From an uncultured Clostridia bacterium (GTDB lineage: Bacteria; Bacillota; Clostridia; Oscillospirales; Acutalibacteraceae): a stretch of 64,000 nt of DNA. Positions 1 through 64,000 of this stretch are shown piece after piece; position 1 is the first letter of the stretch, and the number at the start of each line of letters is the position of its first letter. The DNA is taken from contig CALYBJ010000004.1 of NCBI GenBank assembly GCA_944412445.1, positions 1-64,000 on the forward strand, read 5' to 3'. The notes under the pieces are model-generated. The model was not told the DNA's origin, ran no database searches, and saw only the letters and a list, made by a program, of their open reading frames with translations. The position numbers and the translations under genes were made by a program.

Positions 1-1
1 C

Positions 2-76
2 GACGCCTGCAGACCCGGCAATCCCAGAGAAACAAGCGTTGAGGAAATTAAACAGCTTTATTTATCGCTGATGTAA
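2..76 (+). CDS. Iron-containing alcohol dehydrogenase, C-terminal end only
   Basis: The window opens inside a gene. The frame starting at base 2 reads 24 codons to a TAA and contains the string GNPRETSVEEIKQLYLSLM. A Gly/Asn-Pro-Arg segment followed by an acidic helix ending in Leu-Tyr is typical of the extreme C-terminus of group III (iron-dependent) alcohol dehydrogenases, including butanol dehydrogenases and the AdhE C-terminal domain. Only the tail is visible, so substrate and cofactor cannot be judged. A good intrinsic terminator follows 17 bases after the stop, which supports this being the true gene end. The family call rests on a short motif. Confidence 0.6.
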   Translation, partial: DACRPGNPRETSVEEIKQLYLSLM

Positions 77-92
77 TTAATAAAAGAATATT

Positions 93-128
93 ACAGCCGA
101 TTGATTATTCAGTCGGCTGTTTATTTTT
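93..128 (+). terminator. Intrinsic terminator after the alcohol dehydrogenase fragment
   Basis: An 8-bp perfect stem (ACAGCCGA at 93-100 with TCGGCTGT at 113-120) with a 12-nt loop is followed by a T-rich run. It separates the partial gene from the operon that starts at 409. Confidence 0.8.
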
Positions 129-307
129 CTGCAGCTCTTTATGCATCGGCATGATTGTTAGACAAATAACAATCGTCACAATTTTGACATATTTTTTTAC
201 ATAGTATTGTATACAGATAATAATATAGCATTTCACTTTTTGTAAGTATTTAACAAAGATAATCAAATAAATTCTACAAGTAATTATCATTCATTTTAAG
301 TATTTTA
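129..307. other. AT-rich intergenic stretch with no gene seen
   Basis: This stretch holds no supported gene. A second promoter-like pair, TTGACA at 184-189 and TTGTAT at 207-212 with 17-bp spacing, lies in it on the plus strand and may add to transcription of the operon downstream. In DNA this AT-rich such matches occur easily, so it is only noted here. Confidence 0.4.
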
Positions 308-336
308 TTGACTTATAATTTTTTATTTGGTATTAT
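308..336 (+). promoter_or_regulatory. Sigma-A-type promoter for the SCP2/aminotransferase/transketolase operon
   Basis: TTGACT at 308-313 and TATTAT at 331-336 are separated by 17 bp. They lie about 70 bp upstream of the TTG start at 409, leaving a short leader in which I see no riboswitch fold. Confidence 0.55.
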
Positions 337-408
337 ATATAGTATAAATCGGCAGTTGTCATTTATTTTCTTCTTATGACTCCCTGCCGCCTAAAGGAGG
401 AATTCGTT

Positions 409-1167
409 TTGACAGACGCAAAAACACTTGCATACATAAATATGTATGCCGTTCTCGGCACTCTTGAAAATCTCTGTGCTCTGGACGAAAACGCAAGAGC
501 CATTCTTACAAATAAAAAGCCTATTTCTATTTGTTTTGATGTTAAGGACGGCCCTGCGGCTACTATCACCTTCAAAAACGGAAGATGCAGAATGGAGGAC
601 GGCGTTGGCCCCTGCGATATCAGAATCCCGTTTTCTTCATGTGAAAAATTCAACGGAATGATTGACGGCACAGTTATGCCTATTCCTTCAAAGGGCTTTA
701 CTCACATCGGTTTTCTTTTAAAGCAATTTACAAAGCTTACCGATCTTTTAACCGCTTATATGCGTCCCGATCCCGCTGACCTTAAAGACAAAAGATTTTT
801 TGACATCAGCACTTCTTTAATGTTCTATACTATCGCTGTTGCCATTGCTCAGATCGGCAATCAGGACGAAATCGGAAAATTCTCCGCTCACAATATGGTA
901 GACGGCGACATTCTTATGTCCATTAAAGACGGTCCGAAAGCTACTATCTGTGTAAGAAATCATCACCTTATCACCGTAAAGAAGGCTACCGACTCCCCGA
1001 GGGCCCTTATGGAGTTCAGCACTATCGAGCTTGCAAGACAGCTTTTTGACGGTCAGGTTAACTCAGTTGCCTGCATCGGTGAGGGTAAAATCACAATGGG
1101 CGGCATGATTTCAATGATAGACAATATGAACAGAATTCTTGACCTTGTCGGTCTTTATCTTGCTTAA
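409..1167 (+). CDS. Tandem SCP2-like domain protein, first gene of the operon
   Basis: I read this as a protein of about 252 residues made of two similar halves, each ending in the pattern seen in SCP2 (sterol carrier protein 2) folds: a strand, a short helix carrying an F/L-[ND]-G element, then a K-[IM]-x-G segment (for example ACIGEGKITMGG near the C-terminus). Function is unknown; SCP2 folds bind hydrophobic ligands. An in-frame ATG at 376 exists, but the perfect AAAGGAGG at 393-400 sits 8 bases before TTG at 409, so TTG is chosen. The aminotransferase begins 14 bases after the stop, with its Shine-Dalgarno touching this gene's TAA. The protein resembles the last gene of the operon (4432-5241) in size and domain plan. 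Confidence 0.6.
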   Translation: MTDAKTLAYINMYAVLGTLENLCALDENARAILTNKKPISICFDVKDGPAATITFKNGRCRMEDGVGPCDIRIPFSSCEKFNGMIDGTVMPIPSKGFTHIGFLLKQFTKLTDLLTAYMRPDPADLKDKRFFDISTSLMFYTIAVAIAQIGNQDEIGKFSAHNMVDGDILMSIKDGPKATICVRNHHLITVKKATDSPRALMEFSTIELARQLFDGQVNSVACIGEGKITMGGMISMIDNMNRILDLVGLYLA

Positions 1168-1181
1168 GGAGGATATATAAT

Positions 1182-2444
1182 ATGGCTTCAAAATATTGTA
1201 AACATGATAAAAGCCGTGAGTGGTATAACAGAGCCGTAAAGGTAATTCCCTCCGGTATTTACGGACATCTCGGTCCTGCCGAGGGACTTTGGATTCCAAC
1301 CACCTCATGGCCGTTTTTCAGCGAAAGAGCCGAGGCTTCTTATTTCTGGGATGTTGACGGCAATAAATATATTGACTATATGTGCGCTTACGGTCCCAAT
1401 GTTTTAGGATATAATGATCCCGACGTCAACGGAGCCGCTATAGAACAGGCTGCAAAGGAAAACTGCACTACTACACCGTCATACAAAATGGTAGAGCTTG
1501 CAGAGCTTATGGTTGACACTGTTGCCTCTGCTGACTGGGCGTTCTTTGCCAAGAACGGCAACGATGTTACTCAGGCCGCTATCATGTGCGCAAGATATTA
1601 CACCCATAAGAAAAAAATTATTTTCGTAAACGGATTCTATCACGGCGTATCACCCTGGACCCAGAAGCTCGACTACCCCGGTGTCATTCCCGAGGATGTT
1701 GCCAACAACCTTTATATTGACTGGAACGATATTAACGCCCTTAAACAGGTTATCGCTGAAAACGAAGGTGAAATCGCTGCGTTTATCGCTACTCCTTACC
1801 TTCACGGCAACTTTGCAGATAATGTGCTTCCCGCTGACGGATACTGGCAGCAGGTAAGAAAAATCTGTACCGAAAACAACATTGTTCTTATTATTGACGA
1901 TGTCCGCGCAGGCTTCAGGCTTGATCTTGCAGGCTCCGACCATTATTACGGATTTGAAGCTGATCTTATTTGCTTCTGTAAAGCCATTGCCAACGGCTGG
2001 AATATCTCCTGTCTCTGCGGCAAGGACTTCCTTAAGAGCTCAATGAGCGGTCTTTCATATACAGGAAGCTACTGGATGAGCGCAATTCCTTTCGCAGCAG
2101 GTATTGCTTGTATCAATAAAATGAAAAAGCTCAATACTCCCGCGATGTTCAGGGAAAAAGGTATAAAAATTACCGAAGGTCTTAAAGCTGCCGCCGAAAA
2201 CAACGGTTTTGACCTTGTGGTTTCCGGCGAGCCCGCTCTCTTCTATCTGAGAATAGCCAATGACGACTCTCTTTTCATTCATCAGGACTGGGTTCAGGAA
2301 ATGGTTCACAGAGGTATTTTTGTTACCAGCCATCACAATCACTTTATTAACGCTTCTCTTACCGATGAGGATATTAAGAGAACCTGCGAAATCGCTGACG
2401 ACGCATTTAAGACGGTAAGAAAAAACCATCCCGAATGCTTCTGA
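1182..2444 (+). CDS. Class III (HemL-like) PLP-dependent aminotransferase
   Basis: The 420-residue protein has the fold type I, class III plan of glutamate-1-semialdehyde aminomutase relatives. The N-terminal strand reads FWDVDGNKYIDYM, the pyridine-binding Asp lies in IIDDVRAGFR, and the Schiff-base lysine is probably Lys267 in FCKAIANGW. HemL is excluded as a firm call because its usual DE-x-x-TGFR box is altered and no heme genes are near. The substrate is probably an amino sugar, amino ketone or similar carbonyl compound; that is inference from the transketolase pair next door. It is the second gene of the operon, preceded by AAGGAGGATATATAAT. Confidence 0.8.
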   Translation: MASKYCKHDKSREWYNRAVKVIPSGIYGHLGPAEGLWIPTTSWPFFSERAEASYFWDVDGNKYIDYMCAYGPNVLGYNDPDVNGAAIEQAAKENCTTTPSYKMVELAELMVDTVASADWAFFAKNGNDVTQAAIMCARYYTHKKKIIFVNGFYHGVSPWTQKLDYPGVIPEDVANNLYIDWNDINALKQVIAENEGEIAAFIATPYLHGNFADNVLPADGYWQQVRKICTENNIVLIIDDVRAGFRLDLAGSDHYYGFEADLICFCKAIANGWNISCLCGKDFLKSSMSGLSYTGSYWMSAIPFAAGIACINKMKKLNTPAMFREKGIKITEGLKAAAENNGFDLVVSGEPALFYLRIANDDSLFIHQDWVQEMVHRGIFVTSHHNHFINASLTDEDIKRTCEIADDAFKTVRKNHPECF

Positions 2445-2526
2445 TAAAATAAAAAATGCCCTGCGCCGAAAAAGGTTCAGGGCTTAAATACAGTAAATAT
2501 AAAATTCGGAAACGGAGGAAATTTAT

Positions 2527-3399
2527 ATGCCACTTTCAAAGGCTGAATGGCTTGCACTTGAAAAGAAAGCCGACCAGCTCCGCAGACTCACACTTGACAC
2601 CACACACTGGGCAGGAAGCGGACACATCGGCGGAGGTATGAGCGCTCTTGATGTAATGACTGTTCTCTACCACAAGTACATGAAAATCGATGTTAAAAAT
2701 CCCCAGTGGGAAGACAGAGACAGGTTTATTCTTTCCAAAGGTCATGTTGCTATCGCTTACGCTCCCCTGCTTTGCGATTACGGTTTTAACGATCCCGAAA
2801 TGCTTAAAACCTTCAACCTGACAAATTCAAAAATGGGTATGCACCTTGACTCAAATAAAATTGTAGGCGTTGACGCTTCTACAGGTTCTCTCGGTCACGG
2901 AATGTCCATCGCAGTAGGCACAGCTCTTGCCGCAAGAGTAAGAGGCAAGGACTACAAAACCTACGTTCTCTTAGGCGACGGCGAATGTGACGAAGGCTCC
3001 AACTGGGAAGCCGCCATGACTGCCGCCCATTACAAGGTTACAAACATGATTTCGTTTGTTGACCGCAACCGCTGCATGATAGACGGCAAAACGGAAGATG
3101 TAATGAAGCTTGAGCCCTTTGCCGACAAATGGAGAGCATTCGGCTTTATCGTTAAGGAAATCGACGGCAACAACATTAAGGAAATCTGCGAGGCTATTGA
3201 CTTTGCCCTTGAAAACAAAACGGACAGCCCCGTTATGATTATCTGCAACACCAAAAAGGGCTGCGGTATCGACTTCATGGAAGACGATTACACATGGCAC
3301 TATGGCTCTCTTGACGATGACACATACGAGAAAGCTAAGGTTTGTCTCCAGAAGACATACGAAAAGAGAATTGCAAGAGTAGAAAAGGAGGCTGAATAA
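2527..3399 (+). CDS. Transketolase, N-terminal (TPP pyrophosphate-binding) subunit
   Basis: This 290-residue protein is the first half of a transketolase encoded as two genes. It shows the early His segment SGHIGGGMSALD and the TPP/Mg2+ motif beginning GDGECDEGSNWEAAM and running to the Asn of VTNM. Transketolases move two-carbon ketol units between sugar phosphates. The split form is common in archaea and Firmicutes and is often used in special sugar pathways (apulose phosphate or sulfosugar cleavage are known cases), so a housekeeping pentose phosphate role should not be assumed. RBS GGAGG precedes the ATG, and the second subunit begins one base after the stop. Its function should depend on the 3401-4411 product. 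Confidence 0.88.
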   Translation: MPLSKAEWLALEKKADQLRRLTLDTTHWAGSGHIGGGMSALDVMTVLYHKYMKIDVKNPQWEDRDRFILSKGHVAIAYAPLLCDYGFNDPEMLKTFNLTNSKMGMHLDSNKIVGVDASTGSLGHGMSIAVGTALAARVRGKDYKTYVLLGDGECDEGSNWEAAMTAAHYKVTNMISFVDRNRCMIDGKTEDVMKLEPFADKWRAFGFIVKEIDGNNIKEICEAIDFALENKTDSPVMIICNTKKGCGIDFMEDDYTWHYGSLDDDTYEKAKVCLQKTYEKRIARVEKEAE

Positions 3400-3400
3400 G

Positions 3401-4411
3401 ATGGCAGGCGGATTAACCTATACGGCAGTTGACTCAACTTCTCTCTCAACAGCTGAAATTTACGGTCAGGCTCTTGTGCAGCTTGGCGAACAGCATCCCG
3501 AGGTTGTAGCCCTTACGGCTGACCTTGCGAAATCAACAAAAATCGGTGAGTTCCAGAAAAAATTCCCCGACAGATTTTTTAATGTAGGTATTGCGGAACA
3601 GAATATGTTCGGCGTTGCCGCAGGTATGGCAAGAGCGGGTCTTGTACCTTTCCTTTCAACATTCTCTCAGTTCGCTTCGTTCCGCTCAGGCGATCAGCTT
3701 CATACTGATCTCTGCTATCAGAATGTAAACGCTAAGGTTATAGCAACTCATTCAGGAACTTCCTTCGGTCAGGCAGGTTCAACTCATCACGCAATCTGCG
3801 ATTTGGCCCTTGTTCGTTCCATTCCCAATCTCACTGTTATTTGTCCCGCAGACGGTGTTGAGACTTTTAACGCAGTTATGGCTGCATACAACACACCCGG
3901 TCCGTTCTACATCAGAATCAACCGCGGTTTTGACCGTGTTCTTTATAAGGATACAGAATACGGCTTTGAGCTGGGCAAGGCTGTTACAGTTCACGAGGGA
4001 ACAGATATAACCGTTATCGCCACCGGCTCCTGTGTATTCCAGGCTTATCAGGCGGCTGAGTTCCTTGACAAAAACGACGGACTCAAGGTAAGAGTTCTCG
4101 ATATGCACACCATTAAGCCAATAGATAAGGAAGCTATCCTTAAAGCCGTTATGGATACTCGCCGTATTATCACCGTTGAGGATCACAACATAATCGGCGG
4201 TCTCGGCTCTGCTGTGGCTGAGGTAATGTGCGAAGCAGGTAAAGGCTGCGCGTTCAAGAGACTCGGTCATCCGGATCAGTTCGCTCCCATAGGACTTCAT
4301 GAAGATATTATGTCTATCGTAGGTATCGACTGCAACGGTATCATCAACGCCGTAAGAGATACAATGAAGATGGATTTTGAAGAAGATGACAACTGGGACG
4401 ACGAAGTATAA
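3401..4411 (+). CDS. Transketolase, C-terminal (pyrimidine-binding) subunit
   Basis: The 336-residue protein carries the pyrimidine-binding and C-terminal domains of transketolase. The catalytic Glu that activates TPP is Glu66 in VGIAEQNMFG. The segment GQAGSTHHAICDLALVRSIP and the C-terminal TVEDHNIIGGLGSAVAEV are standard for the family. Its Shine-Dalgarno (AAAGGAGG) lies inside the end of the preceding gene and the ATG follows that stop by one base, so the two subunits are translationally coupled. The N-terminal 15 residues precede the conserved part and may be an organism-specific extension. Together with 2527-3399 it should form one active enzyme. Confidence 0.88.
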   Translation: MAGGLTYTAVDSTSLSTAEIYGQALVQLGEQHPEVVALTADLAKSTKIGEFQKKFPDRFFNVGIAEQNMFGVAAGMARAGLVPFLSTFSQFASFRSGDQLHTDLCYQNVNAKVIATHSGTSFGQAGSTHHAICDLALVRSIPNLTVICPADGVETFNAVMAAYNTPGPFYIRINRGFDRVLYKDTEYGFELGKAVTVHEGTDITVIATGSCVFQAYQAAEFLDKNDGLKVRVLDMHTIKPIDKEAILKAVMDTRRIITVEDHNIIGGLGSAVAEVMCEAGKGCAFKRLGHPDQFAPIGLHEDIMSIVGIDCNGIINAVRDTMKMDFEEDDNWDDEV

Positions 4412-4431
4412 TCTTTAAAGGAGGATTTTAA

Positions 4432-5241
4432 ATGGCTTCAAAGGAAGAATTTTTAACCAATAAAATATTCATGAATGCCGCATTGCCGCTTTTAAAGGTT
4501 ATCGTAGCAGATACTCCGTCACTGAGCAAAAAATTCAAAGCCGTTCACTGTGTTTATCAGGTAAGTGCTTTGGATCCAGACGCTCCCGGAGGTAAATACG
4601 CAACTCATTTTCAGGTAAACTGTGACGAATGGGTAATTCACATGAATAAGGTTGAGCCGAAGCCCATGGTTGAGCTTGAATTTAAAAGCGTTGAAGCAAT
4701 GAACGCATTTTTTAAAGGCAAGATCGGTCCGGCAACACTGCCTAAAATGAAAGGCGCTTTAAAATATCCCGAATATTTTATTCCATTTTTAATGGCGCTT
4801 CTTAAAATGGCTTCCCTTCTGGGCGCTACCGAACCCCCTGAAGACGAAGAAACACAGAGACTTCTTGTTAAGTGTTATTTCTACCTGCTGACAAGCGGCA
4901 TAAGCCAGCTTAACAAAAACGGACAGGAAGAGGTACACGACTGGGCAGTTAAGAGTCCCGACCGTGTATACGCTTTCGCTGTTGACAATGAGCCTACCGT
5001 AAGCGCTTATATCCGTGTTAAAGCCGGAAAAACAAGAGCCGGCAGAGGTGAGTATAAGAGAGCGATGCCCTTCTTTACAATGAGATTTGACAATCTCCAG
5101 GACGCTCTGGGCATACTTATGGGCACAGCGGATATGCTTGAGTTTACAAGATCAAAGCGTCTTATTATGGACGGCGCACCCGAATTCGGAGCACAGCTTT
5201 CCGTATTTATGCTTATGGTCGGAGATATGGCAAAAGGCTGA
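4432..5241 (+). CDS. Tandem SCP2-like domain protein, last gene of the operon
   Basis: The 269-residue product has the same two-half plan as the first gene of the operon. Half one ends around VEAMNAFFKGKIGPATLPKM and half two around ILMGTADMLEFTRSKRLIM, each resembling the SCP2 C-terminal helix-Gly-Lys pattern. It is not a close copy: sequence identity between the two proteins is low by eye, so this is an old paralogy or shared fold rather than a recent duplication. Function is unknown. RBS AAAGGAGG precedes the ATG, and a strong terminator closes the operon 28 bases after the stop. A heterodimeric scaffold or ligand carrier for the enzymes between them is possible, but this is inference. Confidence 0.55.
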   Translation: MASKEEFLTNKIFMNAALPLLKVIVADTPSLSKKFKAVHCVYQVSALDPDAPGGKYATHFQVNCDEWVIHMNKVEPKPMVELEFKSVEAMNAFFKGKIGPATLPKMKGALKYPEYFIPFLMALLKMASLLGATEPPEDEETQRLLVKCYFYLLTSGISQLNKNGQEEVHDWAVKSPDRVYAFAVDNEPTVSAYIRVKAGKTRAGRGEYKRAMPFFTMRFDNLQDALGILMGTADMLEFTRSKRLIMDGAPEFGAQLSVFMLMVGDMAKG

Positions 5242-5268
5242 TATTGATTTATTGGTATATAAAATTTA

Positions 5269-5300
5269 CGCCGTGACTTTATAGGTCACGGCGAATTTTT
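5269..5300. terminator. Bidirectional terminator between the operon and the PepSY gene
   Basis: A 9-bp perfect stem (CGCCGTGAC at 5269-5277 with GTCACGGCG at 5285-5293) with A-rich DNA on one side and T-rich on the other can stop transcription from both convergent units. Confidence 0.85.
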
Positions 5301-5318
5301 TATATAAATTTTTATATT

Positions 5319-6011
5319 TTATGCGAATACTCCGAATATCTGCATTATAGCTGCTGTAATCGTATTAAAGAACGCTGTAATTTTGTTAATGAAAGAATCG
5401 CTTATATCGGTATTTTCGGAGCTGAGCACCTGACCGGAACAGGCATCGATAACAAAGCTGTACTCATATTCATAAATAGCATAATATTCGTTGGTGGTCC
5501 TGTCGGATTTTTTATCAAACTGAAATTCTACTGAATATGCAGAGTTTCCGTTATAATCGGTGTCCTTAACCTTTACCGATTTCGCATGGTCAAAGTCATC
5601 GGGATTGCCTATATAAGCAAGAGCTATTGCTTCGGCAGCGTCCTTAGATATCTTTTCCGTATTGCCATCAGCAGGATAAGGAATAACATTTATTTCTTCT
5701 TTGGAAATAAATTCCCATGTTTTTGCGTCGACTACATAATTATACTGTACGCCTTTAAAAATGAAAGACACCTCATAATTACCGGCTTCCCAGTTTTCAT
5801 TAAGATTTTCTTTGTATTTGGCTTCGTTCATGTAAGGCAAAAATTTATCGCTTTCGTATTTCTCATAATCCGCTCCGGCATCGGTCATTGCAAGCTTTAC
5901 AGCCTCGTTGGCTCCTGCCACACTTGCATAAGACATTGGAGCAAGAGCACAGACAAGTAAAACTGCGGACAGAAGTAAGGACAAAGTGATTTTAGCTTTT
6001 TTCATATACAT
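5319..6011 (-). CDS. Secreted PepSY-domain protein
   Basis: The start is set at 6011 because AAAGGAGG lies 7 bases upstream on the minus strand and an export signal follows directly (Lys-rich start, then a hydrophobic run ending near ALAPMSYAS). The mature part of about 200 residues holds two PepSY-like units. Each has an N-terminal alpha-helix of the form A-x-x-[AL]-A followed by strands and a Y-x-[VF]-x-[IV]-D-A turn (YNYVVDAKTWEF and YSFVIDACSGQV). PepSY domains are thought to inhibit or chaperone extracellular peptidases. The protein ends in a hydrophobic segment (residues about 205-230) that could hold it in the membrane. No peptidase gene is adjacent. Confidence 0.75.
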   Translation of the reverse strand: MYMKKAKITLSLLLSAVLLVCALAPMSYASVAGANEAVKLAMTDAGADYEKYESDKFLPYMNEAKYKENLNENWEAGNYEVSFIFKGVQYNYVVDAKTWEFISKEEINVIPYPADGNTEKISKDAAEAIALAYIGNPDDFDHAKSVKVKDTDYNGNSAYSVEFQFDKKSDRTTNEYYAIYEYEYSFVIDACSGQVLSSENTDISDSFINKITAFFNTITAAIMQIFGVFA

Positions 6012-6166
6012 ATAAAGACCTCCTTTTTTGTCTTTAAAAATATTATATCTGCTTTCGTTTATGTAGCCGTTGCCTAAATATGAACAATATGTAAACAAGC
6101 TTCAATTTATACAGTTTATAATATATGCAAATTCGGACAAATTATCCTTTGCGCTTTCTATAGTCT

Positions 6167-7108
6167 TTAATGTTTTATAACTTCATAATTATCAGATGAG
6201 TACTCCTCAGATATTCTCTTTAATGCCTGATGATTTGTAAGCTTATATATTATTTGCCAGCCATTTCGGCTGTTATACAAATTTTCACGAACAGGCATAA
6301 AACCAAAATCAAGATAAATCCTGCAGGCAAGCCAGGTGGTGGTCTGAGTAGGTATTTTTACATGAGTATAGCCTAGGTTTTTCATTATATTTAACACATA
6401 TGAAATAAGCGGCTTTGACAGTCCCTTTCCTTGATATTCCCTTTTAACCGCTACCCAGTGAAGCCAAGCCGAGCCTGTTTTGTCTTTTCCGTTTATATCA
6501 TAAAACGCTGTAGCGGTGGCAACCTTTTCATCGCTGTCATTAACTACAAAAACCATTCTGCATTTAAGTTCATTTTCTTTACCTTTATAATATCTGTTCC
6601 ATGCGGCAAGTCCCTCTGCATAAGAATTAAACTCTTTTGCGCTTTTTTCAATTTCTATCCAATTATCTCTGTCGCCGTTCTTATAAAATTCAAAGCGATA
6701 CCCTTTAGGCAAGGGGTATTCAATAATATTATTTAAAAGATCTCTTTCAAGCAATAATTCATAATAAGGTATTCTGCCGTCGTGATTATCAAATTTCTGC
6801 TTATAAAAGTTATCCGCAAGCAAAGTTAAATCATCAATTATGTTTTTATTCCACCATATTTTCTTTGTTAAATCATAGCAGGGAAAATTGCTGCATATAC
6901 CGCAGAACAATGCTCTATGCTCTTTTGCACAGCTGTAAACAGGACAAGCTCCGGTGCTTCTCCATTCACTGCAACAGCCTTCCGTCTCTAAGCATCCCTT
7001 ACAGCTGCCATCCGTTTTTTTATCACAGCTATTGCAATTTTCTCCGCATGGGGTAATGCTGTGATAATCAATATCGTTATCTATGATTTTTTCTATATCT
7101 TTTTCCAT
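6167..7108 (-). CDS. Cys-rich DUF3795-like domain fused to GNAT acetyltransferase
   Basis: The first 80 residues contain 12 cysteines between residues 21 and 77 (opening CGENCNSC, later FCGICSNFPC), matching the metal-binding DUF3795 type. Residues about 130-290 look like a GNAT acetyl-CoA-dependent N-acetyltransferase, with the acetyl-CoA loop near REYQGKGLSKPL and the later strand/helix TTTWLACRIYLDFGF. It overlaps the end of the 97-residue gene before it by 16 bases and has only a weak Shine-Dalgarno, so it is probably translated by coupling. It is the last gene of the minus-strand polyamine operon. Polyamine acetylation is a tempting role but is inference only; an antibiotic or peptide substrate is equally possible. 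Confidence 0.7.
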   Translation of the reverse strand: MEKDIEKIIDNDIDYHSITPCGENCNSCDKKTDGSCKGCLETEGCCSEWRSTGACPVYSCAKEHRALFCGICSNFPCYDLTKKIWWNKNIIDDLTLLADNFYKQKFDNHDGRIPYYELLLERDLLNNIIEYPLPKGYRFEFYKNGDRDNWIEIEKSAKEFNSYAEGLAAWNRYYKGKENELKCRMVFVVNDSDEKVATATAFYDINGKDKTGSAWLHWVAVKREYQGKGLSKPLISYVLNIMKNLGYTHVKIPTQTTTWLACRIYLDFGFMPVRENLYNSRNGWQIIYKLTNHQALKRISEEYSSDNYEVIKH

Positions 7109-7386
7109 AAAATCAATTCTGCGTCGGCGCCGTTACAGCCGTATCTGAAAACCGAAATCATATTATCATCTGCCGCAACGCCGAAGCACTTATCGGAGCC
7201 TTCTATATCAATTTGATTGGCGTAATACTTTTTATTATCATCAAGTATTTTACCCGTTTTTCCATTCGGCAGTCTGCATTCCAAATTCAAATAACTTCCG
7301 TCCAAAAGATTTAAAGTATTGATTTTTTCCAAATCCTTAATGCCTGAATTTTTTATTTTCTCCAACAGAAATTTATCTGACTCCAT
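7093..7386 (-). CDS. Hypothetical 97-residue protein in the polyamine operon
   Basis: I do not recognise a family. The protein is small, soluble and mixed alpha/beta in appearance: a charged N-terminal helix (residues 1-25), then alternating strands with the segment YLNLECRLPNGKTGKILDD, and a C-terminal part ending AELILWKKI. RBS AAGGAG lies correctly before ATG at 7386. The gene begins 15 bases after the carboxyspermidine decarboxylase stop, and the Cys-rich/GNAT gene overlaps its 3' end, so all three are very likely on one message. Confidence 0.6.
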   Translation of the reverse strand: MESDKFLLEKIKNSGIKDLEKINTLNLLDGSYLNLECRLPNGKTGKILDDNKKYYANQIDIEGSDKCFGVAADDNMISVFRYGCNGADAELILWKKI

Positions 7387-7401
7387 TTGTTCAACTCCTT
7401 T

Positions 7402-8598
7402 TTATTCCCTGCCAAGCCTTGACTTAAAATCCTTATAACCGAAATCTGTAAGCTTTATAAGCTCTCCGTTCTCTGTTCTTTTCCATATATCAGGCAGCGG
7501 CATACCGTTGAAGGTGTTGTTTTTACAGGTGGTGTATATTGCCATATCTCCGAAAAGCAGAAAATCTCCCTCCTTTAACGGCTCTTTAAAACAAAAATCG
7601 CCTATAATATCACCGGCAAGGCAGGTAGGCCCGCCTAAGCGGTATTTGTATTTATTATTTTTATCGTCCGCACCGTATAAAGGCGGAGTATAGGGCATTT
7701 CAATTACGTCGGGCATATGACAAGCCGCACTGACGTCTGTTACGGCAATTTTAATTCCGCCGTTTTCCACAACATCAAGAATTCTGCCTGCAAGGTAGCC
7801 AGCGTTTAAGGCTACGGCTTCTCCCGGCTCCAAGTATACCTGCAAATTCCATTTATTCTGTGTGTAAGATACAATTTTTATAAGCCTTTGTATGTCGTAA
7901 TCCTTTCTTGTAATATGGTGACCGCCGCCCATATTAAGCCATTTCATGTGAGGCAGTACATCGGAAAATTTCTCCTCAACAGCTTTCAGCGTAATTTCCA
8001 AATCATCTGAATTTTGCTCGCAAAGAGTATGAAAATGAAGCCCGTCAAGAAGAGAAAACAAATCAGGCGTCATATGTTTGTCCCATACTTCCCTTGTTAC
8101 GCCTAATCTGCTGCCATTGGCGCAGGGGTCGTATATTTCGTGTCCCTCCTGAGTTGAACACTGAGGATTGATTCTAAGGCCTAAGCTTTTTCCTGCTCTT
8201 TTCGCTTTTTCTCCGAATTTTTGCAGCTGTCTTACCGAATTAAAAACAATATGGTCAGCGTAAGAAAGCAGTTCGTCAAACTCATCGTCTCTGTATGCTC
8301 CGCAGAAAACATGAACCTCGCCCTCCGGCATTGCTTCCCTGCCAAGTTTCGCTTCATAAAGACCGCTTGCCTCTGTTCCCGATAAGTACTGCGACAAAAC
8401 GCCGTAAAAATTAAAATTTGAAAAAGCCTTTTGAGCAAGCAGTATTCTGCATCCGGTTCTGTCTGCAACGGCTTTTAAAATCTTTCCGTTTTCAATAAGC
8501 TGTTTTTCATCAATTATGTAACACGGTGTTTTAATTTTTCCGAAAAGCTTTTCCGGTTCTTCATTTCCGAGAGACGAAAATATTTCTCTGTTTTCCAT
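7402..8598 (-). CDS. nspC: Carboxynorspermidine/carboxyspermidine decarboxylase
   Basis: The 398-residue protein is a fold type III (alanine racemase-like) PLP decarboxylase. The PLP lysine is expected at Lys57 in LLAQKAFSNF, the glycine-rich phosphate site is WLNMGGGHHITRKDY, and the C-terminal active-site Asp/Cys region includes TCLAGDIIGDF, a diagnostic pattern for the carboxyspermidine branch rather than DapF/LysA. It decarboxylates carboxyspermidine (or carboxynorspermidine) to the polyamine. It lies 8 bases after the matching dehydrogenase gene, so both steps of the aspartate-semialdehyde route are together. Which product is made depends on the diamine supplied; agmatinase nearby suggests putrescine and thus spermidine. 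Confidence 0.9.
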   Translation of the reverse strand: MENREIFSSLGNEEPEKLFGKIKTPCYIIDEKQLIENGKILKAVADRTGCRILLAQKAFSNFNFYGVLSQYLSGTEASGLYEAKLGREAMPEGEVHVFCGAYRDDEFDELLSYADHIVFNSVRQLQKFGEKAKRAGKSLGLRINPQCSTQEGHEIYDPCANGSRLGVTREVWDKHMTPDLFSLLDGLHFHTLCEQNSDDLEITLKAVEEKFSDVLPHMKWLNMGGGHHITRKDYDIQRLIKIVSYTQNKWNLQVYLEPGEAVALNAGYLAGRILDVVENGGIKIAVTDVSAACHMPDVIEMPYTPPLYGADDKNNKYKYRLGGPTCLAGDIIGDFCFKEPLKEGDFLLFGDMAIYTTCKNNTFNGMPLPDIWKRTENGELIKLTDFGYKDFKSRLGRE

Positions 8599-8606
8599 AA
8601 GCTTTA

Positions 8607-9866
8607 TCAGTCAACCAAAACGGGATTGCGGTTTTCTCTTCGCGGCAGTCCGTATTTGTCAAGGGCTTCAAGGAAAGGATCGGGATCGAATTCCTCAACG
8701 GTATATACCCCGGCTTTGCTCCATTTTCCCGTTAAGAGCATTAACGCTCCGCACATAGCCGGAACGCCTGTTGTATAGCTTATTGCCTGGCTTCCAACCT
8801 CTTTGTAACACTCCTGATGATCGCAGACATTATAAATGTAATAAGTTTTCTCCTTGCCGTCTTTTTTGCCTGTAAAAATACATCCGATATTTGTTTTTCC
8901 GTGAGTACGAGGGCCGAGGCTTGCAGGGTCGGGCAGAAGCTCCTTTAAAAATTTGATAGGAACAATCTCTCTGCCCTCAAAATTTACCGGAACGGTTGAC
9001 AGCATACCTACATTTTCAAGGCATTTCATGTGAGTTAAATAGCTTTGACCAAATGTCATAAAGAAGCGTATTCTTTTGACCTCAGGAATATTCAAGGCAA
9101 GAGACTCGATCTCCTCATGATGAAGAAGATACATATCTTTATCTCCTACGCCGTCAAAATTATATTCTCTTTTTATGCTCATTGCGGGAATCTCCACCCA
9201 GCGGCCGTTTTCCCAGTAGCTTCCTGGTGCAGAAACCTCCCTTAAATTAACCTCGGGATTAAAATTTGTGGCAAAAGCATATCCGTGATCGCCGCCGTTG
9301 CAGTCTAATATGTCGATTGTGTCAATGGTGTCAAACTCATGCTTTTTTGCATAAGCGCAGTAAGCCTGGGTAACTCCGGGGTCAAATCCGCAGCCCAAAA
9401 GCGCCGTTAAACCGGCGTTTTTGAATTTTTCTCTGTAAGCCCACTGCCAGCTGTAATCAAAATAAGCTGAAAATCCCGTCTCTTTGCATCTTTTCTCATA
9501 TATTTTCCGCCATTCCGGGTCATCGGTGTCTTCAGGCTCATAATTAGCCGTGTCCATATAATTTACATGACATTCAAGACAGGCGTCCATAATAGTCAAA
9601 TCCTGATACGGCAGAGCTATATTCATAACAAGGTCGGGCTTATATTCATTTATAAGCTTAACAAGCTCCTCAACCTTATCGGCGTCTACCTGAGCCGTAG
9701 TGATTTTAGTAGATGTTTTTCCCTCAAGTGACTTTTTCAGCTCGTCGCATTTTGATTTTGTACGGCTGGCAATGCAAAGCTCAGTAAAAACCTCGCTTGC
9801 CTGACAGCATTTTTTTATTGCTACTCCGGCGACTCCGCCGCAGCCTATAACCAGAACTCTGCTCAT
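8607..9866 (-). CDS. Carboxynorspermidine/carboxyspermidine dehydrogenase (saccharopine dehydrogenase family)
   Basis: The 419-residue protein opens with a Rossmann dinucleotide site, VLVIGCGGVAGVAIKKC, and continues as a saccharopine dehydrogenase-type reductase (segments LVMNIALPYQDLTIMDACL and LLGCGFDPGVTQAYCAY). In this operon it should condense putrescine with L-aspartate beta-semialdehyde and reduce the imine with NADPH to carboxyspermidine. A lysine-pathway saccharopine enzyme is unlikely because the decarboxylase partner follows directly and no lysine genes are near. It starts 4 bases after the agmatinase stop, with RBS AAGGAG before the ATG. Confidence 0.88.
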   Translation of the reverse strand: MSRVLVIGCGGVAGVAIKKCCQASEVFTELCIASRTKSKCDELKKSLEGKTSTKITTAQVDADKVEELVKLINEYKPDLVMNIALPYQDLTIMDACLECHVNYMDTANYEPEDTDDPEWRKIYEKRCKETGFSAYFDYSWQWAYREKFKNAGLTALLGCGFDPGVTQAYCAYAKKHEFDTIDTIDILDCNGGDHGYAFATNFNPEVNLREVSAPGSYWENGRWVEIPAMSIKREYNFDGVGDKDMYLLHHEEIESLALNIPEVKRIRFFMTFGQSYLTHMKCLENVGMLSTVPVNFEGREIVPIKFLKELLPDPASLGPRTHGKTNIGCIFTGKKDGKEKTYYIYNVCDHQECYKEVGSQAISYTTGVPAMCGALMLLTGKWSKAGVYTVEEFDPDPFLEALDKYGLPRRENRNPVLVD

Positions 9867-9870
9867 TATT

Positions 9871-10740
9871 TTATCTCCTTTTATTTTTACTGAGAGCCAG
9901 TATTAACTCTCGTACTGTTTTACACGCAAGGGCCGTTGACGCTCCGCTTTGATCAAGCATGGGCGCAAGCTCGTTTACATCGGCGCCTATAATATTTGCG
10001 GAAGAGACAGTCATTATGCCGTGAAGCAGCTCGTTAAAGGTGATGCCTCCTGCCTCCGGAGTACCTGTTCCGGGGAATGACGAAGGATCCACACAGTCCA
10101 GATCAAGGGTAAAATATACAGGAATATTTTTGCTTTTAAGCTTGGATGTAAGCTCTAAAAGCCCCTCGAAGCCGAATTTGTGCATATTTGTATGTTCCCC
10201 GGCAAATTCAAATTCGCTCTTTTCACCGCTTCGTATACAGAACTGATGTATTCTGCCGTCGCCTGTAAGCTCATGGCATCTGCGCATAACGCAGGCATGG
10301 CTTAATTTCGCTCCTAAATAATCGTCTCTTAAATCGGCATGGGCGTCAAAATGAATAATGTGAAGGTCGGGATATTTTTTCACTGCCGCTCTTACGGCGC
10401 CCAATGTGACAAGATGTTCGCCGCCCAGCATCAGCGGAAGTTTGCCGTCATTAAAAATTATATCCGCTCGGTTTTCTATATCGTTGAGAGCTTTTCCGGC
10501 GTCACCGAATGAAAGCTCCAGATCGCCGCTGTCAAAAACCTTAAAGTCAAGCAAATCCTTATCCTGATAAGGGCTGTATGTTTCAATTCCGAAGCTTTCG
10601 TGCCTTATATATGAAGATCCGAATCTGGCTCCCGGACGGAAGCTTGTTGTGGAATCAAATGGCGCTCCGAAAAGAACTATATCGGCTTCACGGTAATCAC
10701 AGTCACAGCCTATAAATGTTTCAATATTCTGATTAAGCAT
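9871..10740 (-). CDS. speB: Agmatinase (ureohydrolase family)
   Basis: The 289-residue protein has the manganese-binding motifs of the arginase/agmatinase family in order: GGEHLVTLG, then HFDAHADLRDDY, and YFTLDLDCVDPSSFPGTGTPE. It hydrolyses agmatine to putrescine and urea. Arginase is less likely because the first gene of the operon is an arginine decarboxylase type enzyme that would make agmatine. The start ATG overlaps the end of speE by one base, showing tight coupling. Length is typical for the family (about 290). Confidence 0.92.
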   Translation of the reverse strand: MLNQNIETFIGCDCDYREADIVLFGAPFDSTTSFRPGARFGSSYIRHESFGIETYSPYQDKDLLDFKVFDSGDLELSFGDAGKALNDIENRADIIFNDGKLPLMLGGEHLVTLGAVRAAVKKYPDLHIIHFDAHADLRDDYLGAKLSHACVMRRCHELTGDGRIHQFCIRSGEKSEFEFAGEHTNMHKFGFEGLLELTSKLKSKNIPVYFTLDLDCVDPSSFPGTGTPEAGGITFNELLHGIMTVSSANIIGADVNELAPMLDQSGASTALACKTVRELILALSKNKRR

Positions 10741-11591
10741 TACTCCACCTCCATAAGCATTCTTTCAAGAAACGCCGGAAGATAAAACGCTCCAACATGA
10801 AGCTTTGTTGTATAATAATTTGTTTCAAGATTCAATTTTAGCCATTTTTCCGGATCAAGATCATCTACAGGATGATATTTTTTACTGGCAAATCCGAAAA
10901 GCCAGTAGCCGGCGGCATAGGTTGGAATATGAGCCTGATATACACGGCTTACGGGAAAAATATTCGCTATAAGGTGATGACTTCTCTGCATTGCCAGTGC
11001 GTCATGCCTGAAAAACGGGCTTCCCTGCTGATTTACCATTATACCGTCCTGATGAAGGGCATTGTAGCAGCTGCCGTAAAACTCTCTTGTAAAATAACCC
11101 TCCGAAGGGCCGAACGGATCCGTCGAATCAACTATAATCAAGTCATACTCGTCTTTGCACCGTCTTATAAATCTTAAGGCGTTGTCAAAATAAATATACA
11201 CTCTGTCATCGTCAAGTCGGCTTGCATTTTCCGGAAGATACTCCCGGCAGGCTTCAAGAACCATAGGGTCCATTTCCACAAGGTCTATTCTTTTTACGGT
11301 GTCATACCTTGCAAGCTCCTTTACAACACCTCCGTCTCCTGCTCCTATTACAAGAATATCCTTTATATCGGGATGAACGGACATGGGCACATGAGTAATC
11401 ATTTCATCGTATATGAATTCGTCCCTTTCGGTAAGAATTACATTTCCGTCAAGAGTCAATACTCTTCCGAACTCGGGAGTGTCAAAAATATCTATCTGCT
11501 GAAACTCACTTTTTTTGGAATAAAGATGATTGTTTACTCTTATACTGTGCTTTACATCCGGTGCGTGAAATTCACTGAACCAAAGCTCCAT
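10740..11591 (-). CDS. speE: Spermidine synthase family aminopropyltransferase
   Basis: The 283-residue protein shows the aminopropyltransferase core: strand/loop LVIGAGDGGVVKELA for decarboxylated SAM, RIDLVEMDPMVLEAC, and the catalytic DSTDPFGPSEGYF loop. The diamine-binding YDEMITHVP segment is present. Oddly, the operon already has the carboxyspermidine route, and no S-adenosylmethionine decarboxylase (speD) is in the window to supply the aminopropyl donor. The enzyme may use donor made elsewhere, or aminopropylate agmatine instead of putrescine; this is inference. The gene follows speA by 11 bases. Confidence 0.9.
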   Translation of the reverse strand: MELWFSEFHAPDVKHSIRVNNHLYSKKSEFQQIDIFDTPEFGRVLTLDGNVILTERDEFIYDEMITHVPMSVHPDIKDILVIGAGDGGVVKELARYDTVKRIDLVEMDPMVLEACREYLPENASRLDDDRVYIYFDNALRFIRRCKDEYDLIIVDSTDPFGPSEGYFTREFYGSCYNALHQDGIMVNQQGSPFFRHDALAMQRSHHLIANIFPVSRVYQAHIPTYAAGYWLFGFASKKYHPVDDLDPEKWLKLNLETNYYTTKLHVGAFYLPAFLERMLMEVE

Positions 11592-11602
11592 TTTTATCCT
11601 CC

Positions 11603-13048
11603 TTATACCAGCACATTAATATTTAAAATATCCGGATCCTCGGGGCCGGTCATTGAACAGCCCTTTTCCTTGGCGTACAGAATATAATCAAGTATTTCCT
11701 TCGTTATCCTCTCCCCCGGAGCGAGTATCGGTATTCCCGGCGGATAGCACATTACAAACTCACTGCATACAAGACCTGCGCTCTCTTTTATAGGCACGCT
11801 TTTTTTCCGTGCGTAAAAAGCCTCCTGGGGACTTGTTACCACCTCCGGGTCAATATACTCCTGACTTAACAGTCCGCTTTTATCCTTTTCATAAAGCCTT
11901 CTGATTTCAGCCAGGGCGCTTACAAGGCGTTCAAGCTCCTGAGGTCTGTCGCCCATTGAAAGATAAGCAAGTATATTTCCTATATCTCCGAATTCTATCT
12001 GAATATCGTATTCGTCTCTTAATATGTCGTAAACCTCAATTCCCGCAAGACCTATATCCCTTGTATAAACGCTGAGCTTAGTCCTGTCAAAATCAAAAAT
12101 CGAATTGCCGTTTATCAGCTCGCTGCCGAACGCATAGTATCCGCCGATTGAATTGATTTCATCTCTTGCGTAGTTTGCCATGCTTACAACCTTTGCAAAA
12201 ACCTCTCTGCCTCTCAGGGCAAGATTTCTGCGGCTTATATCAAGGCTTGACATTAAAAGATAGCTTCCCGAGGTTGTCTGAGTAAGATTTATTATCTGCC
12301 TTACATGACCGGAATTGATGTTTTCTCCGGTAAGCAGCAAACTTGACTGAGTTAAGCTTCCTCCGCTTTTATGCATTGATACAGCCGACATATCGGCTCC
12401 TGCCGCCATTGCCGATACAGGCATATTTTCTCCGAAATAAAAATGTGTGCCGTGGGCCTCATCCGCAAGACAAAGCATACCGGCGTCATGAGCCATTTTT
12501 GCTATGGCCTTTATATCGGAACAAATACCATAATAGGTTGGATTGTTGACAAGCACCGCCACTGCGTCGGGATTTTCGCTGATTGCCTTTTGAACCTGTT
12601 CTCTCTCCATACCCAGTGAAATGCCCAGCCTTGTATCTACCTCGGGATTTACATATACAGGAACGGCTCCGCACAAAACAAGGGCGTTTATAACGCTTCT
12701 GTGGACATTTCTCGGAAGAATAATTTTGTCTCCTCTTTTACAGGCTGACAAAATCATACTCTGAACTGAGCTTGTTGTTCCTCCAACCATTAAAAATGCG
12801 TTTGCCGCTCCGAATGCGTCAGCCGCCAGCATTTCCGCTTCTCTTATTACGGAAACGGGATGGCACAGATTATCAAGAGGCTTCATGCTGTTAACATCTA
12901 CCGCTACGCACTGCTGCCCCAAAAACGCGGTAAGCTCCGGATTTCCCCTGCCGTGCTTATGCCCGGGAACATCAAAAGGCACAACCCTCATATTTCTGAA
13001 TTTTTGTAAAGCCTCATAAACAGGGGCGCTGTTTTGATTCATTTTCAT
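11603..13048 (-). CDS. speA: Arginine (Orn/Lys/Arg-type) decarboxylase, fold type I
   Basis: The 481-residue protein is the short form of the fold type I decarboxylase family that lacks the wing domain of inducible enterobacterial enzymes. The PLP lysine lies in SMHKSGGSLTQSS, the preceding Asp in LADEAHGTHFYF, and the N-terminal FDVPGHKHGRGN is characteristic. In Firmicutes this form is usually a biosynthetic arginine decarboxylase (agmatine-forming); lysine or ornithine cannot be ruled out from motifs alone, but agmatinase in the same operon supports arginine. RBS GAGGTG precedes the ATG. It is the first gene of the operon and lies behind a structured leader. Confidence 0.88.
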   Translation of the reverse strand: MKMNQNSAPVYEALQKFRNMRVVPFDVPGHKHGRGNPELTAFLGQQCVAVDVNSMKPLDNLCHPVSVIREAEMLAADAFGAANAFLMVGGTTSSVQSMILSACKRGDKIILPRNVHRSVINALVLCGAVPVYVNPEVDTRLGISLGMEREQVQKAISENPDAVAVLVNNPTYYGICSDIKAIAKMAHDAGMLCLADEAHGTHFYFGENMPVSAMAAGADMSAVSMHKSGGSLTQSSLLLTGENINSGHVRQIINLTQTTSGSYLLMSSLDISRRNLALRGREVFAKVVSMANYARDEINSIGGYYAFGSELINGNSIFDFDRTKLSVYTRDIGLAGIEVYDILRDEYDIQIEFGDIGNILAYLSMGDRPQELERLVSALAEIRRLYEKDKSGLLSQEYIDPEVVTSPQEAFYARKKSVPIKESAGLVCSEFVMCYPPGIPILAPGERITKEILDYILYAKEKGCSMTGPEDPDILNINVLV

Positions 13049-13062
13049 TTTTCACACCTCAG

Positions 13063-13083
13063 AAAGCCCAGAATTCGGGCTTT
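13063..13083 (-). promoter_or_regulatory. Small hairpin just upstream of the speA ribosome-binding site
   Basis: AAAGCCC (13063-13069) and GGGCTTT (13077-13083) form a 7-bp perfect stem with a 7-nt loop that ends 2 bases before the GAGGTG Shine-Dalgarno. It could modulate translation or serve as a standby structure; its role is not known. Confidence 0.4.
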
Positions 13084-13085
13084 TC

Positions 13086-13128
13086 AAAAAAAACAAAAAA
13101 ACGCAAGCTGTAATTACACAACTTGCGT
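13086..13128 (-). terminator. Intrinsic terminator/attenuator-like hairpin ahead of speA
   Basis: On the minus strand, ACGCAAG and CTTGCGT (13122-13128 and 13101-13107) form a stem with a small inner palindrome, followed by about 15 nearly uninterrupted U residues. It lies between the nearest promoter-like -10 (13141-13146) and the speA start, with no room for a promoter after it. It should therefore act on transcription entering speA, as an attenuator, or else terminate an upstream small RNA with leaky read-through. Confidence 0.65.
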
Positions 13129-13140
13129 TCAGCGTTTATC

Positions 13141-13146
13141 ATTATA
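13141..13146 (-). promoter_or_regulatory. Possible speA-proximal -10 element
   Basis: A perfect TATAAT on the minus strand has only a poor -35 (TTTGCT, 16 bp away). A transcript from here would meet the hairpin at 13086-13128 after a few bases, so its use is doubtful. Confidence 0.3.
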
Positions 13147-13221
13147 CCATAAATTCTTCCGCAGCAAACACATAAGTATGGACGGGACACAGTATTTGCA
13201 GAAAAATATTCACTATGGTGC

Positions 13222-13424
13222 ACAGAGTCTATATAGCAAGAAAACTTTTACTACTCTTTATTGACCGTTTCACAAGTTTGCGTAACTTTACGCATTTCGG
13301 TTATGAAGTAACCAACTTATAAAATTCAGCTTTTAAGCTGCATCAATACGGCAGTGGACCTGGCTGTCCGCATGGCCTGAACTCCGAGGAGTGGTCCCAC
13401 ATTAAATTGCTTGGAAGACTCTGT
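13222..13424 (-). ncRNA. Candidate structured RNA of about 200 nt, 6S RNA-like architecture
   Basis: The minus strand shows a promoter followed by an RNA whose ends pair: ACAGAGTC at its 5' side (13417-13424) and GACTCTGT at its 3' side (13222-13229). A few bases inside, AGCAA can pair with TTGCT. The interior holds a GC-rich arm (GTGGGACC with GGTCCAC) and three clean hairpins (CAGCTT/AAGCTG, GGTTA/TAACC, TGCGTA/TACGCA). No reading frame fits. The length near 200 nt, long closing helix and own promoter resemble 6S RNA, the RNA polymerase-binding regulator, but I cannot confirm this by covariance. It might instead be a leader element of the polyamine operon. Confidence 0.5.
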
Positions 13425-13449
13425 TAAAATAGATTCATTCCTGTTAGAT

Positions 13450-13478
13450 ATTGTATTATATATTATTCTTTTTGTCAA
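13450..13478 (-). promoter_or_regulatory. Sigma-A promoter for the structured RNA upstream of speA
   Basis: On the minus strand a perfect TTGACA (13473-13478) and TACAAT (13450-13455) are spaced by 17 bp. The predicted start near 13443 lies about 20 bases before the closing stem of the candidate RNA. Confidence 0.7.
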
Positions 13479-13546
13479 TATATTAAATATGTTTTTTAAT
13501 TTCACTGAGATTTTAAAATGTTTTTGAAATCATCCATAGAAAATAA

Positions 13547-14365
13547 TTATTCAGTAAAAACGCGGTATCTCTCTTTTATATATCTTCCTAAGAGCTTTTC
13601 AAAGTTTAAGTGGAATATTTTTTCTTTTTCTTCTTCACTGACAAACAGTTTATTGAGCATTTCTATTTCATCGGCAGGATTCCACATGGGATAATCCGTT
13701 CCGAACAAAATATAGTCAGAACCTACAGAATCCATTAGCTTTCTTACTCTGCCGGAATCTATAAAACCTAATGTACTGCTGGAATCTACATAAATCCCCG
13801 TTCCCTTTAATATATCAACGCTTTCCTCCCATTCGGACCAGCCTCCGAAATGTGCCGCGATGATGTCAAGCTTCGGAAATTTTTCCTTTACCTTTAAAAT
13901 TCTTTTTGCTTTTGAATACTCGGTTCTGAAATCTCCTGCATGAAAAAGTATCGGCAGTCTGCCCTCACATACTTCATATATTGCCATGGCTTTATCGGAA
14001 TCAGCCTCGAATTTTTGAAAATCAGGATGAAGCTTTATTCCTACAATCCCCTTGGAAACAGCTCGTTCGATTTCTTTTACAGGGTCGTCCATATCAGGAT
14101 GAACAGAGGTAAAGCCTATCAAGGTGTCGGGATATTTTTTTATTTCCTCGCCTATAAAATCAGTTATCGAATGAACCTGCGACGGCGTTGTTGCAACCGA
14201 ATGAACAAGAATTTTTGAAACTCCCGCCCTTCTTTCAACTTCAATAAGGTTTTCCACCGTTCCTGTGCCGAAAATGGATCTGCCGTCATAAAAATTACTT
14301 ATTCCGTGCACAGCCTTATCCGCAATAGCATTGGGATAAATATGTGCATGAGCGTCAATTATCAT
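13547..14365 (-). CDS. Amidohydrolase-2 (ACMSD-like) family metal-dependent hydrolase
   Basis: The protein of about 272 residues begins with the metal-binding IIDAHAHIYPN motif and continues as a TIM-barrel amidohydrolase, with GIKLHPDFQKF, LFHAGDF, IIAAHFGGW and a late FGTDYPMWNP giving the remaining His/Asp ligands. Members include decarboxylases and hydrolases of many small carboxylates; the substrate cannot be read here. A GTG at 14374 is in frame, but AAGGTG lies 6 bases before ATG at 14365, which is chosen. The gene stands alone, between the polyamine leader and the divergent uracil permease. Confidence 0.75.
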   Translation of the reverse strand: MIIDAHAHIYPNAIADKAVHGISNFYDGRSIFGTGTVENLIEVERRAGVSKILVHSVATTPSQVHSITDFIGEEIKKYPDTLIGFTSVHPDMDDPVKEIERAVSKGIVGIKLHPDFQKFEADSDKAMAIYEVCEGRLPILFHAGDFRTEYSKAKRILKVKEKFPKLDIIAAHFGGWSEWEESVDILKGTGIYVDSSSTLGFIDSGRVRKLMDSVGSDYILFGTDYPMWNPADEIEMLNKLFVSEEEKEKIFHLNFEKLLGRYIKERYRVFTE

Positions 14366-14534
14366 GTCCTTCACCTTACATTTTATTTATATATTTATTA
14401 TACATTTTATATTGATTTTGTAAACTTTTGGAGTGATAGAAATTTAAGTTGTTTTTTTTAATAATTTGTTGATTTTTAAAAAATTTAAAATAATTATTTA
14501 CTTTTTTATGTCTTTATGATATTATAATAAAAAA

Positions 14535-14568
14535 ATCTTTAAGCTGTGTACAGAGTGACTGGCAAGAT
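14535..14568 (+). promoter_or_regulatory. PyrR-binding RNA loop upstream of the uracil permease
   Basis: ATCTT and AAGAT close a hairpin containing ACAGAGTGACTGGCAAG, which matches the conserved PyrR target (a CAGAG-purine-ACTGGCAAG-like loop) of Firmicute pyr genes. In that system PyrR with UMP binds this anti-antiterminator and favours the terminator downstream. GCAAGA inside it (14562-14567) can instead pair with TCTTGC of the terminator stem (14604-14609) to form the antiterminator. Pairing logic is seen in the sequence; PyrR itself is outside the window. Confidence 0.75.
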
Positions 14569-14601
14569 TTTAAATTGAACGCCGTTTTCGGTTTTTTATT
14601 G

Positions 14602-14628
14602 AGTCTTGCTTCAGCAGGATTTTTTTTT
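14602..14628 (+). terminator. PyrR-controlled attenuator terminator before the uracil permease
   Basis: AGTCTTGC (14602-14609), loop TTCA and GCAGGATT (14614-14621) form an 8-bp stem with G-U pairs, followed by nine T residues. Its 5' half overlaps the antiterminator pairing region. It lies 54 bases before the permease start. Confidence 0.8.
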
Positions 14629-14681
14629 GTGTTTTTTTCGGAAATAAATGCTTTGCATTTTAAATTAACGGAGGTTTTTTT

Positions 14682-16052
14682 ATGAAACTTATTTACGATG
14701 TAAAAGACAAACCCAAATTCGGGCAGACTCTTGTTTTCGCCGTACAGCAGCTTCTCGCTATTATGGCGGCAACTCTTGTTGTTCCCGTTATTATCAACAG
14801 CAGCATCGAAGGCTGTCAGATGAGCTCTGCCGCCGCTTTGTTCGGCGCCGGCGCAGGCACTCTTGTATACATTCTGTTTACAAAAGCAAAAAGCCCTGTT
14901 TTTCTCGGTTCATCCTTCGCTTTCATAGGCTCCATGACTGCCGCTTTCTCAGGCGCTGTTACCGTGGGTTATTTAGGACTTGTTTTAGGCGCCATTTTCG
15001 CAGGTCTTGTTTATGTGCTTATCGCAATCATTATTAAATTCGTAGGCGTAAAATGGATTTCAAAATTAATGCCTGCAGTTGTTATCGGTCCCACAGTTGC
15101 GATTATCGGTCTTTCCCTTGCAGGAAACGCAGTAAGCGATCTTACTTCTCCCAATCTTGAACAGGGCTCTGTTTATGTTGCAATTATCTGCGGACTTGTT
15201 ACTCTCTTTGTAACAATGCTTGCTTCCACTTTCGGCAAGAAAACCATGAAGCTTATACCCTTTATTATCGGTATTCTCGCAGGATATCTTACTGCTTCCG
15301 TTTTCTACATTATCGGAAAAACTACCGGCAATGAAGCACTGATGATTATCGACTACTCCGCTCTTATCAACTGTTTTTCAACGATTTCCGTTAAATCTTT
15401 CTTCTCTGTTCCTGAGTTTACCTTTATTAAGGCTATTAAAGCTATTAATGAAATTACGGCTTCCGATATTGCTTCCGTTGCCGTAGCTTATGTTCCCGTT
15501 GCATTCGTTGTTTTTGCCGAGCATATTGCCGACCACAAAAACCTTTCTTCAATTATTGAAAAGGATTTGCTTGAGGATCCCGGACTTGACAAAACCCTCA
15601 TGGGCGACGGCGTCGGCTCCATTGTGGGCGCAATCTTCGGCGGCTGTCCCAACACCACATACGGCGAATCTGTTGCCTGCGTTGCGATTACAAAAAACGC
15701 TTCCGTTACAACGATAATCACTACGGCAGTGCTTGCGATAATCATATCCTTCCTTTCACCCTTTGTTGCCTTTGTTAATACTATTCCTTCATGTGTAATG
15801 GGCGGCGTATGTATGGCTCTCTACGGCTTTATCGCTGTTTCCGGTCTTAAGATGATAAAGGATATCGACCTTGACGAAAATAAAAATCTTTTCGTTGTAA
15901 GCGTTATTCTTATAGCAGGTATCGGCGGCTTGACCGTCTCCTTCGGAAAGGTTACTTTAACAGCTATCGCCTGCGCGCTTATTCTCGGAATTGTCACAAA
16001 TCTTGTTCTTTCAAGAAAAAACAATGATGAAGCAAATAAGGAATCAAAATAA
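14682..16052 (+). CDS. uraA: Uracil permease (NCS2 nucleobase:cation symporter)
   Basis: The 456-residue protein is an integral membrane transporter with about 12-14 hydrophobic segments. The NCS2 signature region includes VFAEHIADHKNLSSII, where the Glu is the conserved nucleobase ligand, and GGCPNTTYGESVACVAITK. It should import uracil with protons; xanthine/urate relatives share the fold, but the PyrR-type attenuator upstream makes uracil the best call. RBS GGAGG precedes the ATG. It is a single-gene unit ending in a bidirectional terminator. Confidence 0.88.
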   Translation: MKLIYDVKDKPKFGQTLVFAVQQLLAIMAATLVVPVIINSSIEGCQMSSAAALFGAGAGTLVYILFTKAKSPVFLGSSFAFIGSMTAAFSGAVTVGYLGLVLGAIFAGLVYVLIAIIIKFVGVKWISKLMPAVVIGPTVAIIGLSLAGNAVSDLTSPNLEQGSVYVAIICGLVTLFVTMLASTFGKKTMKLIPFIIGILAGYLTASVFYIIGKTTGNEALMIIDYSALINCFSTISVKSFFSVPEFTFIKAIKAINEITASDIASVAVAYVPVAFVVFAEHIADHKNLSSIIEKDLLEDPGLDKTLMGDGVGSIVGAIFGGCPNTTYGESVACVAITKNASVTTIITTAVLAIIISFLSPFVAFVNTIPSCVMGGVCMALYGFIAVSGLKMIKDIDLDENKNLFVVSVILIAGIGGLTVSFGKVTLTAIACALILGIVTNLVLSRKNNDEANKESK

Positions 16053-16069
16053 AAATAAAACATAATTTT

Positions 16070-16115
16070 AAGCGTTCTGTTTCAGACTACCCGAAGCAGA
16101 ACGCTTATTTTTTAT
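16070..16115. terminator. Bidirectional terminator between uraA and the thiamine-type ABC operon
   Basis: AAGCGTTCTG (16070-16079) and CAGAACGCTT (16097-16106) form a perfect 10-bp stem, with T-rich DNA following on the plus strand and A-rich DNA before it. Confidence 0.85.
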
Positions 16116-16117
16116 TA

Positions 16118-16867
16118 TTAAAGCATCTCCACAAGACGACGCTTATAATTTAAAAATTCTTCGGTTAAATTGAAATTAACCGGTCTGGGCTTTGGAGTTT
16201 CTATAACTATCTCTCCTGTTATGGTTCCGGGCTTGCCGCTCATTATATAAATTCTGTCAGACAAAAGTATCGCTTCGTCAATATCGTGAGTTATAAATAT
16301 CGTGGAAAGCTGTATCTGCTCCATTACGCTTAAATACCACTTGTGCATTGAAGTTTTTGTAAGGGTATCAAGAGCTGAAAAAGGCTCGTCAAGCAGCGCT
16401 ATTCCGTCAGAAGCAAGATATGTTCTAAGAAGCGCAGCCCTCTGCCTCATACCTCCCGAAAGCTGAGAAGGATATTTTTTCTCACAGCCCTCAAGTCCGA
16501 ATTTTGAAAAAAGCGATACTGCCTTTTCTCTTGCGGTTTTCTTTTTTTCACCTTTTATAATAAGCGGAAGTGCCGTATTATCGGCTATTGTCATATAAGG
16601 CAAAAGCAAGTCCTTTTGAAGCATATAGCTGACTTTTCCGGGTTTTCCCGTTATATCCTGTCCGTTCAGCTTTACAAAGCCGCTGTCAGGCATATACAAT
16701 CCTGACAGCACATTGAACAGCGTTGTTTTTCCCGCTCCGCTCTGACCTACAAGGGATACGATTTCATTTTCTTTTAAATAAATATCAATATCCTTAATTA
16801 TAACGGTTCCGTCAAAGGATTTGCTGATACTCTCTGCCGTTAAAACATTATTATCCCAGATATTCAT
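16118..16867 (-). CDS. thiZ: ABC transporter ATPase for thiamine precursor
   Basis: The 249-residue ATPase has Walker A GQSGAGKTTL, the Q-loop near VSYMLQKDLLLPYM, signature LSGGMRQRAALLRTY, Walker B GIALLDEPFSALD and the switch FITHDIDEAI. It matches the nitrate/taurine/HMP importer class. The start is set at 16867 (MNIWDNN): upstream residues in the longer frame only read through the binding-protein gene. The gene overlaps the binding-protein end by 17 bases, so translation is coupled. It is the last gene of the TPP-riboswitch operon and powers uptake through the permease at 17885-18673. Confidence 0.85.
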   Translation of the reverse strand: MNIWDNNVLTAESISKSFDGTVIIKDIDIYLKENEIVSLVGQSGAGKTTLFNVLSGLYMPDSGFVKLNGQDITGKPGKVSYMLQKDLLLPYMTIADNTALPLIIKGEKKKTAREKAVSLFSKFGLEGCEKKYPSQLSGGMRQRAALLRTYLASDGIALLDEPFSALDTLTKTSMHKWYLSVMEQIQLSTIFITHDIDEAILLSDRIYIMSGKPGTITGEIVIETPKPRPVNFNLTEEFLNYKRRLVEML

Positions 16868-17888
16868 TTGAAAAACCTGTATTCTGAGGGATTTCTTTTT
16901 CCACAAGCTCGTTCTCGTTAAGCCAGTTATAAAATGCATTCCATCTTACGGGATCAATATAGCCCCAGCTTTCCGCGTCAGCTATGTACTGCTGTGAAAT
17001 CCAGTTCTGGCTCTGCTTAACAAGCTCCTCAGAGCCTTTCAGCGAACCTGTGCTGTCGCTGTCAATAAGAATCTGAGCCGCTTCATCGGGATTCTCCGCC
17101 GCATACTCATAGCCTTTCTTGACTGCCGCCAAAAACGCCTTTGCCTCGTCGGGATGACTTTCAAGATATTCGTTGTTGCCGATAATAACAGGAGTATAAT
17201 AATCAAATACCTCGTCAATGTCCTTAAAATTGAAATAATCAAAATCAAAGCCCTGAATCTGTGCGTTTATACAGCCCCAACCGTAGAAAACCCATATAGC
17301 GTCCGTCTGATTTGCCGCAAGGGCTCCCGGCTCGTCGGTAATATTGTTTGTAATAAGATTTACCTTGCTGAAATCTCCTCCGTCTTTTTCTACAACTGTT
17401 TTCAGCATTGCAAGCTCAATGGGAGAATCCCATGTGGAATATGTTTTCCCCTCAAGTCCCTTGGGAGTGTCAAGACCTTCGCCTTTTCTTGATATAATTC
17501 CTGATGTGTTATGCTGAATAATTGCGGCTACAGCCGTTACGCCCAAAGGCTCATCGGTTGTAAATGCTGCCGCAAGAGTATCCTGAGCCTCAATTGCAAA
17601 CTGGGCTGTTCCGGCGGCACACAAAGTTGCCGAGGTGCTGTCCTCAAGAAATACTATGTCAACATCAAGTCCAGCCTGCTCAAAATAGCCTTTTTCCTTA
17701 GCCACATAAAGTCCTGTATGGTTTGTATTAGGCGTCCAGTCAAGGGCAAAGGTAATTTTCTCAGTTCCTTGGGTGTTGCTCATTTCCTCATTTGTTGAAC
17801 CGGTTTCTTCATCTGTCTTTCCGTTTGTGCATGACGCCATTAAAAATACCATTAACAACGCCGTTATTACGCATATTATTTTTTTCAT
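16851..17888 (-). CDS. thiY: Substrate-binding lipoprotein for thiamine precursor (NMT1/THI5-like)
   Basis: The 345-residue lipoprotein starts with a signal peptide ending in the lipobox LMASC (Cys about residue 20) and continues as an NMT1/THI5-like periplasmic-type binding domain: ITFALDWTPNTNHTGLYVAK is the characteristic first strand/loop that stacks pyrimidine ligands. In this family the ligand is usually 4-amino-5-hydroxymethyl-2-methylpyrimidine or formylaminopyrimidine. The start at 17888 follows AAGGAG and overlaps the permease stop by 4 bases. Regulation by the TPP riboswitch upstream supports a thiamine precursor over riboflavin or nitrate. Confidence 0.85.
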   Translation of the reverse strand: MKKIICVITALLMVFLMASCTNGKTDEETGSTNEEMSNTQGTEKITFALDWTPNTNHTGLYVAKEKGYFEQAGLDVDIVFLEDSTSATLCAAGTAQFAIEAQDTLAAAFTTDEPLGVTAVAAIIQHNTSGIISRKGEGLDTPKGLEGKTYSTWDSPIELAMLKTVVEKDGGDFSKVNLITNNITDEPGALAANQTDAIWVFYGWGCINAQIQGFDFDYFNFKDIDEVFDYYTPVIIGNNEYLESHPDEAKAFLAAVKKGYEYAAENPDEAAQILIDSDSTGSLKGSEELVKQSQNWISQQYIADAESWGYIDPVRWNAFYNWLNENELVEKEIPQNTGFSNEYLG

Positions 17889-18673
17889 TTGTTTTTTACT
17901 CCTTTTCGCTCCCATGGCATTGCCGCTTTACGTATAAGCGAAACAAGGCACATAAGAAGCAGACTGATTATGATTATTAAAATTATTACCGCGAACATTT
18001 TATCAAAGGAATACGCCTTTCTGACTCTTGTCATATATACGCCCAGTCCTTCAAATCCGCCAAGCCATTCGGCTATTACGGCGCCTACCACCGAATATGA
18101 CGCCGACACTTTAAGACCTGCAAAAAAGTGGCTTAACGAGGACGGAAGCTTTATGTACCTGAAAATACGGACTCTTCCGGCGCCCATGCTTCTTAAAAGT
18201 GATACTGCGTCGGGATCTACGCTTCTGTAACCGTCAAGAAGACTTACGGTAATCGGAAAAAATGTCGTCAGCACCACAAGCGCAATTTTCGGCGCCATGC
18301 CGAAGCCCATCCAGAGAACAAGTATGGGCGCTATTGCGATTGTAGGAATAGTCTGTGAAATAACCAGCAAGGGATAAACTGCTTTGTAAAGAAAACCGAA
18401 CCTGTCCATTAATGTCGCAGTCAAAAAAGCCAGAAGTATTCCCGTAAGCAGTCCTGCAGCCGCTTCAAACAGAGTTACGGCGGAATGGCTCATCATAACA
18501 GGAAAATCGCTAATAAAGGCTTTTATGACCTCCGCAGGAGACGGCAGCATATATGACGGGACATTTCCGAAGCCGCACACAGCCGCCCACAATAAAACAA
18601 AAAATACCAGCGCCGCCACAGGCGCTATTTTATCAATGATACTTTGATACTTTCTGGTCAATGGTAAGAACAC
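17885..18673 (-). CDS. thiX: ABC transporter permease for thiamine precursor
   Basis: The protein of about 262 residues is a binding-protein-dependent permease with about six membrane segments and the EAA-like loop LLRSMGAGRVRIFRYIKLPSSL that contacts the ATPase. The frame begins with GTG at 18673, but that codon overlaps its own likely ribosome site; TTG at 18661, 9 bases after AAAGGTG, is equally plausible and would remove four residues. It overlaps the thiamine-binding gene before it by up to 41 bases, and its stop overlaps the lipoprotein start by 4 bases. It should form the pore of the importer. Confidence 0.83.
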   Translation of the reverse strand: MFLPLTRKYQSIIDKIAPVAALVFFVLLWAAVCGFGNVPSYMLPSPAEVIKAFISDFPVMMSHSAVTLFEAAAGLLTGILLAFLTATLMDRFGFLYKAVYPLLVISQTIPTIAIAPILVLWMGFGMAPKIALVVLTTFFPITVSLLDGYRSVDPDAVSLLRSMGAGRVRIFRYIKLPSSLSHFFAGLKVSASYSVVGAVIAEWLGGFEGLGVYMTRVRKAYSFDKMFAVIILIIIISLLLMCLVSLIRKAAMPWERKGVKNK

Positions 18674-18929
18674 CTTTCTCAGGCTTATAGCTTACCTTGA
18701 TATAGGCGGAAACACCGTCGCAGCCGGCGTTTAAAGCAACGTGCTGACATTCCTTGACTATATCCATAAGCTGATCGTAATCATCGCCTTCGATTGTTGT
18801 CTCAAAAGGTCCCACATAATACTTTAATCCGGTGCTTTTTATATAAGCTATAACCTCGTCTACAATTCTTACAGTTTCATTATCGTCAAGAGTTGACGGA
18901 AGAACCTGTATCGCTACACTTGCCTGCAT
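18633..18929 (-). CDS. Thiamine-binding protein of the MTH1187/YkoF family
   Basis: The 98-residue protein has the ferredoxin-like YkoF fold pattern, beginning ASVAIQVLPS and ending near GVLTIDQKVSKYH, with the central YVGPFETTIEGD that is typical of MTH1187/YkoF thiamine-binding proteins. The start is fixed at 18929 by AGGAGG 8 bases upstream; a longer frame to 18995 runs back through the riboswitch terminator and is rejected. It is the first gene of the TPP-controlled operon and may capture thiamine or a pyrimidine in the cytoplasm. Confidence 0.8.
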   Translation of the reverse strand: MQASVAIQVLPSTLDDNETVRIVDEVIAYIKSTGLKYYVGPFETTIEGDDYDQLMDIVKECQHVALNAGCDGVSAYIKVSYKPEKGVLTIDQKVSKYH

Positions 18930-18950
18930 AATTTTTTCCTCCTGATAAAT

Positions 18951-18983
18951 AAAATTTTCCTGCGGTTTTATGTCCGCAGGAAA
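18951..18983 (-). terminator. Riboswitch expression-platform terminator
   Basis: On the minus strand TTTCCTGCGG and CCGCAGGAAA form a 10-bp stem followed by a T-rich run, about 20 bases after the TPP aptamer and ending just before the first Shine-Dalgarno. Ligand binding should favour this terminator. Confidence 0.8.
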
Positions 18984-19005
18984 TCTGATACGCATATTTC
19001 AGTAT

Positions 19006-19100
19006 TAATCAAAATTCCTACGACGGCATTATCCGTATCAGGTTCGAGGGTTTTGCTTTTTCTGCAATCTCAGCCGACAAAAGTCAGCACCCCTTTTTTT
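19006..19100 (-). promoter_or_regulatory. TPP riboswitch (THI element)
   Basis: The minus strand reads GGGGTGC, then GTCGGCTGAGAT, and later ACCCTCGAACCTGAT followed by GGATAATGCCG and GTAGGAA. These are the conserved boxes of the thiamine pyrophosphate aptamer in the right order and spacing. A rho-independent terminator follows, so high TPP should shut down the ABC import operon 18929-16118. Confidence 0.95.
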
Positions 19101-19184
19101 GTCTTCACAGTAATTAAATAATAACATATTGTTTTTTTTATGTCAATAACGGAATTTAATATTGCCGTAAATTTAAGAATTACT

Positions 19185-19829
19185 TTATATTCCGACGAAA
19201 GAGATATCATTTTCTGTACCGCAGTAAAAAATTATTAAAGTGCCTGTCTTTACTGATATTTCAGCCTGCTCCCCTGTAAAAGAATTGCTTATGCCGGTTA
19301 CCTGGCTGTTTTTCATTTCCGCATTGTTTAATGTATACTTAAGCCCTTTTTCGGTTACTCCCGTAACACTGCTGTCAAAAGCAAAAACGGATATATCTCC
19401 CTTGCAGCTTTTATTAAAAACAACTTTTTCCCCGGTAACAGCCGTTATAACATAGCCGTCGCCTATTACTAAAGCTTGACCGCCTTCTTTAGATATAAAT
19501 GCTCCGAGGGCAATATTTGCGTATGTATGTTCCGGTCTTTTTCCTCCTACAGCTCCGTAAATTATGAATTTTTTATAGCCTTTTTTCATTGCGTATTTTA
19601 CGGCAAAGGAGGTGTCTGTATCGTCCTTTTCAACAGGAAGCTTAATAAAATTTTCAGTGTCGGGTGTATATCCAAGAGAATCAAAGTCTCCGACAACCAA
19701 ATCAGGCGAAATATTATACTTTCGGCAGTGGAAAAGCCCTCCGTCGGCGGCAATTATAAAATCGCCTTCACTTTTTTTAATATCGATGCCGAAAACATCT
19801 CCGGCGCAAATAATATAGCAGGTTTTCAA
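19185..19829 (-). CDS. thiN: Thiamine pyrophosphokinase
   Basis: The 214-residue protein transfers pyrophosphate from ATP to thiamine. The catalytic domain includes FIIAADGGLFHC, LVVGDFDSLGY and VEKDDTDTSFAVKYA, and the segment YGAVGGKRPEHTYANI; the C-terminal beta domain binds thiamine (GLKYTLNN and ISNSF segments). The start is TTG at 19829 with GGAG 8 bases upstream. It lies directly upstream of the TPP riboswitch in map order but is transcribed toward it as its own unit, and sits next to a TPP-dependent oxidoreductase operon. Confidence 0.9.
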   Translation of the reverse strand: MKTCYIICAGDVFGIDIKKSEGDFIIAADGGLFHCRKYNISPDLVVGDFDSLGYTPDTENFIKLPVEKDDTDTSFAVKYAMKKGYKKFIIYGAVGGKRPEHTYANIALGAFISKEGGQALVIGDGYVITAVTGEKVVFNKSCKGDISVFAFDSSVTGVTEKGLKYTLNNAEMKNSQVTGISNSFTGEQAEISVKTGTLIIFYCGTENDISFVGI

Positions 19830-19881
19830 AATATCATCTCCGCAGATATTATATCATATACGGCATAATTTTCAACAGTAT

Positions 19882-19910
19882 AAAAAAACACCGCATTTTT
19901 CAGCGGTGTT
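19882..19910 (-). terminator. Terminator of the 2-oxoacid oxidoreductase operon
   Basis: On the minus strand AACACCGC and GCGGTGTT form a perfect 8-bp stem followed by seven T residues, 7 bases beyond the stop codon of the gamma subunit. Confidence 0.85.
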
Positions 19911-19916
19911 AATTGA

Positions 19917-20453
19917 TTAAGCGTTATAACCCAGTTCAACGGCTTCAACATTCTTGGGAATAAGATGCTGCTTTCTTGCGGGAACAACCTTTTCAATTGT
20001 TTTCTTCATGGTGTCCATTGTTGTAAATTCGGTAACTTTAAGAAGCTTGCCAAGAAGAATTATATTTGCCATTCCCTTGTAGCCCTTTTCATCTGCCAGC
20101 TGCGTGGCAGGAACAGCGTATACCTCAATATCCTTTCTCTCAACCTCAACATCTATAAGAGAGCTGTCATATATAAGTATTCCTCCGGGTACAAGTGTGT
20201 TTACAAACTTGTCATAGGAAGGTCTGTTCATCGCAACAAGCACATTGGGAGCCGTTACAAGGGGCGAGCATACGGGTTCATCTGAAAGACATACGGAGCA
20301 GTTGCATGTGCCGCCTCTCATTTCAGGTCCGTATGAAGGAAGCCATGAAAGCTCACGGTTATCAATAAGTCCGCTGTAAGCCATCATTTTTCCCATAAAC
20401 AGTATTCCCTGTCCTCCGAATCCGGCAAGGACAGCATTAATTTCCTTAAGCAT
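19917..20453 (-). CDS. korC: 2-oxoacid:ferredoxin oxidoreductase, gamma subunit
   Basis: The 178-residue protein matches the gamma domain: the opening VLAGFGGQGILFMGK and the segment LSWLPSYGPEMRGGTCNCSV are diagnostic of the 2-oxoglutarate/2-oxoisovalerate class. The start at 20453 is set by AGGAGG 9 bases upstream; the longer frame to 20585 runs inside the beta subunit gene and is a false extension. It begins 2 bases after the beta subunit stop and is the last gene of the operon. Confidence 0.9.
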   Translation of the reverse strand: MLKEINAVLAGFGGQGILFMGKMMAYSGLIDNRELSWLPSYGPEMRGGTCNCSVCLSDEPVCSPLVTAPNVLVAMNRPSYDKFVNTLVPGGILIYDSSLIDVEVERKDIEVYAVPATQLADEKGYKGMANIILLGKLLKVTEFTTMDTMKKTIEKVVPARKQHLIPKNVEAVELGYNA

Positions 20454-20454
20454 C

Positions 20455-21210
20455 TTATTTCTCCTCCTTCTGAGCCGATCTGTCTTTATATACGCCGAGA
20501 GGATAATAAGGCAGCATATTTTCACGAAGCCATCCCAAAGCGTCAACAGGTGTAAGTCCCCAGTTTGTAGGACACGTTGAAACAACTTCTACAAGTGAAA
20601 AACCCTTTCCTTCAATCTGGTTCTGGAAAGCTTTTTTTATAGCCTTTTTTGCCTTCATTACATTCTTTACGCTGTCAACAGTAACGCGCTCGCAGTATTC
20701 TACGCCGTCAAGAGTTGAAAGCATTTCGCAGACTCTGACAGGATATCCGGCATAATGAACATCACGGCCGTAAGGCGTCGTCTGAGTAACCTGACCGGGA
20801 AGAGATGTAGGAGCCATCTGACCGCCTGTCATTCCGTAAATTGCGTTGTTTACGAAAATTACAGTTATATTTTCTCCTCTTGTTGCAGAGTGTACCGTCT
20901 CGGCAGTTCCTATTGCCGCAAGGTCTCCGTCACCCTGGTATGTAAATACAATGCAGTCAGGTCTTGTTCTCTTAACGCCCGTTGCAACAGCCGGAGCTCT
21001 TCCGTGAGGAGACTGAATCATATCACAGTTAAAATAATTATATGACATAACGGAGCATCCTACGGACGCAATACCTACTGTTCTTCCTTCAACGCCCAAC
21101 TCGTCAATAGCCTCGGCTACAAGACGATGAATTATACCGTGTGTGCAGCCCGGACAATAATGCGTTGTAACATCCGCAAGAGCTTTTGGTTTTTCAAATA
21201 CAACAGACAT
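20455..21210 (-). CDS. korB: 2-oxoacid:ferredoxin oxidoreductase, beta (TPP-binding) subunit
   Basis: The 251-residue subunit binds TPP and Mg2+: the early YCPGCTHGIIHRL motif gives an iron-sulfur/TPP contact, and FTYQGDGDLAAIGTAET is the GDG motif, completed by the Asn of IFVNNAIYGMTGGQ. The string GMTGGQMAPTSLPGQ is typical of 2-oxoglutarate and 2-oxoisovalerate forms rather than pyruvate oxidoreductase. It overlaps the alpha subunit stop by one base. With citrate synthase nearby, 2-oxoglutarate to succinyl-CoA (or its reverse) is the most likely reaction; branched-chain 2-oxoacids remain possible. Confidence 0.9.
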   Translation of the reverse strand: MSVVFEKPKALADVTTHYCPGCTHGIIHRLVAEAIDELGVEGRTVGIASVGCSVMSYNYFNCDMIQSPHGRAPAVATGVKRTRPDCIVFTYQGDGDLAAIGTAETVHSATRGENITVIFVNNAIYGMTGGQMAPTSLPGQVTQTTPYGRDVHYAGYPVRVCEMLSTLDGVEYCERVTVDSVKNVMKAKKAIKKAFQNQIEGKGFSLVEVVSTCPTNWGLTPVDALGWLRENMLPYYPLGVYKDRSAQKEEK

Positions 21211-22274
21211 TATTCGGCACCTCCCGCAATTTTTCTTATCTGTTCAAGAACCTGCGCAGGCGTAGGAATAACTCCGCCTGTTTCACCGTAGAAATATACG
21301 GGCTTTTTACATTCAACAGCAAGCCTTACATCGTTTACCATTTCGCCCATGCTCATTTCTACGCTTAAGAAAGCCTTTGCTGTTTCAGCTGCTTTAACAA
21401 AGTCTGCCTTCGGGAAGGGCCAAAGAGTAACAGGTCTTATAAGACCGGCTTTTATTCCTTCCTTGCGGGCTTCCCTTACAGCGGCTTTAGCGATTCTTGC
21501 CGTAGCGCCGAAAGCCGTAACTATATATTCAGCGTCTTCTGTCATATAGTTTTCAGCCAAAGCTTCAGTTTCTTCAATCTTTGCGTATCTTTCAAATCTT
21601 TTCTTTACAATTTCGTTAAGCTCGGAAGCCTGAAGATAAAGTGAATTTACTATGTTGTGCTTTCTCTGTCCGTGATGACCGCAGGCTGCCCAGGGCTTTT
21701 CAATTTCTCTTGCGTGTCCTTCTTCGGGAAGAACAACAGGCTCCATCATCTGACCCAGCATACCGTCAGCAAGAATCATAGCGGGCATTCTGTATGTATC
21801 CGCAAGATCAAAAGCCTTGGCAACAAGGTCAACCATCTCCTGAACCGATGAAGGCGCAAGAACTAAAATATGAGCGTCGCCGTGTCCCGGAGCTTTTGTA
21901 GCAAGGTTGTAATCTGCCTGTGAGGGCTGAATACCTCCGAGGCCGGGACCGCCTCTCTGAACATTGATAATTACTGCCGGCAAATCAGAGCCGCACATAT
22001 ATGAAATTCCCTCAAGCTTAAGGGCTATTCCCGGTGATGATGACGACGTCATGGCGCGTATGCCTGCCGCTGCAGCTCCCTGAACCATGTTTATAGCGGC
22101 AACCTCTGATTCCGCCTGAAGATATGTGCCGCCTATTTTAGGCATTCTTTTTGCCATATATGCGGCAAGCTCGGTCTGAGGAGTTATTGGGTAGCCGAAA
22201 AAATGATGACAGCCGGCTCTTATTGCAGCTTCTGCAAGAGCTTCGTTTCCTTTCATCAAAACTCTTTCACTCAT
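21210..22274 (-). CDS. korA: 2-oxoacid:ferredoxin oxidoreductase, alpha subunit
   Basis: The 354-residue alpha subunit carries the pyrimidine-binding domain, with GCHHFFGYPITPQTELAAYM near the N-terminus, the substrate/TPP segment AMTSSSSPGIALKLEGISYM and NVQRGGPGLGGIQPSQAD. The catalytic-domain order matches KorA/VorB. It follows the small ferredoxin gene by 20 bases with RBS AAAGGA, and its stop overlaps the beta start. With beta, gamma and ferredoxin subunits it should form a cytoplasmic four-part enzyme coupled to ferredoxin. Confidence 0.9.
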   Translation of the reverse strand: MSERVLMKGNEALAEAAIRAGCHHFFGYPITPQTELAAYMAKRMPKIGGTYLQAESEVAAINMVQGAAAAGIRAMTSSSSPGIALKLEGISYMCGSDLPAVIINVQRGGPGLGGIQPSQADYNLATKAPGHGDAHILVLAPSSVQEMVDLVAKAFDLADTYRMPAMILADGMLGQMMEPVVLPEEGHAREIEKPWAACGHHGQRKHNIVNSLYLQASELNEIVKKRFERYAKIEETEALAENYMTEDAEYIVTAFGATARIAKAAVREARKEGIKAGLIRPVTLWPFPKADFVKAAETAKAFLSVEMSMGEMVNDVRLAVECKKPVYFYGETGGVIPTPAQVLEQIRKIAGGAE

Positions 22275-22294
22275 ATATTTTCATTCCTTTCTGA

Positions 22295-22501
22295 TTACTT
22301 TTCAATTGTAATAGCGCAATCGGGACACATAACAGCGCAGGACATACATCCTATGCACTTTTCAATGTCCGTAACTGCCGCAGGATGATATCCCTTTGCA
22401 GTAAGAACGTTTGAGTCAAGAGTTAAAACGCCCTTGGGACAGGCGTTAACACAAAGACCGCAGCCCTTGCATCTGGCAGCGTCGATTAAAACTTTTGTCA
22501 T
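22295..22501 (-). CDS. korD: 2-oxoacid:ferredoxin oxidoreductase, delta subunit (2[4Fe-4S] ferredoxin)
   Basis: The 68-residue protein has two CxxCxxCxxxCP clusters, CKGCGLCVNACP and CIGCMSCAVMCP, as in bacterial 2[4Fe-4S] ferredoxins, so it passes electrons from the TPP site to soluble ferredoxin. ATG at 22510 overlaps its own ribosome site (AAAGGA), so ATG at 22501 is the better start. It is the second gene of the operon, after the MinD-like ATPase gene. Confidence 0.9.
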   Translation of the reverse strand: MTKVLIDAARCKGCGLCVNACPKGVLTLDSNVLTAKGYHPAAVTDIEKCIGCMSCAVMCPDCAITIEK

Positions 22502-22547
22502 ATAATTCATTCCTTTCGGTAATTATATACTGTAAATACTCAAAAAA

Positions 22548-23210
22548 TCAGTTCCAGGGAAGCTTTACATAAACAGTTGTTTTGTAAGGATTGGGAACCT
22601 TATCTGAAAGCTTATCGTAAATATTTTCGGGAACAGTAGTGGCAATCAAAGGAAGTCCGGAAATCCGTGAAAACTCCTGGGCATAGGACAAACTGTCCAA
22701 AACGGTTTTCTCATCAGTAAGAGAGCACAAATGCGAATTGTTTACAACCGCTGTCATAGGCACTTTACCTGCCGTCTCAACTTCTCGCATAATTTCAAGA
22801 GCATCGGAAGGTTCTTCGATAAGATTTCTGTATTTGTTAATAACGAATATTCCTGAGTAGTCGTTTGAATCTGTTATTTTTTTGCTGAACATACCTAAAG
22901 TATACGCTCCGGCGTCATCTCCTCCGACGTCAAAAAGAACAATTCTGTCATCAACAAAAACAGAAAAAATTTCAGCCGATAAATAAGGAGAATCAAGAGT
23001 CGTGTTGGCAGCATAGGGGCAAATTATTTTTATTCCCCGGCTTTCTAACTGCTCAATATAGTCTGATGAACGAAAATAAGGATTTACTACGTCAAGATCT
23101 ACTACTGTTACCTTTTTGCCCTGTCCGGCAAGATTTACAGCGGCATTAATGGTAAAATTGGTTTTTCCTGTTCCGTAATGTCCGCAGATAACATTGTATT
23201 TTTTTAACAT
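22548..23210 (-). CDS. P-loop ATPase of the MinD/ParA-like type, linked to the KOR operon
   Basis: The 220-residue protein has a Walker A CGHYGTGKTNF, the DLDVVNPYFRSSD loop of SIMIBI-class ATPases and a Walker B-like LFDVGGDDAG. It is related to MinD/CooC-type ATPases. CooC-like proteins load metal centres, so a maturation role for the ferredoxin oxidoreductase is plausible, but this is inference from position. It begins the operon, about 40 bases after a promoter, and the ferredoxin gene follows by 46 bases. Confidence 0.7.
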   Translation of the reverse strand: MLKKYNVICGHYGTGKTNFTINAAVNLAGQGKKVTVVDLDVVNPYFRSSDYIEQLESRGIKIICPYAANTTLDSPYLSAEIFSVFVDDRIVLFDVGGDDAGAYTLGMFSKKITDSNDYSGIFVINKYRNLIEEPSDALEIMREVETAGKVPMTAVVNNSHLCSLTDEKTVLDSLSYAQEFSRISGLPLIATTVPENIYDKLSDKVPNPYKTTVYVKLPWN

Positions 23211-23248
23211 TTTACGCCTTCTTTCGATACAGACTTACAAGATAATAT

Positions 23249-23276
23249 TATAACATATTATTTAATATTTTCAATA
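23249..23276 (-). promoter_or_regulatory. Promoter of the KOR operon
   Basis: On the minus strand TTGAAA (23271-23276) and a perfect TATAAT (23249-23254) are spaced by 16 bp, about 39 bases before the first start codon. Confidence 0.65.
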
Positions 23277-23313
23277 GCATACATACTTATAAAACAAAAT
23301 TGTATATAAATAC

Positions 23314-23344
23314 AAAACCGCACCTTTCACAGGGTACGGTTTTA
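23314..23344 (-). terminator. Terminator after citrate synthase
   Basis: On the minus strand AAAACCGTACC pairs with GGTGCGGTTTT (one G-U pair) around an 8-nt loop, followed by T-rich sequence. It lies 14 bases after the citrate synthase stop. Confidence 0.8.
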
Positions 23345-23357
23345 TTAAAATTTTTTA

Positions 23358-24722
23358 TTATCTTTCTTTTAACTCTACATATCTGCGTCTCGGCTGAACA
23401 TTCATATATGCAGGTCTTATAATTTTGCCGGCGTTTATAATTTCCTCAAGTCTGTGAGCGCTCCAGCCTGCAATTCTTGCGTCTGCAAAAATCGGAGTAA
23501 ACAATTCCTCGGGGATTCCGAGCATATCGTATACAAATCCGCTGTAAAAATCTACATTGGCGCTGACGCCTTTATAAATTTTTCTCTTTTCGGCAATAAC
23601 TTCGGGAGCAAGTCTTTCGATATTTGCATAAAGCTTATACTCGTTTTCAAGACCTTTTTCCTTGGCAAGCTTTTCAACAAAACCTTTAAATACCTCGGCT
23701 CTCGGATCGGAAAGAGAATAAACAGCGTGACCTATGCCGTAAATAAGTCCGCTTCTGTCAAAAGCCTCCTTATTAAGCAGCTTCAGCAAAAATGCCCTGA
23801 TCTCTTCGTCATCGTTCCAGTCTTTGACCTGAGCCTTGATATCATTAAACATATGCTTGACTTTTATATTTGCGCCGCCGTGCTTAGGTCCTTTCAGAGA
23901 ACCCAGAGCCGCCGCTATTGCAGAATAAGTATCGGTTCCGGAGGATGTTACAACATGAGTTGTAAATGTTGAGTTGTTGCCGCCGCCGTGCTCAGCGTGA
24001 AGAATTAAGGCTAAATCCAAAAGCTGCGCCTCAAGCTCAGTAAACTGTCCGTCAAGCCTTAACATATATAAAATGTTTTCCGCTGTTGAATACTCGTGCT
24101 TCGGTTCATGTATAAAAAAGCTGCTGTTGCCCTTAACATAATAATTATACGCCTGATAACCGTAAACCGAAAGCAGAGGAAACAGAGATATAAGTCGGAT
24201 GCTTTGTCTCAAAACATTTCCCACGCTTGTGTTATCCGGGTTTTCATCATAAGAATAAAGCGCAAGGACGCTTCTCGCAAGGCTGTTCATTATGTCACCG
24301 GAAGGTGCCTTCATAATAAAATCCCTTACAAATGAAACCGGCAGCTCCCTGTAATTTGCAAGAACCTCCTTAAACTCGTTCAGCTCGTTTTCATTGGGAA
24401 GCTTTCCGAACAGCAAAATGTAAATTGTCTCCTCAAAACCGAACCTTTTTGATTTTGTTATATCGGCAATTATTTCCTTTACATCATAGCCTCTGTAAAA
24501 AAGCCTACCGTTGCAGGGAACCGATTCGCCGTTCACCGTTTCCTTTGACTGAATCTCGGAAATTTCCGTAAGTCCTGTTAAAACTCCTTTTCCGTTTAAA
24601 TCACGAAGACCTCTGTTGACACTGTACTTAGTGTACAGCTCCGCTTCAATTGCTCCGTTTTCAACGCATCTCTTTTCATATTTTTCAAGCTCAGGTGCAT
24701 TTCCGGAATAAAATTTTTTCAT
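23358..24722 (-). CDS. gltA: Citrate synthase
   Basis: The 454-residue protein condenses oxaloacetate and acetyl-CoA. The active-site His regions are ALILHAEHGGGNNSTFT and LKGPKHGGANIKV plus YGIGHAVYSLSDPRA, and the catalytic Asp lies in VDFYSGFVYDMLG. A long N-terminal region (about 80 residues) precedes RLFYRGYDV, as in the larger Clostridial form. The start is ATG at 24722, 6 bases after AAGGGTG, instead of the in-frame GTG at 24731. It is monocistronic. Together with KOR and glutamate dehydrogenase in the window it would support 2-oxoglutarate/glutamate formation. Confidence 0.92.
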   Translation of the reverse strand: MKKFYSGNAPELEKYEKRCVENGAIEAELYTKYSVNRGLRDLNGKGVLTGLTEISEIQSKETVNGESVPCNGRLFYRGYDVKEIIADITKSKRFGFEETIYILLFGKLPNENELNEFKEVLANYRELPVSFVRDFIMKAPSGDIMNSLARSVLALYSYDENPDNTSVGNVLRQSIRLISLFPLLSVYGYQAYNYYVKGNSSFFIHEPKHEYSTAENILYMLRLDGQFTELEAQLLDLALILHAEHGGGNNSTFTTHVVTSSGTDTYSAIAAALGSLKGPKHGGANIKVKHMFNDIKAQVKDWNDDEEIRAFLLKLLNKEAFDRSGLIYGIGHAVYSLSDPRAEVFKGFVEKLAKEKGLENEYKLYANIERLAPEVIAEKRKIYKGVSANVDFYSGFVYDMLGIPEELFTPIFADARIAGWSAHRLEEIINAGKIIRPAYMNVQPRRRYVELKER

Positions 24723-24829
24723 AATATTCACCCTTTCAAATTATTTTCATTTACCTGTATAAGCATAGCTCCTTTAAATATGTAAATATTTTACAAGATT
24801 AATATTAAATAAACCTTAAAATATTTGCA

Positions 24830-25609
24830 TTATCTATAAAATTTGTTTAATTTCTCAAACAGTATTAAAGCATTTTGACAACATTCATCCGCAACACTCT
24901 GAGGATTTATTTTTTTTATCTCTCCTATTTTTTCCGCCACAAATTCTATATACGCAGAATTATTCCTTTTTCCTCTTTTGGGAACAGGCGCCATATACGG
25001 ACAGTCTGTTTCAAGCAGAAGGCGATCCATAGGAACATAAGAGGCGACCTCTACCGGCTTTACTGCGTTTTTAAAAGTAACCGCGCCGCCAAGGCCTATA
25101 TACATCCCCAGATTAACAATTTCTTTTGCCGTTTCAACGCTTCCGGAAAAACAGTGCATAACGCCTTTCGGTTTATATTTTTTCAAAAGGCGCAGAGTGT
25201 CTCCGTGAGCTTCCCTGTCATGAATTATTACCGGAATGTCACAGCTTACCGCAATCTGAAGCTGCCGTTCAAATGTTTCAAGCTGCAAATCTCTCGGAAC
25301 GAAATCGTAGTAATAATCAAGACCTATTTCACCCAATGCCACACATTTTTCATGTTTAAGCAATCCTTCAATTTCTGGAAAATCATCATCTTTTACCCCT
25401 TGCGCATCCTCGGGATGAATTCCGCAGGCGGCAAAAACAAAATCATAATTTTCAGCAAGCTTCAAGGACTCCCGAGAAGATAAAACATCCGTGCCGCAGT
25501 TTATTATTCCTACAATACCCGCATCCGGAAGAGATGCGAGTATTTCGTTTCTGTCTGTATCAAATTGTTCCGTATTATAATGGGCGTGTGTATCAAAAAT
25601 ATTTTTCAT
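24830..25609 (-). CDS. tatD: TatD-family metal-dependent DNase
   Basis: The 259-residue TIM-barrel hydrolase has the metal sites of the family: FDTHAHYNTEQFD, CGIHPEDA, LGEIGLDYYYD, IIHDREAHGD, GVMHCFSG and LLETDCPYMAP. Members act as 3'-5' deoxyribonucleases in DNA repair or turnover. It overlaps the metG stop by one base (TAATG), the same metG-tatD order found in Bacillus relatives, so it is probably co-transcribed with metG. Confidence 0.9.
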   Translation of the reverse strand: MKNIFDTHAHYNTEQFDTDRNEILASLPDAGIVGIINCGTDVLSSRESLKLAENYDFVFAACGIHPEDAQGVKDDDFPEIEGLLKHEKCVALGEIGLDYYYDFVPRDLQLETFERQLQIAVSCDIPVIIHDREAHGDTLRLLKKYKPKGVMHCFSGSVETAKEIVNLGMYIGLGGAVTFKNAVKPVEVASYVPMDRLLLETDCPYMAPVPKRGKRNNSAYIEFVAEKIGEIKKINPQSVADECCQNALILFEKLNKFYR

Positions 25610-27546
25610 TATCTGATTTTTGCTCCTGCCGGAAGATCGTCAGCGAATATCACTTTCACTTCATCTTCCGAACAATCTGCCGCAAGTATCATACCGCAGC
25701 TTTCAACACCGCAAAGAATTGCCGGCTTTAAATTTGACACTAAAATAACCTTGCGGCCTATAAGCTCCTCAGGTTTATACCATTTTGCAATGCCGGAAGC
25801 AACAGTTCTTGGATTAACCGTTCCGTCGTCAAGGGTCAGCTTTAAAAGCTTCTTTGCCTTTTTAACAGGCTCGCAGGCCTTTATCTCTGCTACTCTTAAA
25901 TCTACTTTCGCAAAGTCATCTATACCTATCTGAGCAATTCCCTCAATTTCCTTTTCTGCTTTGGCAGCCTTCGCCTTTGCTTCCATTTCCGCTTTTATCT
26001 CTTCGGTGATTTTCTCAACATCTATTCTTGCGAAAAGAGGCGTTGCAACTCCTACCTTTGAGCCGACAGGTATGGCTCCGAAGGTCTTTATGCTGTCATA
26101 ATCTGAAATATCAGTATTGATTTGGGTTAAAATTGCCTTTGATGTTTCAGGCATAAAGGGAGTCAGCTCAACCGCTATTATTCTTATGCTTTCAATAAGG
26201 TTATAAAGAACCGTTGCAAGCCTGTTTTTCTTGCTTTCGTCCTTTGCAAGCGTCCACGGCGCCGTTTCATCAATATATTTGTTGCTTCTCTTTGCAATAT
26301 TCAAAACAGCGTCAACAGCGTCTGAAATTCTGAAATCGTTAAAGGCCTTTTCAATTTTCGGCAATGCTCCTAAAATATCAGACTTAAAGCCTTCGTCCAA
26401 CTCTTCCGTCTCAGTATTGCAGATAAGCTCCCCTGCAAAATATTTATTGACCATTGCCACGCTTCTGTTTACAAGATTTCCTATGGTATTGGCAAGGTCG
26501 GAATTGTATCTCTCAATCATCGTATCATAAGAAATAGAGCCGTCCTGGGCATGGGGCATCTCAGAAAGAAGATAATATCTTACTGCGTCAACTCCGAAGC
26601 GCTTAATAAGCTCATCGGCATATATTACATTGCCCTTTGACTTTGACATTTTATCCTCTCCGAAAAGAAGCCATGGATGACCGTAAACCTGCTTCGGCAG
26701 CGGCTCGCCTAAAGCCATAAGCATAATAGGCCAGTAAATCGTATGGAAGCGTATAATATCCTTGCCTACGATATGTACATCCGCAGGCCAGTATTTTTTA
26801 TATTTTTCATCGCTTCCGTCAGGATCGTAGCCCAGAGCAGTAATATAGTTTGAAAGAGCGTCAATCCAAACATAAATTACATGATTATCATCAAACGGTA
26901 CGGGTACCCCCCATTTAAAGGAAGATCTTGAAACACATAAATCCTGAAGTCCGGGCTTTATAAAATTATTTATCATTTCCTTTTTGCGGCTTTCAGGGTA
27001 AATAAAATCAGGGTGCTCCTCAAGGTATTTTTCAAGCTGCTTCTGATACTTTGACAGCCTTAAGAAGTATGCCTCTTCCTTAGCAGGTTTTACTTCTCTG
27101 CCGCAGTCCGGACATTTTCCGTCTACAAGCTGAGATTCAGTCCAGAAAGATTCACAGGGCGTACAGTAAAGACCTTCGTATTCGCTTTTATAAATATCGC
27201 CCTGTTCGTAAAGCTTTTTGAAAATCTTCTGAACGGCTTTTTCATGATAGTCATCTGTGGTTCTTATAAAATGGTTGTAAGTTGTGTTAAGCATATCGCA
27301 GATTTCTTTTATCTCCGATGCAACCTTATCAACATACTCCTTCGGCGTTACACCTGCCGCCTTTGCATAATCCTCAATCTTCTGACCGTGCTCGTCAGTG
27401 CCGGTAAGAAAAAACACATCATATCCCTGCAGTCTTCTGAACCGGGCTATTGCGTCAGTAAGAACAATTTCATAAGAATTTCCTATATGAGGCTTTCTGG
27501 AAGTATAGGCAATGGCTGTTGTTATATAATACTTTTGCTTTTCCAT
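25609..27546 (-). CDS. metG: Methionyl-tRNA synthetase
   Basis: The 645-residue class I synthetase has the HIGH-equivalent RKPHIGN near residue 20, a zinc knuckle with CTPCESFW and CPDCGREV, and the KMSKS loop EDKMSKSKGN. The C-terminal 110 residues are the dimerising tRNA-binding domain (FAKVDLRVAEIKACEPVKKA). A charged linker rich in Lys/Ala/Glu lies before it. It charges tRNA-Met. RBS GGAGG precedes the ATG; no T-box leader is visible upstream. Confidence 0.95.
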   Translation of the reverse strand: MEKQKYYITTAIAYTSRKPHIGNSYEIVLTDAIARFRRLQGYDVFFLTGTDEHGQKIEDYAKAAGVTPKEYVDKVASEIKEICDMLNTTYNHFIRTTDDYHEKAVQKIFKKLYEQGDIYKSEYEGLYCTPCESFWTESQLVDGKCPDCGREVKPAKEEAYFLRLSKYQKQLEKYLEEHPDFIYPESRKKEMINNFIKPGLQDLCVSRSSFKWGVPVPFDDNHVIYVWIDALSNYITALGYDPDGSDEKYKKYWPADVHIVGKDIIRFHTIYWPIMLMALGEPLPKQVYGHPWLLFGEDKMSKSKGNVIYADELIKRFGVDAVRYYLLSEMPHAQDGSISYDTMIERYNSDLANTIGNLVNRSVAMVNKYFAGELICNTETEELDEGFKSDILGALPKIEKAFNDFRISDAVDAVLNIAKRSNKYIDETAPWTLAKDESKKNRLATVLYNLIESIRIIAVELTPFMPETSKAILTQINTDISDYDSIKTFGAIPVGSKVGVATPLFARIDVEKITEEIKAEMEAKAKAAKAEKEIEGIAQIGIDDFAKVDLRVAEIKACEPVKKAKKLLKLTLDDGTVNPRTVASGIAKWYKPEELIGRKVILVSNLKPAILCGVESCGMILAADCSEDEVKVIFADDLPAGAKIR

Positions 27547-27656
27547 TTGATTTATCCTCCGTTAAGTTATACATATTTATTATACCACTTTTTATATATT
27601 TTTCAAGCAATTTATAATATTATTACATTTTATTAAAATTACATATTATAAAACAA

Positions 27657-27686
27657 CCGGCAAACAGCTAAAGAACTGTCTGCCGG
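27657..27686 (-). terminator. Terminator of the GPH transporter gene
   Basis: On the minus strand CCGGCAGACAG and CTGTTTGCCGG form an 11-bp stem with one mismatch-like wobble, followed by TTGTTTT, 27 bases beyond the stop. Confidence 0.75.
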
Positions 27687-27712
27687 AACTGTATTTTATA
27701 TCGATTCTTAAA

Positions 27713-29245
27713 TTATTCCTCAGTAGATGTTTCCACTGATTTGCCCTCTGCAATCTTTCTCTCGGCAATTTCAGCAACCATCTGCTTCTGTTTCTTCTCG
27801 GTAATTTTGTAGAAGAACATAGGAACGCAGGTAAGGAACATACTTACGGCGCCTGTAAGAACAAGCATGTTCCAAAGCAATGTTTTTCCGTCTGCGCTTA
27901 TATACACGCCGTCTGCAGCAGTGGGGTTGATATCAGCAACGTAATAAGCAAGAACACCGACAAAAGCGCCTACAGCCATACCTATCTTATTAATAAGAGT
28001 CTGCATAGCAAAACAGATACCCTCGCCTCTCTCTCCTGTTTTCCACTCAAGATAATCAACTGTATCGCCTATCATAGCATAAGTGATAATGTTGTTAACA
28101 CCCTGAGGCAAGCCGAGACATACAAGACCGATTGCGCATACAATAAGCTTCCATGTGGCATCATATCCTACAAAGTACATTATAAACATAACAACTGCGC
28201 CGAAAAGATGGATAACTATATATGCCCATTTTTTCGTGAATTTCTTTGACATCCAGGGAACAAGCACCGAAGCAATCAGTCCGCCGGGAACAACAAGAAG
28301 AGTAATAAGGCTGTAAATGCTTTCCTGATTAAGAACATACTTTGCAAAATACAAACCGCCTGTATATGTGTATACCATTCTTGCTCCGCCCAATATTCCG
28401 GAAAGAACAATAAGAAGAAGCTGCTTGTTTTTAAAGAGAAGCTTTAAGTTATGACCTAAAGAGGGAGCTTCATCAGTTGAAGTAAAGCGTTCTCTTGTAT
28501 TTTTGAAGCCGTAGAAGAAAGTAGGTAATGCAAAAACAACAAGAACAAGAGCGCAAATGAAGTATGTCCACTTTAATGTGTTTGCATTTTCATAAATAAA
28601 TTCCGGTTTGACAATTCCCGCCGCGTCCTTATACTTAGCAGTTACAGCAGATGTAATAATAGGAACCAAAACAGTAACAATTCCTGCGCCCAAGGTACAT
28701 GCAAGTCTTGCGACGGTAAGGATTTTACCTCTTACTTCAGTGTCGTTAGTAAGACAAGTTGAAAGACCCCAGTAAGGAACATCCGCAACAGTATAAACAA
28801 CAGACCATACAGTGTATACGCAGGCAATACCGATAAAGGAGCCTACAGACTGAGCTTTATAAAGAGGAAGGAAGCAGAGAAGAGTCATTACCGCAATGGG
28901 AATTGCCATCCATTTAAGATAGGGGCGGCATTTACCCCATTTGGTTCTCGTTTTGTCAACGATTGAACCCATAATGGGATCGTTAAAAGCGTCAAAAATT
29001 CTTACGCCAAGCATAAGAAACGCAACAGCCATTGTGCCTTCAACAGCGCCTATCTTAAAATCCTTTGAACCGAAAAGCAGCGCTTCGGTCAAGAACACTG
29101 TCAGATAGGAACCTATAATAGTACAGATAAAATTCTGTCCGAAGCCGGAAATGCTGTACGCAACGGCTTCCTTCGCCTGAACGCCTTTACCGGGCGTTGT
29201 GCCAAACAGCGTGTTAAGCAGTTTGGAATCGTTAAGTTTACTCAT
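27713..29245 (-). CDS. GPH-family sugar:cation symporter (glycoside/pentoside/hexuronide)
   Basis: The 510-residue membrane protein has about 12 transmembrane segments and the GPH/MelB signatures: IFDAFNDPIMGSIVDKTRTKWGKCRPYLKW after the second segment and DTVDYLEWKTGERGEG in the second half (only parts are quoted together here as short motifs). It should import a glycoside, pentoside or hexuronide with Na+ or H+. No glycosidase gene touches it, so the substrate is open; uronate genes at 38793-40825 make a uronide possible. RBS AAGGTG precedes the ATG, with a possible promoter TTGTTT (29299-29304) and TACAAT (29276-29281) at 17-bp spacing. Confidence 0.85.
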   Translation of the reverse strand: MSKLNDSKLLNTLFGTTPGKGVQAKEAVAYSISGFGQNFICTIIGSYLTVFLTEALLFGSKDFKIGAVEGTMAVAFLMLGVRIFDAFNDPIMGSIVDKTRTKWGKCRPYLKWMAIPIAVMTLLCFLPLYKAQSVGSFIGIACVYTVWSVVYTVADVPYWGLSTCLTNDTEVRGKILTVARLACTLGAGIVTVLVPIITSAVTAKYKDAAGIVKPEFIYENANTLKWTYFICALVLVVFALPTFFYGFKNTRERFTSTDEAPSLGHNLKLLFKNKQLLLIVLSGILGGARMVYTYTGGLYFAKYVLNQESIYSLITLLVVPGGLIASVLVPWMSKKFTKKWAYIVIHLFGAVVMFIMYFVGYDATWKLIVCAIGLVCLGLPQGVNNIITYAMIGDTVDYLEWKTGERGEGICFAMQTLINKIGMAVGAFVGVLAYYVADINPTAADGVYISADGKTLLWNMLVLTGAVSMFLTCVPMFFYKITEKKQKQMVAEIAERKIAEGKSVETSTEE

Positions 29246-29422
29246 TTAATCACCTTGCTTTTAAATTTCTAAAGTATTGTAACACAATGCTAAAAAAAAA
29301 ACAACAAAAATAAAAAAAAATATAAAATTTTTATTTTTTTACAGTTTCTGAGCATCATTTTTGAATATATAAACCGATTAAACACATAATATTAACACAC
29401 AAACCGAAAGGAAGATTTTAAA

Positions 29423-29569
29423 ATGGCAAAAAACAAAAATAATGCAAAAGCTAACAATGCCCAGAACAAAAAGAACAATCCGATGAGCACAAACGAACAG
29501 AGCAATGAGCCCGAAAACAAGAAAAACAACAATCCTCAGAATGTAAAAAGAAACAGCGAACAGAACTGA
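29423..29569 (+). CDS. Small Asn-rich protein of 48 residues
   Basis: ATG at 29423 follows AAAGGAAG by 8 bases and opens 48 codons to TGA at 29567. The product has 17 Asn, many Lys and Gln, no Cys and no aromatic residues, and begins MAKNKNNAKANNAQNKKNN. It must be natively disordered and very hydrophilic. The composition recalls minor small acid-soluble spore proteins, and the organism carries spoIIR, but no family can be assigned. An 86-codon frame on the opposite strand covers it and is rejected because it lacks a ribosome site and has an unlikely composition. Confidence 0.6.
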   Translation: MAKNKNNAKANNAQNKKNNPMSTNEQSNEPENKKNNNPQNVKRNSEQN

Positions 29570-29645
29570 AACTGCCTTCTCAGGAAGGCATACATAAAGG
29601 GTCAATATCTTTTCTTTTAAAATTAAGCATAAAAACAAATTTATC

Positions 29646-29674
29646 TTGACAAAGTCATATTCGTATGTTAATAT
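29646..29674 (+). promoter_or_regulatory. Promoter of tRNA-Leu
   Basis: A perfect TTGACA (29646-29651) and TAATAT (29669-29674) are spaced by 17 bp, 20 bases before the tRNA 5' end. Confidence 0.8.
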
Positions 29675-29694
29675 ATTTAAGCAATTTTAAATAT

Positions 29695-29781
29695 GCGGAT
29701 ATGGCGGAATTGGCAGACGCGTTAGATTCAGGTTCTAATAGCTGCAAGGCTGTGCAGGTTCAAGTCCTGTTATCCGCACCA
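29695..29781 (+). tRNA. tRNA-Leu, anticodon CAG
   Basis: An 87-nt class II tRNA with acceptor GCGGATA/TATCCGC, D-loop GGCGGAATTGGCAGACGC, anticodon stem TTAGA/TCTAA around TTCAGGT (anticodon CAG, reading CUG), a variable arm and T-loop GGTTCAAGTCC. The 3' CCA is encoded. Confidence 0.97.
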
Positions 29782-29782
29782 A

Positions 29783-29810
29783 AAAGACGGTTTTTACACC
29801 GTCTTTTTTT
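29783..29810 (+). terminator. Terminator after tRNA-Leu
   Basis: AAAGACGG (29783-29790) and CCGTCTTT (29799-29806) form an 8-bp stem followed by T residues, directly after the tRNA. Confidence 0.85.
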
Positions 29811-29815
29811 GCAAT

Positions 29816-29860
29816 AAAAACCGGCATGATTTATACTATATGTATAAATACAAACCGGTT
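29816..29860 (-). terminator. Terminator after murC
   Basis: On the minus strand AACCGG pairs with CCGGTT and an inner TTTATAC with GTATAAA, followed by TTTAT. It begins 6 bases after the murC stop and faces the tRNA-Leu terminator. Confidence 0.7.
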
Positions 29861-29865
29861 ATTTT

Positions 29866-31251
29866 TTATTTAATTTCCGTTCCGTTTTTATCTTTCAATA
29901 TCATCTGAGCTATTTTATATACATCGCCGCATCCGAGAGTTATAACAAGATCTCCTGCTTCCGCGTTTTCTTCTACCCAGTCCGCAACCTCTCTGAATGT
30001 ATTAAACCAAACACTTCCGGGAATCTTTTCAGCCAAATCCTTTGTATAGATATTGTATGTGTTGACTTCTCGCGAACCCATTATCTCTGTCATTACTACT
30101 TTATCGGCAATGGGCAGCACCTCGGCGAACTCATCCAAGTGCATATAAGTTCTGGAATAAGTAAATGGCTGAAAAACTGCTATGACTCTCTTAAAATCCA
30201 TTTTTTTTGCAGCTTCAAGGGTAACTTTAAGCTCCGCCGGGTGATGAGCGTAATCATCGGCAACAGTCACACCGTCATATTTTCCCAGAAAATCAAATCT
30301 TCTTGCCGCACCTCTGAAATCATGAAGCAATTCTATTGCGTCCTCTGCCTTTACTCCCGCATAAACGCATACGGCAACAGCGGCAAGAGCGTTATATATA
30401 TTGTGTTTTCCCGGAACCGATAAAACAGCCCTCCCCTTTAAATCGCCTTTATAATATACATCAAATTCAGGATAAGCTCCGTTGTCATAAGAAATATTAT
30501 CCGGATACCAATCGTTTGTTTTTTCTAATCCAAAGGTGACAAAATCTTTATTTTTTAGTCCTTTTACAACCGTTAACGTATTTTCATCATCACCGTTATA
30601 AATTACCGTTTTTGCCATATCCGCAAACTCGGTAAATGATTTTTCAAGGTTTTCCATTGTCTTGAAAAATTCAAGATGATCTGCGTCAACATTAAGAATT
30701 ACACTGCACGAGGGCGACAGTTCAAGAAAAGTATTTGAAAATTCACAGGCTTCACAAACAAAAACATCCGATTTTCCCGTTATTCCGTTTGTACCTGTCA
30801 TCGGAAGCTTTCCTCCGATTACCGCCGAAGGATCAATTCCGGCGTTTATCATTACCTGAACCGCCATTGATGTGGTGGTTGTTTTTCCGTGAGTTCCGCT
30901 TATTCCTATACAGTTGCCGAATTTCCTTGAAACAGCTCCCAGAAGCTTAGATCTTTCAAATGTTGGGATTCCGCTGTTTTTTGCAGCTACCAGTTCGGGA
31001 TTATCGGGAAGTATCGCAGCCGTATAAATTATCATTTCAGCGCCGTTTATATTTTCGGCTTTCTGCCCCATGGTTACAGGAATACCGAGATTCCTTATTC
31101 TTTTAAGGGTATCCGTTTCATTGTTGTCAGAACCGGTAAGCTCATATCCCTTTGAATGAAGTATCTCCGCAAGAGGACACATTCCCGAGCCGCCGATTCC
31201 TATAAAATGTATTTTCTTTACCTTGTCAAGGTATTTATCAGCTTCAAACAC
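29866..31251 (-). CDS. murC: UDP-N-acetylmuramate-L-alanine ligase
   Basis: The 461-residue Mur ligase begins with the UDP-binding HFIGIGGSGMCPLAEILH, has the ATP loop GISGTHGKTTTTSM, the ENLEKSF/DDYAHHPAE regions and the C-terminal QPFTYSRTYMHLDEFA. It adds L-Ala to UDP-MurNAc in peptidoglycan precursor synthesis in the cytosol. It stands outside a dcw cluster here, followed (upstream in transcription) by the PHP phosphatase gene with an 17-base gap. Confidence 0.94.
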   Translation of the reverse strand: MFEADKYLDKVKKIHFIGIGGSGMCPLAEILHSKGYELTGSDNNETDTLKRIRNLGIPVTMGQKAENINGAEMIIYTAAILPDNPELVAAKNSGIPTFERSKLLGAVSRKFGNCIGISGTHGKTTTTSMAVQVMINAGIDPSAVIGGKLPMTGTNGITGKSDVFVCEACEFSNTFLELSPSCSVILNVDADHLEFFKTMENLEKSFTEFADMAKTVIYNGDDENTLTVVKGLKNKDFVTFGLEKTNDWYPDNISYDNGAYPEFDVYYKGDLKGRAVLSVPGKHNIYNALAAVAVCVYAGVKAEDAIELLHDFRGAARRFDFLGKYDGVTVADDYAHHPAELKVTLEAAKKMDFKRVIAVFQPFTYSRTYMHLDEFAEVLPIADKVVMTEIMGSREVNTYNIYTKDLAEKIPGSVWFNTFREVADWVEENAEAGDLVITLGCGDVYKIAQMILKDKNGTEIK

Positions 31252-31268
31252 CGTAAGTCATCTCCGTT

Positions 31269-32087
31269 TTATTCAATAGGCACTTCAATAAGCTGTCTTC
31301 TCTGAAAAAGCGCCACACAATTAAATCCGGCTCTTTTTGCCGCATCCATGGCATTTCTTATTCCTACTCCTAAATGCTGGGCATAATGAGCGTCGGAACC
31401 TATCGTTATATATTTGCCGCCTAACTCCTTAAATCTTTTTACCGTGCTTTCCTCCGGCGACATTCTGTTTATTGGCTGTCTCAAGCCGGCAGTATTGATT
31501 TCAAGGGCTATATCCTTTTCAGCCGCAAGCTTTAAGATTTCATCAACCTGATCCTTGTATTTATCTATATCTTCTATAATATTGTTTTTGGAATACAAAT
31601 ATCTGAAGGGGTATGTAAGATGTGCCAGTATATCTATATTTCCCCATTGAAGCATAGTCAGAATCTCATTAAAATATTCACGCATCAGGCCTTCAATATC
31701 TGTTTTTGAGAAATCTTCGGTAAAATAAAAATCTTCCTGCCCTCTTAAGTTGTGTACGGAGCCGATTACAACATCAAATTTCTGGGATATTAAAATTGCT
31801 TCCGCAGTTTCCGTGTCATACGCCGGCTGTCCAAGCTCTATTCCGTTAAGAACAAGAAGCTTTCCCGTGAATGCGCTTTTAGCCTTGGCTATTTCAAAAA
31901 AAGCCTGTCTTACATTCCTTTCCCAGCTCCCGTTTCTGCTTGCGTCTACCTCGCAGTGATCCGTAAACGCCACAACTTTAAGTCCTTTATTACAGGCGGC
32001 TTCACACATATATACCGGCGAATGCTCACCGTCGAATGAATTATCGGTATGAGTATGCATATCAATTAAGTTTCTATATTCAGTCAT
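31269..32087 (-). CDS. PHP-domain phosphatase, histidinol-phosphatase (HisK) type
   Basis: The 272-residue protein has the PHP trinuclear-metal motifs: DMHTHTDNSFDGE, AFTDHCEVD, GIELGQ, IGSVHNL, DILAHLTYP and IGSDAHYAQHLG. This order and length match histidinol-phosphate phosphatase of the PHP class. No other his gene is near, so another phosphoester substrate is possible. It precedes murC on the same strand and may share its message. Confidence 0.8.
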   Translation of the reverse strand: MTEYRNLIDMHTHTDNSFDGEHSPVYMCEAACNKGLKVVAFTDHCEVDASRNGSWERNVRQAFFEIAKAKSAFTGKLLVLNGIELGQPAYDTETAEAILISQKFDVVIGSVHNLRGQEDFYFTEDFSKTDIEGLMREYFNEILTMLQWGNIDILAHLTYPFRYLYSKNNIIEDIDKYKDQVDEILKLAAEKDIALEINTAGLRQPINRMSPEESTVKRFKELGGKYITIGSDAHYAQHLGVGIRNAMDAAKRAGFNCVALFQRRQLIEVPIE

Positions 32088-32163
32088 ACGCTTCTCCGTA
32101 ATAATTTATTTATATTATGTTAGCACAAAGACATACCGTTTACAAGTTTTTATAAAAAAAATA

Positions 32164-32192
32164 TTGAAAATTTTACTTCATGCGGTTATGAT
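32164..32192 (+). promoter_or_regulatory. Promoter of ispE
   Basis: TTGAAA (32164-32169) and TATGAT (32187-32192) are spaced by 17 bp, about 22 bases before the ispE start. Confidence 0.55.
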
Positions 32193-32213
32193 TATATAAA
32201 AGGATGATGATAT

Positions 32214-33083
32214 ATGGAAATTACGGTTAAAGCAGCCGCAAAACTAAATCTACTGCTGGATCTTACATCTATCCTCGCTAACGGATACCACAGTATTTAC
32301 ACCGTCATGCAGTCAATTGATATTTTTGATACAATAACGGTTTCAGATACAAATTCAAACGAAATACAAATTACCTGCTCGGACAAATCAATACCAACTG
32401 ACAGCAGAAACACCGTATATAAAGCCGCGGCGCTTTTTTTTGACCGCATTAATAAACCATGTCCGGGAATTAAAATTCATATTGACAAAGTTATACCTTC
32501 TCAGGCAGGTATGGCCGGCGGCAGCTCCGACGCCGCCGCTGTATTGAAAGCATTGAATCTACTGTATGAGGCAGGACTGTCTGATGCTGAGCTGTGCAGC
32601 CTCGGAGAAAAAATAGGCGCCGATATTCCGTTCTGCTTGATGGGAGGAACACGCCTCTGCCTTAATAAAGGTGAAATAATGGCTGAGCTTCCGCCGCTTC
32701 CCGAATGTTATTTTGTCGTTGTCAAACCGAAGCAAGGCGTTTCGACTAAGTTTGCTTATGAAAGCTTTGACAGTGCCGAATGGATAAGACATCCTGACAA
32801 CGACGGCTTTCTTTTTGCGGCAACCCAAAGGGATTTAAAAACAATGTGCGAAAAAGCAGCAAATGTTTTTGAACAGGTTATTGAAATAAAAGAAAGAGTA
32901 ATAATAAAACATATAATGAGAAAGTACAATGTTTCCCTTGCGATGATGACCGGTAGCGGCGCAGCAGTTTTCGGGATATATGAAAAAAAGGAAGACGCGG
33001 ATAAATGTATAATTGAGATGAAAAAAGCTTTTGACAAGGTTTATATGGCAAAACCGACCGAAAAGGGAATCTTCGTTGTTTAA
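32214..33083 (+). CDS. ispE: 4-diphosphocytidyl-2-C-methyl-D-erythritol kinase
   Basis: The 289-residue GHMP kinase phosphorylates the MEP-pathway intermediate CDP-ME. It starts AAAKLNLLLDL, has the ATP loop VIPSQAGMAGGSSDAAAVL and the third motif MMTGSGAAVFGIY. Thus isoprenoids come from the MEP pathway. RBS AAGGATG precedes the ATG. spoIIR follows on the same strand after 89 bases, the ispE-then-spoIIR order is not a strict operon here. Confidence 0.93.
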   Translation: MEITVKAAAKLNLLLDLTSILANGYHSIYTVMQSIDIFDTITVSDTNSNEIQITCSDKSIPTDSRNTVYKAAALFFDRINKPCPGIKIHIDKVIPSQAGMAGGSSDAAAVLKALNLLYEAGLSDAELCSLGEKIGADIPFCLMGGTRLCLNKGEIMAELPPLPECYFVVVKPKQGVSTKFAYESFDSAEWIRHPDNDGFLFAATQRDLKTMCEKAANVFEQVIEIKERVIIKHIMRKYNVSLAMMTGSGAAVFGIYEKKEDADKCIIEMKKAFDKVYMAKPTEKGIFVV

Positions 33084-33172
33084 ATGCGACCTAAATAAAA
33101 CTGAATAAAAAAATTTTTACCGTCTATCATTAATTTGACAGACGGTTATTTTTTTTGAAAGGAAGTCTTTAA

Positions 33173-33802
33173 ATGAAAATTTCACGCAATTTTACAGCAG
33201 CAATAATAATCAGTATTATTTTTCTTCTTTTATGGAATATATCCGTTTTTGCGTATCAGTGCGGCGAAATAAGAAGCGATGTATTAAGACTTCATATTCT
33301 CGCTAATTCGGATTCAGAAGAGGATCAGCAGTTAAAGCTAAAAGTCAGGGACGCAATATTGGAAGAAGGCTTTGAAATTTTTGACGGATCGGTAACTATT
33401 GAAAATGCGGTTAATAAAATTTCGCCTCAAATGAACAGAATAAAGGAAACAGCCGAAAAAATAATAAAAGAAAACGGCTTCAATTACGATGTAACCGTAA
33501 CACTGGACGAGGAATTTTTTTCAACAAGAATTTATAATGACAGCGTAACGCTTCCTGCCGGAAAATATCTTGCTTTAAAAGTGGTTATCGGAAGCGGAGA
33601 AGGAAAAAACTGGTGGTGCGTAATGTTTCCGGCATTATGCTTGCCGGCGGCAGAGACAAATCAGCGTGAAGAAATAGACAAGGTTTTAAACAGCGATGAG
33701 GAAGAAATTATACTTGAATCTTCAAAATACGCCGTGAAATTCAAAATTGTTGAAATAATTGAATCTCTCAAAGAAAAGGTTGACAACCATATCAACAAGT
33801 GA
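33173..33802 (+). CDS. spoIIR: Stage II sporulation protein R
   Basis: The 209-residue protein begins with an export/membrane segment and continues with the SpoIIR hallmark EIRSDVLRLHILANSDSEEDQQLKLKVRD (only its start, VLRLHILANSDSEEDQ, is distinctive), then LPAGKYLALKVVIGSGEGKNWWCVMFPALC. SpoIIR is secreted from the forespore and triggers SpoIIGA to activate sigma-E in the mother cell. Its presence indicates an endospore-forming lineage. RBS GAAAGGAAG lies before the ATG. Confidence 0.93.
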   Translation: MKISRNFTAAIIISIIFLLLWNISVFAYQCGEIRSDVLRLHILANSDSEEDQQLKLKVRDAILEEGFEIFDGSVTIENAVNKISPQMNRIKETAEKIIKENGFNYDVTVTLDEEFFSTRIYNDSVTLPAGKYLALKVVIGSGEGKNWWCVMFPALCLPAAETNQREEIDKVLNSDEEEIILESSKYAVKFKIVEIIESLKEKVDNHINK

Positions 33803-33847
33803 CAATGAATATTAATTATGAATATTTTTAATTAAGAATTATCAAAG

Positions 33848-33950
33848 TTTTGAACAGTAAAGCTTATAAGCTTCACAATTTTTGAACATTTTTAAGGTTT
33901 TATAAACATTTACATTGTTCTTTTGAACATTTTGAACACATTTTTGAACA
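33848..33950. repeat. Five copies of the 9-mer TTTTGAACA
   Basis: Exact copies start at 33848, 33880, 33921, 33930 and 33942, all in the same orientation; the last three are packed within 30 bases. The copies lie between the convergent spoIIR and HAD phosphatase genes, outside any reading frame. No function is known. Confidence 0.6.
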
Positions 33951-33957
33951 TACTAAA

Positions 33958-34008
33958 GCTGAAGCACTTTACACTAAAAAATATTCATTCTTGCGTAAAC
34001 ACTTCAGC
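33958..34008. repeat. Long imperfect inverted repeat
   Basis: GCTGAAGCACTTTAC at one arm and GTAAACACTTCAGC at the other form a stem of about 14 bp around a 22-base loop. It precedes a second hairpin and may assist termination of spoIIR transcription. Confidence 0.5.
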
Positions 34009-34020
34009 CTTTACATCAAT

Positions 34021-34065
34021 AAATAAACACAGCAGTGCTAAAGGCAGCAACCTTTACACTGCTGT
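34021..34065 (-). terminator. Terminator of the HAD phosphatase gene
   Basis: On the minus strand ACAGCAGTG-TAAAGG pairs with CCTTTA-GC-ACTGCTGT around a 6-8 base loop, followed by GTTTATTTATT. The stem begins at the stop codon itself. Confidence 0.75.
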
Positions 34066-34640
34066 TAAATTTCAATTTGTCGTATTTTATTCCCTTTTAC
34101 CAAAAAAACTCTTTTAGCCTTTTTTGCAAAAAAACCGTCGTTCTTTAAAGAATCAGTATAAAAATCATCAATTTCCAAGTCCTCGCCAAAATCTTCTATT
34201 AAGGCGGTAATTTTATTTTGACGCATACAAAGCCGGGTTATTTCCCCTGTTTCATAGTCCACTTTTGAACAGACAATGTTTTTTATGCCAAGCCTTGAAG
34301 CAATCTCCTTAATTGTAAGCTCCGGCGAAGCCGTTAATATTATATCATCGTCTTTTCTGACCTCATTGTAAAAACTCTTGATTTTGTGCATATGATTATC
34401 CCAGAATTTAACGGTAAATTCTTCCCATTTATCATAATTACATATAAACTTTTTTATAAGAGGAGCATAATCACTGAACACCTGCTGAACCGTAATTTTG
34501 CCTAACTCATATTTGACCGTTGCAAACAATACTTTCGGTATCATTTTCGCAGCAGCAGGCTTCACCTTTATATAGCTGAAGAAGAAATCTACAAAGCTTT
34601 CGCCATCGTAAATCGTATTATCAAAATCGTAAACATTCAT
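34065..34640 (-). CDS. HAD superfamily (subclass IB) phosphatase
   Basis: The 191-residue protein carries HAD motif I DFDNTIYDGES with the nucleophile Asp5, motif II TASPEL, a motif III lysine near CMRQNK, and motif IV DDFYTDSLKND. It belongs to the phosphoserine-phosphatase-like IB group that acts on small phosphomonoesters. It stands alone and convergent to spoIIR. The substrate cannot be inferred from context. Confidence 0.8.
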   Translation of the reverse strand: MNVYDFDNTIYDGESFVDFFFSYIKVKPAAAKMIPKVLFATVKYELGKITVQQVFSDYAPLIKKFICNYDKWEEFTVKFWDNHMHKIKSFYNEVRKDDDIILTASPELTIKEIASRLGIKNIVCSKVDYETGEITRLCMRQNKITALIEDFGEDLEIDDFYTDSLKNDGFFAKKAKRVFLVKGNKIRQIEI

Positions 34641-34697
34641 AATATAAGTTTATCCTGTTTTGCTCCTTTTTTCAACAACTATTTTTTGTCATTTTTA

Positions 34698-34726
34698 TTG
34701 AAATGATTTTTTATGTATAGTATAAT
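34698..34726 (+). promoter_or_regulatory. Promoter of the alpha-mannosidase gene
   Basis: TTGAAA (34698-34703) and a perfect TATAAT (34721-34726) are spaced by 17 bp, 28 bases before the start codon. Confidence 0.75.
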
Positions 34727-34753
34727 GTATAAAAATTAGTCTGAGGTGATGTT

Positions 34754-37700
34754 ATGCTTAATGAACCGCAAATCGGCAAGCTTTTAGGCAAAATCGAACG
34801 CTTTTCAGCTCTTATTGAGCCTATGATTTTTAATAAACATGATGAAGTATCTTTCAGCGCATACCTTACAAAGGAAAGACTCCACAATATTCCGGATGAC
34901 AGCTGCTTTGAACCTATTGAAAAAGGCTATGTTTGGTACGGAAAAGACGCATACTGCTGGTTTAAAGGACAGTATACCGTTCCGGAAAATCTTAAAGACA
35001 AGGACATTTTCATAAAACCGCATATCCAGGGTTATGAAGCCCTTCTTTTTGTCAACGGCAGGACAATGGGAACTTTCGCAACAAAAATCACATATACAGG
35101 CCACGGAAATCACTACTGCGATATGATAAAAAAGGCTGCCGTGCCCGGCGAAACCCTTGACATTGCAATAGAATTTTACGGCGGTCATGACAATCCGGGC
35201 TGCCATCCCACCTCCGACGATACAATTAAAAATTACAATTTCATTTACAGCGGCGCTGACATCTGCACCAAAAACTGCGAAATTCAGGAATATTATTTCG
35301 ATTTGCTTACAGTTTACCAGCTGGCAAAGGCTCTTCCCGAGGACAGCTTTATGAGAGGACAAGCCGTAAACGCCTTGTATGAAGTACATAAAGATGTTCA
35401 TTATTTCCTTGCAGACACGGATATGGAAACATTTATGTCAGGCATCAGAAAATCTCTGCCGGCTCTTAAAAAAGTTCTCAGCATGAAATCCGAGGACTCT
35501 GCGCCTCAGGCAGGCCTTATCGGTCATTCCCACATGGATACGGCATGGCTTTGGCATGTAGGCGAAACTGAAAAAAAGGTCGCAAGAACTTTTTCCAACG
35601 CTTTAAACCTTATGGAGCAGTATCCGGAATTCATGTTTGTTCAAAGCTCCGCTTGCCACGGAGATATGATAAGAAAAAATTATCCCGAGCTATTCGAGCG
35701 TATCGCTCAGAAGGTTAAGGAAGGCAGATATGAGCCCAACGGAGGCGTGTGGGTTGAATGTGACTGCAACATAACCTCCGGAGAGTCCATGGTTCGTCAG
35801 TTTCTTTGGGGACAGCGTTTTACAAGAAAATATTTCGGATACACATCTGACTGCTTCTGGCTCCCGGATACATTCGGATATTCCGCTGCAATCCCCCAGA
35901 TAATGAAAGGCTGCGGCGTAAATTACTTCCTTACAACAAAGCTTTCATGGAACGACACCAACACATTCCCCTATGACACATTTTACTGGCAGGGACTTGA
36001 CGGAACAACGGTTTTCACTCACTTTAACAGAACCCATATAATTCCTGACGCTGCTACAACAATAAGAGAAACCAAAAAGCTTATCCGTCAGAGAAGCGTT
36101 ACAAACAAACGCCTTCTTGCTTACGGATTCGGTGACGGCGGCGGCGGCCCCCAGTTTGAAATGGTTGAGTTCGCAAGACGAATTAAAGACCTTGACGGCG
36201 TAGGAAAAACAAAACACATGACAGTCAGCGAATTTATGAAGGATCTGGAAGCAACCGCGGCAAATCCAAATACATACAAGGGTGAATTATATCTTGAGCT
36301 GCACAGAGGAACACTTACTAATCAGCATACAATAAAGAGAAACAACAGAAAATCCGAGCTTTTATTGAGAGATCTTGAAATTCTTACTGTTAACGAAGCG
36401 GTAAAATCAAATACAGCGGCTTCAGAGGAAAAAATCGCTCCTCTTTACGAGAAGCTTCTTATAAACCAGTTCCATGACATTCTTCCCGGAACCTGCATAC
36501 ACAGAGCTCACGAGGAGAGCCGTCAGCAGACAACAGAATTAATCGAATCCGCCAAGAACCTGATTTCTTCAATTGTAAACACAGCTGAAGGAAACGATAA
36601 GGTAACCTTCATAAATACCCTTTCTTTTGAAAGATGCGACGCTGTATTTATGGATTACAAGGGATATATTGTTGACGCAGACTGCAAACAGCAGATTTAT
36701 ACGGATCTTGACGGAAACAAAAAGCTTATTGTTTCAGGTATCAAAATTCCGGCATTTTCTTCCGTTACACTGAATTTGAAGAAAGGCGAACCGAATACGG
36801 ACAGCGCTTTTTCTGCCGACGGAAATGTTCTGGAAACAGAATTTGCAAAAATAACCTTTGCCGGCAACGGAACTATAAGCTCCTTCTATGACAAGACGGC
36901 TCAGAGAGAAATAAAAGGCGAAGGCTATAATTTCAACACATTTATTATGGCAGAGGATGTGCCCAACGAATGGGACAACTGGGATATTGATTCTGATGTT
37001 CAGTGCAAATTTGAAGACGCATCAAACCTTGTTTCAAGAGAAATTGTCTCAAACGGCGAAGCAGCTTATATAATCCGCTCAGAATACAGAATTTCCGACA
37101 AATCAACTGTAAAACAGGACATGATTTTCTTTGCTGACTCCCCTGAGGTTCGCTTTGACACTGTAATGGACTGGCAGGATAACCACAGACTGTTAAAAAC
37201 TGCTTTTGATACCGATATTGCGGACGATTACGCACGACATGAAATCCAGTTCGGCTATGTAAAGCGCCCAACCACAAGAAACAACACCCTTGAACAGGCA
37301 AAATTTGAGGTTGTAAACCACAAATACACCGACCTTTCGGAAACACGCTACGGAGCGGCAATTTTAAACGACTGCAAATACGGAATAACTGTTGAAAACG
37401 GTCAAATGCGGCTGTCTCTCCACAAAGGCGGCGTTCATCCGGACGCTATTGGAGATCACGACTGCCCACACAAATGCACATACTCTTTCCTGCCTCACAA
37501 CAGCGGCTTCAGTGCCGAAAGCGTTATTAAGCCTTCATACGCTCTTAATGTTCCGGTTATTCCGGCTGAGGGTGCCTATGAGTTAAAAACTCCTGTAACT
37601 GTAAGCGCCGACAATATTTTCGCAGAGGCTGTCAAGCCCTGTGAGGATCAGCAGAACGCATATATTGTAAGACTTTACGAAGCTGAGGGAACAATGACAA

Positions 37701-37834
37701 ACGCCGTTATTAATTTCCCCTTTGCAAAAAAATGCGAAATCACAAATATGCTTGAAGAAACTCAATGCCCGTTAACCGATATGAATGTTACTTTCAAGCC
37801 CTTTGAAATAAAAACAATCAAGGTATATTACTGA
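34754..37834 (+). CDS. GH38 family alpha-mannosidase
   Basis: The 1026-residue enzyme is a retaining, zinc-dependent alpha-mannosidase. The zinc/subsite motif is IGHSHMDTAWLW, the nucleophile Asp lies in FWLPDTFGYSAAIPQIM, and the downstream GFGDGGGGPQFEM and NQFHDILPGTCIHRAHEES are standard GH38 segments. An N-terminal beta domain (about 180 residues) precedes the catalytic barrel. There is no signal peptide, so it acts inside the cell on imported mannosides or N-glycan pieces. RBS GAGGTG precedes the ATG. An MscS channel gene follows by 10 bases and is probably co-transcribed. Confidence 0.93.
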   Translation: MLNEPQIGKLLGKIERFSALIEPMIFNKHDEVSFSAYLTKERLHNIPDDSCFEPIEKGYVWYGKDAYCWFKGQYTVPENLKDKDIFIKPHIQGYEALLFVNGRTMGTFATKITYTGHGNHYCDMIKKAAVPGETLDIAIEFYGGHDNPGCHPTSDDTIKNYNFIYSGADICTKNCEIQEYYFDLLTVYQLAKALPEDSFMRGQAVNALYEVHKDVHYFLADTDMETFMSGIRKSLPALKKVLSMKSEDSAPQAGLIGHSHMDTAWLWHVGETEKKVARTFSNALNLMEQYPEFMFVQSSACHGDMIRKNYPELFERIAQKVKEGRYEPNGGVWVECDCNITSGESMVRQFLWGQRFTRKYFGYTSDCFWLPDTFGYSAAIPQIMKGCGVNYFLTTKLSWNDTNTFPYDTFYWQGLDGTTVFTHFNRTHIIPDAATTIRETKKLIRQRSVTNKRLLAYGFGDGGGGPQFEMVEFARRIKDLDGVGKTKHMTVSEFMKDLEATAANPNTYKGELYLELHRGTLTNQHTIKRNNRKSELLLRDLEILTVNEAVKSNTAASEEKIAPLYEKLLINQFHDILPGTCIHRAHEESRQQTTELIESAKNLISSIVNTAEGNDKVTFINTLSFERCDAVFMDYKGYIVDADCKQQIYTDLDGNKKLIVSGIKIPAFSSVTLNLKKGEPNTDSAFSADGNVLETEFAKITFAGNGTISSFYDKTAQREIKGEGYNFNTFIMAEDVPNEWDNWDIDSDVQCKFEDASNLVSREIVSNGEAAYIIRSEYRISDKSTVKQDMIFFADSPEVRFDTVMDWQDNHRLLKTAFDTDIADDYARHEIQFGYVKRPTTRNNTLEQAKFEVVNHKYTDLSETRYGAAILNDCKYGITVENGQMRLSLHKGGVHPDAIGDHDCPHKCTYSFLPHNSGFSAESVIKPSYALNVPVIPAEGAYELKTPVTVSADNIFAEAVKPCEDQQNAYIVRLYEAEGTMTNAVINFPFAKKCEITNMLEETQCPLTDMNVTFKPFEIKTIKVYY

Positions 37835-37844
37835 GGATTAAGCT

Positions 37845-38744
37845 ATGCTTTTAGAAGTTCAAACGGAATTGGATTTAACCGACATTGATTTATCCAATGT
37901 TCATGAAAATATCAGCAATGCCGGAAAAATATTTAATGCGTTAATGGATAGGCTGACTCAATACCTAAGCGACTCCGCACCTAACCTGATTCTCTCCGCA
38001 GTTTTGCTTATTGTAGGCTGGAAGATTATTAATACTTTTTCAAAAAAGATGAAAGAGGGCAAAATTTTCGGCAGAGTTGAGGCTACATCAAGGTCTTTTA
38101 TAAGAAGCTTCCTTACAATAGGTCTTAAAATACTGCTTCTTATTACAATTGCCGCCATTCTTGGAGTACCAATGGCCTCCATGGTTGCGGTTTTAGGCTC
38201 CTGCGGTCTTGCCATCGGTCTCGCAATACAAGGAAGCCTTTCAAATATTGCCGGCGGATTCATATTAACGGTATTCAAGCCCTTTGTGGTGGGCGATTAC
38301 ATAAAATCAGGAGAATTTGAAGGTACGGTAAAAGCGATAAATATTTTTTACACCAAAATAATCACCGCTGACAACAAAATTGTTGTAATACCGAACAGCA
38401 AGGTTTCCGACAGCGCTCTCACCGATTTTAACGCCTTTTCAACAAGACGCATTGATATTGAAATCGGCATAGCCTATTCAGCAGATTCAGACGATGTAAA
38501 AAAAGCTCTGTTGGACGCGGCATACGGCAACGAAAAGGTTTTGAAAGAGCCTGAGCCAACAGCGGTAATAGCATCCTTTGACGACAGCGCAGTTAAATAT
38601 CTGCTTCGCTTCTGGAGCAATACCGGTGACTACTGGGATGTCAAATACGATGTTACGGAAAAGGTTAAAAAAATACTGGATCAGAGAAAAATCGAAATCC
38701 CGTATCCTCAGATGGATATACGAATAAAAAAAGACGACAACTGA
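37845..38744 (+). CDS. mscS: Small-conductance mechanosensitive channel (MscS family)
   Basis: The 299-residue membrane protein has three hydrophobic segments, the third being the pore helix with GSCGLAIGLAIQGSLSNIAGG, the Gly/Ala-packed sequence characteristic of MscS, followed by the beta domain start (GDYIKSGEFEGTVKAI and VVIPNSKV). It releases osmolytes under hypo-osmotic shock. Its linkage to the mannosidase is positional only. RBS GAGGATTAAG lies near the ATG. Confidence 0.9.
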   Translation: MLLEVQTELDLTDIDLSNVHENISNAGKIFNALMDRLTQYLSDSAPNLILSAVLLIVGWKIINTFSKKMKEGKIFGRVEATSRSFIRSFLTIGLKILLLITIAAILGVPMASMVAVLGSCGLAIGLAIQGSLSNIAGGFILTVFKPFVVGDYIKSGEFEGTVKAINIFYTKIITADNKIVVIPNSKVSDSALTDFNAFSTRRIDIEIGIAYSADSDDVKKALLDAAYGNEKVLKEPEPTAVIASFDDSAVKYLLRFWSNTGDYWDVKYDVTEKVKKILDQRKIEIPYPQMDIRIKKDDN

Positions 38745-38782
38745 CAAAAAAGTGCCTCGGAGTGTTCCGAAGCACTTTTTTA
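38745..38782. terminator. Bidirectional terminator between mscS and the KDPG aldolase gene
   Basis: AAAAAGTGC-TCGGA pairs with TCCGA-GCACTTTTT around GTGT, giving a nearly perfect 14-bp stem with T-rich tails on both strands. Confidence 0.85.
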
Positions 38783-38792
38783 TTCTTTTTAA

Positions 38793-39752
38793 TTACATAC
38801 AAAGATGAACGGCAAATCCGCCGAATTCCTCTTTAAGATAAATAAAATTCATTTTGCCTTTTTCATCATACCGTGCTGAATCATAATCAAGCTCAATTCC
38901 CTGTCTTTCAAGATACGCAACTGCCTTGTCAACATAATTTGTCTTGATTGCAATATGGCCCATTGTTCCTCTGTCGCTATTTTTCATAACCTCGATTTCA
39001 TCAGTACAGAAATAGCTTACAGGTATTTCTCTCTGACTGAAATTAAACGCCTTTGTGAACATATCGGCTACTGCCTTAGCCTGTTTTTCATCACCGCAGT
39101 TAACGGCTACATGGGCAAGCTTAAATCCCAGCATACTTGCAACGGCTTCCTTTGTAAGACGCTCGATATCATCAAATCTGCCCTCATTAATAAGCGTATC
39201 CTTTACCATCCAGCTGCCGCCGCAGGCAACAATCTTGTCACAGTCAAGGTAATTATTGATGTTGCCGGCGTTGATTCCGCCGGTAGGCATAAATTTTACG
39301 CCTACATAGGGTGCGGCAAGAGCCTTTATCATTTTGATTCCGCCTAAATTTTCCGCCGGGAAAAATTTAACAACATCAAGCCCCAATTCGATAGCGGCTT
39401 CTATGTCCGAGGATGTAGGACATCCGGGTGTTATGGGAATATTTCTGTCAACGCAGTATTTAACGATTTTTGCGTTAAAACCGGGTGTTACGATGAATTT
39501 TGCGCCTGCCGCCACAGCTCTGTCAACCTGATCTGTTGTAAGAACCGTTCCTGCACCTACAAGCATTTCCGGATAAGCCTTTGAAATCCGGCTTATTGCT
39601 TCTTCGGCGGCATCTGTTCTGAATGTTACCTCAGCACAGGGCAGACCTCCGTTTATAAGAGCCTTAGCAAGAGGAAGAGCATCTTTTGCATTGTCGAGCT
39701 TTACTACGGGAACAATGCCTATCTTGCCGATTTCTTTAATAATTTCATTCAT
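38793..39752 (-). CDS. KDPG/KHG aldolase fused to a VOC (glyoxalase-like) domain
   Basis: Residues 1-210 are a 2-keto-3-deoxy-6-phosphogluconate aldolase: Glu41 in EVTFRT is the catalytic acid and Lys129 in VVKFFPAEN forms the Schiff base, with GAGTVLT and PTGGIN phosphate loops. Residues about 214-319 form a second domain that starts KLAHVAVNCGD and ends FGGFAVHLCM, resembling the vicinal oxygen chelate fold. Normal Eda is about 210 residues, so the extra domain is a true extension. The enzyme splits KDPG to pyruvate and glyceraldehyde 3-phosphate. It lies 23 bases after uxuA, which fits glucuronate breakdown. Confidence 0.85.
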   Translation of the reverse strand: MNEIIKEIGKIGIVPVVKLDNAKDALPLAKALINGGLPCAEVTFRTDAAEEAISRISKAYPEMLVGAGTVLTTDQVDRAVAAGAKFIVTPGFNAKIVKYCVDRNIPITPGCPTSSDIEAAIELGLDVVKFFPAENLGGIKMIKALAAPYVGVKFMPTGGINAGNINNYLDCDKIVACGGSWMVKDTLINEGRFDDIERLTKEAVASMLGFKLAHVAVNCGDEKQAKAVADMFTKAFNFSQREIPVSYFCTDEIEVMKNSDRGTMGHIAIKTNYVDKAVAYLERQGIELDYDSARYDEKGKMNFIYLKEEFGGFAVHLCM

Positions 39753-39775
39753 TTATATTACCTCTTTAAAGAATA

Positions 39776-40825
39776 TTATTTACTGGATTTCTCAATGGCT
39801 TCCCACAAGCCGTTTAAATATGCAGCTCCCAAAGCTCTGTCATATAAGCCGTAGCCCGGTCTGCCTGTTTCTCCCCATATCATTCTTCCGTGATCAGGTC
39901 TTACATATCCGTCAAAGCCGTTATCGTAAAGAGCTTTCATAACCGCGTACATATCTATGCTTCCGCAGGATGAAAGATGAGCTCTCTCCTCAAAACCATT
40001 TTCAAGTATGGCTACATTCCTCATGTGTGCAAAATGTATTCTTCCCATTTTAGCGTACTTTGCAGCCATTTTTACAACATCGTTCTTTTTTGAACATCCG
40101 AGAGAACCTACACACAGGGTTATTCCGTTATGAGGGTCGTCAACAAGACTTAAAAACCTGTCAAGATTTTTTTCATCTGTTATGATTCTCGGCAAGCCAA
40201 AGATGCTCCAGCAGGGATCATCCTCATGAATTGCCATATTTATATCACATTCCGCCGCAACAGGTATAACACGCTCAAGAAAATACTTTACATTATCCCA
40301 CAGGTCATCCTCTGTCATTTCATTATATTCGGCTACAACAGAAGCAAGCTCATCTCTTGTATAACTGGCGTCCCATCCCGGCAAGGTTAAATCGGAAGCA
40401 CTCTTCAACGGGTCAACTTTATCAACCTGTTCCTGGTAATAAACAAGAGACGTTGAACCGTCGGGATTTACGTGATCCAGCTGAGTTCTTGTCCAGTCGA
40501 AAACAGGCATAAAATTATAGCATATACATTTTACTCCCGCTTCTCCCAGTCTTCTTATGTTTTCACAATAATTTTCAATATATTTATCTCTTGAAGGCTT
40601 TCCGAGCTTAATATCCTCATGAACAGGTACGCTTTCAATTACATCGAATTTAAGACCTGCGGCTTCTGTCATATTCTTCAGTTCCTCTATGCTTTCTCTG
40701 CTCCAAACTTCTCCTACAGGTACGTCATATACCGCCGTAACTACAGAATACATACCGGGAATTTGTCTTATATGATTGAGTGTAATTTTATCATCTTTTC
40801 CGTACCAGCGAAATGAAAGCTTCAT
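39776..40825 (-). CDS. uxuA: Mannonate dehydratase
   Basis: The 349-residue TIM-barrel enzyme shows UxuA segments MKLSFRWYGKDDKITL at the N-terminus, metal-binding MAIHEDDPCWSIFGLPRI, TLCVGSLGC, HFAHMRNVA and the C-terminal VRPDHGRMIWGE. It converts D-mannonate to 2-keto-3-deoxygluconate in the hexuronate pathway, whose end product KDPG is cleaved by the aldolase next to it. uxaC, kdgK and uxuB are not in the window. RBS AAGGACGG precedes the ATG. Confidence 0.92.
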   Translation of the reverse strand: MKLSFRWYGKDDKITLNHIRQIPGMYSVVTAVYDVPVGEVWSRESIEELKNMTEAAGLKFDVIESVPVHEDIKLGKPSRDKYIENYCENIRRLGEAGVKCICYNFMPVFDWTRTQLDHVNPDGSTSLVYYQEQVDKVDPLKSASDLTLPGWDASYTRDELASVVAEYNEMTEDDLWDNVKYFLERVIPVAAECDINMAIHEDDPCWSIFGLPRIITDEKNLDRFLSLVDDPHNGITLCVGSLGCSKKNDVVKMAAKYAKMGRIHFAHMRNVAILENGFEERAHLSSCGSIDMYAVMKALYDNGFDGYVRPDHGRMIWGETGRPGYGLYDRALGAAYLNGLWEAIEKSSK

Positions 40826-41011
40826 ACAATCCGTCCTTTTCTGTTTTTGTTGTCCTTAATATACGACAATATTATATTTATGTCAAGTAATATAATTAAG
40901 ATTTATTTTTATTTTTACTTATATAACATATGCTTTTTTATGTTTTCCTATTGCTATTTTTATCAGATTATGATAAAATTTTTTAGTATTATTTGTGGAG
41001 GGTGATATTAA

Positions 41012-42499
41012 GTGAACTATCAGCTTTTAGCCTTTATCCTATATTTTTTGGCAATGATGGGTATAGGTATCTATTTCTTTTTCAAAATGCGCGGCGATGG
41101 AAACAGCGAAAAATCCTATTTCCTCGGCGGCAGAAGCATGGGACCTTATGTAACAGCTATGAGCGCTCAGGCTTCAGATATGAGCGGCTGGCTTTTAATG
41201 GGCTTTCCCGGAAGCATTCTCGCTTTCGGTTTCGGTCAAATGTGGATTGGCATTGGTCTTGCTCTTGGAACCGCATTAAACTGGATATTTATAGCAAGAC
41301 GTCTAAGACGCTTCTCTGTAGCGGCAGGTGACTCTATAACTATTCCTCAGTACCTTTCAAACAGGTTCGCTTCAAAAAGCCTTGTTTTAAGAATTGTCTG
41401 CGCCGTTGTTTTCTTTGTTTGCTTTACTGTTTACGTTGCATCAGGATTTAAAGCCGGCGGTATTCTTTTCGCCGAGGTTATTCCTTCTCTTTCCGTGAAT
41501 ATAGCGACACTTATTTTCGCCGTAATTATTATAGTATACACCTTTACTGGCGGATATAAGGCTGTTTGCTGGACTGACTTCTTCCAGGGTCTTATGATGC
41601 TTGTTGCTATTCTTGCAGTACCGATTGTTATTTATTTTACAAGGGATCTTGATCCGTCTCTTATTAACGAAGGTTTTATAGGCACTGCAAATGAATTTGT
41701 TATGAACCCCTTTAAGAGCGGCTGGAAAGATATTGTTTCGGGGCTTGCATGGGGTCTTGGCTATTTCGGCATGCCGCACATTCTCGTTAGATTTATGTCT
41801 ATAAAAAAAGCCAGCCTTATTAAAAAGTCTGCTACTGTAGCTATAATTTGGGTTGTTATCACTTTAGGCGCCGCTGTTGCCATCGGATACTTGGGAAGAC
41901 TTATGTACCCTGAGCTTATCACAAACGGCAACCACGAAAGCGTATTTATTGAAATGGTTAAAGAACTCTTCCCCGCTTTTATTGCCGGCGTTCTCCTTTC
42001 GGCTATTCTTGCGGCGGCGATGAGTACTGCGGACTCACAGCTTCTTGTTGCTTCCTCGTCATTTACAAGCGATATTTATAAGCCTGTTTTCCGTAAAAAC
42101 GCATCCGATAAGGAAATCCTTTGGGTCGGAAGAATAGTTGTAATTGTAATTGCTGTAATCGCATTCTTTATATCAATTAATCCAAAAGCAACAAGCATTA
42201 TGGATTTGGTAAGCAACGCATGGGCAGGCTTTGGAGCGGCTTTCGGCCCAGTTATAATACTTTCTCTCTTCTGGAAGCGTTTTACATACAAAGGTGCTGT
42301 CGCCGGTATTTTAGGCGGAAGTATCACAGTTGTTTTGTGGATAGCTTTCCTTTCCGAATCAACAGGAATTTACGAGCTTCTTCCCGGCTTTATAGTAGGA
42401 TTGATTTTGTGCATTGTTGTTTCACTGATAGATAAGAAACCTTCTGAAGAGGTTATGAAAATTTTTGCAGACGCAACAAATCCCGAAATAGACGATTAA
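41012..42499 (+). CDS. putP: Sodium:solute symporter, proline permease (PutP) type
   Basis: The 495-residue protein has about 13 hydrophobic segments and the SSS-family signatures: FLGGRSMGPYVTAMSAQASDMSGWLLMGFPG in the first half (Na2 site region AQASDMSGW) and SAILAAAMSTADSQLLVASS in the middle. These match Na+/proline symporters closely. It starts with GTG at 41012 after GGAGGGTGATATTAA. Proline is the most likely substrate. Its terminator faces the tRNA-Arg gene. Confidence 0.88.
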   Translation: MNYQLLAFILYFLAMMGIGIYFFFKMRGDGNSEKSYFLGGRSMGPYVTAMSAQASDMSGWLLMGFPGSILAFGFGQMWIGIGLALGTALNWIFIARRLRRFSVAAGDSITIPQYLSNRFASKSLVLRIVCAVVFFVCFTVYVASGFKAGGILFAEVIPSLSVNIATLIFAVIIIVYTFTGGYKAVCWTDFFQGLMMLVAILAVPIVIYFTRDLDPSLINEGFIGTANEFVMNPFKSGWKDIVSGLAWGLGYFGMPHILVRFMSIKKASLIKKSATVAIIWVVITLGAAVAIGYLGRLMYPELITNGNHESVFIEMVKELFPAFIAGVLLSAILAAAMSTADSQLLVASSSFTSDIYKPVFRKNASDKEILWVGRIVVIVIAVIAFFISINPKATSIMDLVSNAWAGFGAAFGPVIILSLFWKRFTYKGAVAGILGGSITVVLWIAFLSESTGIYELLPGFIVGLILCIVVSLIDKKPSEEVMKIFADATNPEIDD

Positions 42500-42512
42500 C
42501 ATAATAACTAAC

Positions 42513-42545
42513 AGCCGCAGCAATTTCTGCTGCGGCTGCTGCTTT
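42513..42545 (+). terminator. Terminator of putP
   Basis: AGCCGCAGCA (42513-42522) and TGCTGCGGCT (42528-42537) form a perfect 10-bp stem with a 5-base loop; a short T run (42543-42546) follows at the end of the convergent tRNA gene. Confidence 0.75.
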
Positions 42546-42620
42546 TGGCACCCCCTGCGGGAATCGAACCCACAACTAACCCTTAGGAGGGGTTTATTAT
42601 ATCCATTTAACTAAGGAGGC
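42546..42620 (-). tRNA. tRNA-Arg, anticodon CCT
   Basis: On the minus strand the acceptor GCCTCCT pairs with AGGGGGT using G-U pairs, the D-arm includes TTAGTTAAATGGATATAA, anticodon stem AACCC/GGGTT holds CTCCTAA (anticodon CCT, reading AGG), and the T-arm is GTGGGTTCGATTCCCGC. CCA is encoded (TGG at 42546-42548). Confidence 0.95.
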
Positions 42621-42730
42621 GTATTATCTGATGCCTATAAAGTTTAACAGATTTTTTTTACATTGTCAACTCTATAAAATTGCAATTTGTTAAAATTTTT
42701 CAGAAAAAATATCATAAAATAAAAAAAAGG

Positions 42731-42760
42731 TTGACATATATACTTTCTATGTTATATAAT
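42731..42760 (+). promoter_or_regulatory. Promoter of the rpmH-rnpA-yidD-yidC operon
   Basis: A perfect TTGACA (42731-42736) and TATAAT (42755-42760) are spaced by 18 bp, about 90 bases before rpmH. Confidence 0.75.
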
Positions 42761-42851
42761 AACAAATTGCAGGGACACTTATGTCCTGACATCCAATATA
42801 TTGAGGTCACAATCTTTTTAAAAGTTGTGCTACGAATGGGGGTTCATCTGA

Positions 42852-42986
42852 ATGAAAAGAACTTATCAGCCCAAAAAAAGACATTTACAGAAAGTTCACG
42901 GCTTCCGTGCAAGAATGGCTGACAGAAACGGAAGAAAGGTTCTCGCTCGCCGCAGAGCTAAAGGCAGAAAGACACTTGCTGTTTAA
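42852..42986 (+). CDS. rpmH: 50S ribosomal protein L34
   Basis: The 44-residue protein begins [18 protein letters not shown] and ends [11 protein letters not shown], the full and near-invariant L34 sequence. The region also lies in a longer frame from 42680, which is a shadow. It heads the conserved rpmH-rnpA-yidD-yidC-jag cluster that is often near oriC, although dnaA is not on its other side here. Confidence 0.98.
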
Positions 42987-43006
42987 TAACTCATGATTGA
43001 GATCGG

Positions 43007-43354
43007 GTGAATGTTTTGCCGAAAATCCAAACATTAAAAACTAACAGTGACTTTCGTCGTGCCTACCTTAGAGGCAAGTCATACACAAATCCTGCGTTGG
43101 TTTCTTATGTGGTTAAAAACAACGCGGGACTTTGTCGTATAGGTATCACTACAAGCAAAAAAATCGGTAATGCGGTTCAGCGCAACAGGGCAAGAAGAGT
43201 CATCAGAGAAGCTTTCAGAAAAATCGACCTTCCGTTTAACCGCAATGTTGATATTGTTTTCGTCGCAAGAACAAAAACAATTTATAAGAAAAGCTCCGAT
43301 ATTTACAACATTATGCTGTCAATGCTTTCGGAGGCAAATATTATTTCTGTATGA
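43007..43354 (+). CDS. rnpA: Ribonuclease P protein component
   Basis: The 115-residue basic protein has the family segments TNSDFRRAYLRGKSY, the RNR box KKIGNAVQRNRARRVIREAF, and the usual length. It assists RNase P RNA in tRNA 5' processing. The frame opens with GTG at 43007; TTG at 43016, five bases after GGGTGA, is an equally good start and would remove three residues. It overlaps yidD by 4 bases. Confidence 0.95.
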   Translation: MNVLPKIQTLKTNSDFRRAYLRGKSYTNPALVSYVVKNNAGLCRIGITTSKKIGNAVQRNRARRVIREAFRKIDLPFNRNVDIVFVARTKTIYKKSSDIYNIMLSMLSEANIISV

Positions 43355-43602
43355 AAAATTTTATCATTAAAGCGCTCAGATTTTATCAGAGAAAAATTTC
43401 TCCGCTTTTCCCTCCCATGTGCCGTTACTACCCTACCTGTTCAAACTATATGCTTACGGCTGTTGAAAGATACGGCGCCGCTCGAGGCGTTTTTATGGGA
43501 ATAAAAAGACTTATGCGCTGTAATATTCTGTTTCCCGGGGGATATGATCCTGTTCCCGAATTAAAAGACAGCTTGAAAAACAAAAAAAATTTTCGTAAAT
43601 AA
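43351..43602 (+). CDS. yidD: Membrane protein insertion efficiency factor YidD
   Basis: The 83-residue protein carries the YidD core LRFYQRKISPLFPPMCRYYPTCSNYML (invariant Cys pair in CRYYPTCSNY) and CNILFPGGYDPVP. It is a small membrane-associated helper in YidC-dependent insertion. The ATG overlaps the rnpA stop (ATGA). Confidence 0.95.
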   Translation: MKNFIIKALRFYQRKISPLFPPMCRYYPTCSNYMLTAVERYGAARGVFMGIKRLMRCNILFPGGYDPVPELKDSLKNKKNFRK

Positions 43603-43629
43603 TTAAGTTCATTAAGGGTTGAAAATAAT

Positions 43630-44592
43630 ATGCAAGGAATTTATAATGCGCTTGCCGTTCCGTTCGGCTATATACTGCATTTTTTTTATAATTTTACGGA
43701 TAACTATCTTTTATCGCTTTTTGTCCTTGTTCTTATTGTTAAGCTTATTCTCCTTCCTTCTACAATAAGTCAGCAAAAAGGCGCCGCCAAACAAATCAGA
43801 CTTCAGCCTAAGGTTAATAAAATCAGGCAGAAATATTCAAACGGCGGTACCGTTACCAGAGAAATGCAGATGAAAATTCAGGAGGAAACCCAGGCTCTTT
43901 ACCAGAAAGAGGGCTACAACGCCATGACCGGCGGCTGTGTTCCTCTTCTTATACAGTTTCCCGTTATGATCGGTCTTTACGGAGTTGTTTATACTCCCCT
44001 TACCAAGGTTTTGAATATTTCAGAAAGCCTTGTGCAGAAAGCGGCAGAAGCTTTAGGAATAGCTGTAAATTCCGGTTCAAGATCATACGAAATTGAGCTT
44101 TTGAAACAGCTTAACGCTTCTAATATTCCCGAATCCCTTAAAAGCTTTACGGAACAGATTATGGGTCTTAAGGATCAGTTTATGCTTTTCGGCAAGCTTG
44201 ATCTTACTCAGACTCCTAAATACTCTGAGCCGAGCCTGTTATGGATTATTCCGATTTTATCTTTTGCTTTGGCAATGTTCACAAGCATTATAATGTTCCA
44301 GAAGCAGAAGCAGACTAACCCTGAAATTGCAAAAAATCCCTCAATGGGCTGCATGACCTTTATGTCGCCGGTAATGTCTCTTGTATTTACATTTATGTTC
44401 CCTGCCGGCGTCGGCGTATACTGGATTATGTCCAGCGCAATTTCTCTGATTCAGACAATTATTCTTAACTATTCTCATAACCCTCAGAGAGTTATTGCTC
44501 ACGCTATGATTGACGAAACGGTTGAACGCCGTTCAAGAGAAGCTAATATTAAAAAGTTAAAAGCATTTTCAGAAAGCAATTCTGAAGATTGA
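43630..44592 (+). CDS. yidC: Membrane protein insertase YidC (SpoIIIJ/Oxa1 type)
   Basis: The 320-residue protein has five hydrophobic segments and the Oxa1/YidC core with the hydrophilic groove (Lys and Arg around QQKGAAKQIRLQPKVNKIRQ). No lipobox signal sequence is present, so it is the Gram-positive YidC1/SpoIIIJ-like form but without the lipoprotein leader. A loop of about 70 residues (ESLVQKAAEA to TPKYSEPS) between segments two and three is longer than in Bacillus. It inserts membrane proteins with or without SecYEG. Confidence 0.93.
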   Translation: MQGIYNALAVPFGYILHFFYNFTDNYLLSLFVLVLIVKLILLPSTISQQKGAAKQIRLQPKVNKIRQKYSNGGTVTREMQMKIQEETQALYQKEGYNAMTGGCVPLLIQFPVMIGLYGVVYTPLTKVLNISESLVQKAAEALGIAVNSGSRSYEIELLKQLNASNIPESLKSFTEQIMGLKDQFMLFGKLDLTQTPKYSEPSLLWIIPILSFALAMFTSIIMFQKQKQTNPEIAKNPSMGCMTFMSPVMSLVFTFMFPAGVGVYWIMSSAISLIQTIILNYSHNPQRVIAHAMIDETVERRSREANIKKLKAFSESNSED

Positions 44593-44616
44593 AGTAAATA
44601 AAGAAGGTGTAAAAAA

Positions 44617-45558
44617 ATGATAAATGAAGCAATCGCTACCGCTTCTACTCGTGATGAAGCCATTGAAAAGGCAAAAGCGGCATTAAACGCTCCTATTGAC
44701 GCTGAAGTAAAATTTGAAATTCTTCAGGAGCCTCAAAAGAAAATTCTCGGATTCATCGGCGGCAAAGACGCAAAAGTAAGAGCCTATTATGAAACTGCTG
44801 ATAAAGAGCCTGAAATTAAAGCTGCGGTTAAGGAGTCTTTCTCCGCTCCGAAAAAAGAAACAGCTTCAGCACCTGTAAAAACATCAGAAGCAGTTTCAGT
44901 ATCTCCCGAGGAAGACGCCGCAATAAGAAGCTACCTTGAAACAATCATTAAAGGAATGGGCATTGAAGATGTTCATCTTTCATCTAAGGAAGAGAGCGAT
45001 GAAATAATTTATGAAATCACTACAGAAGAGAATTACGGTGCGATTATAGGTCATCACGGTGAAACTCTTGACTCCGTTCAGTACCTTGTAAGACTTTTCG
45101 CTAACAAAAATACAAGCGGAAGCAAAAAGGTTTCCATAAACATCGGCGATTACAGAGAAAAAAGAGCTGAAAACCTTAAGGAGCTTGCAGCCCGTTCAGC
45201 AAGTCAGGTTCTTAAATACGGCCGCAGCGCTAAACTTGACCCCATGAATCCTTATGAAAGAAGAATTATACATACCGCAATTCAGGGTATTGAGGGCGTA
45301 ACTTCTCATTCCGTCGGCTACGATGCGGAAAGAAGGGTTATAATCACTCTTGAGGAAGGCGTTCAGCCTACTCACGGCGACAGGCGCAGAGGATATAACA
45401 GAGGCGGAAGAAACGGCGGTTACAAAGGCGGCAGAGGCAGAAGAGATAATTCTTACAAGCCTGCTGTTTCAGCCGACAGAGCACCTAAAATTGACGCCGC
45501 AGGTTCTCGCTACGGTAAAATTGAGGTAAAGAAAACAGTCCAGTCAGAAGATGAATAA
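44617..45558 (+). CDS. jag: Jag/KhpB RNA-binding protein (Jag_N-KH-R3H) with RG-rich tail
   Basis: The 313-residue protein has an N-terminal Jag_N domain (residues 1-55), an Ala/Ser/Pro/Glu-rich linker, a KH domain with the GxxG loop IGHHGETLD, and an R3H domain with NPYERRIIHTAI. After these it carries a tail from about residue 255 rich in Arg and Gly (RRRGYNRGGRNGG, then GRGRRD), which is unusual for KhpB of Bacillus or Streptococcus. It binds RNA and regulates cell division and expression with KhpA. A terminator follows the gene. Confidence 0.92.
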   Translation: MINEAIATASTRDEAIEKAKAALNAPIDAEVKFEILQEPQKKILGFIGGKDAKVRAYYETADKEPEIKAAVKESFSAPKKETASAPVKTSEAVSVSPEEDAAIRSYLETIIKGMGIEDVHLSSKEESDEIIYEITTEENYGAIIGHHGETLDSVQYLVRLFANKNTSGSKKVSINIGDYREKRAENLKELAARSASQVLKYGRSAKLDPMNPYERRIIHTAIQGIEGVTSHSVGYDAERRVIITLEEGVQPTHGDRRRGYNRGGRNGGYKGGRGRRDNSYKPAVSADRAPKIDAAGSRYGKIEVKKTVQSEDE

Positions 45559-45561
45559 TTG

Positions 45562-45591
45562 AAAATCAGGCTTTTATGCCTGATTTTTTTA
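45562..45591 (+). terminator. Terminator after jag
   Basis: AAAATCAGGC (45562-45571) and GCCTGATTTT (45578-45587) form a perfect 10-bp stem with a 6-base loop followed by T residues. It ends the rpmH-to-jag operon. Confidence 0.88.
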
Positions 45592-45656
45592 TATTGTTTA
45601 ATATCATGGCAATAATAAATTTAAGCAATAATTTTTATTTTTTTTCTTTTTACCTA

Positions 45657-45685
45657 TTGCCTTTATTTAAAAAATATATTATAAT
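45657..45685 (+). promoter_or_regulatory. Promoter of the SRP RNA gene
   Basis: TTGCCT (45657-45662) and a perfect TATAAT (45680-45685) are spaced by 17 bp, placing the start 7-16 bases later, close to the closing helix of the SRP RNA. Confidence 0.75.
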
Positions 45686-45701
45686 AATTTTTGTTAATTA
45701 T

Positions 45702-45842
45702 GAGTCCAATTTCTGTCATGCGGCGTGTTGGTTCTGTGCGACGGAACGCTGTGAACCATGTCAGGCGGGGAACCGAGCAGCATTAAACGGTATGCCCGTG
45801 CGTTACAGTTCGCCAGCACGCCGTGTGACCGAGGTTGGACTC
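45702..45842 (+). ncRNA. ffs: Signal recognition particle RNA
   Basis: Domain IV is clear: GTCAGG, the stem CGG closed by a GGAA tetraloop (45769-45772) and CCG, then AGCAGC, the symmetric/asymmetric loop sequence bound by Ffh. Long outer helices CGGCGTG-TTGG with CCAG-CACGCCG and GAGTCCAA (45702-45709) with TTGGACTC (45835-45842) close the molecule. At about 140 nt it lies between the small 4.5S form and the 270-nt Bacillus form with an Alu domain, so the 5'/3' part looks reduced. It lies directly before dnaX, as in Bacillus (scr-dnaX-ybaB-recR). An open frame through it is rejected. Confidence 0.92.
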
Positions 45843-45880
45843 TTTGTTTAAAATTAATTCATCTATAAGGTGTAATTCAA

Positions 45881-47764
45881 TTGTACAGAGTGTTGTATAG
45901 AAAATGGCGGCCTAAAACTTTTTCCGATGTCTCAGGTCAGCCCCATATAACCGAAACTCTAATGAACGAGGTTAAGGAAAACAGACTTGCTCATGCCTAT
46001 CTCTTTACGGGATCAAGAGGTACGGGCAAGACTTCTTGCGCTAAAATTCTCGCAAAAGCAATAAACTGCCTTAACCCGATAAACGGAAATCCCTGCAATC
46101 AGTGCGATATCTGCAAAGGAATTGACAGCGGCTCCGTTTTGGATGTTGTAGAAATTGACGCAGCCAGCAACCGCGGTATAGATGACATAAGAGCTTTAAG
46201 AGAGGAATCCGCTTTTACGCCGGCTCAGGCAAAATACCGTGTTTACATTATTGATGAAGTTCATATGCTGACGATAGAAGCCTTTAACGCTCTCCTTAAA
46301 ACTCTGGAAGAGCCCCCTGCTCATATCGTCTTTATTCTTGCCACAACGGAGGTACAAAAGCTTCCTTCAACAATTCTGTCAAGATGTCAGAGGTTTGATT
46401 TTAACAGAATCTCCGTTAATGCGATTGTTGAACGGCTTAAATTTGTTGCAGAGCAGGAAAACGCTGTTCTTGATGATGACGCCGCTATGCTTATTGCAAG
46501 AATCGCCGACGGAGGCATGAGAGACGCGCTTTCGATATTTGACAGATGCCTGAGTATTTCGGAGAATGTTACTACAAAAATTGTATCCGAAACTGCGGGA
46601 ATTGTAAGCAAAACATATCTTTTCAAGCTTACCGATGCCATTAAAAATCATGACGTCTCCAAAGCCCTGGGACTTATTGACGAGCTTCACCGTTCGTCTT
46701 TTGACACAGAACGACTGTGTACCGAATTAGCTAATCACTTCAGAAGTCTGTTAATTATAAAATCAGTTTCCCGACCCGAAGATATTCTTTTTTGCACTGA
46801 CGAAGAGCTTAACGATTTGAAAAATGCGGCAAAAAGCTTTACCGTTGAAGAAATTTTGAATATTATGAATGTTTTATCTTCTGCTGTTGCCGCCATTAAA
46901 TCCACACAAAACAGAAGAATCGAAACTGAAATGGCTGTTATAAAAATATGTTCTCCGAATTTGCTTACCGATTTGGACTCGGCGTTGGCCCGTATTTCAG
47001 TTCTTGAAGAAAAAGTAAAAGCCCTTGAATCCGGAAATAACAAAGCTTATGTTCAGCCGAAAAACACAGCAAATACATTCAGCGAGTCCAACGCAAATGC
47101 TAAAAAGGAAATAGATTTAAGTACTCTTGAATTTGAAGATGACAGCGATGAATATGATGATGAAGAATCTTTTGATACAATAAATTCAAATGCGATTTCC
47201 GAAAATACGGACGAGTCGCCGGTATTTGATGAAGCACCGGTATTCGATGAAGCACCGGTATTCGATGAAGCACCGGTATTTGATGAAGCGCCTGTATTTG
47301 ACGAAGCGCCTGTATTTGACGAAGCGCCTGTATTTGACGAAGCGCCTGTATTTGATGAAGCGCCTGTATTTGACGAAGCGCCTGTATTTGACGAAGCACC
47401 GGTATTTGATGAAGCGCCTGTATTTGATGAAGCGCCTGTATTTGATGAAGCTCCGGTATTTGACGAAGAGCCGGCTGCAAATTCAGTAAAAACAAATATC
47501 TCACCTGCGCAGAAAACCGGCTCCCCTGCTTCAGATGCGGAAATCAATAAAATTTGGACAAACTGCATTATTGAAATGGAAAAAAGCTGTCCCCCTACAA
47601 TAGGAATGTTTATAGGCACAAAAGCCGAAATTAACGGTTCTGTGCTGACCATTTCAAATTATAATAGCGTTGTCCCGGGGATTTTTTCAATATTCAAATC
47701 TTCCATAACCGACGCAGTAAAAAAGGTTACAGGCAAAGATTTAACAGTAAAATTAAAACAGTAA
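45881..47764 (+). CDS. dnaX: DNA polymerase III gamma/tau subunit with tandem hexapeptide repeat
   Basis: The 627-residue clamp-loader ATPase starts with TTG (AAGGTG 8 bases upstream) and shows Walker A GSRGTGKT at residues 44-51, the zinc module CLNPINGNPCNQCDIC, DEVHML Walker B and the SRC arginine finger in ILSRCQRF. Domains I-III run to about residue 370. An acidic linker follows, carrying 14 perfect hexapeptide copies of PVFDEA-type units (residues 447-530, last copy PVFDEE), then a C-terminal globular part (residues about 545-627). It loads the sliding clamp in replication. The repeat is described as its own feature. Confidence 0.95.
   Translation: MYRVLYRKWRPKTFSDVSGQPHITETLMNEVKENRLAHAYLFTGSRGTGKTSCAKILAKAINCLNPINGNPCNQCDICKGIDSGSVLDVVEIDAASNRGIDDIRALREESAFTPAQAKYRVYIIDEVHMLTIEAFNALLKTLEEPPAHIVFILATTEVQKLPSTILSRCQRFDFNRISVNAIVERLKFVAEQENAVLDDDAAMLIARIADGGMRDALSIFDRCLSISENVTTKIVSETAGIVSKTYLFKLTDAIKNHDVSKALGLIDELHRSSFDTERLCTELANHFRSLLIIKSVSRPEDILFCTDEELNDLKNAAKSFTVEEILNIMNVLSSAVAAIKSTQNRRIETEMAVIKICSPNLLTDLDSALARISVLEEKVKALESGNNKAYVQPKNTANTFSESNANAKKEIDLSTLEFEDDSDEYDDEESFDTINSNAISENTDESPVFDEAPVFDEAPVFDEAPVFDEAPVFDEAPVFDEAPVFDEAPVFDEAPVFDEAPVFDEAPVFDEAPVFDEAPVFDEAPVFDEEPAANSVKTNISPAQKTGSPASDAEINKIWTNCIIEMEKSCPPTIGMFIGTKAEINGSVLTISNYNSVVPGIFSIFKSSITDAVKKVTGKDLTVKLKQ
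47219..47470 (+). repeat. 14-copy 18-bp in-frame tandem repeat inside dnaX
   Basis: Exactly 252 bases consist of fourteen 18-mers, each encoding Pro-Val-Phe-Asp-Glu-Ala (last copy ends in Glu). Nucleotide variants mix CCG/CCT for Pro, TTT/TTC for Phe, GAT/GAC for Asp and GCA/GCG/GCT for Ala, with blocks of identical neighbouring copies that suggest recent slippage or unequal recombination. The opposite frames give artefactual open frames. Confidence 0.97.
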
Positions 47765-47802
47765 ATTAATTTGATATTTTTTGATATTTTAGGAGGAATA
47801 AC

Positions 47803-48144
47803 ATGAAAGCCAGAATACCCAACGCCAATCAGGGCGGAAACATGATGCAGAAAATCCAGAAAATGCAGGAGGAAATGGCAAAAACTCAGGCGGCTGTTGA
47901 AGAAACTGAATTCACTGCTTCTGCCGGAGGCGGAGCTGTTGAAGTTACGGTAAACGGCAAGCACGAGGTAAAAGCAATTAAGATGAAGCCTGAGGTTATT
48001 GATCCCGAAGATATAGATATGCTTGAAGACCTTCTTCTTGCGTCAATAAACGAGGCTATGAGAAAAGCGGACGAGGCAATGGAGTCTGAAATGGGCAAGC
48101 TTACAGGCGGGCTTAATATTCCCGGACTTCCCGGTATGTTCTGA
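47803..48144 (+). CDS. ybaB: YbaB/EbfC family nucleoid-associated protein
   Basis: The 113-residue protein has the YbaB pattern: a first helix MMQKIQKMQEEMAKTQAAV, the sheet EFTASAGGGAVEVTVNGKHEV, and the C-terminal helix ending KLTGGLNIPGLPGMF. It binds DNA as a dimer. It sits between dnaX and recR, the usual order, with RBS AGGAGG and a one-base overlap with recR. Confidence 0.93.
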   Translation: MKARIPNANQGGNMMQKIQKMQEEMAKTQAAVEETEFTASAGGGAVEVTVNGKHEVKAIKMKPEVIDPEDIDMLEDLLLASINEAMRKADEAMESEMGKLTGGLNIPGLPGMF

Positions 48145-48743
48145 TGCAGTACAGCGCAGTACCTCTTCAAAAGCTCATTGAGCAGTTTGAAAGAATGCCC
48201 GGTATCGGCAGAAAAACAGCTCAGCGGATTGCGTTTTATATTCTGGGACTGCCGAAAAACGAATCGGCTGCCATAGCTGACGCAATTACGGACGCCTGCA
48301 GTAAAATACATAAATGCGCTTTATGCTGTAATCTTACAGAAGAGGATTTATGTCCCATCTGTAAAAATGAAAAAAGAGACCATTCAACAGTCTGTATCGT
48401 TGAAGATACCCAAAGCCTTATAGCAATAGAAAAAACTAAGGAATATAACGGCGTTTATCATGTTCTTCACGGAGCTATTTCTCCTTTGGACGGCATTGGT
48501 CCGGAACAGCTTACAATCAAAGAACTTCTTTCAAGGCTGGGAGGAGATGAAGTCCGGGAAGTAATTATCGCTACCGATTCGGACATTGAGGGCGAAGCAA
48601 CGGCAATGTATCTTTCAAAGCTTATAAAGCCCTGCAATATAAAAATTTCAAGAATAGCCTTCGGTCTCCCTGTGGGAACCGATATTCAGTACGCTGATGA
48701 AATAACCTTGTCAAAAGCCATTGAAGGCAGAAAAACAATTTAA
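48144..48743 (+). CDS. recR: Recombination protein RecR
   Basis: The 199-residue protein has the helix-hairpin-helix FERMPGIGRKTAQRIAFYIL, the zinc finger CALCCNLTEEDLCPIC and the Toprim region VEDTQSLIAIEKT to VIIATDSDIEGEATAMYL. It works with RecF and RecO in gap repair. Its ATG overlaps the ybaB stop. Confidence 0.95.
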   Translation: MQYSAVPLQKLIEQFERMPGIGRKTAQRIAFYILGLPKNESAAIADAITDACSKIHKCALCCNLTEEDLCPICKNEKRDHSTVCIVEDTQSLIAIEKTKEYNGVYHVLHGAISPLDGIGPEQLTIKELLSRLGGDEVREVIIATDSDIEGEATAMYLSKLIKPCNIKISRIAFGLPVGTDIQYADEITLSKAIEGRKTI

Positions 48744-48761
48744 TAAACGGAGGAAAGATTT

Positions 48762-50360
48762 ATGGACACAAAATATGCTTTAACCTATGACATCGGTACA
48801 ACAGGCGTTAAAACCTGTGTATTTGAAATTACCGATGTAATCAAGCTTATAGGCGCAGATTCCTGCGGATACAATCTTTATGTATTCCCCGACGGCGGCG
48901 CCGAGCAGGATCCTGACGAATGGTGGAGCGCCATGTGCGGCACTACAAAAACAGCTCTTAAAAAAGCAGGTATCAAGGCTAAGGATATAAACGGAATTTC
49001 CTTCTGTTCTCAGATGCAGGGCGTTGTTCTTGTTGATAAAGAAGGTTATCATGTTCGCAGAGCCATGAGCTATATGGACCAGAGAGCCAAGGATGAGCTT
49101 AAAAAGGGTATCGCCCACGGTCCTCAGATCGCAGGCGCTAACATTCCCAAGCTTCTTAAATCTCTTCAGATTACAGGAGCGGTTGCCGCTTCCGTAAAAG
49201 ACCCTGTTTGGAAATACAAATGGGTAGAAGCTCACGAGCCGGAAAATTTCGCGAAGGTATATAAATGGCTGGATGTTAAAGAATATCTCATCTGCCGTAT
49301 GACAGGCGAATTCTGCATGACACCCGATTCAGCCTTCGCATCCATGATATATGACATAAGAAAAGGCAAAGAATGTTGGAGCAAGGAAATGACCGATATG
49401 CTGGGCATTAAATACGAGCACCTTGCAGACATTAAGCCCTGCACGGCAAAAATCGGCACACTTACAGAAAAAGCCGCTAAGGAGCTTCATCTTGAGCCGG
49501 GCATCGCTGTATTCGGCGGCGGCGGTGACGCTTCATTAATCGGCGTAGGCGCAGGCTCTGTTGATATCGGCGACACACATGTTTATTCCGGAACTTCGGG
49601 ATGGGTTTCAACGGTTGTTGACAAGAGTATTGTTGACGCAAGCGCAATGATCGCCGCCATTGTAGGCGCTGATCCCGGAAAATTCAACTACTTTGCGGAG
49701 CTTGAAACAGCCGGCAAATGTCTTGAATGGGTCAAAGACCATCTTGCTCTTGACGAAATCGGCATTTATCTTAAAAAAGAGAAAATCACCGATTCCTACG
49801 AAGCTGAATATACAAGTCTTTACGATTATATGTCGGAAATTATTGATAAAGTTCCTGCCGGCGCAAACGGAGTTATTTTCACTCCCTGGCTTCACGGAAA
49901 CAGATGTCCCTTTGAGGATCCCAACGCAAGAGGTATGTTCTTTAACATAAGCCTTGAAACAGGTAAATCCGAGCTTTTAAGAGCCGTTATTGAGGGTGTA
50001 TGCTATCATCTCCGCTGGTTCATTGATGTTCAGGAAAAGAAGGTAAGAACCTCACAGCGCATCAGATTTGTAGGCGGCGGCGCTTTATCTCCGGTTACGT
50101 GTCAGATCCTTGCCGATGTTACAGGCAAAACTGTCGAAACAATTGACAGTCCCCAGAATGTAGGAGCAGTAGGCGCAGCAGTTGTTGTTGCGGCAGGACT
50201 TGGCATCATCAACGGCGTTCATGAAGCAAAAAAGCTTATTAACATAGTAAAAACCTATCATCCTCAAGCTGCGAACAAGCCCATTTATGATAAGCAGTAT
50301 GAGGTATTTAAGAACCTTTATAAATCCAACAAAAACAACTTTGCTGCATTAAACGGTTAA
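48762..50360 (+). CDS. FGGY-family carbohydrate kinase, xylulokinase-like
   Basis: The 532-residue kinase opens with the phosphate-1 motif YDIGTTGVKTCVFE, has the sugar-binding FCSQMQGVVLVD and SYMDQRA segments, and the nucleotide loops VFGGGGDASLIGVGAG, YSGTSGWVST and RFVGGGALSPVTCQIL. It phosphorylates a ketose or polyol; xylulose is a guess from overall similarity. The gene follows recR by 18 bases with its own strong AGGAGG-like site (GGAGG), and its codon use is more like the highly expressed operon at 409-5241 than like recR. It may supply sugar phosphate to the split transketolase, but this is inference. Confidence 0.82.
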   Translation: MDTKYALTYDIGTTGVKTCVFEITDVIKLIGADSCGYNLYVFPDGGAEQDPDEWWSAMCGTTKTALKKAGIKAKDINGISFCSQMQGVVLVDKEGYHVRRAMSYMDQRAKDELKKGIAHGPQIAGANIPKLLKSLQITGAVAASVKDPVWKYKWVEAHEPENFAKVYKWLDVKEYLICRMTGEFCMTPDSAFASMIYDIRKGKECWSKEMTDMLGIKYEHLADIKPCTAKIGTLTEKAAKELHLEPGIAVFGGGGDASLIGVGAGSVDIGDTHVYSGTSGWVSTVVDKSIVDASAMIAAIVGADPGKFNYFAELETAGKCLEWVKDHLALDEIGIYLKKEKITDSYEAEYTSLYDYMSEIIDKVPAGANGVIFTPWLHGNRCPFEDPNARGMFFNISLETGKSELLRAVIEGVCYHLRWFIDVQEKKVRTSQRIRFVGGGALSPVTCQILADVTGKTVETIDSPQNVGAVGAAVVVAAGLGIINGVHEAKKLINIVKTYHPQAANKPIYDKQYEVFKNLYKSNKNNFAALNG

Positions 50361-50383
50361 TTAACTGAAAGGATATTAATTTT

Positions 50384-51271
50384 ATGATAGAATTAAATAC
50401 TGTTTTCAGTACATTATATTCAGAGCTTAAGCCCTCTCTTGACAATCTCGGCTTCAGCTCCGTTGTTCCGGAAAAAACTGAAAAAGGCGCTGCGCCTGTT
50501 TTCTACAGGGACAATTCTCAGTTTCTCGCTTATAAAGGTGAAAAAGGCTCTCTGCGAATCTTATACAGCGAAAACAAAATAATGCTTTTAGCCGGTGACA
50601 AGGACGCTAAAAGCGAGGACGACAGCGATTACTCCCCTGTTGCGAGCTTTTTGTTTATTCCTGATGAATATGATGTTAAAGACTTGAAATCGGTTACAAA
50701 TGAGCTTCAGGAAAACATTTCAGACGCTTATTCTCCCAAGCAAATTGCGAAAAGACAGCAGAATGTCAAAGCTCAGGCAACAGTTACCCGTTCACAGGTA
50801 AAAAGCGGCGCACTCCTTTACGATCCCGCAACATTGGCAATAAGACTTGCTTCCCTTTATCCTTCAATTAAGGATGAATACAAGCTTCACATGGAAAAAT
50901 ACGATGAGTTTCTTTGCGAAGACTTTTTTGTAAATGTTGTAAATCCCCTTGTATATGAAACAATCCGTGAAAACAATCCTCAGAAAATGAAAAAACTCTT
51001 TAATATATTAAATGAGATTTACGAGGACGGTTCCAACGAGGTTCAGGATGTTATAATAGTAACAATGCTCTCGTCCTACGACTATCAGGGCGACATGATG
51101 AAAAATGTCCTTAACTATGTAAGCGATACCATAGTTGAAACTTTTATAAGGGTTAATACAATTATAAAAAAAAGTAAATCTGCAAGAAGCCGTCTTGCAA
51201 ATCCTCCTAAATACAAACCTAAAAAGGAAAAGAAGAAGAGTTCCGCGTTCAGCAGTCTTATGGGACAATAA
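50384..51271 (+). CDS. Hypothetical 295-residue protein
   Basis: I recognise no family. Residues 1-120 look like a compact alpha/beta domain with YRDNSQFLAYKGEKGSLRIL and many acidic residues around KDAKSEDDSDYS. Residues 150-250 form a helical domain containing EYKLHMEKYDEFLCEDFF and ETIRENNPQKMKKLFNILNE, which resembles a small domain found in proteins of gut Clostridia. The C-terminus is a basic tail (KYKPKKEKKKSSAFSSL), which might bind nucleic acid or membranes. It lies 23 bases after the FGGY kinase with RBS AAAGG and shares its terminator. Confidence 0.6.
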   Translation: MIELNTVFSTLYSELKPSLDNLGFSSVVPEKTEKGAAPVFYRDNSQFLAYKGEKGSLRILYSENKIMLLAGDKDAKSEDDSDYSPVASFLFIPDEYDVKDLKSVTNELQENISDAYSPKQIAKRQQNVKAQATVTRSQVKSGALLYDPATLAIRLASLYPSIKDEYKLHMEKYDEFLCEDFFVNVVNPLVYETIRENNPQKMKKLFNILNEIYEDGSNEVQDVIIVTMLSSYDYQGDMMKNVLNYVSDTIVETFIRVNTIIKKSKSARSRLANPPKYKPKKEKKKSSAFSSLMGQ

Positions 51272-51285
51272 TATTATATAACTAC

Positions 51286-51319
51286 AAAACCGGCAGGACA
51301 AAAAATCCTGCCGGTTTTA
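51286..51319 (+). terminator. Terminator after the hypothetical protein gene
   Basis: AAAACCGGCAGGA (51286-51298) and TCCTGCCGGTTTT (51306-51318) form a perfect 13-bp stem around a 7-base loop. The stem itself ends in T residues. Confidence 0.88.
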
Positions 51320-51511
51320 TGTTTTATTAAAAATAAATTATTTCAAAAAAGGAAGCACCGACGAGAGGCGCGCCTGCCGTTTATTACTGCCGAAAATCAC
51401 CCAATAGACGACAATATTCACCCGAAACGACCTAATGCGCACCCGCCGATTACTTTAAAGGAGATTTGTTATATTATCAATTACACAGCTTTAACTGCGT
51501 AAAAAATAAAC
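51320..51511. other. Intergenic stretch with imperfect direct repeats and a short hairpin
   Basis: No gene is supported here. On the minus strand two imperfect copies of a GTCGTYT...GGGTGAWTWTT unit of about 22 bases lie back to back (51396-51440), in a patch more GC-rich than its flanks. A small hairpin (TTACACAG with CTGCGTAA, 51481-51502) follows. The patch contains a good-looking AAAGGAG at 51467 with no convincing reading frame after it. It may be a dispersed genomic repeat or a decayed gene remnant. Confidence 0.35.
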
Positions 51512-51559
51512 AAAAAAAGGCTCGCTGATAATGCCGCAGTACGGCTGTTATCAACGAAC
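51512..51559 (-). terminator. Terminator of the sugar phosphate isomerase gene
   Basis: On the minus strand GTTCGTTGATAACAGCCG pairs with CGGC-A-TTATCAGCGAGC (about 16 bp with two bulges) followed by seven T residues. It lies about 90 bases beyond the stop of the gene at 51650-52441. Confidence 0.8.
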
Positions 51560-51649
51560 ACCTTTGTTCTATCATTTATATTTTACAACTTGTTTATTTA
51601 TCTGTCAATAATGATTTTTTAAAATAAATAAAATTTTCACTACTAAAAA

Positions 51650-52441
51650 TTATATATTTTCAACAATTTTCTCTAACTTTTTGCAGCTGTCCGTTATTTC
51701 TTTTTCGCTGTCATAGCTCCAATTATAAAGCTCAATTATATATTTGCCGGCATACCCGCAGCTTTTCATTGCTTTAAAAAATTTCTCAAAATTAAAATCT
51801 CCGGAGCAGGGAGCGCAGCAGTCTTTTTCGGCATTATGGTCGCTGATATGAACATGAACCACCGTATCATGAAGCTTTTCGAGAAAATCATAAGGCGTAT
51901 AGCCAGCCCTGTATGCCTGCTTGATATCAAAAACGGTTTTAAAATCACTGCCGATATAATCACTCATCATTTTCAGATAATCCGGAGACTCGCTTCTGTA
52001 ATACACAACATTTTCATGACAGACCCTTACGCCGTATTTATCGCCCATTTCCATAAGCCGCATAAACCTTTTGCAGTATTCCTCATCATCAACTGAGCCC
52101 GGTTTTTTTGCTCCGTGTATTACAAATATATCAGCGCCCAGCATTGAGGTTACTTTAAGAAATCTGTCGTACAAGGGCAAAATATCATAAAATCGCCTTT
52201 CGTAATTGCTGAAAATATAAAAGGACTCTGCAAAAGACTGGAAAGGATGCACCGACGGTATATTAACTTCGTATTTATCCTTTATACGCTGTATGTCACT
52301 TATAAATTCATCTGAAAGCTCCGACGGAGAATTAAAAAAAATTTCTATATTTTTAAACCCCAGCTCACAGGATTTTAAAAATGACTTTTCCGTTTCAAGT
52401 GGATAAAAACACGCTGAAGATACGCCGAAATCAAATGACAT
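51650..52441 (-). CDS. Sugar phosphate isomerase/epimerase-like TIM-barrel protein
   Basis: The 263-residue protein belongs to the xylose isomerase-like TIM-barrel group (AP endonuclease 2 family). Metal-binding segments are VRVCHENVVYYRS (Glu), VFDIKQAYRAG (Asp), VVHVHISDHN (His) and KYIIELYNWSYDSE (Glu). Members interconvert sugars or inositol derivatives, or act as hydroxypyruvate isomerases; the substrate is unknown. It is a single-gene unit with the start at ATG 52441. Confidence 0.75.
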   Translation of the reverse strand: MSFDFGVSSACFYPLETEKSFLKSCELGFKNIEIFFNSPSELSDEFISDIQRIKDKYEVNIPSVHPFQSFAESFYIFSNYERRFYDILPLYDRFLKVTSMLGADIFVIHGAKKPGSVDDEEYCKRFMRLMEMGDKYGVRVCHENVVYYRSESPDYLKMMSDYIGSDFKTVFDIKQAYRAGYTPYDFLEKLHDTVVHVHISDHNAEKDCCAPCSGDFNFEKFFKAMKSCGYAGKYIIELYNWSYDSEKEITDSCKKLEKIVENI

Positions 52442-52515
52442 TGTATAAGCTCCTTACCAATATTTAAAAATTGAATCACCCATGATTGCATAGTATAATC
52501 AAATGGGTGATATCA

Positions 52516-52791
52516 ATGAAAAATATTCTTTCCGATTTGTCGGTTATTTTTAAAAATATGAATTTTGTTTCAAAAACCGCTGTTAAATACGGCACCGTCC
52601 TGATTGTTACAATGACTTTTTTATCACTGTTCTTTTACATAAAATCATTCCGCACATCGGATCCTTATTATTATATCCAGCTTTATACCGATTTAATGAT
52701 AAGTGCAAAGGAGTGTATGGGGGCGGTGTATATTTTGCCCTTTATTTCTGAAATTATCCTTATGGCAAGCGGCAGAAAAGAATATACATGA
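52516..52791 (+). CDS. Hypothetical small membrane protein of 91 residues
   Basis: The start ATG at 52516 follows GGGTG by 6 bases, so the upstream ten codons of the longer frame are discarded. The protein has two hydrophobic stretches, residues about 22-42 (VLIVTMTFLSLFFYI) and 68-84 (AVYILPFISEIILMA), with a Tyr-rich segment between (YYYIQLY). It lies divergent to the isomerase gene by about 75 bases and convergent to the GH30 gene. No family recognised. Confidence 0.55.
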   Translation: MKNILSDLSVIFKNMNFVSKTAVKYGTVLIVTMTFLSLFFYIKSFRTSDPYYYIQLYTDLMISAKECMGAVYILPFISEIILMASGRKEYT

Positions 52792-52812
52792 TTTTGTATT
52801 ATATCATATATA

Positions 52813-54318
52813 TCAGCCGTATACAATAGTCGTTATACTTTTTTCGGGAAGCTTAATAATGGATTTAGCGTTTCCGCTGTGAGTCTGCACCATTTGCGCG
52901 TCAGCAGTTGAAGTCCATATCTCCTGATGTCCGCAGCCGATACTCATAACCGCATTTCTTTCTGAGCCTTCGTTAACAAGTACGCAGACTGTTTTTCCCT
53001 CCGGCGTTTTAAATGCGGAAATGTTCAACGATTTTGTGCTGTCCTTTATATCTCCGTTCTTTGTTACCGAAAGGTCCAGTATATCCGAAACGGCAGCTAT
53101 TCTTACGCTTCCCTCAGGTATAAACTTGGTGAAATGCGCCATTGCGTAGTATCTTGAGGCTGTATAAAGCTCCGTAACCTCTTCATTTGAAACAAGCAAA
53201 CCGTCGGAGTACTTCTCTCCGTCATCTCCTATGGAGTAGTTATTTACTCCTACCCAAGCCGACCATGTATTGGCGTTTGAAAGTGTTAAATCCTGAGAAA
53301 TCACTCTTGCCATTAAAAGTGCCGAATCAAAATCGTTTATGCTGTGAGTGCAGGGCAGCTCGCACCATTCCGTCATATCTATACTGATTTTACCGCCGTA
53401 AAGCTCGTCTACAGTTTTCCCGAAATCCTTTTTGCCTAAGGTATTAACATCGCTCCAATAGCTGTGATATGCCAGGGAACCCATTACTTCGGCTATTTCA
53501 CTGTCACCGTATAAGTTTTCAAAATACCATTCTGTTGTTTCTCCGACTTCTCCGCTTTCAGGTCCCATAAGCTTAACATCAAGACCGCTTTCCTTGATTT
53601 TTTCGGCGAAGACTTTAAACAAAGCCACTACTTCCTCTTTTTCATAATGACAGCCTTCCTGCCCGACCCATTCTCCTCCCCAGCTCCACTGAGGCTCGTT
53701 AACAGGGCTTATGTATTTTACGGGAACGCCTTTATTTATAAAATATTCAGTAATTGTAAGGAAGTAGTCCGCGTAGGCTTCATAATTTTCCTCCGGAAGA
53801 TTTGAATAGTACTCAACCTGACCTCCCGTTGCCTGGCCTGTTCTCGTCATTGAATAGTGAGGAGAATTTGCAAAAAGCACCACCGTATCAATACACCCGT
53901 AGGACAGACACATATCAAGCATCTTCTGAGCCGCGGCATCTCTTGTGAAATCGTATTCATACTCCCCTGTTTCTTCATTGTAATAATAAAAGCTTTCAGT
54001 TGCTCTTGAACCGCTTATTCTGCTGTTAGGATTATCCTTTGAGCCGCCGCCGACATTGTATCTGTAAATTGTAAGACCTAAGCCCTCCTTTGAATAAAGA
54101 GCCTTTGCAATATCCTGCGCATAAGCGGAATCACCGGCATTCTGCGCCCACCAGCAGGCTGACGCACCGAAGCCGTCTATAGTCTGATATGTTGCATAAG
54201 GATTAATCGTAATGCTGACATCTGCATTTTTCATAAAGTTACCGTCCCCTCCGCAGTAAATTACAAGCATATCAAGAAGCGACAGCAGCAAACAAAAAAA
54301 TCTTCTCAGTAAAAACAT
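52813..54318 (-). CDS. Secreted GH30-family glycoside hydrolase
   Basis: The 501-residue protein begins with an export signal (RRFFCLLLSLLDMLVIY) that lacks a standard lipobox, so it is secreted or anchored. The catalytic (beta/alpha)8 barrel carries acid/base Glu in SPVNEPQWSW and nucleophile Glu in SIDMTEWCELP, with the family N-terminal motif TIDGFGASACWWAQNAG. A C-terminal beta-sandwich of about 100 residues completes the GH30 plan. This motif style resembles endo-beta-1,6-galactanases and related GH30 subfamilies more than glucosylceramidases; the exact polymer is unsure. It probably acts outside the cell on plant or mucin-like glycans. Confidence 0.82.
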   Translation of the reverse strand: MFLLRRFFCLLLSLLDMLVIYCGGDGNFMKNADVSITINPYATYQTIDGFGASACWWAQNAGDSAYAQDIAKALYSKEGLGLTIYRYNVGGGSKDNPNSRISGSRATESFYYYNEETGEYEYDFTRDAAAQKMLDMCLSYGCIDTVVLFANSPHYSMTRTGQATGGQVEYYSNLPEENYEAYADYFLTITEYFINKGVPVKYISPVNEPQWSWGGEWVGQEGCHYEKEEVVALFKVFAEKIKESGLDVKLMGPESGEVGETTEWYFENLYGDSEIAEVMGSLAYHSYWSDVNTLGKKDFGKTVDELYGGKISIDMTEWCELPCTHSINDFDSALLMARVISQDLTLSNANTWSAWVGVNNYSIGDDGEKYSDGLLVSNEEVTELYTASRYYAMAHFTKFIPEGSVRIAAVSDILDLSVTKNGDIKDSTKSLNISAFKTPEGKTVCVLVNEGSERNAVMSIGCGHQEIWTSTADAQMVQTHSGNAKSIIKLPEKSITTIVYG

Positions 54319-54497
54319 TGTTATTACCTCCGTTTCTTATGTATATAATACAATCAGATATTAATTTTTTCAAGCAATTTTATATATGTTTACATTTTTT
54401 TAATATGATTTAAAGTAATTTAAAGATTTTAATTTTTTATCGTTTTATAATAACAAAAAATATTAACTTAATTGTGCAAATTAACAAAATATTTGTA

Positions 54498-54526
54498 TTG
54501 TAAATTTTACCGAAGAATGTTATAAT
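54498..54526 (+). promoter_or_regulatory. Promoter of the DMT transporter gene
   Basis: TTGTAA (54498-54503) and a perfect TATAAT (54521-54526) are spaced by 17 bp, 54 bases before the start codon. The surrounding 261-bp gap is otherwise AT-rich with no gene. Confidence 0.65.
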
Positions 54527-54579
54527 TTTAAAAGTTTTGAGTATTTCAGGACTTTTATTTTTTTAACGGAGCACTAAAA

Positions 54580-55497
54580 ATGAAAACAAACAAATTAACC
54601 GGAAACCTTGCCGCACTTTTTACAATCATTGTCTGGGGCACCACTGTTATCTCTTCAACAAAATTGCTTGATGGAGGTCTTTCTCCTGCGGAAATAATTA
54701 TATGCCGCTTTCTTCTTGCATTTATTGCCCTTAATATCATTTATCCCCCAAGACTTAAATTTGAAGGATTAAAAAGAGAGCTTATGTATGCCGTTGCCGG
54801 ACTGTTCGGGGTCACTCTTTATTTTTTCCTTGAAATTACAGCCCTTCAATATACAAAAGCCGCAAATGTCAGCGTTATTTTCGCAACATCTCCGTTTTTC
54901 TGCGGAATACTTTCAATGTTCTCAAAAAAAGCCGACAAGCCGAAGCTTAACTTTTTTGTAGGTTTTCTTCTTGCCATTACAGGAATAATGCTTATTACAT
55001 TTGAGCACGGAATTACCTTTGACATTAATGTAAAGGGCGCTTTGTTTGCGGTAGGTTCGGCATTTGCCTGGGGACTTTATTCTCTTCTTACAAAAACAAT
55101 CGGCACATACGGTCACAATGTTATTCAGACAACCCGCCGCATTTTTATGTACGGCCTGATATTTATGATTCCAACGGTTTTTGTTTACGATGTCAATTTT
55201 CAGCACATCAGGCTTCTTGCGGATACGGAAATGCTTTTTAATCTGCTTTATTTAGGTCTCTGCGCTTCGGGAATATGCTTCCTTACATGGAGCCATGCTA
55301 CAAATTCCCTGGGACCGGTAAGGGCTACAACATACATTTACGGAACACCTCTTGTAACAGTTGTATTTTCTCTTATCTTCCTTAAAAATCAAACACTTAC
55401 TTTCCAGCTTTTTCTTGGTGCGGCTTTAATAATCGCAGGTCTTGTGCTTTCCGTTTCGGTTAAATCCTCTTCAAAAAAGTCAAGAAAACGAAGATAA
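54580..55497 (+). CDS. EamA/DMT-family transporter
   Basis: The 305-residue protein has ten hydrophobic segments in two EamA repeats. The first half ends near ALQYTKAANVSVIFATSPFF and the second near ATNSLGPVRATTYIYGTPLV, the repeated inner-end signature of the drug/metabolite transporter superfamily. Substrates are usually amino acids, nucleosides or small metabolites; none can be assigned. RBS GGAG precedes the ATG, and the C-terminus is a short basic tail. It is a single-gene unit with a strong terminator. Confidence 0.85.
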   Translation: MKTNKLTGNLAALFTIIVWGTTVISSTKLLDGGLSPAEIIICRFLLAFIALNIIYPPRLKFEGLKRELMYAVAGLFGVTLYFFLEITALQYTKAANVSVIFATSPFFCGILSMFSKKADKPKLNFFVGFLLAITGIMLITFEHGITFDINVKGALFAVGSAFAWGLYSLLTKTIGTYGHNVIQTTRRIFMYGLIFMIPTVFVYDVNFQHIRLLADTEMLFNLLYLGLCASGICFLTWSHATNSLGPVRATTYIYGTPLVTVVFSLIFLKNQTLTFQLFLGAALIIAGLVLSVSVKSSSKKSRKRR

Positions 55498-55501
55498 TTC
55501 A

Positions 55502-55540
55502 AAAAAAGCTGCCCGGCGAAACCGGGCAGCTTTGCTTTTA
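55502..55540. terminator. Terminator between the DMT transporter and trmB
   Basis: AAAGCTGCCCGG and CCGGGCAGCTTT form a perfect 12-bp stem around a 4-base loop with T/A-rich flanks, so it can act on both convergent units. Confidence 0.88.
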
Positions 55541-56215
55541 TTCACTTCTGATATACGCTTCAAGTCTGTATATGGGCTGTCCTAAATCAGTAAATCTCTT
55601 TTCATACTCCGTCATTATATTTTCCTCAAAATCACTGTTATGAAGATCAAGGGATATGTTTTTCATTGCAAAACCGTTCTGAGAAAATTTTTCAAGAGAA
55701 TATTCAAAAAATTCCATGTTGTCAGTTTTCTGATGAATTTCTCCGCCTTCTTTTAAAAGCTTTTTATAGATTTCAAGAAATCTTTCGCTTGTAAGCCTGT
55801 GACTTTCGTATTTTTTCTTCGGGAAAGGACAGGAAAAGTTCAAATATATTTTTTCTATTGAATTGTCCTTTATGTATTTGGGAAGATATTCTCCACGGCA
55901 CTGCACAAAATGAAGATTTTTAAGTCCGGCGTCCTTTGCCTTTTTTGCCGCCATGTAAATTACATTGGGATTGATTTCCACGGCAAGATAATTTATATCA
56001 GGATTCCTTTTTGCGATTTCACAGGCAAACTGCCCCTTGCCGCAGCCAAGCTCCAGCTCCGCAGGATTGCCGTTTCCGAATATTTTTTCAAAATCAAGGT
56101 ATTCCTTTTCCAAAACGGCGGTATTGTAGTTTTTATCCTCCGTTATCAAAACTGTCAGCATATCCGAAACGGAAGCCATTTTTTCTTCAAGATTTCTCTT
56201 TTTTCTCATTCTCAT
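55538..56215 (-). CDS. trmB: tRNA (guanine-N7-)-methyltransferase
   Basis: The 225-residue SAM-dependent enzyme shows the motifs LELGCGKGQFACEIAKRNPD (SAM loop), LAVEINPNVIYMAAKKA and the tRNA-binding LNFSCPFPKKKYESHRLT region. It makes m7G46 in tRNA. The start ATG overlaps the upstream radical SAM gene by 4 bases (ATGA), so the two are co-translated. Confidence 0.92.
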   Translation of the reverse strand: MRMRKKRNLEEKMASVSDMLTVLITEDKNYNTAVLEKEYLDFEKIFGNGNPAELELGCGKGQFACEIAKRNPDINYLAVEINPNVIYMAAKKAKDAGLKNLHFVQCRGEYLPKYIKDNSIEKIYLNFSCPFPKKKYESHRLTSERFLEIYKKLLKEGGEIHQKTDNMEFFEYSLEKFSQNGFAMKNISLDLHNSDFEENIMTEYEKRFTDLGQPIYRLEAYIRSE

Positions 56216-57888
56216 AATATTTCCTCGTTTAAATCAAAATAATTCAGTTTATAACGCCCGGTTACAGCGTCACGGTATTCATCCTTATACACGCAGTAAA
56301 CAGCCTTGTTTTCACTGTATAAAATACAGCATGACGACTTTTCCCTGCCTTTTAATATATTTTCATTAACATATTTTTTAACTCTTTTAAGCCTTTTATC
56401 ACTTATCTGAAGACATTCAGGAATAACTCCCGATGAGTTGGACGAAAGCCTGTCGCATATCATTTTATCTCTTAAAACAGTCATATCTGTTTTCTGGGCA
56501 AAATGATTATATATTAATTCCGTATAATCGTCAAGTGAAATACTGCTTTTCTCCCCGGTAAGTCTGCCGGCTTCCTCAAAAAGCTCAAAAGGCTTAAAGC
56601 CGCAGTCTTCCGTCAAGTAATCAAGCGTATATAAAAATCTTCCGCTGTTATAAAGTCTTTCAACAGCATCCTCGGCGTAATGAATTATTTTCATATCGTT
56701 TTCTGAAAGACAATCTGTTTTTATAACCTCATAGGGCGGGTTTTTATCGTATAAGCAGCCGAAATCACCGCTTTTTTCCCTTAAAAGCGAGCCGTAAATA
56801 AGCTTTAAAAATCCAAGCTGTAACATATGAGGCTTTAAGCTGTATAATGTATTGAAGCTGTTCTTAAAGCTTTTTAAGTCTTCATGGGGCAATCCGGCTA
56901 TCAAATCCGCGTGCACATGTATATTGCCGAAGGATACAAGCCTTTTTATGTTTTCAGATATTATATCTGTTCTGTCCGTTCTGTTTACGGCTTTCAGCGT
57001 CTTTTTATTAAAGCTCTGCAAGCCTATTTCAAGCTGCACCGCACCTTTCGGAGCTTTTTTCAGTAAGTTTATTGTGCTTTCTTTCAGAATATCTCCGGCA
57101 ATTTCAAAATGAAAACAAACCCCTTCGGGAATTTTTCTGCCGTAATTATCAGTAATGAATTTTATAATTTCATTCGCTCTGTCCTCTCTTGCGTTAAAGG
57201 TTCGATCAACAAATTTTATTGTTTTAGAGGAGCTTCCGGCAAGCTTCAATATATTTTCCTTAACCTTATCCATTGAAAAAAATACAAGCTTACCGCATCT
57301 TCCAGAAAGACAGAAAGCACAGGAAAAAGGACAGCCTCTTGATGTTTCGATATAAGCTATCCTGCCGTTTAAATTATCATAATATTCATCGCAGAAGGGT
57401 GAAACAGGCTCAGCTCCCGATAAAAATGGCGGCGAAACAATAACTTTTCCGTCTTTTCTGTAAGACAGTCCATTAACTCCCTCAATACTTTTTTCTCCGT
57501 TTAAATACGAGCATAAAGCAGAAAATGCGGTTTCACCTTCCCCTGACAGCACATAATCGGCAAAAGCACATTCTTTTAGTATGTCTTCCTGATTATAACT
57601 TACCTCAGGTCCGCCCAAAACAATTACGGCTCCTGTTTTTTCTTTTATTTTTTCGGCAATACTTTTAACATAATCTATATTCCATATATAACAGCAAAAA
57701 CCTGCAACATCAGGATTATTTGCTGCAATTCTGTTTATAATATCCTCCTGCTTCTCATTAATCGTTCCCTCTGTTACCACGGGTATTATTTCATCAGAAC
57801 AAAAGCTTTTTATCCCCGAATACAAACACCAGGGAGCTAATCCCGAATGTATATATTTTGAATTGAGCATACAAATAGTGACCTTCAT
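56212..57888 (-). CDS. B12-binding radical SAM protein (DUF4080-like)
   Basis: The 558-residue protein has an N-terminal cobalamin-binding-like domain (residues 1-140, with VAGFCCYIWNIDYVKSIAEK and VLGGPEVSYNQEDI), then the radical SAM core with the 4Fe-4S motif CPFSCAFC (SRGCPFSCAFCLSG), and a C-terminal alpha-helical region of about 150 residues. This matches the group of cobalamin-dependent radical SAM enzymes often annotated DUF4080. The reaction is unknown; methyltransfer or anaerobic metabolism is typical. It is the upstream partner of trmB in the operon, so a role in tRNA modification is possible but unproven. Confidence 0.82.
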   Translation of the reverse strand: MKVTICMLNSKYIHSGLAPWCLYSGIKSFCSDEIIPVVTEGTINEKQEDIINRIAANNPDVAGFCCYIWNIDYVKSIAEKIKEKTGAVIVLGGPEVSYNQEDILKECAFADYVLSGEGETAFSALCSYLNGEKSIEGVNGLSYRKDGKVIVSPPFLSGAEPVSPFCDEYYDNLNGRIAYIETSRGCPFSCAFCLSGRCGKLVFFSMDKVKENILKLAGSSSKTIKFVDRTFNAREDRANEIIKFITDNYGRKIPEGVCFHFEIAGDILKESTINLLKKAPKGAVQLEIGLQSFNKKTLKAVNRTDRTDIISENIKRLVSFGNIHVHADLIAGLPHEDLKSFKNSFNTLYSLKPHMLQLGFLKLIYGSLLREKSGDFGCLYDKNPPYEVIKTDCLSENDMKIIHYAEDAVERLYNSGRFLYTLDYLTEDCGFKPFELFEEAGRLTGEKSSISLDDYTELIYNHFAQKTDMTVLRDKMICDRLSSNSSGVIPECLQISDKRLKRVKKYVNENILKGREKSSCCILYSENKAVYCVYKDEYRDAVTGRYKLNYFDLNEEIL

Positions 57889-57983
57889 ATGAGCTCCTTA
57901 CCGCAAACTTTTATAAAAATATTCTACAACTTATACGCCGTTTTTGCAATAGCGACTAAATTTTAATTTTATTTACAAAACTC

Positions 57984-58012
57984 TTGATATGTATAAAATT
58001 TCGTGTTATTAT
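57984..58012 (+). promoter_or_regulatory. Promoter of the glutamate dehydrogenase gene
   Basis: TTGATA (57984-57989) and TATTAT (58007-58012) are spaced by 17 bp, and a further TATAAT overlaps just downstream. The leader then runs about 120 bases to the gene. Confidence 0.6.
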
Positions 58013-58028
58013 TATAATGCTTTATTAA

Positions 58029-59492
<1,464 letters not shown>

Positions 59493-59495
59493 TAA

Positions 59496-59531
59496 AAAAA
59501 ATTACTGCTCATTTTTATGAGCAGTTTTTTT
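59496..59531 (+). terminator. Terminator after gdhA
   Basis: ACTGCTCA (59504-59511) and TGAGCAGT (59518-59525) form a perfect 8-bp stem followed by seven T residues. Confidence 0.88.
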
Positions 59532-59574
59532 GTATAAATTGTACGGCAGCTTTTAACGGCTGCCGCATTTTGCT

Positions 59575-60009
59575 TTATTTTATATCCCCTTGGTTTTTGT
59601 ACTTTGATTCACAGTATATACATCTGTATACCCTGTTTTCTCTGTCGGTGAGCTTAAAAATATTAGGCAGCTCCTGTTCAATAGATGTTATACATCTGGG
59701 GTTGCTGCATTTTATAACGCCCTCTACCCGCTGAGGCAATTCAAGCTTTTTTCTCTCAACTACGGCGCCGTCCTTTATTATGTTTACCGTAATTCCCGGA
59801 TCCATATAGCCTAAAACATCAAAATTAATGTCTATTGGCTCGCATATTTTTAAAATATCCTTTTTGCCCATTTTCACGCTTTCGGCATTTTTTATTATTG
59901 CCACCTGACAGCCTAACTTATCAAGATTCAGCGCCTTGTATATCGCCATTGCGCCTCCTGCCTGAATATGGTCTAAAACAACTCCGTTTGTTATGGGATT
60001 TACAATCAT
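59575..60009 (-). CDS. pyrI: Aspartate carbamoyltransferase regulatory subunit
   Basis: The 144-residue protein has the allosteric domain start VLDHIQAGGAMAIYKAL and the zinc module CSNPRCITSIEQ with VYRCIYCESKY, which docks on PyrB. It makes the catalytic subunit responsive to nucleotides. It is the last gene of the minus-strand pyrimidine operon and overlaps the pyrB stop by one base. Having pyrI places this lineage with Clostridia rather than Bacillus, where it is absent. Confidence 0.95.
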   Translation of the reverse strand: MIVNPITNGVVLDHIQAGGAMAIYKALNLDKLGCQVAIIKNAESVKMGKKDILKICEPIDINFDVLGYMDPGITVNIIKDGAVVERKKLELPQRVEGVIKCSNPRCITSIEQELPNIFKLTDRENRVYRCIYCESKYKNQGDIK

Positions 60010-60923
60010 TACTCTACCCCCAACAGCTTTAAAATAAGCGCCATTCTCATGTACTTGCCGTTAAGCGTCTGCTCAAAATAACAGGCTCTCGGGTCTTTAT
60101 CAATTTCTACGGAAATCTCGTTTACTCTGGGAAGAGGATGAAGTATGGACAAATCTTTTTTTGCCTTTAACAGCTTGGCCTCGTTAAGAATGTATGTGTC
60201 CTTTAACCTTATATAATCGTCCTCATTAAAGAAACGCTCCTTCTGTACTCTTGTCATATACAAGATATCAAGTGACGGGATCGCTTCCTCAAGACTTCTT
60301 GTTTCGGTATATTCAATATTTTTTCTGTCAAGAGTCTCCTGCTTTATATATCCCGGCAGCTTTAACTCATCGGGAGATATCAAAACAAATTTTACATTGT
60401 CATATCTTGACATTGCCCCTATCAGAGAATGAACGGTTCTTCCGAATTTTAAATCTCCGCACATACCTATTGTCAAATCGCTGAATCTACCCTTTTCTCT
60501 GTTAATTGTAAGCAGGTCCGCAAGTGTCTGTGTAGGATGATTATGTCCTCCGTCTCCGGCATTTATTACCGGAACAAGAGAGTGCATAGAGGCTACAAGA
60601 GGCGCACCTTCCTTTGGATGACGCATTGCTATTATATCTGCGTATCCGCTTACTACCCTTACTGTATCTGCAACGCTTTCACCCTTTGACGCCGATGAAT
60701 TATCGGAAGACGCGAAACCCAGCACATTTCCGCCTAATTCATACATTGCCGCTTCAAAGCTCAGCCTTGTTCTTGTTGACGGCTCATAAAACAGCGTGGC
60801 AAGCTTTTTGCCTCTGCACTTTTCCCTGTATTTCACCGGATTCGCTATAATGTCCTTGGCAGTTGCTATAAGCTCGTCTATTTCCTCTGTTGACAGCTCC
60901 TGTATATCAATAAGACTTCTCAT
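60009..60923 (-). CDS. pyrB: Aspartate carbamoyltransferase catalytic subunit
   Basis: The 304-residue enzyme contains the carbamoyl-phosphate motif [13 protein letters not shown], the SSSKGES-type loop ([15 protein letters not shown]), [15 protein letters not shown] and the [11 protein letters not shown] aspartate site. It makes carbamoyl aspartate, the first committed pyrimidine step. It lies one base after the pyrE stop's following gap and couples to pyrI. Confidence 0.96.
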
Positions 60924-60924
60924 T

Positions 60925-61557
60925 TTATGCTCCTATCCAGCTTTCGTCTGAGGGGTTGTTTCTGAATTTTATAAGACGCTCTATATCTTCCTTTTTAATA
61001 TATCCTTCATCAGCCGCAACTTCGGCAATTACATCAAAATTGGTAAGGCTTACATTTTTAACATTTGCCGCCGCAAGTCTGTCCTTACCTTTCTGCATAT
61101 TATATGTAAATATGCTTACAATTCCTATAACCTCGGCTCCCGCTTCCCTTAAAGCTTCTACAACCTCAATTACGCTTCCGCCGGTTGAAATAAGATCCTC
61201 AATAACAACGACCTTCTGACCTTTTTCAAGCTTTCCTTCGATTCTGTTCTGTCTGCCGTGGTCCTTGTTGCCAGAGCGTACATATCCCATAGGCATTCCC
61301 AGAATATGCGCCGCAATAGCCGCATGAGCTATTCCCGCAGTGCTGGTGCCCATAAGAACTTCACACTCAGGATATTCTTTCTTTACCGTTTCCGCAATGG
61401 CGTTTTCAACGGTGGTTCTGTACTCCGGTGCTGTTAAAATAAGTCTGTTGTCACAGTACACGGGACTTTTTATTCCGCTTGCCCATGTAAACGGCTCCTC
61501 AGGTCTGAAAAATACAGCGCCGATTGACAACAACGCTTTTGCAATTACTTTTTCCAT
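60925..61557 (-). CDS. pyrE: Orotate phosphoribosyltransferase
   Basis: The 210-residue enzyme shows the PRPP motif [22 protein letters not shown] and the early [16 protein letters not shown] orotate region. It adds ribose-5-phosphate to orotate. The start is ATG at 61557 with AAAGGA 8 bases upstream, not the ATG at 61566 that overlaps that site. It lies one base before pyrB and 18 bases after pyrF. Confidence 0.94.
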
Positions 61558-61575
61558 ATATATCATCCTTTCATT

Positions 61576-62274
61576 TTATCCTACAAATTCTTTTACGCAT
61601 CTTCTGTATGCCGCAACAGGGTCTTCTGCCGCCGTTATGGGTCTTCCCACAACTATATAATCTGAGCCGATTTCCTTTGCTTTCGCAGGCGTCGTCACTC
61701 TTACCTGATCCCCTATATCACCGTCGGCAAATCTTACACCGGGAGTTACCGTTAAAAAGTCTTTTCCGCATACTCCGTGAACCTTTTCAGCTTCAAGAGG
61801 CGAGCATACAACTCCGTCAAGCCCTGCTTTTTTTGCGTTTGCCGCATAGTGCATTACAACTTCATCAATAGGCTTGTCTATAAGCAAATCGGCTTTCATT
61901 CTCTCTTCGCTTGTTGATGTAAGCTGTGTTACAGCAAGCAAAATTGGTCTTGTTCCGTCTTCCCTTGTCAGTCCCTCAATGGCTGCCTCCATCATGGCTA
62001 TTGTTCCCCCTGCATGAAGATTGCACATATCAACATCAAGCTTTGACAGTACGCTCATGGCTTTTTTTACCGTATTGGGAATATCGTGAAGCTTTAAGTC
62101 AAGAAAAATCTTATGTCCCCTGCTTTTAATTTCCCTTACAATTTCAGGTCCCTCAGCGTAAAAAAGCTCCATGCCTATTTTTACAAAGGGCTTTTCTTCC
62201 CTGAAATTATCAAGGAATTTCATACAGCTTTCCCTTCCCGCAAAATCACAAGCGATAATTACATCTTTACCCAT
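61576..62274 (-). CDS. pyrF: Orotidine 5'-phosphate decarboxylase
   Basis: The 232-residue TIM-barrel enzyme carries the DFAGRESC start, VKIGMELF, and the catalytic [11 protein letters not shown] with the Lys-Asp network, then [10 protein letters not shown]. It makes UMP from OMP. It is coupled to pyrD by a one-base overlap. Internal segments show the type I length of about 230 residues. Confidence 0.94.
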
Positions 62275-63185
62275 CAGTGTGCTCCTCCTATTATATCTTT
62301 AAGATTTTTAATACCGTATTTTTCCATGGCCTCAGGAAGCGCTTCAACTATCTTTAAGCCGGCATAAGGGTCGGCAAGATTCGCTGCGCCTACCTGAACA
62401 GCCGTCGCCCCTGCAAGCATCATTTCAATTACATTTTCCGCCGTGGATACTCCTCCCATACCGATTATGGGTATTTTTACAGCTTCAAAGGTTCTGTATA
62501 CCATTGATACTGCCACAGGAAAAATCGCAGGTCCGGAAAATCCTCCTGATTTGTTGGCAACAACAGGCTTTTTTGTTTTTAAATCTATTCTCATTCCCAT
62601 AAGGGTATTAATCATGCTTATGCCGTCTGCTCCGGCGTCTTCGCACGCCTTTGCTATTTCTGTTATGTCGGTAACATTAGGGCTTAATTTTATATAAACA
62701 GGCTTTGTTGTAACTGCTTTTACCGCTTTTGTAACTTCCGCCGCAGACTTTGCCGATGTTCCGAAGCTCATACCGCCGCCGTGAACATTGGGACAGCTTA
62801 TATTTACCTCAATTATTCCTACCTGCTCTTCTTTGTCGATTTTCTCGCAGGTATATACATATTCATCAACGGAAAATCCGCTTATATTCGCTATGACAGG
62901 TTTGTTAAAGCATTTTTTAAGCTTGGGAAGCTCCTCCGATATTACCTTTTCTACTCCCGGGTTCTGAAGTCCCACGGAATTTATCATTCCGGCGGTACAT
63001 TCAGCTATTCTGGGGGTTGGATTGCCGAATCGGGGCTCTTTCGTTGTACCTTTAAAAGAAAATGTGCCCAGCTTATTAATATCGTAAAGCTCCGCAAATT
63101 CATATCCGAAGCCGAAAGTTCCGCTTGCAGGTATTACAGGATTTGATAATGTTATTCCGCTTAATTCTACAGATGTATTTACCAT
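62274..63185 (-). CDS. pyrD: Dihydroorotate dehydrogenase, type 1B catalytic subunit
   Basis: The 303-residue FMN enzyme has [16 protein letters not shown], the catalytic Cys in [15 protein letters not shown] and the FMN loop [16 protein letters not shown]. It is the type 1B form that needs the PyrK subunit and NAD+. The start at 63185 (MVNTS) follows AAAGGAGG; the longer frame to 63224 is inside pyrK. It overlaps pyrK by 7 bases. Confidence 0.95.
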
Positions 63186-63910
63186 ATTATCTCCTCCTTT
63201 ACAAGCACGGGACCTTCCTTGCATATTCTCTTGTTACCGTATTTTGTTTTGCATGAACAGCCCATGCAGGCTCCGAAGCCGCAGCCCATCCGCTCCTCGA
63301 AGCTGAACTGACCCGATGTTTTTGAAGCGTTATAAACGGCTTTCAGCATAGGCTCGGGACCGCAGGTATAAAAATAAGTGTAGTCAATATCCTTCATGCC
63401 GTCTGTTACAAAGCCCTTTATTCCCGCGCTTCCGTCAACGGTGGTTACTACGGTTTTTACACCTAAGCTCTTAAAATCTTCCTCGCCGAATATTTCGCTT
63501 TCTTTGTTAAAGCCCAAAATTGCGGTTACATTTTTATTTTGCTCTCTCAGTTTTTTGGCTAAGTAATACATTGGAGGAACTCCCACGCCTCCGCCTATTA
63601 CGACAGGGGAATTTCCGGAAAGCTCCGTATTAAAGCCGTTTCCCAGTCCTGTAAGGCAGTCAAGCTTTTGTCCCTTTGTCATCTGCGCCATTTTTTCGGT
63701 ACCTGTTCCGACAACCTTATATATTATGGTGACTGCTCCGTCTTCACAGTCAAAAACAGATATAGGCCGTCTTAAAAACAAAGACTCTATTTTTATGTTT
63801 ATAAACTGTCCGGGAGCCGTAATTGCCGATGTGTCTCCCGCCAGCTTCATTTTATATACGTTTTCGGTAAGCTGCTCATTTGATTCTACCGTATAAATAA
63901 CATCCTTCAT
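63179..63910 (-). CDS. pyrK: Dihydroorotate dehydrogenase electron transfer subunit
   Basis: The 243-residue ferredoxin-NADP reductase-like subunit has the FAD motif RRPISVFDCEDG, the NAD loop VVIGGGVGVPPMYYLAKKL and the C-terminal [2Fe-2S] cluster MGCGFGACMGCSCKTK with CKEGPV. It passes electrons from PyrD to NAD. The start is ATG at 63910; a longer frame begins at TTG 63931, 21 bases upstream, without a site. It follows the pyrC stop by 1 base. Confidence 0.95.
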   Translation of the reverse strand: MKDVIYTVESNEQLTENVYKMKLAGDTSAITAPGQFINIKIESLFLRRPISVFDCEDGAVTIIYKVVGTGTEKMAQMTKGQKLDCLTGLGNGFNTELSGNSPVVIGGGVGVPPMYYLAKKLREQNKNVTAILGFNKESEIFGEEDFKSLGVKTVVTTVDGSAGIKGFVTDGMKDIDYTYFYTCGPEPMLKAVYNASKTSGQFSFEERMGCGFGACMGCSCKTKYGNKRICKEGPVLVKEEIIW

Positions 63911-63911
63911 A

Positions 63912-64000
63912 TTATCTTTCCTTATATACAATTTTTCCGCCGCAAAGGGTCATTACGCATTTTCCGTAAACTTTTTTTCCTTTGAAAGGCGTTGCCCTGC
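63912..64000 (-). CDS. pyrC: Dihydroorotase, C-terminal end only
   Basis: The minus-strand frame ending at TAA (63912-63914) reads about 29 residues, ATPFKGKKVYGKCVMTLCGG and on to IVYKER. The T-P-F-x-G-x-x-V-x-G-x-x-x-x-T-x-x-x-G-K-x-V-Y pattern is the C-terminal signature of dihydroorotase. Its position before pyrK fits the Firmicute pyr operon. The rest lies beyond the window. Confidence 0.75.
   Translation of the reverse strand, partial: RATPFKGKKVYGKCVMTLCGGKIVYKER

What the first reader, a model, noticed from the sequence alone, without database searches (positions are those of the whole stretch)
409..5241. Operon in which two double SCP2-like proteins flank an aminotransferase and a split transketolase
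Five genes are tightly spaced behind one promoter and one terminator. The two outer genes have different sequences but the same plan of two SCP2-like halves, and the inner three encode a HemL-like aminotransferase and the two transketolase subunits. I know of no described pathway with this set. A pathway that makes or breaks an amino ketose, with the SCP2-like proteins as a ligand-carrying or scaffold pair, is a hypothesis. The FGGY kinase at 48762 and the sugar isomerase at 51650 could be extra steps.
Basis: partly seen in the sequence, partly recalled or inferred. Interest (0 to 1): 0.72.

Follow-up and report, generated by a model that had tools for sequence, protein, structure and literature searches.

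The report
Split-transketolase operon with lipid-carrier-like proteins
Many gut Clostridia share a five-gene operon, tied to three more genes elsewhere in the genome, that looks like an undescribed pathway for breaking (or making) the carbon-carbon bond next to the amine of a greasy amino alcohol such as a sphingoid base, using sugar-type enzymes and lipid-carrier-like proteins.

Summary
Five genes (409-5241) encode SCP2-like protein a, a class III aminotransferase, both halves of a split transketolase, and SCP2-like protein b. All five sit together in the same order in 67 of 80 related loci; 12 more are cut by contig ends. Both outer proteins are predicted to have SCP2 folds and are distant paralogues of each other.

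The kinase at 48762-50360 belongs to it, and so does an aminotransferase + FucA-like aldolase pair on another contig. In 250 family genomes the SCP2b, aldolase and kinase genes occur in 59, 60 and 63, together in 55. One genome holds all eight genes plus a TetR gene in one locus.

The aminotransferase is nearest to FumI, which deaminates a sphinganine-like toxin base. The transketolase keeps its catalytic residues but has lost a phosphate-binding Arg and the acceptor-hydroxyl Asp in every relative examined. The genome has a normal transketolase elsewhere, and neither the enzyme family of serine palmitoyltransferase nor that of sphingosine-phosphate lyase.

Best reading (inferred, about 0.45): breakdown of long-chain amino alcohols by deamination, then ketol transfer or kinase plus aldolase. 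Substrate and direction are untested.

The parts
308..336 (+). promoter-like site TTGACT-17-TATTAT with extended -10 (candidate, not above chance)
409..1167 (+). SCP2-like protein a (P0001, 252 aa), two SCP2-like halves; TTG start with AGGAGG at 395-400
   Evidence: conserved
1182..2444 (+). AT1 (P0002): class III aminotransferase, nearest solved structure FumI aminopentol aminotransferase 6hbs
2527..3399 (+). split transketolase, N-terminal (ThDP-binding) subunit (P0003); catalytic His and cofactor residues kept
3401..4411 (+). split transketolase, C-terminal subunit (P0004); phosphate Arg -> Ala18 and acceptor Asp -> Ala
4432..5241 (+). SCP2-like protein b (P0005, 269 aa), two SCP2-like halves
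5269..5293 (+). intrinsic terminator hairpin followed by T run
48762..50360 (+). FGGY-family kinase (P0008) of the same system, located 43 kb away behind recR

Best explanation
An eight-gene pathway, most likely catabolic, for hydrophobic 2-amino-3-hydroxy alkanes; long-chain (sphingoid) bases are the best candidates. Arm 1 (the window operon): AT1 removes the 2-amino group and leaves a 3-hydroxy-2-ketone, which is a ketol. The split transketolase cleaves C2-C3, passes the two-carbon unit to an aldose acceptor and releases a long-chain aldehyde. Arm 2 (AT2 + FGGY kinase + FucA-like aldolase): for bases that also carry a 4-hydroxyl (phytosphingosine type), AT2 makes the 2-ketone, the kinase phosphorylates the terminal hydroxyl, and the aldolase cleaves C3-C4 to dihydroxyacetone phosphate plus a long-chain aldehyde, as in fucose breakdown. 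The two SCP2-like proteins hold and pass the greasy substrate or aldehyde between the soluble enzymes. Shown: gene content, folds, conservation, co-occurrence, residue losses, and a separate housekeeping transketolase. Inferred: substrate class, order of steps, direction, the acceptor sugar, and the carrier role.
For: One system: 67 of 80 loci carry all five genes in order, 12 are cut by contig ends; two genomes keep the five together in a rearranged order 3-4-5-1-2. AT2 + aldolase sit divergently beside the operon in 12 of 80 loci and are on contig 19 of the own genome. FGGY + TetR sit with that pair in 10 of 20 loci, and one locus (L150) holds all eight plus TetR. Co-occurrence in 250 genomes: 55 of 59/60/63, p about 1e-44; by genus about 2e-24. 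AT1: FumI 6hbs E 4e-82 against 1e-46 for the best glutamate-semialdehyde aminomutase; 42 invariant columns side with FumI against 12 with the mutase. Transketolase: Arg318 -> Ala/Ser and Asp424 -> Ala in 68 of 68, catalytic residues kept; a canonical split transketolase exists elsewhere. Changes at that Asp are known to raise activity on aliphatic aldehydes (PMC5573996, PMC6310800). SCP2 folds nearest the alkyl-binding SdsA1 domain, UbiJ and human SCP2L. The aldolase N-half keeps Zn-His, Glu73 and the phosphate Ser pair. No alpha-oxoamine synthase and no PF00282 in the genome.
Against: No substrate was tested. FumI resemblance is only 36.5% identity, and this superfamily changes substrate easily. 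Loss of the phosphate Arg would weaken the sugar-phosphate acceptor that the catabolic transketolase step needs. Full-length ceramidases occur in only 2 of 250 genomes (both carry the system; chance about 0.05). The broader ceramidase-domain enrichment is matched by an unrelated fucosidase control (odds ratio about 14 for both), so it is no support. The kinase is nearest to xylulokinase, which phosphorylates the end far from the ketone. The own genome has no ceramidase match.
Confidence: 0.45

Rival explanations
1. The same enzymes run in the biosynthetic direction: a fatty aldehyde accepts a two-carbon ketol from a ketose phosphate (transketolase) or dihydroxyacetone phosphate (aldolase), and AT1/AT2 aminate the ketone. 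This would be a serine-palmitoyltransferase-independent route to sphingoid-like bases.
For: All steps are reversible in principle. The genome lacks any alpha-oxoamine synthase. An Oscillospirales bacterium (Flavonifractor plautii) is reported to make phytosphingosine by unknown enzymes (PMC11914097). Parts of the system (transketolase, SCP2b, AT2, aldolase, kinase) persist in a 1.1 Mb genome (G592).
Against: A kinase feeding a FucA-type aldolase and a TetR gene beside it fit substrate breakdown better. No fatty aldehyde-forming or N-acylating gene is conserved nearby.
Confidence: 0.2
2. A polar pathway (amino sugar, amino polyol or amino ketose); the SCP2-like proteins are protein-protein scaffolds and not lipid carriers.
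For: FGGY kinase, FucA-like aldolase and transketolase are all sugar-type enzymes. SCP2-like domains also serve as structural parts of enzymes acting on soluble substrates, such as MycE and Eis (listed).
Against: The transketolase has lost the residue that reads the acceptor hydroxyl and one phosphate Arg. AT1 is FumI-like. There are four SCP2-like halves in two stand-alone proteins.
Confidence: 0.25
3. The five genes are co-inherited as a neighbourhood but serve two unrelated pathways (SCP2-like protein a with AT1; transketolase with SCP2-like protein b for pentose metabolism).
For: A wider gap (82 bp here; median 61 bp) separates AT1 from the transketolase. One locus has the transketolase-SCP2b part without the first two genes (L014), and G592 likewise has no SCP2a/AT1 beside them.
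Against: All five are together in all 67 complete loci and in the rearranged order of L161/L162. The genome has its own separate transketolase. SCP2a and SCP2b are related to each other.
Confidence: 0.08

Closest known systems
FumI, aminopentol aminotransferase of fumonisin breakdown in Sphingopyxis (PDB 6hbs; PMC2933618)
   Same: Class III aminotransferase; AT1's closest solved relative; acts on a 2-amino-3-hydroxy long-chain base, giving the 2-ketone
   Different: 36.5% identity; FumI belongs to the fum fumonisin-catabolic cluster; a full-text search for fumonisin + transaminase + transketolase found no such link
Split-chain transketolase of Carboxydothermus (PDB 6yak/6yaj)
   Same: Two-subunit architecture, catalytic Glu, His and ThDP-binding residues
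   Different: Phosphate-binding Arg and acceptor-hydroxyl Asp replaced by Ala/Ser and Ala in all relatives; the genome has another, canonical copy
L-fucose breakdown (kinase FucK, aldolase FucA)
   Same: FGGY kinase plus FucA-like class II aldolase with phosphate- and zinc-binding residues kept
   Different: Aminotransferase in place of isomerase; aldolase fused to a degenerate second aldolase domain; kinase nearest xylulokinase
Sphingosine metabolism by SphBCD in Pseudomonas aeruginosa (PMC11893366)
   Same: A bacterial pathway acting on sphingosine, sphinganine and phytosphingosine
   Different: Uses a periplasmic oxidase, a cytochrome c and a predicted PLP aldolase; no transketolase, aminotransferase or SCP2 proteins
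Sphingosine kinase / sphingosine-1-phosphate lyase route
   Same: Would also release a long-chain aldehyde by cutting C2-C3
   Different: The lyase family (PF00282) is absent from this genome; here the amine would be removed first
UbiJ/UbiT and SdsA1 SCP2 domains
   Same: Bacterial SCP2 domains that assist enzymes working on hydrophobic substrates; UbiJ and SdsA1 are among the top structural matches
   Different: Here two stand-alone proteins each with two SCP2-like halves, flanking soluble enzymes in an operon

Membership tests
SCP2 domain (PF02036) | Sequence score above the Pfam cut-off | tested here: not met
   P0001 14.5 bits against 21.3; P0005 no match
SCP2 fold | C-terminal half superposes on SCP2 structures | tested here: met
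   Z 11.8 (3bdq) and 11.9 (1ikt), about 107-113 residues, rmsd 2.7-2.8; top Foldseek hits are SCP2 domains
SCP2 fold | N-terminal half has the same fold | tested here: inconclusive
   Same helix/strand series predicted in both halves, but rows mostly covered the C-terminal half
SCP2 lipid carriers | Binds a hydrophobic ligand | not testable with these tools
   Needs purified protein
Transketolase | Both domains with ThDP-binding and catalytic residues | tested here: met
   Equivalents of H37, H77, H110, D155, N185, H258, E366 invariant
Canonical sugar-phosphate transketolase | Phosphate-binding Arg (human R318) and acceptor-hydroxyl Asp (human D424) | tested here: not met
   A/S in 68 of 68 and A in 68 of 68; kept in the own genome's other copy
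FumI-type aminotransferase | Closer to FumI than to glutamate-semialdehyde aminomutase | tested here: met
   E 4e-82 against 1e-46; 42 against 12 diagnostic columns
FumI-type aminotransferase | Deaminates a long-chain 2-amino-3-ol | not testable with these tools
   Needs an assay
Glutamate-1-semialdehyde aminomutase (HemL) | NCBIfam equivalog cut-off | tested here: not met
   201 bits against 527 (TIGR00713), 223 against 398 (NF000818)
FucA class II aldolase | Zn-binding His, catalytic Glu, phosphate Ser pair | tested here: met
   N-half of P0007 aligned with 1fua/1dzw; the C-half lacks the His by inspection of the sequence
Serine palmitoyltransferase route | Alpha-oxoamine synthase in the genome | tested here: not met
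   TIGR01825: none in the own genome, rings in 13 of 14 controls; genome 95.9% complete
Sphingosine-1-phosphate lyase route | PF00282 PLP lyase in the genome | tested here: not met
   None in the own genome, 8 of 14 controls ring
Ceramide degraders | Neutral ceramidase in carrier genomes | tested here: inconclusive
   Full-length enzyme in 2 of 250, both carriers; none in the own genome; weak enrichment equals the control

The most novel reading that the evidence does not exclude
Gut Clostridia carry a sphingoid-base pathway unrelated to all known ones, in which a transketolase (and, for 4-hydroxylated bases, a kinase and aldolase) makes or breaks the lipid's C-C bond while dedicated SCP2-like carriers hand the lipid over. 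It would link sphingolipid and pentose-phosphate metabolism directly, possibly as a serine-independent synthesis.
Probability: 0.35. Interest if true: 0.9.

Novelty: categorically new. Interest (0 to 1): 0.74.

Why it matters
If true, sphingoid bases (signals and antimicrobials in the gut, from host, plants and Bacteroidetes) would be linked to central sugar metabolism by widespread, mostly uncultured gut Clostridia through an undescribed route. It would be, as far as I know, the first natural transketolase dedicated to a lipid, and a natural counterpart of the aliphatic-aldehyde transketolases that engineers have made by mutating the same Asp. Even if the substrate is something else, an eight-gene co-occurring set with no described function in about a quarter of the sampled genomes of a bacterial family makes a clear target that can be tested with eight purified proteins.

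Tried and rejected
Conserved extra neighbours: none beyond the AT2-aldolase pair; nucleosidase (8 loci), M24 peptidase (7), GH3 (9) and acetyltransferase-like genes (4) are local and not general. A nucleosidase-linked 5-deoxyribose salvage idea was dropped for that reason. Ceramidase-domain enrichment (33 of 59 carriers) looked strong but was matched by a fucosidase control, so it was rejected as evidence. SCP2-like protein a was not found in a class-wide sample of 291 genomes beyond one weak hit, so the system is not class-wide. The PF02036 protein elsewhere in the genome is a separate short protein. Profile searches of P0001 and P0005 against PDB sequences gave nothing useful. Literature searches for transketolase with sphinganine or sphingoid bases returned no papers. 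The TIM-barrel at 51650 has only a generic match and no link to the system.

Full report
CHECK. A strong terminator follows at 5269-5293; a promoter-like site at 308-336 is plausible, but the class of sites is no more frequent than chance. Pfam and NCBIfam assign Aminotran_3, Transketolase_N and Transket_pyr/Transketolase_C to the inner genes. The outer proteins are not clear SCP2 members by sequence (0.047 and no match). Their AlphaFold models are confident (pLDDT 94.2 and 91.7) and match SCP2 structures above everything else: the C-terminal SCP2 domain of alkylsulfatase SdsA1, UbiJ and human SCP2L, with Z 11.8 and 11.9. These structural matches mostly cover the C-terminal half; the N-terminal half repeats the same order of helices and strands but was not searched alone. 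Profile comparison shows the two proteins are related to each other (E 3.9e-6).

CONSERVATION. One genome scan gave 142 confirmed relatives of the last gene; the best 80 were fetched, all from Clostridia or unclassified Bacillota, largely from ruminant, rabbit and bird gut metagenomes. Of these, 67 carry all five genes in the same order and 12 are cut by contig ends; the single exception (L014) has the last three genes only. In genomes G718 and G792 the order is rearranged to 3-4-5-1-2, yet the five stay together. The flanking genes otherwise differ from locus to locus, so the five genes are the unit.

THE SYSTEM IS LARGER. In 12 of the 80 loci a second class III aminotransferase (AT2) and a class II aldolase with two domains lie divergently next to the operon. 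The own genome carries this pair at G000:C19:18590-21319, AT2 88% identical to the query. Around that pair in 20 genomes, 10 loci have a TetR-type regulator and an FGGY kinase, and that kinase is the orthologue of the window gene at 48762-50360. Locus L150 holds FGGY, TetR, aldolase and AT2 divergent from the full five-gene operon, all within about 11 kb.

CO-OCCURRENCE. In 250 genomes of the family, SCP2b, aldolase and FGGY kinase occur in 59, 60 and 63 genomes and together in 55. Fisher p is about 1e-44 or lower for each pair, and about 2e-24 to 4e-24 when counted by genus (28 shared of 30, 30 and 33 among 135). Shared ancestry is not removed by this, and the E-value cut-offs for the aldolase and kinase were set by me. 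As a yardstick for lifestyle effects, an unrelated fucosidase family gives an odds ratio of 14 with carriers; the three system genes give 490 to 2700.

WHAT THE ENZYMES SUGGEST. AT1's best solved relative is FumI (6hbs, E 4e-82), well ahead of any glutamate-semialdehyde aminomutase (1e-46). Identity is 36.5% to FumI and 32% to the mutase. Of the columns invariant in the AT1 family, 42 agree with FumI against both the mutase and AT2, and 12 agree with the mutase against FumI. It fails the HemL cut-offs. FumI transfers the 2-amino group of hydrolysed fumonisin, a sphinganine-like 2-amino-3-hydroxy base, to pyruvate (PMC2933618). The product of such a reaction is an alpha-hydroxy ketone, which is the kind of compound transketolases cleave (established enzymology).

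The operon's transketolase is a specialised copy. The genome has a separate canonical split transketolase (C15, 46% to P0004) and a DXS-like protein. The operon copy keeps catalytic Glu and all His and cofactor residues, but the equivalent of human Arg318 (phosphate binding; my knowledge) is Ala or Ser, and that of Asp424 is Ala, in 68 of 68 relatives. Engineering work shows that changing this Asp (E. coli D469, yeast D477) raises activity on aliphatic aldehydes, 50- to 100-fold for the yeast D477E mutant (PMC5573996, PMC6310800). The replacements differ (Glu or Thr there, Ala here), so this is an analogy and not a test.

The aldolase's N-half aligns with FucA and keeps the zinc His residues, the catalytic Glu and the phosphate-binding Ser pair; its C-half lacks the metal ligands (sequence). 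It scores as L-fuculose-phosphate-aldolase-like below the equivalog cut-offs. The kinase is FGGY, nearest to xylulokinase and below its cut-off. A kinase feeding a DHAP-type aldolase is the logic of fucose breakdown.

MECHANISM. I propose two arms acting on hydrophobic amino alcohols: AT1 then transketolase for bases without a 4-hydroxyl, and AT2, kinase, aldolase for bases with one, where a retro-aldol cut becomes possible. The loss of the Asp that reads the acceptor hydroxyl fits the first arm. SCP2-like proteins would hold the chain. The steps are inferred; no substrate has been tested. The genome lacks alpha-oxoamine synthases (so no serine palmitoyltransferase) and PF00282 (so no sphingosine-1-phosphate lyase), so neither textbook sphingoid route is present in the 95.9% of the genome that is held. 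Direction is open: the kinase and the TetR gene suggest breakdown, but a report that the Oscillospirales bacterium F. plautii makes phytosphingosine by unknown enzymes (PMC11914097) keeps synthesis alive. I did not test whether F. plautii has these genes.

WHAT DID NOT HELP. Full-length secreted neutral ceramidases occur in only two of 250 genomes, both full carriers (G792, G608), which has about a 5% chance. The wider enrichment of ceramidase-domain proteins is no better than the fucosidase control and is not evidence.

NOVELTY. Literature searches for transketolase with sphinganine or sphingoid bases gave nothing. The known bacterial sphingosine pathway, SphBCD, is unrelated (PMC11893366). 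The protein families are known; the pathway as a set appears not to be. The library is open-access only, so absence there is not proof.

Noticed in passing
G000:C19:18590-21319 (L090:6591-9323): Second class III aminotransferase plus class II aldolase with a degenerate second aldolase domain; part of the system but outside the window.
   Followed up: yes
L150:2956-13156: All eight system genes plus a TetR regulator in one divergent locus; an M28-type peptidase gene follows directly, and its relative sits near the FGGY gene in L149.
   Followed up: partly
L179:6279-8609 and L180:4777-7680: Full-length secreted neutral ceramidases (GDVSPN / GDISPN motifs) in two carrier genomes, the only two among 250.
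   Followed up: partly
window 2445-2526: A GC-rich stem (GCCCTG...CAGGGC) without a T run lies between AT1 and the transketolase genes; possible attenuator.
   Followed up: no
window 7402-9866 (-): Adjacent decarboxylase (Orn/DAP/Arg type) and saccharopine-dehydrogenase-like genes, probably carboxynorspermidine decarboxylase and synthase.
   Followed up: no
window 52813-54318 (-): Glycoside hydrolase of family 30; no link to the system shown.
   Followed up: no
window 45881-47764: A dnaX-like ORF whose C-terminal part contains a long array of PVFDEA repeats.
   Followed up: no
L160:9719-12483 (G592, 1.1 Mb genome): A divergent transketolase-SCP2b trio without SCP2a and AT1 beside it; the acceptor Asp is Ser here instead of Ala.
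   Followed up: partly
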